Positions 1 to 42,761 of a stretch of 42,761 nucleotides of DNA are shown piece after piece. The DNA is from an uncultured Flavobacteriales bacterium (GTDB lineage Bacteria > Bacteroidota > Bacteroidia > Flavobacteriales > BACL11). Where the stretch lies: assembly GCA_905478185.1 (NCBI GenBank), contig CAJQHO010000009.1, positions 1 to 42,761 on the forward strand. The letters run 5' to 3'. A model generated the notes under the pieces. It ran no database searches. It was not told the DNA's origin and was given only the letters and a program-made list of their open reading frames with translations. A program made the position numbers and the translations under genes. Positions within the stretch are counted from its first letter, which is position 1; the number at the start of each line of letters is the position of its first letter.

Positions 1-1
1 G

Positions 2-1576
2 TTTGGAGGAGTATTAGTTTCCAGAACATTTTACGCTAAAGGACAAACAGGACAACAATTATTGTTAGGGGCTTATTCGGCATTGAACAGACAAATTGCA
101 AAAGGAAAAGTTACTATGTACAATCGTCATGAGATGGTTGAATTGGTAAAAGTGAATGGAAAAGCAAGAGGAATTATTGCTAGAAATTTAGAAACTGGAG
201 AATTAGAAAGACATTCGGCACATGCTGTTGTTATTGCTAGTGGAGGGTACGGAAATGTATTTTTCTTATCCACTAACGCAATGGGATCAAATGCAACTGC
301 AGCTTGGAAAATTCATAAAAAAGGAGCGCATTTTGCAAATCCTTGTTACACACAAATCCACCCAACTTGTATTCCAAGAAGTGGTGAGCATCAATCTAAA
401 CTGACTTTAATGTCAGAATCATTGAGAAATGATGGTAGAATTTGGGTGCCCAAAAACATGGAGGATGTACTTGCTATTCGTGAAGGAAAATTAAAACCAA
501 CTGATTTATCAGAAGATCAAAGAGATTATTATTTAGAGAGAAGATACCCTGCATTTGGGAATTTAGTACCAAGAGATGTGGCATCAAGAGCAGCAAAGGA
601 AAGATGTGATGCTGGTTTTGGAGTAAATGAAACCGGAGAAGCAGTATATTTAGATTTTGCATCTGCTATACAAAGATACGGTAAACAAGAAGCAGCAATT
701 GCTAGAATGGGAAATCCTACTGATGAAGAAATTTTAAAATTAGGAGAGGCGGTCATCGAATCAAAATACGGTAACCTTTTCCAAATGTATGAAAAAATTG
801 TAGCACAAGATCCGTACAAAACCCCAATGATGATTTACCCTGCAGTACACTATACTATGGGAGGTGTTTGGGTGGATTATAACTTGATGACTTCTGTTGA
901 AGGATGTTACTGTATTGGAGAGGCAAATTTCTCTGATCATGGTGCGAATAGACTAGGAGCGTCTGCATTGATGCAAGGTTTGGCGGACGGTTATTTCGTA
1001 TTGCCTTACACTATTGGGGATTATTTATCAAACGATATTAGAACGGGAAACATTTCAACTGACTCAGCAGAATTTGTTGAAGCTGAAAAAGAAGTTTCAG
1101 ATAGGATTGAGAAATTGATGGATATAAAAGGAACAAAATCGGTTGACCATTTCCATAAATTGTTAGGAAATGCAATGTGGGAATATGTTGGTATGGCAAG
1201 GAATGAAGAAGGCTTGAAAAAAGCAATGACAGATATTAAACAAATTCGTACTGATTTCTGGAATGACGTAAGAATTCCTGGAGATAAAAACTCGTTAAAC
1301 CCTGAATTAGAAAAAGCGGGTAGAGTAGCAGATTTCTTAGAATTAGGAGAACTTTTCGCTAAAGATGCATTACATAGAAACGAAAGTTGTGGAGGTCATT
1401 TTAGAGAGGAATCAGTAGAGTTAGATGGGGAGCAAAAAGGAGAAGCAAAAAGAAATGATACAGATTATGCTTATGTTGCTGCTTGGGAATACAAGGGAGA
1501 GCCGGCTGATGCAGTGATGCATAAGGAAGAATTGGAATTTAAGGATATTGAATTGAAACAAAGATCATATAAATAA
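2..1576 (+). CDS. sdhA: Succinate dehydrogenase/fumarate reductase flavoprotein subunit (5' partial)
   Basis: Catalytic FAD subunit of respiratory complex II, which oxidises succinate to fumarate at the inner face of the cytoplasmic membrane. The reading frame is open from the left edge (base 1 completes an earlier codon), so the N-terminal FAD-binding glycine motif lies outside the window; about 524 residues are visible. Recognisable parts are the substrate-site HPTCIP stretch, the [10 protein letters not shown] segment, and the [18 protein letters not shown] region that closes the FAD site. The C-terminal domain has the charged tail usual for the Bacillus/Bacteroidota type of SdhA. The sdhB start lies only 4 bp after the stop, so the two are co-transcribed; a cytochrome b subunit is expected upstream, outside the window. 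No internal defect seen. Confidence 0.96.
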
Positions 1577-1580
1577 AGAT

Positions 1581-2333
1581 ATGGATTTAACATTAAAAGT
1601 CTGGAGACAGAAAAACAGAGAAGATAAAGGAGGTTTAGCAACCTATAAAGTTGCTGGAATTTCAGAACATGCTTCTTTCTTAGAAATGCTTGATGTGATG
1701 AATGAGCAATTAATAATGGAAGGAACAGAACCTGTCGCTTTTGATCATGATTGCCGTGAAGGAATTTGTGGTACTTGCTCACTTTATATTAATGGAGAGG
1801 CGCATGGTCCTGACAGAAAAGTAACTACTTGTCAATTACATATGCGTATGTTTAAAGATGGAGAAACTATATATATTGAGCCTTGGCGTTCGGCAGCAAT
1901 GCCCGTAATTAAGGATTTAATTGTGGATAGAAGTTCGTTTGAAAGAATTCAACAGTCTGGTGGTTTTGTTTCTGTAAATACTTCAGGAAACACTCAAGAT
2001 GCAAATGCATTGCCAATCCCAAAAATGAATGCAGATAAAGCGTTTGATGCTGCCGCTTGTATTGGATGTGGAGCTTGTGTAGCTACTTGCAAAAACTCTT
2101 CTGCTATGTTGTTTGTAGCAGCTAAAGTCTCTCAGTTTGCTTACTTACCACAAGGGCAAGTAGAAGCAAAACAAAGAGTACTTAATATGGTTGAGCAAAT
2201 GGATAAAGAAGGCTTTGGAAATTGCACTAATACAGGTGCTTGTGAGGTAGAATGTCCGAAAAGTATTTCTATTGAATACATTGCAAAAATGAACAGAGAG
2301 TTTTTATCTGCTTCTTGTTCGTCAGAGAGTTAA
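1581..2333 (+). CDS. sdhB: Succinate dehydrogenase iron-sulfur subunit
   Basis: Iron-sulfur electron-transfer subunit of complex II, passing electrons from the SdhA flavin to the membrane quinone. The protein has 250 residues, normal for the Bacteroidota type. The plant-type [2Fe-2S] site is C58-x4-C63-x2-C66 with C84 as fourth ligand. The C-terminal ferredoxin domain carries [12 protein letters not shown] and [13 protein letters not shown], which supply the [4Fe-4S] and [3Fe-4S] clusters. It follows sdhA by 4 bp and is the last gene of the operon: a strong hairpin terminator starts about 20 bp after the stop. The ATG at 1581 is the natural start because the conserved beta strand begins at once. 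Confidence 0.97.
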
Positions 2334-2352
2334 AAGAAACCTAATATTATAT

Positions 2353-2387
2353 AAAAAAGCAAGTTCATTTGAACTTGTTTTTTTATG
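2353..2387. terminator. Bidirectional intrinsic terminator between sdhB and the DEAD-box gene
   Basis: A perfect 8-bp stem CAAGTTCA / TGAACTTG (2360-2367 and 2370-2377) with a 2-base loop is flanked by an A-run on the left and a T-run on the right. It can therefore end the plus-strand sdh transcript and the minus-strand helicase transcript, which converge here. Confidence 0.85.
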
Positions 2388-2390
2388 TTT

Positions 2391-3635
2391 TTACTTTCTA
2401 TAGTTTGCTTTCTTCTTTTTTCTATTTGCAAAGAATTCTTGTTTTTTTCTATTCTTTTCTTTCTCAAATTCTTTCTTTTCTTGAGCATTCATTGGCTTGT
2501 CAGTTTGAGGGAAAGGATGGTCTTTAATTGCATCAATTTTTTTACCAATTAGCTTTTCAATATCTCTAATATAAGCATTTTCTTCAGGTCCAGAAATTGA
2601 AATTGAAATTCCTTCTTTTCCTGCCCTTCCACATCTGCCTATTCTATGCACATAAGTTTCGGATTCATTAGGTATGTTGTAATTCAATACATGTCTTAAC
2701 TCATTTATATCAATTCCTCTTGCAGCAATATCAGTTGCAACTAATACTCTCATCCCTCCATCTTTAAATGATTTTAAAGCGTTCTGCCTTTGGTTTTGAG
2801 ATTTATCTCCATGTATTGCAGTAGCTTCAATATTCTTCTTTTTAAGATTTTTCACAATCTTATTCGCTCCATGTTTGGTTCTTGAAAAAACCAGAATTTG
2901 TTTTATTTCTTTATCCTTTAAAATATGAAATAGTAATTCTTTCTTACTTGTTTGATTTGTGAAATAAACATATTGTTGTATTGTTTCTGCTGTTGATGAA
3001 ACTGGAGCAACTGATACATTTTTAGGGTTTTTCAAGATTGTTTTTGATAGCTCTAAAATATTTTTTGGCATAGTAGCTGAAAAGAAAAGAGATTGTCTTT
3101 TCTGAGGAAGCATTTTTATAATCTTTTTGATATCATGAATAAAACCCATATCCAACATTCTATCAGCTTCATCTAATACAAAATATTTCACATCTCTTAG
3201 CGTGATGTACCCTTGTCCGATAAGATCAAGCAATCTACCTGGAGTTGCAATTAAAACATCTACTCCCGCATCAAGTCTTTTTACTTGTTTCATTTGTTTT
3301 ACCCCTCCATAAATAACCGTATTTTTAATAGAGTTATATTTTGAGTAATTAGTAAAATTTTCAGCAATTTGAATAGCAAGTTCTCTAGTAGGGGTAACAA
3401 TAAGCGCCTTTACTTTTCTTTTTCCTTGGTTTTGAGATTCGTTTTCTAAATGATGTAAAATGGGTAATGAAAAAGCAGCAGTTTTACCTGTTCCTGTTTG
3501 AGCAGTACTTAGCACATCATTTCTATCTAAAATAAGCGGAATGGTCTTAGCCTGAATTGATGTCGGAGTTTCGTAATTTTGATCTTTCACTGCTTTTTGC
3601 AATGAGTTATGTAGTTTTAAATCTTCAAATGTCAT
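2391..3635 (-). CDS. DEAD-box ATP-dependent RNA helicase, RhlE-like
   Basis: Cytoplasmic RNA helicase that unwinds short RNA duplexes using ATP, usually in ribosome assembly, mRNA decay or cold adaptation. All motifs are present in order: Q motif TPTSIQ (residues 23-28), Walker A AQTGTGKT (45-52), PTRELAIQI, TPGRLLDL, DEAD, SAT, and in the second RecA domain ATDIAARGID and HRIGRCGRAG. At 414 residues it has the RhlE/SrmB-like core plus a lysine/arginine-rich tail ending in KKKKANYRK, typical of Bacteroidota paralogues and probably an RNA-binding tail. It diverges from the nitrilase gene and converges on sdhB. A near-consensus minus-7 element (TACACTTG on the minus strand, 3653-3660) lies 18 bp before the ATG. 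Which paralogue it is cannot be settled from sequence alone. Confidence 0.93.
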   Translation of the reverse strand: MTFEDLKLHNSLQKAVKDQNYETPTSIQAKTIPLILDRNDVLSTAQTGTGKTAAFSLPILHHLENESQNQGKRKVKALIVTPTRELAIQIAENFTNYSKYNSIKNTVIYGGVKQMKQVKRLDAGVDVLIATPGRLLDLIGQGYITLRDVKYFVLDEADRMLDMGFIHDIKKIIKMLPQKRQSLFFSATMPKNILELSKTILKNPKNVSVAPVSSTAETIQQYVYFTNQTSKKELLFHILKDKEIKQILVFSRTKHGANKIVKNLKKKNIEATAIHGDKSQNQRQNALKSFKDGGMRVLVATDIAARGIDINELRHVLNYNIPNESETYVHRIGRCGRAGKEGISISISGPEENAYIRDIEKLIGKKIDAIKDHPFPQTDKPMNAQEKKEFEKEKNRKKQEFFANRKKKKANYRK

Positions 3636-3721
3636 ATAGTAATATTGTTTTGCAAGTGTAAGTATATTACAAATGATAGCCTATTCATCTGTAGTTTATT
3701 GCAAATTATTATGTTTGCTGT

Positions 3722-4498
3722 ATGAAAGAATCACTTTCGATATCCTTAATACAAGCTAATCTTCATTGGGAAGATGTAGATGCAAATTTATATCATTTTG
3801 ACAAACTGATTTCTGTTATTAAAGAAATTGATTTAATTTTACTTCCTGAGATGTTCAACACCTCTTTCTGCCCAAAATCTAATCATTTGTCTGAATCAAT
3901 GAATGGGAAATCTGTTAGTTGGATGAAGGAAATATCAAAGAAAAAAAAATGTGTTATTGCTGGCTCATTAATGATAAATGAGGAGGGTAAAGTTTATAAT
4001 CGCCTAGTTTGGATTAGTAAGGATGGGCAGATTTCTACTTATGATAAAAGACATTTATTTTCATTAATAGAGGAGGAAAGACATATTTCAAAAGGAGATA
4101 AGCGTTTAATTGTAGAGCTAGAAGGTTGGAAAATTTGCCCTCTTATTTGTTATGATTTGCGTTTTCCAGTTTTTAGCAGAAATAATGGAGATTATGATTT
4201 ATTAATCTATTTGGCAAATTGGCCAATAAAAAGAATTGATGCTTGGGATACGCTATTAAAAGCTCGGTCAATAGAAAATCAGTGTTTTACTATTGGAGTG
4301 AACAGAGTAGGTGAGGATGGAAATGGAATACCATTTAATGGATATACAAAAGTTTTTGATGCTTTTGGGAAGGAACTGCTTTCAGCTAAAGAAAATATGG
4401 AAGAAGTTCTGCAAATTGAAATTAGTTTGGATGATTTAAAATTGAAAAGAAGGCAAATGAATTTCCTGCAAGATAGAGATAATTTTACTCTACAATAA
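3722..4498 (+). CDS. Carbon-nitrogen hydrolase, omega-amidase (YafV/Nit2-like)
   Basis: Nitrilase-superfamily enzyme. The YafV/Nit2 branch hydrolyses 2-oxoglutaramate and 2-oxosuccinamate, the dead-end products of glutamine and asparagine transamination, to 2-oxo acids and ammonia. The catalytic triad is visible: E43 in LLPEMF, K109 in YDKRHLF and C143 in LICYDLRFP. The length of 258 residues is that of the single-domain amidases. The beta strand LSISLIQANL begins directly after the ATG, so this start is sound. A TATGTTTG element at 3710-3717 ends 4 bp before the ATG, which would place transcription initiation at or next to the start codon. The gene converges on the following lipoprotein gene with a 14-bp overlap. 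The substrate is inferred from family resemblance. Confidence 0.9.
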   Translation: MKESLSISLIQANLHWEDVDANLYHFDKLISVIKEIDLILLPEMFNTSFCPKSNHLSESMNGKSVSWMKEISKKKKCVIAGSLMINEEGKVYNRLVWISKDGQISTYDKRHLFSLIEEERHISKGDKRLIVELEGWKICPLICYDLRFPVFSRNNGDYDLLIYLANWPIKRIDAWDTLLKARSIENQCFTIGVNRVGEDGNGIPFNGYTKVFDAFGKELLSAKENMEEVLQIEISLDDLKLKRRQMNFLQDRDNFTLQ

Positions 4499-5579
4499 GC
4501 CACTCTAATTCCAAATCCCAATTGGAACGAATAGTTATTTCTGATGGGTAATTTTGCGCTTTCTCTGCCTGTACTTTGTTTATCCAACTTCCAGTTGTCC
4601 ACTTCCTATCTTCATTTAAATCACTAATATATTTCAGTTGATATTTCCCTGCAATAAGGTCATCTAAAATATATGGTGGATTAGTAAATGAGAGTTCTTT
4701 AACTACTTTTTTATTTTGCAAAAGTTGGAAAATACAAGGTGTAGTTGTGCTACTTATAATTTCAAGTTTTCCATAAGAAATTTCTTCTTTTGTAAGATTG
4801 TCAATTAATAAACTATCAGAAGAAAGGCTATCAGTTTTTATTCCAGTTGTATCAGAATTTGCACTATCAATTTCTATTATGGGATTGAATGAAAATAGGC
4901 AAAAAAAACTATCAGTTTCTGCATTTATGCAACTATCTAAATATGCAATACTTTCATCTTCATTATAGATAAAATCAAATTCAGTAAGCGCTACAACTTT
5001 GTAGTTTTTAGCGTTTAAATTAGGGAAATGAAAGTTACCTTCTTTATCAGTTTTTGCAATGTAATTAGGATTTTCTTTAAAGATAACAGAGTCATTTTTA
5101 TTTTCTTCAAAAAGCATAATCCAAGCATTTTCTATTTGCTCTAAAGTATAAGCATCTAGCAATTTCCCACTTAAAGTTAGCGTGTCCAAAACATCAGAAG
5201 TTGAGAAAGTATAGTTAAGCGTGTCAAGTATGTTTCCTTCATTTAAATCTTTAATACAAGAGTTTAACGCCAGATTGTAGGTTGCGTTTTCTGCAAGTGT
5301 ATCTTCAATAGTTAAGAATAGCTCAGTTCCTTTTATTTTCATTTGAATTCGTTTATTAATTGGGGGTGAAATGTAAAAATTTTCTTCCCAATTATTTAGT
5401 ACAATAAACTCGTCAAAGTCAAATGAAACAATTTTTTTATGAATATGCTGCAAATTCTCTGTACTGTTTATTTTTTGCAATTTAGGTGCATTAATATCTT
5501 TTTCGCCACCAGTAGGCGCAACTATATTAGCACAGGAAGTAAGACACAAAACAATAAATATTTGAAGCAATTTTTTCAT
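4485..5579 (-). CDS. Ig-like (SbsA/Big_5-type) domain lipoprotein
   Basis: Predicted lipoprotein of about 364 residues. I place the start at the ATG at 5577-5579, giving MKKLLQIFIVLCLTSC, a classic lipoprotein signal with lipobox LTSC. The longer form starting at 5624 would bury this signal under 15 extra residues. The mature protein opens with ANIVAPTGGEKDINAPK and a region with the strand pattern of the SbsA-like Ig fold (VSFDFDEFIVL, then TLAENATYNLALNSCIKDLNEGN), common in Bacteroidota lipoproteins. A second beta-rich domain (GKLLDAYTLEQIENAWIMLF, then TDKEGNFHFPNL) resembles a carboxypeptidase-regulatory-like or prealbumin-like fold. The cellular role is unknown; such proteins sit in the outer membrane. 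It follows comF by 65 bp on the same strand and overlaps the end of the nitrilase gene tail to tail. Confidence 0.85.
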   Translation of the reverse strand: MKKLLQIFIVLCLTSCANIVAPTGGEKDINAPKLQKINSTENLQHIHKKIVSFDFDEFIVLNNWEENFYISPPINKRIQMKIKGTELFLTIEDTLAENATYNLALNSCIKDLNEGNILDTLNYTFSTSDVLDTLTLSGKLLDAYTLEQIENAWIMLFEENKNDSVIFKENPNYIAKTDKEGNFHFPNLNAKNYKVVALTEFDFIYNEDESIAYLDSCINAETDSFFCLFSFNPIIEIDSANSDTTGIKTDSLSSDSLLIDNLTKEEISYGKLEIISSTTTPCIFQLLQNKKVVKELSFTNPPYILDDLIAGKYQLKYISDLNEDRKWTTGSWINKVQAEKAQNYPSEITIRSNWDLELEWLIVE

Positions 5580-5644
5580 TAAGGCAAATAAACAAATAAA
5601 TTTCCACAACTTCTCACTAGTCACTTTTAACTCCTATCTTTATT

Positions 5645-6325
5645 TTATGCTACAGCAATAGTTGCGATACTTACTTTCACTCCTTCAACTTCTTGTAGTT
5701 TTTGTGCGCAAGCCTCCAATGTTGAGCCAGTTGTTATTACATCATCAACAAGTAAAATATGCTTTCCCTTTAGTTTTTTGTTACTCCTTAAATCAAAAGA
5801 GTTCATCATGTTTTCCCATCTGCTAAATCGTTTTTTCCTTGTTTGAGAATCGGTATTTTCTATTCTTATTAATGACTTTTTATTCACTTTAATGTCAAGA
5901 ATTTCTTTTATTCCTTTAGCAATAAAATCAGACTGATTGTAACCTCTTAGTTTTTGTTTTTTAGGATGAAGGGGAACAGGTATTACAATGTCAATATTGT
6001 TAAAGCATTCAGATTCATTTATTGCATAAGCCAATTGTTTCCCAAGGAAAATGCCAACATTTTTTCCTTCTTCATATTTCAATTGGTGTATCAATTTCTG
6101 AGCATTTCCATCTTTATTAAAATCAAAAAGTGCAGCCGCATTTTCTAGTTTTATTCTACCCCAAAACCTTTCACTTACATCATTTTTACTATTTATAAAA
6201 CAATCAGTTTTTGGCGTTTGATGCAAGCAAGATATACAAATACATTCTTCATGCTTAAGCAAGTTACTTGCACAAATAATACATAATGATGGATAAAATA
6301 ACGCTAGAAAATCTTTTGCAAACAC
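5645..6325 (-). CDS. ComF family phosphoribosyltransferase-like protein
   Basis: ComF/GntX family protein of 226 residues. An N-terminal zinc-finger-like unit has C15-x2-C18 and C30-x2-C33. The C-terminal phosphoribosyltransferase fold carries the PRPP-loop signature ILLVDDVITTGSTLEAC near residues 190-206, with the preceding VIPVPLHPKKQKLRGYNQ stretch that defines the family. In competent bacteria ComF helps single-stranded DNA uptake or processing in the cytosol; in Bacteroidota a role in natural transformation is plausible but not shown here. It stands alone after the RNR terminator and is followed by the Ig-like lipoprotein gene on the same strand. Confidence 0.9.
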   Translation of the reverse strand: MFAKDFLALFYPSLCIICASNLLKHEECICISCLHQTPKTDCFINSKNDVSERFWGRIKLENAAALFDFNKDGNAQKLIHQLKYEEGKNVGIFLGKQLAYAINESECFNNIDIVIPVPLHPKKQKLRGYNQSDFIAKGIKEILDIKVNKKSLIRIENTDSQTRKKRFSRWENMMNSFDLRSNKKLKGKHILLVDDVITTGSTLEACAQKLQEVEGVKVSIATIAVA

Positions 6326-6354
6326 CTTGCAATGTACAGAATATTAAGCCAATT

Positions 6355-6384
6355 AAAAACCCACCAATTGGTGGGTTTTTAATT
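6355..6384 (-). terminator. Intrinsic terminator of the RNR gene
   Basis: A near-perfect palindrome, AAAAACCCACC AATT GGTGGGTTTTT (6355-6380), lies about 20 bp beyond the nrdJ stop. Read on the minus strand it is a G+C-rich stem followed by U residues. It separates the RNR transcript from comF. The flanking A and T runs would let it work on the other strand too. Confidence 0.85.
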
Positions 6385-6401
6385 TAAATATTTAGAACTT
6401 T

Positions 6402-8990
6402 TTATCCGCATTTGCTGTAACCACAGCTAACGCATTTCAAACAACCTTCTTCATAAACCAACCCTTCATCTCCACATTCTCCACAAGTATGATCGCTTAC
6501 AGTTGTTCCGTTAGCAATAAATGTTTTTAATGCTCTTACAACTCCACTTTTCCAAGTGTTGATGTTCTCATCATAAAGGTTCATTTTGCCAATTAAATCA
6601 ACAACATAGTGCAATGGCATTCCATGTCTTAAAACTCCTGAAATTAATTTTGCATAGTTCCAGAATTCTTTATCAAAAGAACGAGATAAACCTCCCATAG
6701 TTACTTTGTACCCTTCTTTATCTTCATATTGGAAGTCATATTGAGATGATCCATCTTCTCTTTTATTTTTGATAATCCAACCGTATTCCACAACCGCAGG
6801 CATATTAAATACATCCTCTGTTTTTCCTGTAAAAATTTCGTAAGGTCTTCCGTTTAATAACCCAACAACTGCAATCCATTTTTCTTTATTATTTTGGAAC
6901 CGCACTACTTTTGCATCTAATCTTTTCGGCCTTGATGGCGCTTTAGTCTCTCTAAATTCAGAGTTTTCTAAAACAGCATCTTTCTTTTCATCAGCAGAAA
7001 CCAATACACCAGCTCTTGATCCATCTCTATAAACTGTAATTCCTTTTGTTCCTTGCTTCCAAGATTCTAAGTAAATATTACTTACCTCATCAAGAGAAAC
7101 ATCATTAGGTAAATTGATTGTTGAGCTGATTGAATGTGTAACGTATTTCTGAACTGCTGCTTGCATTTCAACTCTTTTATTCCAATTAATTTCTGGAGCA
7201 GTACTTCCTGCATAAGGGCTTTTTGAAATGTCAGTTTCACCTGTTACTTCCATCCATGTTTTTAAGTTATGGTGGTAAACATTAAATTCTTGCCACTTAT
7301 CTCCTGAGTCATCAATAAAGTCAACTTTTGCATCTCTATCTTGCTCATTTAATTTTCTTCTTCTTTTGTAGTGCGTCATAAATACTGGCTCAATTCCTGA
7401 AGAAGTTTGAGCTAGCATACTTAATGTTCCTGTTGGAGCAACAGTACTAATTGATATATTTCTTCTTCCAAACTTCATCATTCTCTCATAAACATCAGGA
7501 AGCTCTTTTTCTAGCATTTGAACAAATTCTGATGTTTTTTCAATTTTAGAATCAAATCCAACAAAACTCCCTCTTGAAAGCGACATATCTATTGAACTAT
7601 CAAATTCAGCTCTACATTTTTCTTTCATCATTGATTCAACCATTGCTATAGCCTCATCAGAATCAATTGCCATCCCAAGTGCTGCAACCATATCTGCTAG
7701 GGCAGTAAATCCAAGCCCTGTTCTTCTTCCTTCTTTCCCGGTTTTTAATAACAGCTCCCAAGTTTCCTTCTCTACCATTTTGATATTCTCGGGCTCATCA
7801 TCAGCATCAACTTTATTTAAGATTCTTCCAATTGCTTCAGTCTCTAAGTCAACTAAATCATCCATTAATCTTTGCCCCTCATATGTAGCTTTGTAGAAAT
7901 CTTCCATTCTGAATGAAGCATCTTTTGTAAATGGGTTATCAACAAAATTGTAAAGGTTTAAAGCAATTAATCTACAACTATCTCCTCCTTGCATTGCAAT
8001 TTCAGAACAAGGGTTAGTTGATGTATTTTTATATCCAGGATAAACAGAAGAAGTTGAATACCAATGTTGACGATCCCAGAAAATTAAGCCTGGTTCGGCA
8101 GTATTATGTGCACATTGAATAATAGTATTCCAAAGTTCTTTTGCATTTACAGTTTTTGTAAATTTAGGATTGTCAGATTCAATTGGCCACTTATGAGTGT
8201 ATTCAGCATTTGCCTCAACAGCATGCATAAATTCATCAGAAAGTCTGATAGAAATATTCGCACCTGTAACTTTTTGTAAATCTTGTTTTATAGTAATAAA
8301 ATCCTCAACATCAGGATGTGCAATATCCATAGAAAGCATAAGAGCTCCTCTTCTTCCGTTTTGAGCAACTTCTCTTGTAGTATTCGAGAATCTATTCATA
8401 AATGAAACAGCTCCAGAAGTACTTCCTGCTGCATTAGAAACACTTGACCCTGCTGGTCTTAAATTTGAAATATCAACTCCAACTCCACATCTCCTTTTAA
8501 ATAATTGTGCTAATTGTTGGTCAGTGTAAAATACACCACCATAAGAATCATGTAATTCAGGAACAACAATACAATTAGATAAAGAAGCTAATTTATAATG
8601 ATTACCAAGTGAGCTCATTACACTACCTTGCGGAATAATGTAGCCAAACTCTTTAAACAAGCTGTAAACTTTTGCTTCTGTTAAATCTTCTCTTTCTTGC
8701 CCGTATTTTGATAAGAATTTTGCACTTCCGTTTAGATTGTATTTTAATTTATAATCTGCTTCAATTCTCCCAAATTCATTTGCCATTCTTTTGTGCATAT
8801 CATCAGGATTCTTTTCTACAAATTCTCCATCATAATCTTTCATAGCATACTTATTCATCCAAGTAGTCCCCGCTAATTCATCACCATTAAAATAGGCAAC
8901 TGCAGACTCTAATACTTCTTCATAAGTATATGTTTTTTGTTTTTTAGCTTTTGTCAAAACTTCTTTTTGTTTTTTTAATATTGTTGTCAT
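6402..8990 (-). CDS. nrdJ: Adenosylcobalamin-dependent (class II) ribonucleotide reductase
   Basis: Makes deoxyribonucleotides from ribonucleotides using an adenosylcobalamin-derived radical, with no oxygen or separate radical subunit needed. The 862 residues contain the reductive cysteine in LASLSNC140, the thiyl-radical cysteine in NPCSE (C328) and its partner in GGDSCRLIALNLYN (C339). The RRCGVGVDISNLRPAG and TREVAQNGRRGA stretches are those of class II enzymes. Residues 836-862 form a cysteine-rich zinc-ribbon-like tail (CGECG, CLKC, CGYSKC) that re-reduces the active site. The ATG at 8990 follows a GGAAG motif, a recognisable ribosome site in a genome that rarely shows one. It is a single-gene transcript with its own terminator. 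Function implies a need for vitamin B12; whether another RNR class exists elsewhere cannot be seen. Confidence 0.95.
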   Translation of the reverse strand: MTTILKKQKEVLTKAKKQKTYTYEEVLESAVAYFNGDELAGTTWMNKYAMKDYDGEFVEKNPDDMHKRMANEFGRIEADYKLKYNLNGSAKFLSKYGQEREDLTEAKVYSLFKEFGYIIPQGSVMSSLGNHYKLASLSNCIVVPELHDSYGGVFYTDQQLAQLFKRRCGVGVDISNLRPAGSSVSNAAGSTSGAVSFMNRFSNTTREVAQNGRRGALMLSMDIAHPDVEDFITIKQDLQKVTGANISIRLSDEFMHAVEANAEYTHKWPIESDNPKFTKTVNAKELWNTIIQCAHNTAEPGLIFWDRQHWYSTSSVYPGYKNTSTNPCSEIAMQGGDSCRLIALNLYNFVDNPFTKDASFRMEDFYKATYEGQRLMDDLVDLETEAIGRILNKVDADDEPENIKMVEKETWELLLKTGKEGRRTGLGFTALADMVAALGMAIDSDEAIAMVESMMKEKCRAEFDSSIDMSLSRGSFVGFDSKIEKTSEFVQMLEKELPDVYERMMKFGRRNISISTVAPTGTLSMLAQTSSGIEPVFMTHYKRRRKLNEQDRDAKVDFIDDSGDKWQEFNVYHHNLKTWMEVTGETDISKSPYAGSTAPEINWNKRVEMQAAVQKYVTHSISSTINLPNDVSLDEVSNIYLESWKQGTKGITVYRDGSRAGVLVSADEKKDAVLENSEFRETKAPSRPKRLDAKVVRFQNNKEKWIAVVGLLNGRPYEIFTGKTEDVFNMPAVVEYGWIIKNKREDGSSQYDFQYEDKEGYKVTMGGLSRSFDKEFWNYAKLISGVLRHGMPLHYVVDLIGKMNLYDENINTWKSGVVRALKTFIANGTTVSDHTCGECGDEGLVYEEGCLKCVSCGYSKCG

Positions 8991-9055
8991 TTGGCTTCCT
9001 CTTTTAAGCAGTTAATTATCCTTATTTTTTTTCTGATTACAAGTTTAGAAATAAA

Positions 9056-9139
9056 GTGAACTGTACAACCACATTGAACTTGTGGTTCTCAACAGATTTT
9101 TCAACAAAAAGTTAATAAGTAACTTAAGTGATTGAGAAC
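9056..9139. promoter_or_regulatory. Inverted repeats upstream of nrdJ (candidate operator or leader structure)
   Basis: The 241-bp region between purQ and nrdJ has no gene. It holds AACCACA / TGTGGTT (9067-9073 and 9081-9087) around a 7-base spacer, and GTTCTCAA / TTGAGAAC (9085-9092 and 9132-9139). The two repeats overlap by three bases. GTGAACT (9056-9062) nearly recurs as TTGAACT (9074-9080). They could be a repressor site or a leader structure; the match to the known NrdR box is poor, and no clear minus-7 element was found. Confidence 0.4.
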
Positions 9140-9231
9140 TAATTAAATGAATTTAATATCAAAATTTCACTGAAATAGTTCTTAAGATGTAGCTTATTTT
9201 TTTGAAGAATAAAAAAAGAAACTTTTACCAT

Positions 9232-9921
9232 TTACGCAACCACCTCATTTAGAATACTTTCAAATAATAGTCTTCCATCTTGGTTGTTTAATTCTCCATC
9301 AGCAGCTCTTTCAGGGTGAGGCATCATTCCAAAAACATTTCTGTCTTTATTGCAAACCCCTGCAATATTCATTAATGATCCATTAGGGTTTGCTTCCTCA
9401 GTAATATTTCCGTCTATATCAGAATATTTGAATAAAATTTGATCATTTTCCACTAGTAATTTTAAAGTTTCTTCATCAGCAAAATACCTTCCTTCACCAT
9501 GTGCAATAGGAATTTTAATTGCTTTTTTAGCATACTGATTGGTAACTAAAGTATTATTAGTTGAAGCCTTTAAATAAGTGTTTTTACAGATAAATTTGTG
9601 AGAAGTATTGTGTAATAAAGCTCCAGGCAATAATCCACTTTCAGTAAGAATTTGAAATCCATTGCAAATACCCATTACATAACCTCCAGAATTAGCAAAG
9701 CCAATCACCTCCTTCATAATTGGTGAAAATTTAGCAATTGCTCCTGACCTTAAATAATCACCATAAGAAAACCCTCCAGGTAAAATGATAAAATCAACCT
9801 CCTGCAAATCAGTATCTTTATGCCAAATTTCAACAACTTCTTGCCCCATTATTTTTTCAATAACATAAACCATGTCTTTGTCACAATTAGAGCCAGGAAA
9901 AACAACTACACCAAATTTCAT
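9232..9921 (-). CDS. purQ: Phosphoribosylformylglycinamidine synthase, glutaminase subunit
   Basis: Supplies ammonia from glutamine to the PurL subunit, which turns FGAR into FGAM in step four of purine synthesis in the cytosol. It is a class I glutamine amidotransferase of 229 residues with nucleophile C86 in GICNGFQ and H202/E204 in PHPE. The oxyanion-hole segment ILPGGFSYGDYLRSGA is intact. As a stand-alone subunit it implies separate small-type PurL and PurS proteins elsewhere, not the single long fused enzyme. Its own promoter (TAAATTTG, minus strand, 9943-9950) overlaps the end of the upstream DUF6427 gene. Confidence 0.95.
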   Translation of the reverse strand: MKFGVVVFPGSNCDKDMVYVIEKIMGQEVVEIWHKDTDLQEVDFIILPGGFSYGDYLRSGAIAKFSPIMKEVIGFANSGGYVMGICNGFQILTESGLLPGALLHNTSHKFICKNTYLKASTNNTLVTNQYAKKAIKIPIAHGEGRYFADEETLKLLVENDQILFKYSDIDGNITEEANPNGSLMNIAGVCNKDRNVFGMMPHPERAADGELNNQDGRLLFESILNEVVA

Positions 9922-9942
9922 ATTCTTATTTTTTTAATGTTG

Positions 9943-9950
9943 CAAATTTA
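9943..9950 (-). promoter_or_regulatory. purQ minus-7 element
   Basis: TAAATTTG on the minus strand matches the Bacteroidota TAnnTTTG consensus and ends 21 bp before the purQ ATG. A CTTG at 9966-9969 (minus strand) is a weak minus-33 candidate with about 15-bp spacing. The element overlaps the last codons of the upstream gene. Confidence 0.55.
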
Positions 9951-10886
9951 CACATTATAAGCAATCAAGTACTTATAATAGAAAGAAGAAATCACTAACA
10001 TTAAAAATAAAATGTTAGCAATTTTTCTACTCTTAGAATACACAAAGTAATTCCCAATAATTACAGCTAAAGGAGTAAGAGTAAAGTAAAAATAATCATC
10101 ACCAGAATACAGTGCAATAATAATGCTAATTACAAAATACCAAAAAATTGATAAGAATGATTTTCTTGATTTAATACTCTTTTTATAAAGCCATCTGAAA
10201 AGCTCAATAATTGAAATAAAACCAATTGTAGATAACACACCTAGCCAAATATTTAACGGACTAGGATTCCAAATTAATTCTGGAGTTTTAATAAGTTCAA
10301 ATTGAGTAAATTTAGGAATAACAAATACTGAGTCGCTTAAAAATGTATATACAAAATAGAAAATATAAGGTATTATCAGACCTAGTAAGATCACGAAAAT
10401 TGTACGCCAATTATTGTTAGTGTAATTAATGCCGCTTACTAAAAATAAAAGTGAAAAATAAATAGTATTGGGGAATGAAACTGAAACAATGGAAAGTAAT
10501 AATGCAGCATTAAAAAATTCTGAAAAAGGATAATCTTTTTGGTAACTTTCTAATATAAAGTTAAGGAAGAAAAGTAAAATAAAAGAGGACCCCCATTCAT
10601 TTACACTATTGAAAAAACTACTTCCAATTAGAATAAAAACAAAGCCAATTACTAAATTATCTTTTTTGATAATGTTCTTTTCGTAAATCAAATTGTTTAA
10701 TCCTAACCCTTGAAAAAACGGAAGAGTTAAACCCAAAAAAAACACTAAATAAGAAGAAGTATTACCATTTATAAAAATGGTATTAAAATCATAATTTATC
10801 AGGGGAATGCTGATGAAAATAACACAAAAAATCACAAAAAATAATATTATTGTGGGTTTCGGATTTATAAGATGTTTTAAAAACAT
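9948..10886 (-). CDS. DUF6427-like polytopic membrane protein
   Basis: A 312-residue, very hydrophobic protein with roughly ten predicted membrane spans: the sequence is almost unbroken runs such as TIILFFVIFCVIFISIPL, IYFSLLFLVSGI and TIFVILLGLIIPYIFYFVY. Its size, the N-terminal stretch with FLGLTLPFFQGLGLN, and its place near purD match the uncharacterised Flavobacteriia family annotated as DUF6427. No catalytic motif can be pointed to and the function is unknown. It is transcribed away from the small membrane protein at 10939; the two share a 52-bp divergent spacer, which suggests a linked role. The family name rests on recall of its typical context and character. Confidence 0.75.
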   Translation of the reverse strand: MFLKHLINPKPTIILFFVIFCVIFISIPLINYDFNTIFINGNTSSYLVFFLGLTLPFFQGLGLNNLIYEKNIIKKDNLVIGFVFILIGSSFFNSVNEWGSSFILLFFLNFILESYQKDYPFSEFFNAALLLSIVSVSFPNTIYFSLLFLVSGINYTNNNWRTIFVILLGLIIPYIFYFVYTFLSDSVFVIPKFTQFELIKTPELIWNPSPLNIWLGVLSTIGFISIIELFRWLYKKSIKSRKSFLSIFWYFVISIIIALYSGDDYFYFTLTPLAVIIGNYFVYSKSRKIANILFLMLVISSFYYKYLIAYNV

Positions 10887-10914
10887 TGTACTTGATAAAA
10901 ATTATTTAAATTTG
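10886..10914 (+). promoter_or_regulatory. Promoter of the 58-residue membrane protein
   Basis: TTG (10886-10888), an 18-bp spacer and TAAATTTG (10907-10914) fit the Bacteroidota minus-33/minus-7 pattern. The minus-33 box touches the ATG of the divergent DUF6427 gene. The minus-7 box is 24 bp before the ATG at 10939. Confidence 0.65.
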
Positions 10915-10938
10915 CAGCTGTAAATTAAAACAAAAATT

Positions 10939-11115
10939 ATGAATAAGATTTGGTATGCAATTGGAGATTCTTTTGATTACTTATTTGCTATGGCTGATGG
11001 GATTGGAAATACAATAAACTATATCTATATTGGAGTTATATTTGCTTTTCTTGTAGTATGGGTTAGCAAAATGCTAAAGCATAGACAAGATAATGAAGAG
11101 CACGCTCCTTTATAA
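10939..11115 (+). CDS. Small single-span membrane protein, DUF6341-like (58 aa)
   Basis: A short gene under many length cut-offs. It begins MNKIWYAIGDSFDYLFAMAD, continues into one membrane span (YIYIGVIFAFLVVWVSKML) and ends in a polar tail, KHRQDNEEHAPL. A good promoter precedes it. Its size, topology, acidic tail and position between purD and the DUF6427 gene match the small flavobacterial protein annotated as DUF6341. The last six bases overlap the purD stop region tail to tail. Function unknown; its constant neighbour DUF6427 may be its partner in the membrane. The coding case rests on promoter, start, span and context together. Confidence 0.75.
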   Translation: MNKIWYAIGDSFDYLFAMADGIGNTINYIYIGVIFAFLVVWVSKMLKHRQDNEEHAPL

Positions 11116-12381
11116 ATCGAACCCTATATCTTTACGATAATATTTTCCTTTAAAGGAAATTTTCTCAGCACTTGCAAATGATTTTGTAAGTGCCTCTTCT
11201 ATATTTTCTCCAAAAGAAGTTAAAGCAATTACTCTTCCTCCGCTAGTTCTTAATTGTTCGTTTTCATTTTTTGTTCCTGCATGAAATACGATACTTTCTT
11301 TAATATCTTCTGTGCCACTTATTGCTTTCCCTTTTTCATAAGTTTCAGGATAACCTCCTGAAACTAACATTACTGTTGTAGCGGCTTGTTCGTTAATATT
11401 TAAATCTTTTTCACTAAAAGTTCCATCATCAATTCCTTTTAATAGATTTAAAAGATCTGATTTAATTCTAGGTATCACAACTTCAGTTTCAGGGTCTCCC
11501 ATTCTTACATTATATTCAATGACTTTCGGCTGACCTTTCACATTTATAAGTCCAATAAAAATAAATCCTTTATAAGTAATTCCATCTTTTTTTAGTCCTT
11601 CAACAGTTGGTTTTACTATTTCCCTCTCCACTTTTTCAATGTAAAATCTATCAGCAAATGGAACTGGTGAAATTGCTCCCATTCCTCCAGTATTTAGCCC
11701 TGTATCTCCCTCCCCAATTCTTTTATAATCTTTTGCTGACGGAAGAATTTTGTAAGAATCTCCATCAGTTAAAACAAATACTGAAAGTTCTATTCCACTT
11801 AAAAACTCTTCAATTACTACTGTTGAAGATGCATTTCCGAATTTTGCATCATCAACCATAGCTTTTAGTTCGTCTTTTGCTCCTTGTAAATTATCTAAGA
11901 TTAAAACTCCTTTACCAGCTGCTAATCCATCTGCTTTTAATACATAAGGAGCATCTAAGCTTTCTAAAAAAGCGTAACCTTCTTCTAAATTGTCTTTTGT
12001 AAAAGCTTTATATTTTGCAGTTGGAATTTCATGGCGAATCATAAATTCTTTTGCAAATTCTTTGCTACCCTCAAGTCTTGCCCCTTCTTTTGATGGGCCA
12101 ATTAATGATATGTTTTGTAATTCTTCATCCTCTTGGAAAAAGTCATAAATACCATTTACTAATGGGTCTTCTGGTCCTACAACTACCATTTCTATTCCCT
12201 CCGAAAGAACAAATTTTTTGATGCTTTCAAAATCATTTACACCAATTTCAATATTACTCCCGACCTCTGCTGTTCCTGGATTTCCTGGCGCAATAAATAA
12301 ATTATTGCAACTACTGCTTTTTGCAATTTTCCATGCAAAAGCATGTTCCCTTCCTCCACTTCCTAATATCAGTACATTCAT
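11110..12381 (-). CDS. purD: Phosphoribosylamine-glycine ligase (GAR synthetase)
   Basis: ATP-grasp enzyme that joins phosphoribosylamine and glycine in step two of purine synthesis, in the cytosol. The 423 residues are full length. The N-terminal MNVLILGSGGREHAFAWK is the family signature, followed by VVVGPEDPL, the ATP-grasp lid LKADGLAAGKGVLI, and the metal/ATP site region NVRMGDPETEVV. It is the third gene of a lepA-yebC-purD operon, four bp after yebC. It ends overlapping the small membrane protein gene on the other strand, with no room for a separate terminator. Confidence 0.97.
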   Translation of the reverse strand: MNVLILGSGGREHAFAWKIAKSSSCNNLFIAPGNPGTAEVGSNIEIGVNDFESIKKFVLSEGIEMVVVGPEDPLVNGIYDFFQEDEELQNISLIGPSKEGARLEGSKEFAKEFMIRHEIPTAKYKAFTKDNLEEGYAFLESLDAPYVLKADGLAAGKGVLILDNLQGAKDELKAMVDDAKFGNASSTVVIEEFLSGIELSVFVLTDGDSYKILPSAKDYKRIGEGDTGLNTGGMGAISPVPFADRFYIEKVEREIVKPTVEGLKKDGITYKGFIFIGLINVKGQPKVIEYNVRMGDPETEVVIPRIKSDLLNLLKGIDDGTFSEKDLNINEQAATTVMLVSGGYPETYEKGKAISGTEDIKESIVFHAGTKNENEQLRTSGGRVIALTSFGENIEEALTKSFASAEKISFKGKYYRKDIGFDL

Positions 12382-12385
12382 ATTT

Positions 12386-13132
12386 TTAACTATCCATTGT
12401 GTTTAAGATATCCTCAGTCAATTCCATATTATGAAATACTTGTTGGACATCATCATTTTCCTCAAGTAAATCTAAAAGTTTTAATACTTTTTCTGCCTGT
12501 TCAGCAGTAATTGTTTTAAAATTATTTGGGATTCTTTGTAATTCAGAATTCTTAATTTCAATCCCAAGTTCTTCTAATTTTACTTGCATATTATTAAAAT
12601 CAGGGAAATCACAATATATTGTAACAGCCTCTTCATCTACTTCCAATTCTTCTAATCCACCATCAATTAGTTCCATTTCTAACTCTTCAAAATCTATAGT
12701 GATATTCTCAGGATCAATAGTAAAAACTCCTTTCCTGTCAAAGATAAACTCTAAGGAGCCATTTGTCCCCATTGCGCCATCACATTTGCTGAAATACGAA
12801 CGAACATCAGCAACAGTACGATTGTTATTGTTAGATGCACAATCTACAAAAACTGCAATCCCATGAATTGCATAACCTTCCAAACTCATTTCTTCATAGT
12901 TTGCAGTATCCTTATCGCTTGCTTTTTTGATGGCACGCAAAACATTATCCTTAGGCATATTTGCCGCTTTTGCATTTTGCATTACTTGCCTTAATCTAGA
13001 ATTTGTATCTGGATCAGGGCCACCTTCTTTTACTGACATTACAATATCTTTTCCAATTCTTGTAAAAGTTTTAGCCATTTTCGACCACCTTTTCATCTTT
13101 CTAGCCTTTCTGAATTCAAATGCTCTCCCCAT
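12386..13132 (-). CDS. yebC: YebC/PmpR/TACO1 family protein
   Basis: Conserved 248-residue family. Recent work on relatives points to easing ribosome stalling at proline-rich motifs, while older literature describes a DNA-binding regulator; either could hold here. The N-terminus MGRAFEFRKARKMKRWSKMAKTF and the GGPDPDTNSRLRQVMQNAKAANMPKDN block are diagnostic. The three-domain length is normal. Ten bp separate it from lepA upstream, also a translation factor, and four bp from purD downstream, so the operon pairs two ribosome-associated proteins with a purine gene. The start is fixed by the conserved MGRAFE. Confidence 0.94.
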   Translation of the reverse strand: MGRAFEFRKARKMKRWSKMAKTFTRIGKDIVMSVKEGGPDPDTNSRLRQVMQNAKAANMPKDNVLRAIKKASDKDTANYEEMSLEGYAIHGIAVFVDCASNNNNRTVADVRSYFSKCDGAMGTNGSLEFIFDRKGVFTIDPENITIDFEELEMELIDGGLEELEVDEEAVTIYCDFPDFNNMQVKLEELGIEIKNSELQRIPNNFKTITAEQAEKVLKLLDLLEENDDVQQVFHNMELTEDILNTMDS

Positions 13133-13142
13133 ATTTTATTTT

Positions 13143-14933
13143 TTAATCATCTAGTTTTAATACAGCCATAAATGCATTTTGTGGAATTTCAACATTACCA
13201 ACCTGCCTCATTCTTTTCTTTCCTTTTTTCTGTTTTTCTAATAGTTTTCTTTTTCTTGAAATATCCCCTCCATAACATTTTGCAGTTACATCTTTCCTCA
13301 ATGCTTTTACAGTTTCTCTAGATATAATCTTAGCTCCAATCGCTGATTGTATAGCAATATCAAACTGCTGCCTTGGAATTAATTCTTTTAATTTAGAGCA
13401 TAATTTTTTCCCTAAAGCATAAGAATTTGTTTTGTGTACTAATGCTGACAATGCATCAACAGGATCTCCATTTAACAAAATATCAAGTTTAGCTAAAACT
13501 GATGTTCTGTACCCAATAGGATAATAATCAAAAGACGCATAGCCTTTAGAGACAGATTTTAGTTTATCATAGAAATCAAATACAATTTCACCAAGTGGCA
13601 TTTCAAAAGTAAGTTCAACTCTATCAGTAGTTAAATAAACTTGATTGGTTAACTCTCCTCTTTTAGCAATACACAGTGTCATCACGGGACCGATAAAATC
13701 AGCTTTTGTAATGATTTGCGCACGGATATATGGCTCTTCTACACTTTCCAAAATACTTGGATCTGGGTAATCCGTAGGGTTATGAATCTCTAATTTTTTA
13801 CCTGCTCTTGTGTATGCAAAATAAGATACGTTTGGAACTGTTGTAATTACAGTCATGTTAAACTCTCGTTCTAATCTTTCCTGCACGATTTCCATGTGTA
13901 ACATTCCTAAAAACCCACATCTAAACCCAAAACCAAGTGCTGCAGATGATTCTGGAGCATATGTTAAAGAGGCATCATTTAATTGCAGTTTTTCCATGGA
14001 GTTTCTAAGCTCTTCAAAATCTTCCGTATCAACCGGATAAATTCCTGCAAAAACCATTGGTTTTACTTCCTCAAACCCTTTTACTGCATCAGTTGCTGGA
14101 TTTTCAGCTGTAGTAATAGTATCACCTACTTTTACTTCTCTTGCGTCTTTTATTCCTGATATGATGTAACCAACCTCACCAGCTTTTAATGATTTTTTTG
14201 GAAATTGTTTGAAGCGTAAAGCACCAATTTCATCAGCATGGTATTTCATATCTGTAGCCATGAACTTTACCTCTTGACCCTTTTTTATTTCCCCATTTAG
14301 AATTTTAAAATATGCTTCTATACCTCTAAATGTATTGTAAACTGAGTCAAATATCATAGCTTGCAAAGGAGCGTCAACATCACCTTCTGGATGAGGGACC
14401 CGCTCTACAATTGCAGTTAAAATATTTTCAATTCCAATACCTGTTTTTGCACTTGCAGGAATAATATCTTCATCTGCACAGTCAATTAAATCAATAATTT
14501 GATCTTTTACCACTTCAGGCTCCGCAGAAGGTAAGTCAATTTTATTGAGTACAGGAATTATTTCTAAATCATGTTCCAAAGCCAAATATAAATTTGAAAT
14601 TGTTTGTGCCTGAATCCCTTGTGCAGCATCAACAATTAAAAGCGCACCTTCACAAGCGGCAATTGATCTTGATACTTCATAAGAGAAATCAACATGCCCA
14701 GGAGTGTCAATTAAATTAAGGATATACTCTTCACCTTTATGCGTATATTCCATCTGTATCGCATGACTTTTAATGGTGATTCCTCTTTCTTTTTCAAGGT
14801 CCATATTATCTAAAAGTTGAGACTCAGCTTCTCTCTCAGTAACTGCCCCTGTGAATTCTAATAATCTATCAGCCAAAGTTGATTTACCATGGTCAATATG
14901 TGCAATAATGCAAAAATTTCTAATTTTTTTCAT
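13143..14933 (-). CDS. lepA: Elongation factor 4 (LepA) GTPase
   Basis: Ribosome-binding translational GTPase involved in ribosome biogenesis or initiation and in back-translocation in vitro. At 596 residues it is the usual length. The GTPase motifs are all there: AHIDHGKST (G1), RGITI (G2), DTPGHVDF (G3), NKID (G4) and PASAKTG (G5). The C-terminal domain specific to LepA ends with the basic [28 protein letters not shown] stretch (read as two adjoining parts). First gene of the lepA-yebC-purD operon. No perfect TAnnTTTG element was seen in the 91-bp spacer on this strand. ATG start at 14933 is directly before the conserved [13 protein letters not shown]. Confidence 0.97.
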
Positions 14934-14970
14934 GAGGTGCGAAAATACATTTTTTCACCTAAATAGACAC

Positions 14971-15003
14971 TTGTATTTTAGAGCAGATATTTTAGTATAT
15001 TTG
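14971..15003 (+). promoter_or_regulatory. Promoter of the DUF2061 gene
   Basis: TTG at 14971-14973, a 22-bp spacer and TATATTTG at 14996-15003, matching TAnnTTTG. The ATG follows 21 bp later. Confidence 0.6.
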
Positions 15004-15024
15004 TCATCCGAAAAGTAAAAGAAA

Positions 15025-15273
15025 ATGAGCAAAGTAAAAATAAACAAAACCAGACATATTCTAAAGGCTATTACTTGGAATTTGCTAGCTATGACCACTA
15101 CATTTGTTGTGTTGTCATACTTACCACCTTATTTTGGTTTTGAACCTCTTGATAAGAGTCAAGTTGGTTGGTTAGTGATATTAGACAGAGTTGCAAAACT
15201 TATCTTTTATTACTTTCATGAAAGAACTTGGTTTGCATCTAATTGGGGGATTATTAAACCGCCAAAAGATTAA
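15025..15273 (+). CDS. DUF2061 family small membrane protein
   Basis: An 82-residue protein with the DUF2061 pattern: RHILKAITWNLLAMTTTFVVLSYL as the first span, then LVILDRVAKLIFYYFHERTWFASNWG, with the FYYFHERTW signature near residues 60-68. Members are two-span inner-membrane proteins of unknown function, sometimes next to sulfate assimilation genes, which is not the case here. It has its own promoter and ends in a 4-bp tail-to-tail overlap with the rhomboid gene. Confidence 0.88.
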   Translation: MSKVKINKTRHILKAITWNLLAMTTTFVVLSYLPPYFGFEPLDKSQVGWLVILDRVAKLIFYYFHERTWFASNWGIIKPPKD

Positions 15274-15941
15274 ATTATCTCATCATCTTTCTTTAAGATG
15301 TAGTTGATTTTAATTTTATTTTCTTCACGAAATTTTTCTTCCATTTCTTCATCAATTTCCCATTGGTATTTCTTGCGTTCTGGCCCTTCATTTTTGTAGA
15401 ATAGCGCAACAATAATACCTGCAACAAAACCTGCTAAATGCCCTTCCCATGATACAGCTTCTTTTGTTGGGAGTATCCCCCAAATCATTGAGCCATATAA
15501 AAAGATAATCACGAATGATACTGCAGATAATCTTGGATTTTTACGAATGATTCCACTTACTAAAATAAAGGATGCAAGCGCATAAATTATTCCACTTGCA
15601 CCAATATGGAATGATGGCCTTCCAATTATCCAAAGCCAAAACCCTGAAATGAAAAATAGCCATAAAAATATTCTTGTTGCAATCTTTCTATAGAATGAAA
15701 AAAGCATTCCTCCTAATATAAGTACAGGATAACTATTGTTTAACAAGTGAGTAAAATCTTTGTGGATAAATGGTGAAAAAAGAATCCCCTTAAGTCCGCT
15801 AAGAGTTTGAGGAGAAACGCCAAATTTTACAAATGAAAAGTTAAAATTTACCTCAATGATTTTAACCAACCACATTGTAAGTAAAAATAAAAATGGCACA
15901 AATAAACTACTATAAAGTTCCTTTTTATCTGATTTATTCAT
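15270..15941 (-). CDS. Rhomboid family intramembrane serine protease
   Basis: Membrane protease that cuts substrates within or near their transmembrane helices. The nucleophile serine lies in FHIGASGIIYA (GASG motif) and the catalytic histidine in WEGHLAGFVAGI, so the dyad is intact. About six spans are followed by a soluble, charged tail of some 50 residues (NEGPERKKYQWEIDEEMEEKF, then KINYILKKDDEII). I choose the ATG at 15941 (MNKSDKKELYSS). A longer form from 15971 adds ten residues and crowds the polA promoter region. It diverges from polA; substrates are unknown. Confidence 0.88.
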   Translation of the reverse strand: MNKSDKKELYSSLFVPFLFLLTMWLVKIIEVNFNFSFVKFGVSPQTLSGLKGILFSPFIHKDFTHLLNNSYPVLILGGMLFSFYRKIATRIFLWLFFISGFWLWIIGRPSFHIGASGIIYALASFILVSGIIRKNPRLSAVSFVIIFLYGSMIWGILPTKEAVSWEGHLAGFVAGIIVALFYKNEGPERKKYQWEIDEEMEEKFREENKIKINYILKKDDEII

Positions 15942-16002
15942 CTGAAAATTTTGAAGAGTAAAAGTAAACAATTAATGCTTATAAATTGTATTTTTACAAC
16001 AG

Positions 16003-18765
16003 ATGAAAGAAGAAAAAAAATTATTTTTATTAGATGCTTTTGCTCTTATTTACAGAGCCTATTTTGCTTTTGTAAAAAATCCTAGAATTAACTCCAAAGG
16101 TTTAGATACCTCAGCAGTTTTCGGTTTTGTAAATACTTTAAATGAAGTGATACGAAAGGAAAAACCAACTCATATTGCAGTTGTTTTTGATAGGTCAACC
16201 CCTACTCTTAGGCACATAGAATATCCAGAATATAAAGCTCATAGAGAAGCAATGCCTGATGGATTGCGTGATGCTTTGCCCTACATTGACAAGTTGTTGG
16301 AGGCATTTAATATTCCTAAACTGTATAAAGATGGTTTTGAGGCTGATGATGTGATTGGAACTTTGGCAAAAAAAGCTGAAAAGGAAGGATTTCAAACTTA
16401 TATGATGACTTCCGATAAGGACTTTGCTCAACTAGTATCTAAAAATATATTTATGTATAGGCCAGGGAATAAATGGCAACCCACTGCAATTTGGGGTATC
16501 CCTGAGGTGCTTGAAAAATTTGATATTCAACGAGTTGATCAGGTAATTGACTACTTAGGGATGATGGGAGACGCATCTGATAATATCCCTGGAATACCTG
16601 GGGTTGGGAAAAAGACAGCACAAAAGTTTATTAGAGAGTACGGTTCAATGGAAGGTCTTTTTGAGAATACTGCTGACTTAAAAGGGAAGATGAAAGAGAA
16701 AGTTGAATCAGCAAAAGAAATTGGATTGCTTTGTAAAAAGTTAGCCACCATAATTACAGATGTCCCAATTGAATTAGATGAAAAATCCTTGATTATTTCT
16801 ACTAGAAATGAAGAAAAGATAAGAGAACTTTTTGATGAGTTAGAATTTAAAACGCTTTTACAAAGGGTGCTTGCCTCCAATTCTTCTACTTCATTTCCTA
16901 AGAAAGAAATTATTATTGAAAAGAAAGAAATAGCTCCAACATCTCAATTTGATTTATTTGCAGAACCAGTTGAGCAGCAGAAAAAAGAAACTCCAAAAAG
17001 TAACTTTAAATTAGCTACTAAGGATACTTTCAAGAATATTGTTGCAGATATTGAAAATAATAAAAAGTTTTCTTTCAGTATTATTATAGATACAAATGAT
17101 TCTTTAACTACAAAGTTAGTAGGAGTTTCGTGCAGTTATAATGATGATAATGGGTACTATATTCCGTTTTTAGAGCAAAATATTAAGCCCCTAAAATCAA
17201 TTTTTGAAAATGAGGAAATCATTAAAATCGGGTATGATTTAAAATTTGCAATTAAGGTTTTAAATAATCATAATATAAATTTAAAGGGGGCGTTTTTTGA
17301 TGTGCAAATTGCTCATTATTTATTGCATCCTGATACGCGACATTCCTTAGATATTATTGCAGATAATTATTTAAATGTAATAATGGTTGAAGAACAATCT
17401 ATTACAGGAAAAGGGAAAACAAAAAGCTTACTTTCTGAAATTAATAGCGATAATATATGTGATTTTGCAAGTGAAAAATCATCTGTAATATTTAAGCTTG
17501 CTCCTATTTTTGAAAAAGAAATGAAGGAAGTTGAGGTTTTTGATTTGTTTGAAAAAATTGAAATCCCTTTAACTAAAGTTCTTGCTAAAATGGAATTAGA
17601 AGGAATAGCTTTAGATGTTGAAATGCTACAGAATTATAGCACACAATTAACATCTGAACTTCAATTGCTTGAGAATAAAATTCATCAGTTGGCTGACAAA
17701 GAGTTTAATATCTCTTCTCCAAAACAAATGGGAGAGATTCTTTTTGAAAAATTGGAGCTCAGTAAAAAACCTAAAAAAACAAAATCAGGCCAATACTCTA
17801 CTTCAGAAGAAATTTTGCTAAAATTAAAAGATACTCACCCAATTATTGACGAAATTCTGACTTTTAGAGGAGTTAAAAAGCTCCTTTCAACTTATGTTGA
17901 TGCATTGCCAGTATTGGTTAATACTGAAACTAAAAGAATTCATTCTACTTTTAATCAGTCTGTAGCTTCAACTGGAAGATTGTCATCAGTAAATCCAAAC
18001 ATACAAAACATTCCTATTAGAACCAAAAGAGGGATGAAAGTCCGTGAGGCTTTTATTCCTAAAGATGAAAATTACACTTTAATGGCTGCTGATTACTCTC
18101 AAATTGAATTGAGGATTATGGCATCATTAAGTAAAGATGAAGGTATGCTTACTGCTTTTAATAATGGTGCTGATATTCATTCTGCTACTGCTGCAAAAGT
18201 CTTTAAAGTTGATATTAAGGATGTGGATAGAAACATGCGTTCGCAAGCTAAATCTGTAAATTTTGGAATTATTTATGGCATCTCAGCGTTTGGTCTTTCT
18301 CAGAATATTGGTGTTAGCCGTACTGAAGCAAAGGAGATAATTGATAATTATTTTGAGCAATTTCCTAAAGTAAAAAATTATATGGATTGGTCAATAGAGC
18401 AGGCTCGTGAGAAAGAATATGTGGAAACTATTATGGGAAGAAGAAGGTACTTAAAAGATATAAATGCTAGAAATGGCATGATAAGAGCTATGGCTGAACG
18501 AAATGCTATAAATGCGCCTATTCAAGGTTCAGCCGCTGATATTATAAAAATTGCAATGATTAATATTCAGCAAGAAATGGAGCAAAGAGAGATGAAATCA
18601 AAAATGTTGTTACAAGTTCATGATGAACTGGTGTTTGATATGCATAATTCTGAATCATCAGAATTAAAAACCCTTGTAAAAGAGAAGATGGTACAAGCAG
18701 TTAGTTTGCAAGTTCCTTTAATTGTTGATATTGGAGAAGGATTAAATTGGTTAGAAGCCCACTAA
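16003..18765 (+). CDS. polA: DNA polymerase I with a degenerate 3'-5' exonuclease domain
   Basis: Removes RNA primers and fills gaps in replication and repair. The 920 residues show an intact N-terminal 5'-3' nuclease (LDAFALIYRAYFAF, then FEADDVIGTLA, TSDKDFAQLV, GDASDNIPGIPGVGKKTA). The C-terminal polymerase has motif A DYSQIELR (697-704), the O-helix RSQAKSVNFGIIYG (746-759) and motif C QVHDEL (871-876). The middle domain (about 340-510) aligns with the proofreading fold, but its metal ligands are mostly gone. Exo I reads DTN (363-365) where DxE is expected, the Exo II aspartate is A416, and the Exo III Y-x3-D is F488-x3-K492. The enzyme should therefore lack proofreading, like Taq polymerase. 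It diverges from the rhomboid gene and nearly abuts a small membrane gene on the other strand. Confidence 0.96.
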   Translation: MKEEKKLFLLDAFALIYRAYFAFVKNPRINSKGLDTSAVFGFVNTLNEVIRKEKPTHIAVVFDRSTPTLRHIEYPEYKAHREAMPDGLRDALPYIDKLLEAFNIPKLYKDGFEADDVIGTLAKKAEKEGFQTYMMTSDKDFAQLVSKNIFMYRPGNKWQPTAIWGIPEVLEKFDIQRVDQVIDYLGMMGDASDNIPGIPGVGKKTAQKFIREYGSMEGLFENTADLKGKMKEKVESAKEIGLLCKKLATIITDVPIELDEKSLIISTRNEEKIRELFDELEFKTLLQRVLASNSSTSFPKKEIIIEKKEIAPTSQFDLFAEPVEQQKKETPKSNFKLATKDTFKNIVADIENNKKFSFSIIIDTNDSLTTKLVGVSCSYNDDNGYYIPFLEQNIKPLKSIFENEEIIKIGYDLKFAIKVLNNHNINLKGAFFDVQIAHYLLHPDTRHSLDIIADNYLNVIMVEEQSITGKGKTKSLLSEINSDNICDFASEKSSVIFKLAPIFEKEMKEVEVFDLFEKIEIPLTKVLAKMELEGIALDVEMLQNYSTQLTSELQLLENKIHQLADKEFNISSPKQMGEILFEKLELSKKPKKTKSGQYSTSEEILLKLKDTHPIIDEILTFRGVKKLLSTYVDALPVLVNTETKRIHSTFNQSVASTGRLSSVNPNIQNIPIRTKRGMKVREAFIPKDENYTLMAADYSQIELRIMASLSKDEGMLTAFNNGADIHSATAAKVFKVDIKDVDRNMRSQAKSVNFGIIYGISAFGLSQNIGVSRTEAKEIIDNYFEQFPKVKNYMDWSIEQAREKEYVETIMGRRRYLKDINARNGMIRAMAERNAINAPIQGSAADIIKIAMINIQQEMEQREMKSKMLLQVHDELVFDMHNSESSELKTLVKEKMVQAVSLQVPLIVDIGEGLNWLEAH

Positions 18766-18767
18766 AT

Positions 18768-18977
18768 CTACTTCTTTTTAAAAAGTAAGTATAAAGCCAC
18801 TATTGCAATCACCCCAATAAAAGAAGAACCCGCCTCTTGAATGTTGCCAACAGGATCCCATCCTAATAAGCTCTCGCCTAATAATAATTGAACTATCACA
18901 CCAATACACAGAAAGGACAATGCTATAGATATAGCTCCAATTATTTTTTCTTGTAGTGATTTAAAGAATTCAGTCAT
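18768..18977 (-). CDS. Small two-span membrane protein, paralogue A (69 aa)
   Basis: Not recognised. The 69 residues form two membrane helices: about residues 12-34 (IIGAISIALSFLCIGVIVQLLL) and 52-66 (FIGVIAIVALYLLF). A short loop LLGWDPVGNIQEAG lies between them and the tail is KKK. The loop and second helix resemble the neighbouring protein at 19048-19275 (shared G-x-D-x-x-G-N-I and F-x-G-x-I), so the two look like diverged tandem duplicates. A TACCTTTG element (minus strand, 19038-19045) inside the 3' edge of the neighbour could be its promoter. If so, the terminator-like hairpin at 18997-19026 lies within its leader. Ends 2 bp from the polA stop, tail to tail. Confidence 0.7.
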   Translation of the reverse strand: MTEFFKSLQEKIIGAISIALSFLCIGVIVQLLLGESLLGWDPVGNIQEAGSSFIGVIAIVALYLLFKKK

Positions 18978-18992
18978 AATGATTTTTGAGTT

Positions 18993-19030
18993 TAATAAAA
19001 TAGCCCCACTAATGTAGGGCTATTTTTATT
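18993..19030. terminator. Hairpin between the two small membrane protein genes (terminator or attenuator)
   Basis: AAAATAGCCC (18997-19006) pairs perfectly with GGGCTATTTT (19017-19026) around a 10-base loop, with A/T runs on both sides. Read on the minus strand it follows the stop of the 19048-19275 gene and precedes the start of the 18768-18977 gene. It is the likely terminator of the former. Because a possible promoter (19038-19045) lies upstream of it, it may also act as an attenuator for the latter. It could equally stop plus-strand read-through from polA. Confidence 0.7.
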
Positions 19031-19037
19031 AGTTGAT

Positions 19038-19045
19038 CAAAGGTA
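19038..19045 (-). promoter_or_regulatory. Candidate minus-7 element for the 69-aa membrane protein
   Basis: TACCTTTG on the minus strand fits TAnnTTTG. A TTTG at 19070-19073 (minus strand) is a minus-33 candidate with 24-bp spacing, slightly long. It would start RNA near 19031, just before the hairpin at 18997-19026. Confidence 0.4.
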
Positions 19046-19047
19046 AA

Positions 19048-19275
19048 TTATTTACCTGAGATTAAGCTCCAAACGATCAAGATTCCGATCAAACCTACAA
19101 ATCCTTCAGCAGCTAATCCATTAATAACACCTACAATGTTACCAATAACATCTAATCCCATGAAGCCATCTGCTCCAAAAAGGAAAGTTACTGTAATTGC
19201 AAGACCTAATACGGTCATAATTAATCCCATTAGTCCTTTAAAGAACCCGTTCATGTACTTAAATACTGCATCCAT
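19048..19275 (-). CDS. Small two-span membrane protein, paralogue B (75 aa)
   Basis: Not recognised. From the ATG at 19275 the protein is MDAVFKYMNGFFKGLMG..., with helices at about 16-34 (LMGLIMTVLGLAITVTFLF) and 58-72. Between them is a glycine-rich loop containing FMGLDVIGNIVGVINGL. It shares G-x-D-x-x-G-N-I with the gene downstream. A start at 19308 is possible in frame, but the TAAGTTTG promoter element (minus strand, 19306-19313) overlaps that codon, so RNA would begin after it; the 19275 start is preferred. A hairpin terminator follows 21 bp after the stop. No function can be assigned; holin-like or stress membrane peptides are possible comparisons only. Confidence 0.72.
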   Translation of the reverse strand: MDAVFKYMNGFFKGLMGLIMTVLGLAITVTFLFGADGFMGLDVIGNIVGVINGLAAEGFVGLIGILIVWSLISGK

Positions 19276-19305
19276 AATATAAAATAATTTGGTTAATACT
19301 GATGC

Positions 19306-19333
19306 CAAACTTAGAACTTAAATATGTTTCAAA
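19306..19333 (-). promoter_or_regulatory. Promoter of the 75-aa membrane protein
   Basis: On the minus strand TTTG (19330-19333), a 16-bp spacer and TAAGTTTG (19306-19313) fit the Bacteroidota promoter. Its position rules against the ATG at 19308 and in favour of the one at 19275. The remaining 19314-19569 stretch holds only a short direct repeat (ATGACTAAT at 19545-19553 and 19566-19574). Confidence 0.65.
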
Positions 19334-19569
19334 CTAAAAATTTGCAATTAAATCTTTCATTTTAATGATTTTTCTAAACACATCTATTTTGAATAAATAT
19401 CATGTTTTAACTATCTTACAATCAAGTAGTTATGTGTAGTAAATTGATGATCAATAATATAAAAACAACACCTTTATAAACACGAAAATGTTAAGAATTG
19501 ATTAGGCGTGTAAGTGGTTGATAATCATTGATAAAGGATGGAATATGACTAATATGGATGCTAAAATGA

Positions 19570-20277
19570 CTAATTTATACTAACATCTCTAATTGATAGT
19601 ATATTTTGCTTAAATTTATTACTATTTTGGATGATATGTAACAACTTTTGGGCTACTATTTTGGTGCTTTCTAGCTCATTTTGGATGTAATAGTCTGTAA
19701 ATTTGCTTAAAAGTGGGAAGTTTTTGGGATCAGAATTCCTTATTTCTGACTGCATATTGGTATCTACTACCCCTGGATGAACAGAGAAAACGGTTAGATT
19801 TTTATGATTTTCCGCTGCAATTACCCCTGTTAGCATATCTAGTGCAGCCTTAGTGGCGCAATAAGTACTCCAAGAATGAATAGGGTTGTTGCCTGCCCCT
19901 GAACCAATATTTATCAATAGCTTTTTATCCTCAGGATAAGTAGTAATGAATTTCTTACATAGTATAGTAGGGGCAACTAAGTTAAGGTAATACTCATGAA
20001 TGATATCGCTCGTTTCTTTTTTATCAAAAGCGACAATGCTACCGATAGTTGCCGCATTATTTATAAGTAAAATATCTTGCTGGCACTCCTTTGGAAATTG
20101 TAATTGCTTAACAGCATCCAAATTACTCAAGTCAATTTTGTTAAAGGTAAAGTTAGGATGATTAATCTTATTTGTTCGGGAATATCCATATACAAGATAA
20201 CCCTCCTTTAATAGTAATTCAGCTGTAGCCTTACCTATACCACCACCTGTACCTGTTATGATTGCAACTTTTTGCAC
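19570..20277 (-). CDS. SDR-family oxidoreductase
   Basis: Short-chain NAD(P)-dependent dehydrogenase of 235 residues, cytosolic. It has the Rossmann motif TGTGGGIG (residues 9-16), the NNAA motif after strand 4, and the catalytic serine, tyrosine and lysine in INIGSGAG and YCATKAA. The closest known types appear to be benzil/sepiapterin reductase-like SDRs (YueD group), judged from the HPGVVDTNMQSEIR segment; the substrate is unknown. It starts with GTG directly after the metB stop, and the conserved VAIITG strand begins at residue 4, so this start is firm. It is therefore translationally coupled to metB. Confidence 0.88.
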   Translation of the reverse strand: MQKVAIITGTGGGIGKATAELLLKEGYLVYGYSRTNKINHPNFTFNKIDLSNLDAVKQLQFPKECQQDILLINNAATIGSIVAFDKKETSDIIHEYYLNLVAPTILCKKFITTYPEDKKLLINIGSGAGNNPIHSWSTYCATKAALDMLTGVIAAENHKNLTVFSVHPGVVDTNMQSEIRNSDPKNFPLLSKFTDYYIQNELESTKIVAQKLLHIIQNSNKFKQNILSIRDVSIN

Positions 20278-21423
20278 TTATAGTTTTGCTAGGGCTTGTT
20301 CCAAGTCAGCAACTAAGTCCTCAATATCTTCAATACCTACTGATAAACGGATTAAAGAATCCACCACACCTGTTTTTTCTCTTTCTTCTTTCGGAATTGC
20401 AGCATGTGTCATACTTGCAGGATGTCCGCATAAGGATTCTACTCCTCCTAAACTTTCAGCTAAAGTAAAATAATGAGTTGAGGAAACAACCTTAATTGCA
20501 TCTGCTAATTTATTATTTACTATATTAAATGAGACCATTCCTCCAAAATCATCCATTTGTTTTTTAGCAATTTCATGATTTGGGTGCGATTCAAATCCTG
20601 GCCAGTATACCTCCCCAACTTTAGGATGATCCTTTAAGAAGTTTGCAATCACTTTTCCGTTTTCGCAATGTCTTTGCATACGCAAGTGTAACGTTTTTAT
20701 TCCTCTTATTACTAGGAAAGAATCCATAGGGCCTGGTACAGCACCACAAGAGTTTTGAATAAAGTATAATCTTTCCGCTAAAGCCTCATCCTTACAGATT
20801 GTCGCTCCCATTACCACATCAGAATGACCACCCATATATTTAGTTAGTGAGTGCATAACGATATCAGCTCCTAAATCCAAAGGTCTTTGTAAGTAAGGCG
20901 TAGCAAAGGTGTTGTCTACTACAAAAATAAGGTCGTGCTTTTTTGAGATAATACCTAAGCTTTCAATATCAATAATATTTAGCATTGGGTTAGTTGGTGT
21001 TTCTGCCCAAATCATTTTAGTGTTTTCATTAATATAAGACTCAACTTTATCCGCATTATCCATCCCTATGAAATGGAACTTAATTCCATAAAATTCAAAT
21101 ATCTTAGTGAAGATACGGTAGGTACCTCCGTACAAGTCGTTAGTTGAAATCACCTCATCACCAGGGGATAGTAATTTGATGATTGCATCAATTGCTCCAA
21201 GTCCACTTCCGAAACATAAACCATGCGCACCGTTTTCCAAAGCAGCCAGGTTTTTTTCCAAAGCACTTCTTGTTGGGTTACCAGTACGGGAATATTCATA
21301 TCCTTTATGGTCGCCAGGAGAAGCTTGTAAATAAGTTGAAGTTTGGTAGATTGGTGTCATTATTGCCCCAGTAGTTGGGTCAGGTTCCTGTCCTGCATGT
21401 ATAGTTTTAGTTCCGAATTTCAT
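20278..21423 (-). CDS. metB: Cystathionine gamma-synthase/lyase family PLP enzyme
   Basis: Fold-type I PLP enzyme of 381 residues in sulfur amino acid metabolism. It would make cystathionine from an activated homoserine and cysteine, or split cystathionine. Diagnostic parts: TKTIHAGQEPDPTTGAIMTP at the N-terminus, YEYSRTGNPTR (phosphate binding), VVDNTFATP (aspartate to the pyridine nitrogen), and the PLP lysine in HSLTKYMGGHSD. The C-terminal LAESLGGVESLCGHPASMTH is typical of the gamma family. Synthase and lyase cannot be told apart with certainty; synthase is the usual Bacteroidota call. A TACTTTTG element precedes it, and a coupled SDR follows. Confidence 0.9.
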   Translation of the reverse strand: MKFGTKTIHAGQEPDPTTGAIMTPIYQTSTYLQASPGDHKGYEYSRTGNPTRSALEKNLAALENGAHGLCFGSGLGAIDAIIKLLSPGDEVISTNDLYGGTYRIFTKIFEFYGIKFHFIGMDNADKVESYINENTKMIWAETPTNPMLNIIDIESLGIISKKHDLIFVVDNTFATPYLQRPLDLGADIVMHSLTKYMGGHSDVVMGATICKDEALAERLYFIQNSCGAVPGPMDSFLVIRGIKTLHLRMQRHCENGKVIANFLKDHPKVGEVYWPGFESHPNHEIAKKQMDDFGGMVSFNIVNNKLADAIKVVSSTHYFTLAESLGGVESLCGHPASMTHAAIPKEEREKTGVVDSLIRLSVGIEDIEDLVADLEQALAKL

Positions 21424-21454
21424 TATTCTAATTTTTGATATTATTTACTTTCAG

Positions 21455-21462
21455 CAAAAGTA
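21455..21462 (-). promoter_or_regulatory. metB minus-7 element
   Basis: TACTTTTG on the minus strand, TAnnTTTG consensus, ending 31 bp before the metB ATG. It is back to back with the same element on the other strand at 21486-21493, so the two divergent genes share a compact control region. Confidence 0.6.
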
Positions 21463-21485
21463 TTAAAAGTTGGAGTAATTAATTT

Positions 21486-21493
21486 TACTTTTG
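21486..21493 (+). promoter_or_regulatory. Minus-7 element of the EamA transporter gene
   Basis: TACTTTTG on the plus strand matches TAnnTTTG. It covers the in-frame TTG at 21491, so RNA would start near 21498-21500 and translation must begin further on, most likely at the TTG at 21509. Confidence 0.6.
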
Positions 21494-21508
21494 CTAAAAA
21501 TTAATCCA

Positions 21509-22399
21509 TTGAATAAAATAGTATTAGCCCATATTTCTTTGTTTGTAGCAAATTTAATTTATGCTATCAATTACACTTTTGCAAAAGATGTAATGCCTGA
21601 TTTTATCCAGCCTTCAGGTTTTATTTTATTAAGGGTTACTGGGGCAGTTACTTTGTTTTCGCTCTTCTATTTTTTATTTGTGAATGAAAAAGTAGAAAAG
21701 AAAGATATCATCCGTTTGGCAATATGTGGAGTTTTTGGAGTGGCCATTAATCAGTTATTATTTTTTGAAGGACTGAATTTAACTACCCCAATTAATGCCG
21801 CTATTATTATGACGATTAATCCTGTTTTGGTAATCATTATGTCAGCACTTATTCTGTTTGAAAAAATCAATATCAGGAAAGGGATTGGAATAGCATTGGG
21901 CTTGGTGGGCGCGAGTACTTTAATCCTAAATGGAGGGAGTGTAAGTGGTAACACTAATTTTATGTTGGGTAATATGTTTGTTTTTATTAATGCAGCAAGT
22001 TATGGTTTGTACTTGGTATTGGTAAAGCCATTGATGCAGAAATACCACCCGATAACGGTTATGTTTTATGTGTTTGGTTTTGGGCTATTGTATGTATTGC
22101 CCTTTGGTTATACTGAACTGCTGGCTGTTGATTGGGTGAGTTTTCCGACAATAATTATTTGGGAGGTGCTATTTGTAGTGGTGTGTACTACTGTTATTGC
22201 TTACTTATTAAACTCATCAGCATTAAAATTACTTAACCCTTCCACAGTAAGTATTTATATTTATTTGCAACCGGTATTGGCTACACTATTTGCGATATTT
22301 AGGGGTTCTGACAGCTTAGATGAAATGAAAATTATAGCAGCAGTTATTATTTTTGTTGGGGTGTATTTGGTAAGTGTTCGTTCTGTAAAGACAAGATAG
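21509..22399 (+). CDS. EamA/DMT-family transporter
   Basis: Drug/metabolite transporter superfamily permease with ten predicted membrane helices in two EamA repeats. The first repeat covers HISLFVANLIYAINYTFAKD to about residue 135; the second starts at LGNMFVFINAASYGLYLVLVKP. Such carriers export amino acids or small metabolites; the substrate is unknown, though divergence from metB hints at a sulfur amino acid or related compound (inference). I take the TTG at 21509, giving about 296 residues, because the promoter element covers the upstream TTG at 21491 and the family begins with a short N-terminus before the first helix. No ATG is available near this point. Confidence 0.87.
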   Translation: MNKIVLAHISLFVANLIYAINYTFAKDVMPDFIQPSGFILLRVTGAVTLFSLFYFLFVNEKVEKKDIIRLAICGVFGVAINQLLFFEGLNLTTPINAAIIMTINPVLVIIMSALILFEKINIRKGIGIALGLVGASTLILNGGSVSGNTNFMLGNMFVFINAASYGLYLVLVKPLMQKYHPITVMFYVFGFGLLYVLPFGYTELLAVDWVSFPTIIIWEVLFVVVCTTVIAYLLNSSALKLLNPSTVSIYIYLQPVLATLFAIFRGSDSLDEMKIIAAVIIFVGVYLVSVRSVKTR

Positions 22400-22410
22400 G
22401 ATAAAATTCA

Positions 22411-22418
22411 TAAATTTG
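22411..22418 (+). promoter_or_regulatory. Minus-7 element of the yicC-gmk-nadD operon
   Basis: TAAATTTG, matching TAnnTTTG, ends 16 bp before the yicC ATG. I could not see a good minus-33 box at the usual distance. Confidence 0.5.
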
Positions 22419-22434
22419 CAAAAAATATTTTCTG

Positions 22435-23340
22435 ATGATTCAATCAATGACGGGCTATGGTAAAGCCGAATTAAACTTAACAAATGCTAACTTTACTATT
22501 GAAGTAAGGTCGCTTAATTCTAAACAAATTGATGCCAATGTAAAAATGTCATCTGTTTACAGAGATAAAGAAATTGGATTAAGAAAACTACTTTCTGAAA
22601 AATTACAAAGAGGGAAAATTGAACTTTCTATTTGGAGAGAAAAATCAGAATCGAATACAAACTATAAAGTAAATACTGAAGTAATTAAAGATTACCACAA
22701 TCAGGTTCTGCAATTAAAAAGGGATTTAGGATTGAAATGGAATATGTGGACAATGACTCCTTTTTCAGCTAAATCATCTGATATACTTCCAACACTTTTA
22801 AAAATGCCAGAGGCATTGATAAAAGGAGAGGAAAAAGCAAATGATAATGAGTGGGATGAAATTGCAAAAGGGATTGAAATTGCGATTGAAAACATTTTGC
22901 AATTCCGAATGGAAGAAGGTAAAAAATTAGAGGAAGATATTACTACTAGAATTAATGCTTTATCAAGATTATTAACTGAAATTTTTCCTTTTGGAAAGGG
23001 TAGAATTGAGAAGGTAAAGAAAAGCCTAGCAGATAAATTAGCAGAAATAGATACTAAGAATATTGATGAAAACAGGTTTGAACAAGAACTTATCTATTAC
23101 TTAGAAAAACAAGATATAACGGAAGAGCAAGTAAGGTTAGATGCACATTTGAGTTACTTTTTAGAAACTATGAAAACAGATTCTCCTAATGGAAAGAAAC
23201 TTGGTTTTATAGGACAAGAAATAGGTAGAGAGATAAATACTATCGGATCAAAATCATCAGATGCAGAAATGCAGAAGATAGTGGTGCAAATGAAAGATGA
23301 ATTAGAGAAAATTAAGGAGCAATTATTAAACATATTGTAG
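22435..23340 (+). CDS. yicC: YicC/YloC family endoribonuclease
   Basis: Conserved 301-residue protein of a family shown in E. coli and Bacillus to be an endoribonuclease acting on small RNAs or mRNA. The N-terminus IQSMTGYGKAEL is the hallmark, followed by EVRSLNSKQID. The C-terminal domain holds RLDAHLSYF, GKKLGFIGQEIGREINTIGSKSSDAEMQ, the second hallmark. First gene of an operon with gmk: the TAG is followed at once by the gmk GTG. This yicC-gmk order is widespread in bacteria. Confidence 0.94.
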   Translation: MIQSMTGYGKAELNLTNANFTIEVRSLNSKQIDANVKMSSVYRDKEIGLRKLLSEKLQRGKIELSIWREKSESNTNYKVNTEVIKDYHNQVLQLKRDLGLKWNMWTMTPFSAKSSDILPTLLKMPEALIKGEEKANDNEWDEIAKGIEIAIENILQFRMEEGKKLEEDITTRINALSRLLTEIFPFGKGRIEKVKKSLADKLAEIDTKNIDENRFEQELIYYLEKQDITEEQVRLDAHLSYFLETMKTDSPNGKKLGFIGQEIGREINTIGSKSSDAEMQKIVVQMKDELEKIKEQLLNIL

Positions 23341-23904
23341 GTGGGAAAACTTATTGTTATATCAGCTCCATCAGGAGCAGGAAAAACTAGTATTGTTCAT
23401 CATTTACTTAAAAATATGCCTGAACTTTCTTTCTCAGTTTCTGCTTGTAGCCGTGAAAAAAGAGATAATGAAACACATGGAAAAGATTATTATTTTTTAG
23501 GTGTTGAGGATTTTCAAAATAAGATAAAAGAAGCTGCGTTCTTAGAATGGGAAGAGGTTTATGAAAATCAGTATTATGGAACTTTAAAATCAGAGATTGA
23601 AAGAATTTGGAGTGAAGGAAAAACTGTAATTTTTGATGTTGATGTGATAGGGGGGTTGAATATAAAAAAGCAATACCCTAAAGAATGTTTATCACTTTTC
23701 ATTATGCCTCCATCAGTTGATGTTTTAAGGGAAAGATTGAGTGGTAGAGGATCAGAATCAGAAAAGAAATTAGAGATGCGTTTAGCAAAGGCAGAGCAGG
23801 AAATTTCAAAAAACCAGGAGTTTGATAAGGTAATTTTGAATGATGATTTTGGGATAGCTTGTGAAGAAACTATGGAAGTAATTACTAATTTTATAAACTC
23901 ATAA
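23341..23904 (+). CDS. gmk: Guanylate kinase
   Basis: Phosphorylates GMP and dGMP to the diphosphates with ATP in the cytosol, a link between purine synthesis and the nucleotide pool used by RNR. It has 187 residues, the P-loop APSGAGKTS at residues 9-17, the GMP-binding SACSREKRDNETHGKDYYF segment and the lid region SGRGSESE. The start is a GTG directly after the yicC stop; the P-loop strand LIVISAPSG begins at residue 4, so no later start would work. One base separates its stop from the nadD ATG. Confidence 0.96.
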   Translation: MGKLIVISAPSGAGKTSIVHHLLKNMPELSFSVSACSREKRDNETHGKDYYFLGVEDFQNKIKEAAFLEWEEVYENQYYGTLKSEIERIWSEGKTVIFDVDVIGGLNIKKQYPKECLSLFIMPPSVDVLRERLSGRGSESEKKLEMRLAKAEQEISKNQEFDKVILNDDFGIACEETMEVITNFINS

Positions 23905-23905
23905 A

Positions 23906-24475
23906 ATGAAGATTGGTCTGTTTTTTGGAAGCTTTAATCCCATGCATGTGGGGCATAAAGTTATCGCTTCTTATTTGGCAGAATTTTCAGATTTAGAAAA
24001 GGTAATGTTTGTGGTTTCTCCTCAAAATCCCTTTAAAGAAAAAAAGAGTTTATTGGACCAAAATCACAGACTTCAGATTATTAGGGCTGAAGTGTATGAT
24101 AACAATAAACTTGATGTTACCGATATTGAATTTAGTATGCCACAACCTTCTTATACCATTGATACTTTGGTGCGCTTAAAAGAAGATTATCCAGAAAATG
24201 AGTATTCGCTTATTATAGGGGCTGATAGCTTGCAGAACTTTCATAAGTGGAAAAATTATGAGCAAATTTTGGAGGATTACTCAATTTATGTGTATCCAAG
24301 GCCAGGTTATGAAATTAATGGTTCTCATAAAAACATACATATTGTAAATGGTGTTCCTCAAATGGAAATTTCAGCTTCTTTTATTAGAAATTCTATAAAA
24401 GACAGAAAGGATGTATCGTATTTAATGCCGCTGAAAGCTTGGAAATATACAGATGAAATGAATTTTTATAAATAA
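23906..24475 (+). CDS. nadD: Nicotinate-nucleotide adenylyltransferase
   Basis: Adenylates nicotinate mononucleotide in NAD synthesis. The 189-residue protein has the nucleotidyltransferase signature GSFNPMHVGH at 8-17 and the ISASFIRNSI (SxSxxIR-type) motif near the C-terminus, plus the YSLIIGADSLQNFHKW segment characteristic of NadD. Third gene of the yicC-gmk-nadD operon, one base after gmk. Nothing unusual seen. Confidence 0.95.
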   Translation: MKIGLFFGSFNPMHVGHKVIASYLAEFSDLEKVMFVVSPQNPFKEKKSLLDQNHRLQIIRAEVYDNNKLDVTDIEFSMPQPSYTIDTLVRLKEDYPENEYSLIIGADSLQNFHKWKNYEQILEDYSIYVYPRPGYEINGSHKNIHIVNGVPQMEISASFIRNSIKDRKDVSYLMPLKAWKYTDEMNFYK

Positions 24476-24517
24476 AGATAGTTGACGGTTGCTAGTTTGT
24501 ACTCATTAGAGAAAAAT

Positions 24518-24949
24518 ATGAAAAAAAATAGTATCGATAAAAAAAGATACTCTCTTGTAAAAATAGGGGGTGCGTTACTGATGTTTATTTTCATACTTTC
24601 ATCTTGCACTATACAAATGAAGATAGATGTTTCTTCTGATAAAAAGCAGAAAAGTGGCATGAAAATTGTGGTTGAAAACACAGAGCAAAAAGAACACATA
24701 GGTTGGTGGGTGTATGGTGAGGGGCAACATATTTTTAAAGATGAAAAAACTCTTGAAGAGTATGATATGGAATTCCCAAATGAGAATATGGAAGAATTAG
24801 TTGAGCTTTACTTGGCAGTGTGTGAAATGGAATATTTTCCAATGGAGTGCAAAATGACCGGCCATCTAAAAAAAGAATTAGTAGAAAAACAAACTGCCTT
24901 AATAGTTTCGGACTTTGAAATACTATACATACAAGGCTGTGGGGAGTAG
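24518..24949 (+). CDS. Hypothetical lipoprotein
   Basis: Unrecognised, about 143 residues. The ATG at 24518 gives MKKNSIDKKRYSLVKIGG, a hydrophobic stretch and lipobox LSSC, a lipoprotein signal. An upstream GTT-frame extension would only push the signal inward. The mature part (TIQMKIDVSSDKKQKSGMK) is polar, rich in lysine and glutamate, and has a cysteine pair in CEMEYFPMEC and a final IQGCGE. There is no predicted enzymatic motif. It follows nadD by 42 bp and overlaps the start of the VF530 gene, so it may ride on the same transcript. Possibly envelope located. Confidence 0.72.
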   Translation: MKKNSIDKKRYSLVKIGGALLMFIFILSSCTIQMKIDVSSDKKQKSGMKIVVENTEQKEHIGWWVYGEGQHIFKDEKTLEEYDMEFPNENMEELVELYLAVCEMEYFPMECKMTGHLKKELVEKQTALIVSDFEILYIQGCGE

Positions 24950-25166
24950 AGTACAACAACCAAACAACCCTTTGCATGCAAAAAGATTAGTTGATATCCT
25001 TGAATTTCTGGTAGCAGAATATGGATGGGAAGAACTAGGACAGGAGATAAGAATTAATTGCTTCAACTCTAATCCATCTATCAAATCAAGCCTAAAGTTT
25101 TTAAGAAGAACTGAGTGGGCAAGAAAAAAAGTAGAACGACTTTATTTGAATACTACCAGAGAATAG
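24915..25166 (+). CDS. VF530/DUF2132 family DNA-binding protein
   Basis: Small basic protein with the VF530 signature from residue 18: NPLHAKRLVDILEFLVAEYGWEELGQEIRINCFNSNPSIKSSLKFLRRTEWARKKVERLYL (the family core, spread over about 60 residues). The family has a SAP-like or HMG-like helical fold and is thought to bind DNA; its role is unknown. The ATG at 24915 lies inside the upstream lipoprotein gene. A GTG at 24939, which overlaps that gene's stop, is an equally likely start because homologues begin just before NNPLH. Overlap suggests translational coupling. Confidence 0.88.
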   Translation: MKYYTYKAVGSRVQQPNNPLHAKRLVDILEFLVAEYGWEELGQEIRINCFNSNPSIKSSLKFLRRTEWARKKVERLYLNTTRE

Positions 25167-25550
25167 TTTTCCCCATCAATTTCCTTATAAGCATTATCAG
25201 TCCTAATAATAGTAATAATGGTATTGAAATTAAGATTCCAAGTGCAGACAGAAATGTTGGTAATGAAATCAATAATAACAAAGGTAATAGTTTCATTACC
25301 CACCATTTTCTTTTACCCCATGCACGCCATATGGTTCTGATTAGAAAGTAAAACCAATAATCAAAATAATAGCATTTAGTATGTAGATGAATAGCATCCA
25401 TGAAGGCTCTTCTTGTTCCTCATCATTCGGGACTAAAATAAAAAGATTTTGATCAGTTAATACAGTATTATTTTCCGAAATTGGAAAAGAAGAATAGCTC
25501 ACATTAGTAAGTGTTGTTAGTGTAATAAAAACGAGTAGTAGTTTTTTTAT
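25153..25550 (-). pseudogene. Broken small membrane protein gene (no start codon, frameshift)
   Basis: Two frames on the minus strand together look like one protein. The first (25550-25341, 69 codons) reads IKKLLLVFITLTTLTNVSYSS, a signal-peptide-like start, then a polar linker FPISENNTVLTDQ... and a span WMLFIYILNAIILIIGF before a TAA. It opens with ATA where ATG is expected, and the upstream in-frame stop leaves no other start. The second frame (to the stop at 25153) continues FLIRTIWRAWGKRKWWVMKLL and two more hydrophobic helices. Joining them near 25341-25355 with one frameshift would give a secreted or membrane protein with three spans. It may be a decaying gene, an unusual ATA start or an assembly error. 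An internal ATG at 25296 could still yield a short peptide. Confidence 0.5.
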
Positions 25551-25579
25551 GTTGAAAAATTATAGATTATTATTTAATA

Positions 25580-26083
25580 CTACTCATAAATCTGCTTGAT
25601 TGCCCCTCCATAATCTGCCCACTCCCAAATCCCTGATATTTTTCCATTTTTGAAATTAACTGTACGATAAGCCGAGAGTTCAACTGTATTTTCTCTACTT
25701 ATAGTTGCTTTAGAATAAACCCTTACACTACCATCAATTTCATAAGTATTCTCATCAATACCTGGTAAATAAATAGAATGTCCAATTTTTATGGAGAAAC
25801 CATTTTTTTTTAATTGTGAAAGTATTCCATCTTGATATTCTGTAAAAGATGCAGGAACCCCTTTTGGAGAACCAGCAGTAAAAGAAAAGAAAGTAAAATC
25901 TGATGTGAAATATTGGCTAATATCTAAAGCTGAACTATCGCTACTTTCATAATAATTATTGATATTATAAACTAGTAGTTTAAGAGTTTCTAAATTTTGC
26001 TCATAGCGCTTGATTTTATTTTTACCACAAGAGAATAAGAAAATTAAAGCTGAAAGAATGAGGGTATTTTTTAGTTTACTCAT
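25580..26083 (-). CDS. Lipoprotein with an NTF2/SnoaL-like fold
   Basis: A 167-residue predicted lipoprotein. The ATG at 26083 gives MSKLKNTLILSALIFLFSC with lipobox, so the longer frame from 26119 is unlikely. The mature part resembles SnoaL/NTF2-like proteins: helices with LKLLVYNINNYYESSDSSA, then ISQYFTSDFTFFSFTAG, and a final sheet ending TVNFKNGKISGIWEWADYGG, the pattern usual for that fold. No clear catalytic site is visible and function is unknown. Its ATGAGTAA start overlaps the end of the glutaminyl cyclase gene by eight bases, so the two are coupled and may act together in the envelope. Confidence 0.78.
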   Translation of the reverse strand: MSKLKNTLILSALIFLFSCGKNKIKRYEQNLETLKLLVYNINNYYESSDSSALDISQYFTSDFTFFSFTAGSPKGVPASFTEYQDGILSQLKKNGFSIKIGHSIYLPGIDENTYEIDGSVRVYSKATISRENTVELSAYRTVNFKNGKISGIWEWADYGGAIKQIYE

Positions 26084-27107
26084 GATAAATAACATCCAAA
26101 ATAGTTTGCCCAACAGCATTAAGAGTTTCTTTATCGATATTCTTCATATCATCTCTGTGAGTGTGCCAATGCTTGTTGAAATTACTTTCAGTGGCTGGAT
26201 CATACTCAATAATATCAATAGTAGGAATTCCAGTAATTTGGTTTACATACAAATGGTCATCAACTATTTGTTGAGCATTTTCAAATACAAAATACTTTCC
26301 AAAACCCAATCGATTGGCTTTACGCCATACCTTTTGTAAGATACTTGAAGCATAATAAAAGGAGATTTGCTCATGCCTAAAAGTGGCATCCTTTGCCCCT
26401 ACCATATCTAGCAAAATACCATATCTAGCAAAGTAATTCACTTTATGAGGGTTCTTGCTCCAATACTGTGAACCTAAGCACCAAGAATCTTGCATTAATG
26501 GGTAGTTGGAATTTTCAGGCTGACCATAATCTTCAGCATCAAAAAGTATAATGTCAACTCCTATTTTAGGATTTTTTTTACTGAATTGTCTTGCTAGTTC
26601 TATTAAAACTCCAACTCCACTTCCTCCATCATTTGCTCCAAGTATTGGGCTGCTTTGGTTTTCAGTATCATGGTCGGCAATGTGTCTACTGTCCCAATGG
26701 GCAAATAGAGCAACTCTATTATTTTTCTCTAGGGAGAAACTTGCAATAATATTTTTTAGCATATGATTTTTGCCATCATAAGTTCTGATTGGGGCTTCTT
26801 GTACAATTACATTTGGAGTATAAGTTTTGAATTTTTTTTCTAACCAAATAGCACAGTTTTTCCAGCCTTTGCTAGAAATTACTCTCGGACCAAAACTTAC
26901 TTGTTTTTCTATAAAATAATAAGCAGAATCTGCATTAAAAGTTGGGACTTCAATTTTTACTTTTGGTTTTTTTGGAGTAGTTTTTGTTTTTTGTTGAGGC
27001 TCAGTTGAGCAAGAAGAAAGAATAAGCATTGCTAAAAGCAACACACCCCCAACCCCTCTTTTTAGTAATGAGGTATTATCTAATATCATATGTCTAATAT
27101 CTATCAT
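26076..27107 (-). CDS. M28-family glutaminyl-peptide cyclotransferase lipoprotein
   Basis: Type II glutaminyl cyclase, which turns N-terminal glutamine of exported proteins into pyroglutamate. The 343-residue protein has a lipoprotein signal with lipobox cysteine C33, so it should sit in the envelope facing the periplasm. Zinc and catalytic residues follow the M28 order: FAHWDSR (H137, D139), GANDGGSG (D160), LFDAEDYG (190-193), and WHTH (H315). The WCLGSQYW segment and the end KNIDKETLNAVGQTILDVIYHE are typical of Bacteroidota cyclases. The ATG directly follows the cysS stop; codons 16-22 lie in an unusual G-rich block. Peptidase activity cannot be excluded. Confidence 0.88.
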   Translation of the reverse strand: MIDIRHMILDNTSLLKRGVGGVLLLAMLILSSCSTEPQQKTKTTPKKPKVKIEVPTFNADSAYYFIEKQVSFGPRVISSKGWKNCAIWLEKKFKTYTPNVIVQEAPIRTYDGKNHMLKNIIASFSLEKNNRVALFAHWDSRHIADHDTENQSSPILGANDGGSGVGVLIELARQFSKKNPKIGVDIILFDAEDYGQPENSNYPLMQDSWCLGSQYWSKNPHKVNYFARYGILLDMVGAKDATFRHEQISFYYASSILQKVWRKANRLGFGKYFVFENAQQIVDDHLYVNQITGIPTIDIIEYDPATESNFNKHWHTHRDDMKNIDKETLNAVGQTILDVIYHE

Positions 27108-28574
27108 TTATTTTATCTCCCAACTACTTCCTTCTCTGCTATCTTTTATCTGAATTCCAGCTTTTTCCAATTCATCACGAATCAAATCGGCAGTGCTAAA
27201 ATCTTTGTTCTTTTTTGCATTTCCTCTAAGTTTTAAAACTAATTCCATCACTTCATCAGTAAGGTCATTCCCTCCACTTTCTTTTGCAGAAATAAGTCCT
27301 AAAATATCAGTAACAAAATCAGAAAACAGTTTTTGCATTTTTGACAAATCGGAAGCAGTTAAACTTTCTTTACCATCTTTTACTGAGTTAATAATTCTTA
27401 CTCCACCAAATAAATGTGCAATTAAAATAGGAGTATTAAAATCATCATCCATTGCATCGTAACAATTCTTTTCTAGCTCGTTTATATCATAAGTTGAGTG
27501 GTCAGAATGCTTTAGATTTTCTAAAGTATCCATTGCATTCATCAGTTTTGTAAATCCTTTTTCGGCAGCTTGCAAGGCTTCATTGCCAAAATCAATAGTG
27601 CTTCTGTATTGCGCTTGAAGTATGAAAAAACGAATTGTCATTGGGCTATAAGCTCTATCTAATTTTGCATGATTTCCATTAAAAAACTCCTCTAAGTTGA
27701 TGAAGTTTCCAAGAGACTTACCCATCTTTTTCCCATCAATTGTAATCATATTATTGTGCATCCAGTAGTTTACAGGATTACAATTATTACAAGCGTTAGA
27801 TTGTGCGATTTCTGCTTCATGATGAGGGAAAACCAAGTCCATTCCACCTCCATGAATGTCAAATTTTTCCCCTAAATATTTTTCACTCATTGCAGAGCAC
27901 TCCATATGCCAACCAGGGAACCCTTCACCCCAAGGAGAATCCCATCTCATAATATGCTCAGGATTTGCTTTTTTCCAAATTGCAAAATCAACCGAACTTT
28001 TCTTTTCTGATTGCCCGTCCAAAGCACGAGTTCCCTCTAAAGTATCCTCTATATTTCTTCCTGACAGAGTTCCGTAAGGGTAAGATGCATTGTATTTCTT
28101 TACATCCAAATAAACAGAACTATTTACCTCATAAGCAAATCCATTTTTTAGGATTTTTTGCACCATTTCAATCTGCTCAATAATATGTCCAGTTGCTCTC
28201 GGTTCAATTGAAGGAGGCAAACAATTTAAAGCATCCATTGCTTTATGATAACTAATCGTGTAGAATTGAACAATTTCCATAGGTTCCAATTGTTCTAATC
28301 TTGCTTTTTTAGCAATTTTATCTTCTCCTTCATCTGCATCATTTTCAAGGTGTCCTGCATCTGTTATATTCCTAACATATCTTACTTTATAACCAGAGTG
28401 TTTTAAGTACCTAAAAACTACATCAAAAGTAATTGCAGGGCGCGCATGACCTAAGTGAGGATTTCCATAAACAGTAGGTCCACAAACATACATTCCTACA
28501 TGATTTTCCAATATAGGATTAAAAATTTCTTTCTTTCTTGTAAGCGTATTGTATATCTGTATTTTTCTGCTCAT
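27108..28574 (-). CDS. cysS: Cysteinyl-tRNA synthetase
   Basis: Class I aminoacyl-tRNA synthetase charging tRNA-Cys in the cytosol. The 488 residues include C31 of the zinc site in YVCGPTVYG, the HIGH-type HLGH at 40-43, the zinc-site segment WHMECSAMS and HHEAEIAQS, and the KMSKS-type KKMGKSLGN. The C-terminal anticodon-binding domain is present. It overlaps the threonine dehydrogenase stop by one base (TAATG) and is directly followed by the cyclase gene, so the three form one minus-strand operon with the NTF2-like lipoprotein. Confidence 0.97.
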
Positions 28575-29533
28575 TATGCAATTGTTTTATATTTCTCTAT
28601 CAGATTTCTCATCATATCTGAAGTCATTTTTTCTAGGTTATATTTAAGCTTCCAACCCCAATCATTTTGCGCATGCGTATCATTAATTGATGATGGCCAT
28701 GAGCTCGCAATTTCTTGTCTGAAATCAGGCTGGTACCTCATTTTAAAATTTGGTATGTGTTTTGAAATTTCCTCAGATAATGTTTTTGGTGTAAAACTTA
28801 CACCTGCCAAATTATATGAGGAACGGATTTTTACTTGTTCAGCAGGAGCTTCCATTAATTCAATTGTAGCACGGATTGCATCTGGCATATACATCATTGG
28901 TAAGCTAGTATTTTCAGCTAAAAAACTTTCGTATTCACCATCAGTTATTGCTTTATGAAAAATTTCCACAGCATAATCAGTTGTTCCTCCCCCTGGTGCT
29001 GCTTTCCAGCCAATCAACCCTGGATAACGGATAGATCTTACATCTACTCCAAATTTATTAAAGTAATATTCATTCCATCTTTCTCCAGCTTGCTTTGTAA
29101 TTCCGTAAACAGTATTAGGTTCCATTACCGTGTATTGTGGGGTATTCTCCATTGGAGTTGTAGGCCCAAATACTGCAACAGATGAAGGCCAAAAAATCTT
29201 TTTAATGAGTCCATCTTTTGCTAAATCCAATACATGTGAATGAGAACGCATATTCAATTTCCAACCCAATTCAATGTTTTGCTCAGCAGTTGCAGATAGT
29301 AGTGCTGCTAATAAATAAACTTGAGTAACTTTATATTTTGCAACAATATTACGGAGGAGTTTTTCGTCCATAATATCCAAAATCTCAAAAGGTCCGGAAT
29401 TCATTACCTCATCATATGATTGGCGAATGTCTGATGCAATAACATTTTCGTTACCGTACATTTTTCTCAGCTCAACTACTAACTCTGTGCCAATTTGACC
29501 TGATGAACCTATAATTAAAATTCGTTCTTGCAT
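28574..29533 (-). CDS. tdh: L-threonine 3-dehydrogenase, SDR type
   Basis: Oxidises threonine to 2-amino-3-oxobutyrate with NAD, the first step of conversion to glycine. It belongs to the extended SDR form known in flavobacteria and animals, not the zinc alcohol dehydrogenase form. The protein is 319 residues from the ATG at 29533: Rossmann motif GSSGQIG at residues 9-15, catalytic YGITK, and family blocks [23 protein letters not shown] and [13 protein letters not shown] longer frame from 29596 is ruled out by a TATATTTG promoter element (minus strand, 29551-29558) between the two starts. First gene of the tdh-cysS-cyclase operon. Confidence 0.94.
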
Positions 29534-29550
29534 GCGTTTAAATATTTTGA

Positions 29551-29558
29551 CAAATATA
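29551..29558 (-). promoter_or_regulatory. tdh minus-7 element
   Basis: TATATTTG on the minus strand fits TAnnTTTG and ends 17 bp before the ATG at 29533. It decides the tdh start. No clear minus-33 box was seen. Confidence 0.6.
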
Positions 29559-29589
29559 ATATTATCTAATACTTTAATAGGAAAATTAA

Positions 29590-29622
29590 TTTGCAATAAA
29601 ATTTTAAGATTTTATATCTTTG
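29590..29622 (+). promoter_or_regulatory. trhO-queD promoter
   Basis: TTTG (29590-29593), a 21-bp spacer and TATCTTTG (29615-29622) match the Bacteroidota promoter in both boxes. The ATG of trhO follows 25 bp later. Confidence 0.75.
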
Positions 29623-29647
29623 CACTAATTTTACGAATCAGAATATT

Positions 29648-30709
29648 ATGGATCCGAATACTGGCAAAAAAGGAATGTTTAATAAACTAAGCAAGGAACA
29701 AGGTTTAGCTTTAGTAGAAAAGGAGGATTTCTCCAGGAAAACAGTTTCTTTTTATAGGTATGTTATTTTAGACGCTCCTTTTGATTTGCGTGATGAGCTT
29801 TATTTACAGTGGAATGAATTAGGAGTTTTAGGGCGAATTTACTTAGCACATGAAGGAGTAAATGCACAATTAAGCGTTCCTGAGCACAATTGGGAGGCAT
29901 TTGTAAAGGCAGTACATGCTAATAAATATTTTACAGCTATGCCCTTTAAAATTGCGGTTGAAGATGATGGAAAATCATTTTATAAACTGACAATTAAAGT
30001 GAGGCATCAGATTGTTGCTGATGGTTTGCCAATTGATGAATATGATGTAACTGATGTGGGGGTGCATTTGGATGCTGAAAAATGGAATAATGCGTTAGAA
30101 AGTGGAGCTACAGTAGTGGACATGCGTAATCATTATGAAAGTGAGATAGGAAAGTTTAAAGGAGCGATCTGCCCTGATGTTGAGACTTTTAAAGAAGAAT
30201 TACCTGAGGTAAAAGAAATGCTAAAAGGACAGGAAGAAGATGAAATTTTACTTTATTGTACGGGAGGGATAAGATGTGAGAAAACATCAGCATATTTAAA
30301 ACATCATGGGTTTAAAAATGTTTTTCAGTTGCATGGTGGGATAATTGATTATGCCCGACAATTAGAACAAGATGATAGTCTGGTAAACAACTATGAAGGC
30401 AAGAATTTTGTATTTGATGAAAGGAGAGGCGAGCGTATATCGGCTGATGTAATTAGTAATTGCCATCAATGTGGAGAGCCATTTGATACGCATGTAAATT
30501 GCAAGAATATAAATTGTAATTTATTGTTTTTGCAATGTGATAATTGTAAAACTAAGTATGAGAATTGCTGCTCAATAGAATGTATTGAAATTATTAATTT
30601 ACCAATGGAGGAGCAGAAGTTATTGAGAAAAGGAACGGGTCAAAAGAAGATGTATTACAGTCATAAAAGAGTTAATCTAAATTTAATTAAGTATGATAAG
30701 AATAACTAA
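29648..30709 (+). CDS. trhO: tRNA uridine-34 hydroxylase, rhodanese-like
   Basis: TrhO (YceA) family protein, which hydroxylates uridine-34 in the wobble position of some tRNAs. It has 353 residues: an N-terminal acylphosphatase-like domain (YVILDAPFDLRDELY), a rhodanese domain with the active cysteine C204 in LLYCTGGIRC, and a C-terminal cysteine-rich region from about 278 to 318 (CHQCGEP, CKNINC, CDNCKTKYENCC). The last probably binds zinc or a metal. The 3' end overlaps queD by 17 bp, so the two tRNA modification genes are coupled. Confidence 0.92.
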   Translation: MDPNTGKKGMFNKLSKEQGLALVEKEDFSRKTVSFYRYVILDAPFDLRDELYLQWNELGVLGRIYLAHEGVNAQLSVPEHNWEAFVKAVHANKYFTAMPFKIAVEDDGKSFYKLTIKVRHQIVADGLPIDEYDVTDVGVHLDAEKWNNALESGATVVDMRNHYESEIGKFKGAICPDVETFKEELPEVKEMLKGQEEDEILLYCTGGIRCEKTSAYLKHHGFKNVFQLHGGIIDYARQLEQDDSLVNNYEGKNFVFDERRGERISADVISNCHQCGEPFDTHVNCKNINCNLLFLQCDNCKTKYENCCSIECIEIINLPMEEQKLLRKGTGQKKMYYSHKRVNLNLIKYDKNN

Positions 30710-31142
30710 AGAATTTAAGTTTGAAATGGCACATGCCTTGCATGGGTATGATGGGCTTTGCGCAAACATACACGGGCACTCTTACAGGCTATGGGTAACT
30801 GTAAAAGGTAAAGTTAAGGAGGAACTCGGTCATCCTAAAAATGGCATGGTAATGGATTTTGGTGATTTAAAAAAGGTTGTAAAACCTAATATAGTAGATA
30901 AGTTTGATCATGCTTTGGTGCTTAATGCAAACTCCCCACATGCTGATATTAATTTGGAAGCTTTTGATAAAGTTTATCATCTGGATTATCAACCAACATC
31001 AGAGAATTTAGTTATTGATTTTGCTAACTATATTAAAGCACAACTTCCTGATGGCGTGAGTTTAGTAAAAGTTGTTTTATCAGAAACTGCAACTAGTTTT
31101 GCTGAGTGGAATGAGGATGACGTGCCCTCTCCTAATATATAG
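30693..31142 (+). CDS. queD: 6-carboxytetrahydropterin synthase (QueD/PTPS family)
   Basis: Converts dihydroneopterin triphosphate to 6-carboxy-5,6,7,8-tetrahydropterin in the route to queuosine. The protein has 149 residues, with zinc histidines at H14 (FEMAHAL), H27 and H29 (NIHGHSY), the catalytic C23 just before, and the acidic LSETATSFAEW block at the C-terminus. PTPS paralogues with other products exist, but coupling to trhO, a tRNA wobble-base enzyme, supports QueD. The start ATG lies inside the end of trhO. Confidence 0.92.
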   Translation: MIRITKEFKFEMAHALHGYDGLCANIHGHSYRLWVTVKGKVKEELGHPKNGMVMDFGDLKKVVKPNIVDKFDHALVLNANSPHADINLEAFDKVYHLDYQPTSENLVIDFANYIKAQLPDGVSLVKVVLSETATSFAEWNEDDVPSPNI

Positions 31143-31209
31143 AATTTATATAAATAAAAATGAATTTAAAATTATGTGCTAAATTATAGTTTCCATAAAT
31201 TGGTTTTTC

Positions 31210-31217
31210 TATTTTTG
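31210..31217 (+). promoter_or_regulatory. Minus-7 element of the cytochrome oxidase operon
   Basis: TATTTTTG matches TAnnTTTG and ends 20 bp before the coxB ATG. A TTTC at 31190-31193 (16-bp spacing) is a weak minus-33 candidate. It suggests the oxidase genes are transcribed separately from trhO-queD. Confidence 0.55.
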
Positions 31218-31237
31218 CGACCGAAAAAATTTATCAA

Positions 31238-32218
31238 ATGACAAATATTTTAATTTTTATTATTGCAATCTTAGTTATTGCAACATTAGTTCAGATTGTT
31301 AGAGTTAGCGAGCTATTATCAGAAATAAAAAATAAGGATGTTAATGAAGTAACCGATAAAGATAATAACACTCAAGGATTATTATTTTTAGTAGTAGGTT
31401 TTGGATTTTTAATTTTTGTTATCTGGCAAATGATAACTTGGAATCATCTTTTATTACCTCCTGCGAGTTCAGTACATGGGACTCAAATTGATTTATTAAT
31501 GAAAGTGTCCATGGGATTAATTATTGTAGTATTTTTTATTACATCACCTTTGCTATTTTATTTTGCATTTAAGTATAGGGGTAAAAAATCTAATAATGCA
31601 TATTTTTTATCACATAATAATAAGCTAGAAGTTGTTTGGACTGTTATTCCTACTATAATACTTACAGGGCTTATTATTTTTGGCTTAAAAACTTGGGATA
31701 ATGCCATGAATGTTCAGGTCACTGAATCAACTAAATTAATTGAAGTTTATGCAAAGCAATATAATTGGACTGCTAGATACTCAGGCCTTGACAATAAATT
31801 AGGTAAAGCAAATTATAAATTAGTTAAAGGGAAAAACACTCTTGGTGTTGACATGTTAGATATCAATTCTGCAGATGATAAAATGGCTAGAGAGGTTCAT
31901 TTAGTAGTTAATGAGCCAGTATTATTAAAGTTTCGTTCTCAGGATGTAATACATTCTGCTTTCTTACCACATTTTAGAGTACAAATGAATTGCGTTCCAG
32001 GAATTACCACTCAATTTGGATTTACCCCTAACAAAACAACTGCTCAAATGAAAGAAAGTGAGGGCGAGGATTTTGAATATGTTTTATTGTGTAATAAGAT
32101 ATGTGGAGCTTCACATTTTAACATGCAAATGAAATTTATTGTTGAAACCCAAGAAGAATATGATATTTGGATTGCTTCTCAGGAGAACTTAGAAAAAAAA
32201 TTATTAACTCAAAAATAA
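31238..32218 (+). CDS. coxB: Cytochrome c oxidase subunit II
   Basis: CuA-carrying subunit that receives electrons from cytochrome c and hands them to subunit I. At 326 residues it has three predicted helices (about 2-22, 47-68, 89-111 and a further one around 132-151), then the cupredoxin domain. The CuA ligands are visible: H239 and C285-x3-C289-x3-H293-x2-M296 in the CNKICGASHFNMQM segment. The position usually holding glutamate between the two cysteines is lysine (K287), a form I associate with Bacteroidota. There is no heme c motif (CxxCH), so it is not a caa3-type fusion. First gene of the oxidase operon, nine bp before coxA. Confidence 0.94.
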   Translation: MTNILIFIIAILVIATLVQIVRVSELLSEIKNKDVNEVTDKDNNTQGLLFLVVGFGFLIFVIWQMITWNHLLLPPASSVHGTQIDLLMKVSMGLIIVVFFITSPLLFYFAFKYRGKKSNNAYFLSHNNKLEVVWTVIPTIILTGLIIFGLKTWDNAMNVQVTESTKLIEVYAKQYNWTARYSGLDNKLGKANYKLVKGKNTLGVDMLDINSADDKMAREVHLVVNEPVLLKFRSQDVIHSAFLPHFRVQMNCVPGITTQFGFTPNKTTAQMKESEGEDFEYVLLCNKICGASHFNMQMKFIVETQEEYDIWIASQENLEKKLLTQK

Positions 32219-32226
32219 TATAAAGG

Positions 32227-33978
32227 ATGTCGGAACATCATAAAGAAAACTTCATTACTAAATACATTTTTAGTATGGATCATAAGATGATTGCAAAGCA
32301 ATTTCTTTTAACTGGAATGTTTATGGCCGTTGTTGGGATGCTGATGTCTGCTATTTTCAGAGTCCAATTGGCTAACCCTGGTGAAACTTCTGTATTATAT
32401 AACTTACTGCCAAGCGCTTGGCTAAATGATGCAGGTGGTTTAAATCCTGATAAATATTTAGCCTTAGTTACTATGCATGGTACAATATTAGTTTTTTGGG
32501 TGCTAACAGCCGGTCTTTCAGGTACATTTGCTAATTTCTTAATACCATTACAAATTGGCGCTAGAGATATGGCTTCTGGATTTTTAAACATGCTTTCTTA
32601 TTGGTTCTTTTTTATCGCTACTGTTGTATTGATGAGTTCATTATTTGTTGAGTCAGGCCCAGCATCTGGTGGTTGGACAATCTACCCCCCACTTTCTGCA
32701 CTGCCACAAGCAATTCCTGGCTCAGGTACTGGTATGACATTATGGTTAATTAGTATAACATTATTTGTTGTTGGCTCATTACTTGGAGGGCTAAATTATA
32801 TAGTTACAATATTAAATTTAAGAACTATTGGAATGACTATGAAACGTCTTCCCCTTACAGTTTGGGCTTTATTAATCACAGCAATACTTGGGGTCCTTTC
32901 ATTTCCAGTTCTTTTATCTTGTGGTTTATTACTAGTTTTTGACAGATCATTTGGTACTAGTTTTTATCTTTCAGATATCATTATTAATGGTGAAATTTTA
33001 CATAATGAAGGAGGGAGTCCTATTTTATTCGAGCATTTATTTTGGTTTTTAGGTCATCCTGAAGTTTACATTATTTTATTACCTGCATTGGGTATTGTTT
33101 CTGAGGTTATTGCTGTAAATTCAAGAAAACCTATTTTTGGATATAAAGCAATGGTTGGTGCGTTATTATTAATTGCATTTTTATCATTTATTGTTTGGGG
33201 ACATCATATGTTTATGACTGGGATGAATCCCTTCCTTGGTTCTGTATTTACATTTACTACTTTACTTATAGCTATACCTTCAGCCGTAAAAGTATTTAAT
33301 TATTTAGCTACTTTATGGAGAGGAAATATTCGTTTCACTCCAGCAATGTTATTTGCTATTGGTACGGTTTCAGCATTTATTACGGGTGGATTAACTGGAA
33401 TTATTTTAGGAGATAGTGCTTTAGATATTAATGTACATGACACTTATTTTGTTGTAGGGCACTTTCATATTGTAATGGGTCTTTCTGCTATATATGGTAT
33501 GTTCGCAGGGGTGTATCATTGGTTCCCTAAAATGTACGGAAGAATGATGAATAAGAATTTAGGATATATACATTTCTGGGGTACTTTTATTTGTGCATAT
33601 GGCGTATTTTTCCCAATGCATTTTTTAGGATTAGCTGGTTTACCAAGAAGATATTACTCTAATTCAGCTTTCCCAATGTTTGATGGGTTATCGGATATTA
33701 ATGCTCTTATTACTTTCTTTGCATTAGCTGGAGCTGTAGTTCAAGTAATTTTTCTTTTTAATTTCTTTTATAGTATATTCAAAGGAACAAAAGCAACTCA
33801 GAATCCATGGAAGTCAAATACTTTAGAGTGGACTACTCCTATAGAAAGAATACATGGTAATTGGCCTGGAGACTTACCAGTTGTAAAACGTTGGGCTTAT
33901 GATTATTCAAAGCCAGGTGCTGATGAAGATTTCATTTTACAAACTGAACCATTAAAAGAGGGAGAGGTAGAGCATTAA
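32227..33978 (+). CDS. coxA: Cytochrome c oxidase subunit I
   Basis: Catalytic heme-copper subunit reducing oxygen to water and pumping protons, with about 12 membrane helices over 583 residues. Ligands recognised: low-spin heme histidine in TMHGTILVF (H84), CuB histidine and cross-linked tyrosine in GHPEVYIILLP (276-281 onwards), CuB HH at 326-327 in WGHHMF, and the two heme histidines in HDTYFVVGHFHIVMG (404-418). The GHPEV glutamate indicates an A1-type oxidase with a D-channel. It follows coxB by eight bp and stops one base before the subunit III gene. Confidence 0.96.
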   Translation: MSEHHKENFITKYIFSMDHKMIAKQFLLTGMFMAVVGMLMSAIFRVQLANPGETSVLYNLLPSAWLNDAGGLNPDKYLALVTMHGTILVFWVLTAGLSGTFANFLIPLQIGARDMASGFLNMLSYWFFFIATVVLMSSLFVESGPASGGWTIYPPLSALPQAIPGSGTGMTLWLISITLFVVGSLLGGLNYIVTILNLRTIGMTMKRLPLTVWALLITAILGVLSFPVLLSCGLLLVFDRSFGTSFYLSDIIINGEILHNEGGSPILFEHLFWFLGHPEVYIILLPALGIVSEVIAVNSRKPIFGYKAMVGALLLIAFLSFIVWGHHMFMTGMNPFLGSVFTFTTLLIAIPSAVKVFNYLATLWRGNIRFTPAMLFAIGTVSAFITGGLTGIILGDSALDINVHDTYFVVGHFHIVMGLSAIYGMFAGVYHWFPKMYGRMMNKNLGYIHFWGTFICAYGVFFPMHFLGLAGLPRRYYSNSAFPMFDGLSDINALITFFALAGAVVQVIFLFNFFYSIFKGTKATQNPWKSNTLEWTTPIERIHGNWPGDLPVVKRWAYDYSKPGADEDFILQTEPLKEGEVEH

Positions 33979-33979
33979 T

Positions 33980-34534
33980 ATGGACATAGCTTTAAGAAAT
34001 ATAGTTAAAAAACAGCTTTTATGGATATCATTAGCTGCAATTTCAATGTTTTTTGCAAGCATGTTATCTGCATTTATAGTTGAAAAAGCTGACGTTGGAA
34101 ATTGGAAAGAATTTATTTTGCCAAATTATTTTGTATTAAGTACTGGGGTTATTATTCTCAGTAGTTTAGTGCTATTCTTTATTAAACCTCAACTTAAAAA
34201 AGAAAAGTCCATATTTGGTTTAGTTTTTACTGTTTTAATTTTAGGAATCCTATTTTCATATTTTCAAATTAAGGGATGGCAGCAATTAACTAATCAAGGC
34301 ATTTATTTAACAGGAGTTGGCAGTAATATATCAGGATCGTTTTTATATATTTTAACTTTAACTCACCTTTTACATCTTGTTGGAGGGATAGTTGGATTAT
34401 GCATAAGCACAATTAAATCAAAACAGAATTTATACTCAATTAATAATTACTTAGGCTTAGAGTTAACAGCTATCTACTGGCATTTTTTAACTGTACTTTG
34501 GGTTGTATTATTTGCGTTTTTAAAATTCTATTAA
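33980..34534 (+). CDS. Cytochrome c oxidase subunit III, short form
   Basis: A 184-residue membrane protein of the heme-copper oxidase subunit III family with five predicted helices. It has the conserved LTLTHLLHLVGGIVGL block and the terminal YWHFLTVLWVVLFAFLKFY motif shared by subunits III. It starts one base after coxA stops. Bacteroidota oxidase clusters commonly carry this short form followed by a longer second subunit III, as here. Subunit III stabilises subunit I and supports proton uptake. Confidence 0.9.
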   Translation: MDIALRNIVKKQLLWISLAAISMFFASMLSAFIVEKADVGNWKEFILPNYFVLSTGVIILSSLVLFFIKPQLKKEKSIFGLVFTVLILGILFSYFQIKGWQQLTNQGIYLTGVGSNISGSFLYILTLTHLLHLVGGIVGLCISTIKSKQNLYSINNYLGLELTAIYWHFLTVLWVVLFAFLKFY

Positions 34535-34551
34535 ATCAATAAATTAAAGCT

Positions 34552-35469
34552 ATGGATGAAGTGTTAGATGAAGCATTAGTAAAAGATCATAAGCCAGCAT
34601 GGAAAGGAGGTGATCAGCCTTATGAAGCAAGTTATGGGAAATTAATGATGTGGTTTTTCTTAATTACGGACACCTTGACATTTTCTGCTTTTTTAGCATC
34701 TTATGGATTTAGTAGATTTAAATATCCAGATATCTGGCCAAACCCTGAAGATGTATTTAGTCACTTCCCATTCTTGCATGGGGAGCATCCACTTTTGTTT
34801 GTTGCCTTAATGACGTTTATTCTTATTATGAGTTCGGTAACAATGGTACTTGCGGTGAATTACGGACATAAAATGCAAAAGAAGAAAGTGATTTTATGGC
34901 TTTCCTTAACTATTGTTGGGGGCGCTATATTCTTAGGGTCTCAAGCATGGGAGTGGGGACATTTTATTCATGGTGATAAAGGAGGGATTAATACTCAAAC
35001 AGAGCATGTAGTACATATTGCTGAAGGAGAGAAATTATCTTCTGTTTACGAATTAATGGGTGCTGATGGACATGATGGGACGCACCATCACTTCACGGTT
35101 GATCAGGTGATAACAAGCTTAGAAGCGAATCCTCAATATAATATTAGAAAAGCAAATAGAATGTATCTTACAAATGAGGACGCAATTGCTTATTTAAGAG
35201 AAAATGCATCTGAAGTATTGTTAGGAGCAAATTTGAAAAATAATGAATACGGACATCCTTTATTTGCGGATTACTTCTTCTTTATTACAGGATTTCATGG
35301 GTTTCATGTATTTTCAGGTGTAATTTTATTAATCATTATTTTAATTAATGTAGTTAAAGGAACTTATGAAAGAAGGGGTCATTATGAAATGGTAGAGAAA
35401 GTAGGACTATACTGGCACTTTGTAGATTTAGTATGGGTATTTGTATTCACATTCTTCTACTTAGTATAA
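34552..35469 (+). CDS. Cytochrome c oxidase subunit III, long form with soluble insert
   Basis: Second subunit III gene, 305 residues. Helices are visible around 30-52, 79-103, 113-135, 239-266 and 284-305, with the family motifs TGFHGFHVFSGVI and YWHFVDLVWVFVF. Between the third and fourth helices lies a hydrophilic stretch of about 100 residues (139-238) with a histidine-rich DGHDGTHHHF patch and no membrane span. This insert is absent from the neighbouring short subunit III. It may contact another respiratory protein or bind metal (inference). It lies 17 bp after the short form. Confidence 0.9.
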   Translation: MDEVLDEALVKDHKPAWKGGDQPYEASYGKLMMWFFLITDTLTFSAFLASYGFSRFKYPDIWPNPEDVFSHFPFLHGEHPLLFVALMTFILIMSSVTMVLAVNYGHKMQKKKVILWLSLTIVGGAIFLGSQAWEWGHFIHGDKGGINTQTEHVVHIAEGEKLSSVYELMGADGHDGTHHHFTVDQVITSLEANPQYNIRKANRMYLTNEDAIAYLRENASEVLLGANLKNNEYGHPLFADYFFFITGFHGFHVFSGVILLIIILINVVKGTYERRGHYEMVEKVGLYWHFVDLVWVFVFTFFYLV

Positions 35470-35487
35470 TTAAAAAAATAAATTATT

Positions 35488-35808
35488 ATGGGAAGTGAAA
35501 CAAAGGGAAATTGGTGGATTTGGAAGGTTTTTTGGATATTATTATTTATTACAGCATTTGAAGTCGCTCTTGGAATAATTAAGCCATCCTTTTTAGTAGA
35601 TACAATCTTTTTAGGCACAAAATTAATAAACCATGTATTTATTATTTTAACTATTATAAAAGCAGCATATATAATCAATCAATTTATGCACTTAGGGCAT
35701 GAAAAAGTCACTTTAAAATGGACAATATTATTGCCTGCACTTATACTAGTGCCATATTTGTTATTCATTCTTTTAAATGAAGGATTCTACACCTATTTGA
35801 AAATTTAG
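35488..35808 (+). CDS. Cytochrome c oxidase subunit IV-like protein
   Basis: A 106-residue protein with three predicted helices (WKVFWILLFITAFEVALGII, then HVFIILTIIKAAYIINQFMHLGHE, then WTILLPALILVPYLLFILL). The order and the INQFMHLGHE segment fit the small bacterial subunit IV (prokaryotic COX4/CtaF type), which helps assemble or stabilise subunit I. It is co-transcribed with the subunit III genes, 18 bp after the long form. Confidence 0.88.
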   Translation: MGSETKGNWWIWKVFWILLFITAFEVALGIIKPSFLVDTIFLGTKLINHVFIILTIIKAAYIINQFMHLGHEKVTLKWTILLPALILVPYLLFILLNEGFYTYLKI

Positions 35809-35821
35809 ATTTTTAAATATT

Positions 35822-36502
35822 ATGAAAATAGAAAAAATAACACTTCTTTTCTTATTGCTGGTTTTACCCGCCATTATGTATTTTTATTTAACTAGGGGGT
35901 ATAATAATTTTATTAAATTAGAGATTATAGGTGAAGCTGATTATAGTATTGATGATTTTAGTTTTATCAATCAAGACAATGATACTATTACAAAGGATAG
36001 TCTCTTAGGATCAATTTATGTTGCAAATTTTTTCTTTACATCTTGCCCTACTATTTGTCCAACAATGACGAGAAATATGTCATATTTACAAGATAAACTT
36101 AGTGTTTACCCTAATATTAGGTTTCTATCTCATACTGTTGATCCTGATAATGATACGCCAGAAAAATTAGTTAAATATGTTGATTTAATGCAACAAAAAA
36201 ATATTAACATTGATTTATCTAATTGGGATTTTGTAACGGGCGATAAAGATAAATTATATGAATCAGCAGCAAACTATTTTGTTAATGCTAGCGTTGATTC
36301 ATTAGCCCCTGGAGGATTTTTACATTCAGAGTATTTTATTTTAATTGACAAACAGGGAAGAGTTAGATCTGGTATTGATATAAATGGAAATGTTGTTGGC
36401 GCATATGATGGCACTAATGAAGTCCAAATGAAGGACCTTATTAATGATATTAATGTTCTAATGGCAGAATACAAAAGACCTTTAAAGGATGCTAAAGATT
36501 AA
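35822..36502 (+). CDS. SCO family copper chaperone
   Basis: SCO1/SenC family protein, anchored by an N-terminal helix (ITLLFLLLVLPAIMYFYL) with a thioredoxin-like domain outside the cytoplasm. It delivers copper to, and reduces, the CuA cysteines of subunit II. The copper site is C-x3-C in FTSCPTICPTM with the distal histidine in FLHSEYFILID. The 226-residue length is normal. Its 3' end overlaps the small CxxC protein gene by 14 bp. Confidence 0.93.
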   Translation: MKIEKITLLFLLLVLPAIMYFYLTRGYNNFIKLEIIGEADYSIDDFSFINQDNDTITKDSLLGSIYVANFFFTSCPTICPTMTRNMSYLQDKLSVYPNIRFLSHTVDPDNDTPEKLVKYVDLMQQKNINIDLSNWDFVTGDKDKLYESAANYFVNASVDSLAPGGFLHSEYFILIDKQGRVRSGIDINGNVVGAYDGTNEVQMKDLINDINVLMAEYKRPLKDAKD

Positions 36503-36719
36503 ATTATTTGTTTTAGTCATCTTAATGACTTTTTTCAATTCTCTCAGCTTTGCTCAGTGCGCAATGTGTAAGGCAGTTGTAGAGGCTAATTTGGAAGCAG
36601 GAGACACTAAAGGCGCAGGTTTAAATGATGGAATTCTGTTTTTAATGTCTATGCCGTATATAGCAGTATTTTTATTTGGAGTGTTTTACTACTTGCAAAA
36701 AAAATCTAAAGTAGCTTGA
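36489..36719 (+). CDS. Small exported CxxC membrane protein in the oxidase assembly cluster
   Basis: A 76-residue protein of unknown function. A signal peptide (MLKIKLFVLVILMTFFNSLSFA) would leave a mature protein beginning QCAMCKAVVEAN, with a C-x2-C pair at its N-terminus. A polar stretch with GAGLNDGILFL follows, then a second span MPYIAVFLFGVFYYL and a basic tail KKSKVA. Overlap with the SCO gene and closeness to cyoE place it in oxidase maturation. A role in copper or thiol handling is plausible but only inferred. Small proteins of this CAMCKA type occur near such clusters in flavobacteria, from memory. Confidence 0.78.
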   Translation: MLKIKLFVLVILMTFFNSLSFAQCAMCKAVVEANLEAGDTKGAGLNDGILFLMSMPYIAVFLFGVFYYLQKKSKVA

Positions 36720-36729
36720 ATCAATTACT

Positions 36730-37620
36730 ATGAACGTATTTAAATACTATGGACAGCTTTTAAAATTCAGGCTATCTATTACTGTTGTTTTTTCTGCAAT
36801 GGTTGGTTACCTTTTAGGAATTGAAAACTTTGTATTTAATGAGTTTATATTTTTGATAGTGGGAGGTTTTTTTGTTACAGGATCCGCAAATGGTTTCAAT
36901 CAAATTCTTGAAAAAGATAAAGATAAATTGATGGAAAGAACTGCTAATAGACCTTTGCCTCAAGGTAATCTTTCCGTATTACAGGCCGTAATTTTTTGCT
37001 CCACAATGGCATTATTAGGTTTATATCTTTTAAACTTTATAAAGCCTCAAGGAAGTTTTTATGCATTTATGTCTAAATCTTCTTTATTTGGGTTAGTTTC
37101 TATCCTGCTCTATGTTCTTTCGTACACTCCTTTAAAGAGAGTTTCAACTATTTCTATCTTTGTGGGAGCTATTCCTGGCGCTATCCCATTTTTATTGGGT
37201 TGGGTAGCTGCTACTGATGATTTTGGATTGGCAGCAGGAATTTTGTTTGCAATTCAGTTTTTTTGGCAATTCCCTCACTTTATTGCTATTGCTTGGGTAC
37301 TTAATGATGAATATAAAAAAGCAGGATTTAAGATGCTTTTTGGGGGCAGGAAGAATACATATCCAGCAGTAATCTCAATTTCCACTTCAGTGTGTATGAC
37401 ACTTATTTCGGTTGTTCCTTTCTTCTGGAGTTATACAGATTTAACTCTTTCAATCTATGCTTTTATTCTGATTTTAATTTTAGGAATATGGTTTACAAAA
37501 AAGTCATTTAATTTGTACAAAGAAACTACTGATGAAAGTGCAAAAAAGTTAATGCTAGCTTCCTTTGCATACCTTCCATTAATGCAAATTATTTATGTTT
37601 TGGATAAGTTCTTTCTCTAA
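36730..37620 (+). CDS. cyoE: Protoheme IX farnesyltransferase (heme O synthase)
   Basis: UbiA-family integral membrane prenyltransferase that adds a farnesyl tail to heme b to make heme O, the precursor of the heme A in subunit I. It has 296 residues and about nine helices. The first aspartate-rich motif appears in NGFNQILEKDKDKLMERTANRPLPQG, and the second loop in AWVLNDEYKKAGFKML. Last gene of the plus-strand arm; it ends in a 4-bp overlap with ctaA, which performs the next reaction and is read from the other strand. Confidence 0.95.
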   Translation: MNVFKYYGQLLKFRLSITVVFSAMVGYLLGIENFVFNEFIFLIVGGFFVTGSANGFNQILEKDKDKLMERTANRPLPQGNLSVLQAVIFCSTMALLGLYLLNFIKPQGSFYAFMSKSSLFGLVSILLYVLSYTPLKRVSTISIFVGAIPGAIPFLLGWVAATDDFGLAAGILFAIQFFWQFPHFIAIAWVLNDEYKKAGFKMLFGGRKNTYPAVISISTSVCMTLISVVPFFWSYTDLTLSIYAFILILILGIWFTKKSFNLYKETTDESAKKLMLASFAYLPLMQIIYVLDKFFL

Positions 37621-38627
37621 GATTTAGAAAAAATAAAGAGAGAATAGGTAGTTGCTGTTAGTAAAAAAAAAGCGCCAATTTGATGTAGAGCTGCAAGCCA
37701 AATAGGAACTACTAAAATCAAAGTAAAAATCCCTAAGAGTGTTTGGAGTAGTACAATCCCTAACAGAAAATTAAGAGACCTTTTCTGATTGTTTACTAAT
37801 TCTAATTTTTGTCCTTTCTTCCAAATGTAAATTACAAAAGCAACTAAAGTTAATGCAAGAATTCTATGAATAAATTGAACTCCATACCTTCCTTCAACAA
37901 AATTTTTCCATAATGGATCAAGTTGATATACAGCATCAGCAATCCAATAGTCTCCCATTTTTGGCCATGTATTAAATCCAATTCCAGCATTTAATCCAGC
38001 TACAAATCCTCCATAAATAATTTGAATAATTATTAATAGCATCAGTATTTTTATAAGACCAAGAAGTACAGTATTGCCACTTCTTTCTTTTGTAAAAATA
38101 AGTGGTAAAACTACCCAAAAGGTAAATGCAAAAGTTAAAAATGCTGTGATTAAATGCAATGCTAATCTGTAATGACTTACATCAGGGTTATTTACTAAGC
38201 CACTTTTTACCATCCACCAACCAATAGCTCCTTGCATAGTTCCCATCAGTAGTAAAATAGAGGTTTGAATAATTAGTTTTTTATTTAATCTTTTCTTAAT
38301 CAGAAAATAAATGAAGGGTATGATAAATACTAAGCCTAATAATCTTCCAATCATTCTGTGTAGATATTCCCAAAAAAAAATATATTTAAATTCAGATAAT
38401 GTACAGTTAAAATTAATTTTTTGGTATTCAGGATATGCCTTATAAAGGTTGAAAGTTTCTTTCCATTCTATTTCATTTAAAGGAGGTATTGCTCCCATAA
38501 ATAAATTCCACTTCACCATTGAAAGTCCAGAATCTGTTAGGCGCGTAATACCACCTATAACTACCATAATAAAGATTAAAGTACATCCAGATAATAACCA
38601 CATTATTATAGATTTATTTTTACTCAT
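37617..38627 (-). CDS. ctaA: Heme A synthase (COX15/CtaA)
   Basis: Converts heme O to heme A by oxidising the C8 methyl group. The 336-residue protein has eight predicted helices and family blocks: GGITRLTDSGLSMVKWN near the N-terminus, EYLHRMIGRLLGL with a heme-binding histidine, GLVNNPDVSHYRLALHL and VQFIHRILAL. It directly follows the DUF420 gene on the minus strand (ATG and stop are adjacent) and converges on cyoE, so heme O and heme A synthases lie tail to tail. Confidence 0.95.
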   Translation of the reverse strand: MSKNKSIIMWLLSGCTLIFIMVVIGGITRLTDSGLSMVKWNLFMGAIPPLNEIEWKETFNLYKAYPEYQKINFNCTLSEFKYIFFWEYLHRMIGRLLGLVFIIPFIYFLIKKRLNKKLIIQTSILLLMGTMQGAIGWWMVKSGLVNNPDVSHYRLALHLITAFLTFAFTFWVVLPLIFTKERSGNTVLLGLIKILMLLIIIQIIYGGFVAGLNAGIGFNTWPKMGDYWIADAVYQLDPLWKNFVEGRYGVQFIHRILALTLVAFVIYIWKKGQKLELVNNQKRSLNFLLGIVLLQTLLGIFTLILVVPIWLAALHQIGAFFLLTATTYSLFIFSKS

Positions 38628-39158
38628 TTAATAATATGGACTCATAAATAAGTAAACCATCACACCTGTTATAGCTACATACATCCAAATAGGGAATGTC
38701 CATTTTACTATGTTTTTATGTTTCTCAAACTCTCCTGTAAGTCCTCTGTACATGGAAAATAATGCTAACGGTAAGACAGCAATTGATAATAGAATATGAG
38801 AAATCAGAATAAAACGATAAGTGATTATATATTCTCCCAAATATTTAGTTGTAGCATGGTCCAAAACTAATTTTGAAAAAACATAGGAAAGTAAAAATAC
38901 TGATGACAACACAAAAGCAGTTATCATTGATATTTTATGCAATTTACTCTTCTTATTTTTTATTAGAACAAAACCACAGAATAGCAAGATAGCGGTTGTT
39001 CCATTTAATATTGCATGAAAAAGAGGAAGAAAGCTATAATCACTCTCGCTATTAATATGCAAATAATTTGAAAATATCATAAGTGCTGCAACTGCGATTG
39101 GTATAACAATTGATAATGTGATAATAATTGGCACAAAAACGGAATCTTTCTTTTTCAT
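38628..39158 (-). CDS. DUF420 (CtaM-like) membrane protein
   Basis: A 176-residue protein with five predicted helices. The pattern LPLFHAILNGTTAILLFCGFVLIKNKKSKLHK, followed by YRFILISHILLSIAVLPLALFSMYRGL and HKNIVKWTFPIWMYVAITGVMVYLF, is that of DUF420 (each block split by loops). Relatives, such as CtaM of Staphylococcus, are needed for heme A-containing oxidase activity. Position directly upstream of ctaA agrees. It abuts aspS upstream (one base). Confidence 0.9.
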   Translation of the reverse strand: MKKKDSVFVPIIITLSIVIPIAVAALMIFSNYLHINSESDYSFLPLFHAILNGTTAILLFCGFVLIKNKKSKLHKISMITAFVLSSVFLLSYVFSKLVLDHATTKYLGEYIITYRFILISHILLSIAVLPLALFSMYRGLTGEFEKHKNIVKWTFPIWMYVAITGVMVYLFMSPYY

Positions 39159-39159
39159 T

Positions 39160-40902
39160 TTATTTCAGTTTTATATTAAGTTCATTTAATTGTTCTTCAT
39201 CAATATCTGATGGCGAATCAATCATTACATCTCTACCAGAGTTATTTTTAGGGAATGCAATAAAATCACGGATACTTTCTTGTCCTCCCATAATTGCACA
39301 TAAACGGTCAAAACCAAAAGCAACTCCACCATGTGGAGGTGCTCCATATTCAAATGCTTCCATCAAAAATCCGAATTGCTCTTTTGCTTCTTTATCTGTA
39401 AATCCAAGATGTTTAAACATGAGTTGCTGTAAATCTCTATCATGTATTCTAATACTTCCTCCACCAATCTCATTTCCGTTCATCACAAGGTCATAAGCAT
39501 TGGCACGAACTGCTGCTGGGTCAGTATCTAGTTTTGCAATATCATCAGGTTTTGGTGAAGTAAACGGGTGGTGCATTGCATGGTATCTTTCAGTATCCTC
39601 ATCCCATTCTAACAATGGAAAATCTAACACCCATAAAGGCGCAAATATCTTAGGATTTCTTAGTCCTAATTTTTCTGCTAAGTGCAATCTTAATGTCCCT
39701 AATGCCTTTCTTGTTTTATCTACTCCTCCTGACATTATTAGCAACAAGTCACCATCTTCACAACCAGCTTTTGCTGCCCATACATTTCTAGCATCTTCAT
39801 CAAAAAACTTATCTACTGTTGATTTTGATGTTCCGTCCTCATTGTATTTACAATAGATAAGCCCTGTTGCACCTACCTGTGGCGTTTTCACAAAGTTGAC
39901 TAATTTATCTAATTGTTTACGCGTATAGTTTGCACATCCTTTTGCATTAATAGCAAGTACTGCTTCTGAATTATCAAACACACCAAAGCCCTTCCCTTGG
40001 CACTCTGCATTCATTTCTACAAAAGCCATATCAAATCTGATATCTGGCTTGTCCGAGCCATACAAAGCCATAGCATCATCATATGTCATTCTTGGGAATT
40101 CTGCTAACTCAACACCTTTTACTTCTTTAAGTAAATGCCTTGTTAATCCTTCAAACATATTAAGGATATCTTCTTGTTCAATAAAGGACATTTCACAGTC
40201 AATTTGAGTAAACTCTGGCTGTCTGTCGGCACGCAAATCTTCATCTCTAAAGCATTTCACAATTTGATAATACTTATCAATTCCACCTACCATAAGCAAT
40301 TGCTTAAAGGTTTGTGGCGATTGTGGTAAAGCATAAAACTGCTTTTCGTTCATTCTACTTGGTACTACAAAATCCCTTGCTCCTTCAGGTGTTGATTTTA
40401 TTAAGTAAGGCGTTTCTACCTCAATAAATCCTTCAGAGTTTAAGAAGTTTCTCGTTTCAGTAGAAACTTTTGCTCTTAGCATTAAGTTTTCTTTAACAGG
40501 ATTTCTTCTGATATCTAAATAGCGGTATTTCATTCTTATTTCATCACCACCATCTGTTTCATCTTCAATTGTAAAAGGTGGCGTTTTTGCTGCATTCAGA
40601 ATTGTTAAAATACTAACCTCAATTTCAATTTCACCTGTAGGGATATTTTTATTTTTTGATGAACGCTCAATAACAGTTCCGCTAATTTGAATTACAAATT
40701 CACGGCCTAATTTTCTAGCATCAGTACATAAATCAGCATTTACATCCATATTAAACGCCAATTGAGTGATACCGTATCTATCTCTCAAATCAACAAAAGT
40801 CATACCTCCTAAATCTCTTGTTTTTTGCACCCATCCACTTAGGGTTACTTTTTCTGAAACATTATTTATGTTTAATGTTCCGCAATTATTTGTTCTTAAC
40901 AT
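39160..40902 (-). CDS. aspS: Aspartyl-tRNA synthetase
   Basis: Class II synthetase charging tRNA-Asp. The 580 residues cover the N-terminal OB-fold ([26 protein letters not shown]), motif 2 ([19 protein letters not shown]), the bacterial insertion domain, and motif 3 ([16 protein letters not shown]). Whether it also charges tRNA-Asn depends on the presence of asparaginyl-tRNA synthetase elsewhere. A promoter element (TAAATTTG on the minus strand, 40920-40927) lies 18 bp upstream. The DUF420 gene starts two bases after its stop, so aspS, DUF420 and ctaA may be one transcript. Confidence 0.97.
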
Positions 40903-40912
40903 CTTAAAATTA

Positions 40913-40941
40913 TTTGCTGCAAATTTAACACATTAGTTTTG
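40913..40941 (+). promoter_or_regulatory. tadA promoter
   Basis: TTTG (40913-40916), a 17-bp spacer and TAGTTTTG (40934-40941) fit both boxes. RNA would start about eight bases before the ATG at 40954. Confidence 0.7.
40920..40927 (-). promoter_or_regulatory. aspS minus-7 element
   Basis: TAAATTTG on the minus strand, 18 bp before the aspS ATG. It lies inside the spacer of the tadA promoter, so the two divergent promoters interleave. Confidence 0.6.
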
Positions 40942-40953
40942 TAAATTCGCACT

Positions 40954-41400
40954 ATGGAAATAAATCCTTTTGATGATACTTATTTTATGAAAGAAGCCTT
41001 GAAAGAGGCACAAAAAGCATTTGTAAAGGATGAGGTTCCAGTTGGCGCAGTTATAGTTTGTGAAAATCAAATTATTGCAAAAGCTCATAATTATACAGAA
41101 ACCTTAAATGATGTAACTGCTCATGCCGAGATGCAAGCTTTTACTGCTGCTGCTGATTGTTTAGGAGGAAAATATTTAAATGAATGCACATTATACGTGA
41201 CATTAGAACCTTGCGTAATGTGTGGGGGAGCATCCTATTGGACGCAATTAAAAAAAATTGTTTTTGGAGCTGCTGATGAAAAAAGAGGATTCTCCATACT
41301 TTCAGAAAATATTTTACATCCAAAAACTGAAGTCGAAAGCGGATTAATGAAAGAAGAATGCAGTAAATTATTAACTGATTTTTTTCAATCAAAAAGATAA
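40954..41400 (+). CDS. tadA: tRNA-adenosine deaminase-like nucleoside deaminase
   Basis: Zinc deaminase of the CDA fold, most likely converting adenosine-34 of tRNA-Arg to inosine. It has 148 residues with the zinc and proton-transfer motif HAE (H57, E59) and EPCVMC (C87, C90). The start is supported by a two-box promoter just upstream. A free-base or nucleoside deaminase of the same fold (for example guanine deaminase) is the main alternative, but length and the DEVPVGAVIV block favour TadA. Divergent from aspS. Confidence 0.9.
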   Translation: MEINPFDDTYFMKEALKEAQKAFVKDEVPVGAVIVCENQIIAKAHNYTETLNDVTAHAEMQAFTAAADCLGGKYLNECTLYVTLEPCVMCGGASYWTQLKKIVFGAADEKRGFSILSENILHPKTEVESGLMKEECSKLLTDFFQSKR

Positions 41401-41407
41401 ATAAGCG

Positions 41408-41415
41408 TATTTTTG
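41408..41415 (+). promoter_or_regulatory. Minus-7 element of the bacilliredoxin gene
   Basis: TATTTTTG fits TAnnTTTG and ends 21 bp before the ATG. No clear minus-33 box was seen inside the end of tadA. Confidence 0.5.
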
Positions 41416-41436
41416 CGCTAATAAAAATATAAAATT

Positions 41437-41853
41437 ATGAATTATCCAGAAGAAATGTGTGCGCCTATGCGTGCCGATTTAACATCAGCAGGTTTTGTAG
41501 AATTAAAAACTCCTGAAGCAGTATCGGATTTACTAGATAAAAAAGAAGGAACTGTATTAGTTATGGTGAATTCAGTATGTGGTTGTGCGGCAGGAAACGC
41601 TAGGCCAGCGGTAAAAATGACAACTAAATTTGATAAGAAAGTAGATACTTTTGCTACTGTATTTGCTGGGCAAGATATTGGTGCTGTTGCTAAAGCAAGA
41701 GAATATATGGCTCCATTTCCTCCATCATCACCAGCAATTGCAGTTTTTAAAGACGGGAAATTAGTTCATTTTATTGAACGTCATCATATTGAAGGTCGTT
41801 CAGCTGAAATGATTGCTGAAAATATTAAAGATTGTTTTGATCAAATCTGTTAA
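41437..41853 (+). CDS. BrxA/BrxB family bacilliredoxin
   Basis: Thioredoxin-fold protein of 138 residues with the CGC motif at C48-G-C50 in NSVCGCAAGNARPA, the mark of the YphP/YqiW family. In Bacillus these remove bacillithiol from oxidised proteins. Many Bacteroidota make bacillithiol or a related thiol, so a similar redox role is reasonable. A strong terminator follows the gene, so it is a single transcript. Confidence 0.93.
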   Translation: MNYPEEMCAPMRADLTSAGFVELKTPEAVSDLLDKKEGTVLVMVNSVCGCAAGNARPAVKMTTKFDKKVDTFATVFAGQDIGAVAKAREYMAPFPPSSPAIAVFKDGKLVHFIERHHIEGRSAEMIAENIKDCFDQIC

Positions 41854-41881
41854 GAATTTTTGCTTAATATTTAGTTGATTT

Positions 41882-41908
41882 AGAGGTGATATTCACCTCT
41901 TTTTTTTA
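41882..41908 (+). terminator. Intrinsic terminator after the bacilliredoxin gene
   Basis: AGAGGTGA (41882-41889) pairs with TCACCTCT (41893-41900) across a 3-base loop, followed by a run of eight T. Confidence 0.88.
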
Positions 41909-42000
41909 CTTCAATTTTTTGAAGAAAATATTTATGGTGAAGTGTTTAAAAAATTTGTATCTTGCGAGCTTAATAAAAGATTATAAATATTTTTAATAAT

Positions 42001-42761
42001 ATGAAGAAGATATTACTTTTTACAGGCGTCATTTTTTTGAGTTTAACTACTGAATTATTTGCGCAACCTATAAATCTAACAACTACAAATATTTTAGCTA
42101 CTAGTGCAGATTTAAATTGGGATGCATCTCCTTGTAGTGGTAATGTAACTTTACACTATAAAGTACTTGGGACAAACTGGCCAGGGACATCTGTTAATCC
42201 GGCTTTATCTCCTTTTCCTTTAACAGGTTTAAATTCTAACACTTCATACCAGTGGAGAGTAAAATGTTCAGGTACCTCCAATTGGTCTACTATAGAGAAT
42301 TTTTCTACAGGACTTACGGGCTGTACAGATGCTTTAGCATGTAACTATGATTCTGCGGCTACTATAGATGATGGCTCTTGTACCATGCCTGGCTGTACAA
42401 ATACTAGTGCTGCAAATTATGACCCGTCAGCTGGATGTGATGACGGTTCATGCATAATCCCCACAATAGCCACAGCATTTATTTCACAACCAATTTTATG
42501 TAATGGTGGCTTTACTACAGATGAAATGCAAATTGATGTGAATCAGACAGCTCCTGCAACTGTATATTCATGTGTTGTAGGACAATTATTTAGTAATGGT
42601 TATTTTCTTTCTTACCTTTCTACAAATCAGACTACTACTACAAGTTTAAATTTGCAAGGGTTTAATCCGAATGTTGATTATTGTGTTCGAATAGTGGATT
42701 CTGCTGCATACTATTCTGGAAATGATATTGGATTTGGAGGTAGTGCTAGTGGGACAAGTAC
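42001..42761 (+). CDS. Secreted protein with fibronectin III domain and GCTD/DDGSC repeats (3' partial)
   Basis: Open to the right edge, 253 residues visible. A signal peptide, MKKILLFTGVIFLSLTTELFA, should be cut before glutamine (QPINLTTTN). A fibronectin type III domain spans about 22-104. Two cysteine-bearing repeats follow, at 108-127 (GCTD...ACNY...DDGSC) and 131-151 (GCTN...ANYD...DDGSC), a repeat common in large surface proteins of marine Bacteroidota. The next region (ISQPILCNGGFTTDEMQIDV) resembles SprB-type repeats. It is probably a large type IX secretion substrate, but the C-terminal sorting domain is outside the window. A weak TATCTTG element lies at 41958-41964. Confidence 0.85.
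   Translation, partial: MKKILLFTGVIFLSLTTELFAQPINLTTTNILATSADLNWDASPCSGNVTLHYKVLGTNWPGTSVNPALSPFPLTGLNSNTSYQWRVKCSGTSNWSTIENFSTGLTGCTDALACNYDSAATIDDGSCTMPGCTNTSAANYDPSAGCDDGSCIIPTIATAFISQPILCNGGFTTDEMQIDVNQTAPATVYSCVVGQLFSNGYFLSYLSTNQTTTTSLNLQGFNPNVDYCVRIVDSAAYYSGNDIGFGGSASGTS

Follow-up and report, generated by a model that had tools for sequence, protein, structure and literature searches.

Introduction

The CuA site of cytochrome oxidase is served by several proteins in addition to Sco. In other phyla PCuAC, CtaK or TlpA also act on this site, as outlined in a source that covers these factors (PMC9145763). The same account presents PCuAC as a soluble cupredoxin-like protein with His and Met residues and CtaK as a lipoprotein with His and Met, both being small extracytoplasmic proteins that act beside Sco (PMC9145763). 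DUF420/CtaM has been proposed, as summarised for Bacillus subtilis, to export the copper that Sco uses (PMC13344008).

Here we describe a small CxxC protein encoded in the window, that is, the whole 42,761-nucleotide stretch of DNA analysed, which is contig C9 of the 1.66-Mb draft genome of an uncultured Flavobacteriales bacterium. Like PCuAC and CtaK the protein would be small and extracytoplasmic, but unlike them it is a CxxC peptide with a predicted C-terminal anchor and without a conserved His, and neither the PCuAC profile (PF04314) nor its His/Met copper motif was found in it. With Cox11 (CtaG_Cox11, PF04442) it would share a single membrane anchor, an outer-side cysteine pair and a link to the A-type (heme-a/CuA) oxidase; Cox11 differs, in the description available in PMC6696091, by its N-terminal anchor, its soluble domain and its CxC motif. 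The Cox11 profile (PF04442) was unmatched, as the small CxxC protein matches zero Pfam families at E ≤ 1. Nor was the SCO1/SenC profile (PF02630), a thioredoxin fold with CxxxC and His, found in it, its structural model being two helices. Thiol reductants of the TlpA/ResA type have a thioredoxin fold. The small CxxC protein could likewise keep the cysteines of SCO or CuA reduced, in the manner of the roles sketched for TlpA and ResA (PMC9145763). Unlike these reductants, it would expose only ~25 residues outside the membrane. CcmH/CycL, which acts on cytochrome c, combines a signal peptide, a CxxC motif and a C-terminal membrane helix with a larger helical domain. The first three elements are laid out as in the small CxxC protein, a likeness that is in part predicted; the latter protein is smaller, and the window's copy is without a Pfam match.

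Results

The small CxxC gene is embedded in an A-type oxidase operon

The gene at 36489–36719 (+ strand) is a genuine open reading frame that starts with ATG and encodes 76 residues. As the initial annotation had proposed, it lies between SCO and heme O synthase: it overlaps the end of the SCO1/SenC copper chaperone gene (35822–36502, +; CPTIC motif; Pfam PF02630, 3.6e-28) by 14 bases in a different frame, and the cyoE/ctaB heme O synthase gene (36730–37620, +; Pfam UbiA, 2.6e-47, with the heme O synthase identity taken from context) starts 10 bases after its end. The operon runs from coxB, encoding cytochrome c oxidase subunit II (31238–32218, +; Pfam COX2_TM and COX2, with the CuA motif CNKIC in the sequence), through coxA, encoding subunit I (32227–33978, +; Pfam COX1, 4.6e-141), a short (33980–34534, +; Pfam COX3, 1.3e-8) and a long (34552–35469, +; Pfam COX3, 2.7e-12) COX3-like subunit and a prokaryotic COX4-like subunit (35488–35808, +; Pfam COX4_pro, 2.7e-12) to SCO, the small CxxC gene and cyoE. 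The opposite strand carries ctaA/COX15, for heme A synthase (37617–38627, −; Pfam PF02628, 8.4e-101), and a DUF420 gene of the CtaM family (38628–39158, −; Pfam PF04238, 1.9e-37). This gene content bears out the earlier view that the small gene is embedded among oxidase maturation genes.

A quick reading of the translations placed outward-facing cysteine pairs in CoxB (CNKIC) and SCO (CPTIC), and a single Cys, not a pair, in the first loop of CtaA. The CuA and SCO pairs are the obvious candidate partners within the operon.

Two features of the structural genes merit mention in their own right. The adjacent COX3-like genes (33980–35469) are of unequal length, and both are matched in most related cox operons. 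The CuA motif of the window's subunit II (31238–32218) reads CNKIC where CxExC is usual; among 62 partly redundant coxB loci CNKIC is the most frequent form (26 loci). We take the residue changed from E to K to be the CuA ligand that binds through its backbone carbonyl. One CuA ligand is indeed a backbone carbonyl, as described in PMC6696091, so the change is possibly neutral.

The predicted mature N-terminus carries an invariant cysteine pair

Read from its N-terminus, the protein has a hydrophobic stretch, the segment A|QCAMCKAVVE, a Gly-rich linker, a second hydrophobic segment and a basic tail. The first 22 residues (36489–36554, +) form a predicted signal peptide, hydrophobic and with S-F-A before the cut, and residues 23–27 (36555–36569, +) would then be the mature N-terminus, Q-C-A-M-C. 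A membrane anchor is predicted at about residues 48–70 (36630–36698, +), with conserved I, L, M and P-Y and followed by the basic tail; reading, conservation of the P and an AlphaFold2 model point to it. The model (56 sequences, mean pLDDT 80.6, pTM 0.40) consists of a helix (residues 2–36), a loop and a second helix (residues 45–75).

The initial annotation had made its proposal hinge on conservation of the cysteines, and both are invariant. Together with the preceding Gln (Q22, C23 and C26 in profile numbering) they are present in all 144 distinct profile matches, which come from 156 of the 161 scanned loci. Of the two search patterns used for the genome_contigs set one includes both cysteines, so this set is partly selected for them; Q-C-x-x-C was also found in 59 of 59 distinct rows retrieved by overall similarity, independently of the motif, in the near-genome and phylum searches. 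Other profile positions are nearly as constant, with P55 in 143/143 rows, G47 in 142/144, I48 in 141/143 and N45 in 139/144. In 142 of 143 rows the Gln follows A, S or G, a pattern that fits cleavage by signal peptidase I and the Bacteroidetes Q-rule. Under this rule a new N-terminal Gln becomes pyroglutamate after cleavage, which for inner-membrane proteins is yet to be tested according to the relevant part of PMC5837995. The small CxxC protein is thus probably exported, and its basic C-terminus suggests an N-outside topology. Reading and conservation therefore both support the export, the C-terminal anchor and the CxxC at the mature N-terminus that had been predicted from the window.

The Met of CxMC is less constant (132 of 144 rows, hence not universal), and outside the class other residues take its place, as in CPAC, CPNC, CPSC and CPLC. 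The second Cys is followed by K in 90, R in 37, T in 13 and S in 2 of the 144 rows, these being the four most frequent residues and covering all but two rows, and by K in the window; the CxxCH heme site of c-type cytochromes was not found in the small CxxC protein. A bacterial lipobox, with the modified Cys at +1, was likewise not found, as Gln directly precedes the first Cys in all 144 distinct matches of profile A1; in the divergent out-of-class forms A precedes the Cys, so this test for a lipoprotein is less clear there. The family alignment contains no conserved His.

The family is undescribed and the gene is under purifying selection

Over the first 70 codons, comparison with five close relatives gave dN/dS values of ~0.06–0.15 (dN 0.012–0.124, dS 0.21–1.07), which indicate that the small CxxC gene is under purifying selection. 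Matches at E ≤ 0.01 were obtained in 33 of 40 near genomes, comprising 31 genomes besides the window's own and a 345-kb genome, G039, whose match (E 0.004) is a chance one in a stretch that encodes no such protein. At the same threshold profile A1 matched 72 of 296 phylum genomes, the window's own counted and at least two (G233 and G291) doubtful; the G233 match falls inside a longer protein of a different kind. At least 566 confirmed stretches were found in genome_contigs, and the best 80 of these were analysed. Among the matches listed, the nearest named relatives are mostly metagenome assemblies of Flavobacteriales and Cryomorphaceae. The family is therefore larger and tighter than is visible from the window alone.

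Neither Pfam at E ≤ 1 nor NCBIfam at E ≤ 10 contains a family that matches the window's protein, and a sequence search of the PDB returned two ovomucoid matches only (E 0.62 and 1.2). For 38 family members Pfam gave weak, scattered matches, the best at 8.3e-4 among the 25 of 41 families listed. The two family members queried against plasmid records had zero matches. Reading revealed no fusion of the small gene to SCO or to DUF420, and long open frames suggestive of fusion look like out-of-frame extensions. The titles and abstract openings of open-licence PMC papers yielded none on this protein, a query by its motif letters returned only an unrelated public-health match, and no mutant data were found in the open-licence PMC literature searched. 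By these comparisons the small CxxC membrane proteins form an undescribed family, with no convincing Pfam, NCBIfam or PDB family to which they would belong.

The small CxxC gene tracks the A-type oxidase, not SCO

The 296 genomes of the phylum draw include 73 from the class of the window, its own genome among them. Of these 73, 65 have the small CxxC gene and eight lack it, of which six are from family f6 and two from f25. This distribution coincides with that of the CuA oxidase: the gene occurs in 65/65 class genomes with a CuA oxidase and 0/8 without one, the latter group representing two families only and perhaps two losses. The subunit II profile with CuA (PF00116) was found in 64 of the 65 gene-positive and none of the eight gene-negative genomes; in the one genome it missed, G090, coxB adjoins coxA (locus L189). 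Each of the 62 loci in which coxB was matched has a CuA motif; this set is partly redundant, excludes the window and includes loci with and without the small gene. By contrast, SCO is found in 72 of the 73 class genomes, including seven of the eight without the small gene. Thus, of the co-occurrence with coxAB and SCO that had been put forward as a check, the part that concerns the CuA oxidase holds and the part that concerns SCO does not.

The gene-negative families are informative. All six f6 genomes have NCBIfam ccoN above the cut-off, and thus cbb3 oxidases, and all six have SCO; the classification covers one COX1-family gene per genome and, for G302, G314 and G029, additional COX1 matches, with five long frames that score like cbb3 genes and one weak match of G318 lying outside it. 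None of the classified extras reaches the CtaD cut-off, and those of G314 (C9) and G029 (C1) match zero NCBIfam families. In the f25 genomes a COX1 match is absent. Because cbb3 oxidases and SCO occur without it in the f6 genomes, the small gene follows the A-type oxidase and not heme-copper oxidases or SCO generally. The additional match of G302 belongs to a divergent cbb3-like pair (L218:1666–4420), consisting of a 583-aa ccoN-like and a 331-aa ccoO-like protein, both well below the NCBIfam cut-offs.

These data bear on whether the protein serves thiol redox chemistry or copper stress in general, its gene being no more than a companion of the oxidase operon. Several clients could, in principle, be served by a short CxxC peptide, but the gene is missing from 8/8 class genomes without an A-type oxidase and is kept with the oxidase even where the two are unlinked, and we regard this explanation as very unlikely.

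Outside the class the picture changes. With a broader profile, A3, homologs were detected in 14 out-of-class genomes (E ≤ 2.1e-4), in all of which the gene lies on the same contig and strand as a CuA subunit II match, 3.4–6.2 kb downstream; five of these genomes (G056, G110, G080, G284 and G096) supplied rows of the A3 query alignment, that of G096 (L148) having been picked partly by position, and nine are independent. The divergent out-of-class forms, ACPACK, ACPNCK, ACPSCS and ACPLCQ, are encoded at or near the end of cox operons, several directly 3' of DUF420. The remaining 141 of 155 out-of-class CuA genomes are without a homolog at E ≤ 1e-3, matches of A3 between 1e-3 and 0.1 in further genomes being counted as no match. 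Eleven out-of-class CuA neighbourhoods without a profile match (L198–L207 and L216, with L198 meeting its contig end ~3 kb past coxB) contain no small exported CxxC ORF by a hydrophobicity filter. A-type oxidases can thus be built without the small CxxC protein, and the 141 genomes speak against a general, required role as a CuA or CuB factor. The pattern expected of a maturation factor, joint occurrence with the A-type oxidase and linkage to it, is found within the lineage of the window's class only.

The gene usually adjoins SCO and/or DUF420 and persists where unlinked

Among the best 80 of at least 566 loci, a set biased to near relatives because it was chosen as best-scoring, SCO lies within 1.2 kb on the same strand in 74, of which 41 also have DUF420. 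One further locus, at a contig end, has DUF420 only, and five have neither (L070, at a contig end, L100, L101, L109 and L111). In 29 loci from the even phylum draw (L033–L061, flanks of ~1.5 kb) DUF420 is likewise placed in 25 and SCO too in 18 of these, while L036, L049 and L061 have neither within these flanks and L037 has an adjoining but convergent DUF420. The usual SCO position beside DUF420 in L037 (2301–2813, reverse-complemented numbering) is occupied by a 170-aa protein with zero cysteines. In eleven loci of families f18 and f20 (L150–L158, L162 and L163) the window's oxidase genes are unmatched nearby and the small gene is still kept, and the same genes are likewise unmatched near L100, L101, L109 and L111. 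In f41 the small gene comes after a COX4-like match. The small CxxC gene thus usually lies beside SCO and/or DUF420/CtaM, yet persists where it is unlinked. Some relatives also have a second, weak SCO-like match directly 5' of SCO (L143:2914–3528, and the first 320 bases of L029 and L031).

Gene placement also bears on whether the protein is a structural subunit, namely a small part of the aa3 oxidase or of an alternative complex III supercomplex in which the cysteine pair makes a structural disulfide or a dimer contact. The strict co-occurrence with the A-type oxidase (65/65 vs 0/8) would be expected of a subunit, and the conserved N, G, I, L, M and P-Y in or before the membrane helix suggest a fixed membrane partner. 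However, in most linked loci the gene is grouped with SCO and DUF420 and not with the subunit genes, several families keep it away from the operon, and the extreme N-terminus would be an odd site for a structural disulfide; we consider a subunit role improbable.

Most known copper helpers seem to be missing from the class

Cox11 and PCuAC were each found in 0/73 class genomes and Caa3_CtaG in 1/73 (G070), where it adjoins a second cox operon, a divergent one (L161) that lacks the small CxxC gene. The bacteria of the class therefore seem to be without most known copper helpers for the CuA oxidase. Over the whole phylum draw the first and the last of these factors are also nearly absent (above cut-off, Cox11 in 3/296 and Caa3_CtaG in 1/296), and phylum-wide complementarity between them and the small gene was rejected on this ground. 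Two sub-threshold Cox11/Caa3_CtaG matches come from G137 and G170, CuA genomes that lack the small gene. Four genomes of families f34 and f41 (G056, G110, G080 and G284) have PCuAC and the small gene together, so the small CxxC protein is not a strict replacement for PCuAC. One Cox11 match above cut-off, in G134 (C20:141917–142039; L217), lies at a contig end in a genome without a listed subunit II match and is possibly contamination or a sign of a missed operon.

We also asked whether the small CxxC protein instead serves CuB insertion, as a minimal counterpart of Cox11 that would dimerise and load subunit I of the A-type oxidase with Cu(I). The class-wide counts are in keeping with such a role, as is G056, whose second, divergent cox operon (L160) includes Cox11 and lacks the small gene, which lies in the other cox operon (L144). 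Cox11 likewise has a single anchor and binds copper by cysteines across a dimer, as set out in PMC6696091. Yet the cbb3 oxidases of the f6 genomes have CuB without CuA and these genomes lack the small gene, the ligands of CuB are His and not thiols, and complementarity fails at the scale of the phylum, since none of the 141 homolog-free out-of-class CuA genomes has Cox11 or Caa3_CtaG above the curated cut-off. A role in CuB insertion is, on this evidence, unlikely.

Discussion

The best of the readings that we weighed is that the small CxxC protein is a dedicated maturation factor of the Bacteroidota heme-a/CuA oxidase, which we advance tentatively, at somewhat less than an even chance. Cleavage of the predicted signal peptide would leave a mature chain of ~54 residues that starts with (pyro)Glu-Cys-x-Met-Cys on the periplasmic side and is tethered in the membrane by one C-terminal helix. 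A dithiol would thereby be displayed at the membrane surface near subunit II, SCO and DUF420/CtaM. This dithiol may accept either electrons or Cu(I), the latter possibly through the four thiolates of a dimer, and may pass them on to SCO, to the CuA cysteine pair of subunit II or to both. Together with SCO, and with DUF420 in most lineages, the protein would thus serve in copper delivery to the CuA site or in reduction of its thiols.

A more specific form of the maturation-factor reading takes the protein to be a minimal copper carrier, a peptide of ~54 residues that would bind Cu(I) through its N-terminal pyroglutamyl-Cys-x-Met-Cys, probably between the two chains of a dimer. With DUF420/CtaM and SCO it would make up the copper-insertion module of the Bacteroidia A-type oxidase, replacing PCuAC, Cox11 and Caa3_CtaG. 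We regard this more specific form as possible but doubtful. If true, it would represent an undescribed type of copper carrier.

In Flavobacterium johnsoniae, gene-deletion tools exist, the respiratory chain includes ACIII-aa3 and a bd oxidase is predicted to bypass it, as reported in the relevant part of PMC8552683. These tools, and the predicted bypass, make deletion of the small gene feasible. For oxidase metallation in the Bacteroidota, the small CxxC protein is thus a concrete candidate factor, one that can be deleted and mutated in a tractable laboratory species.
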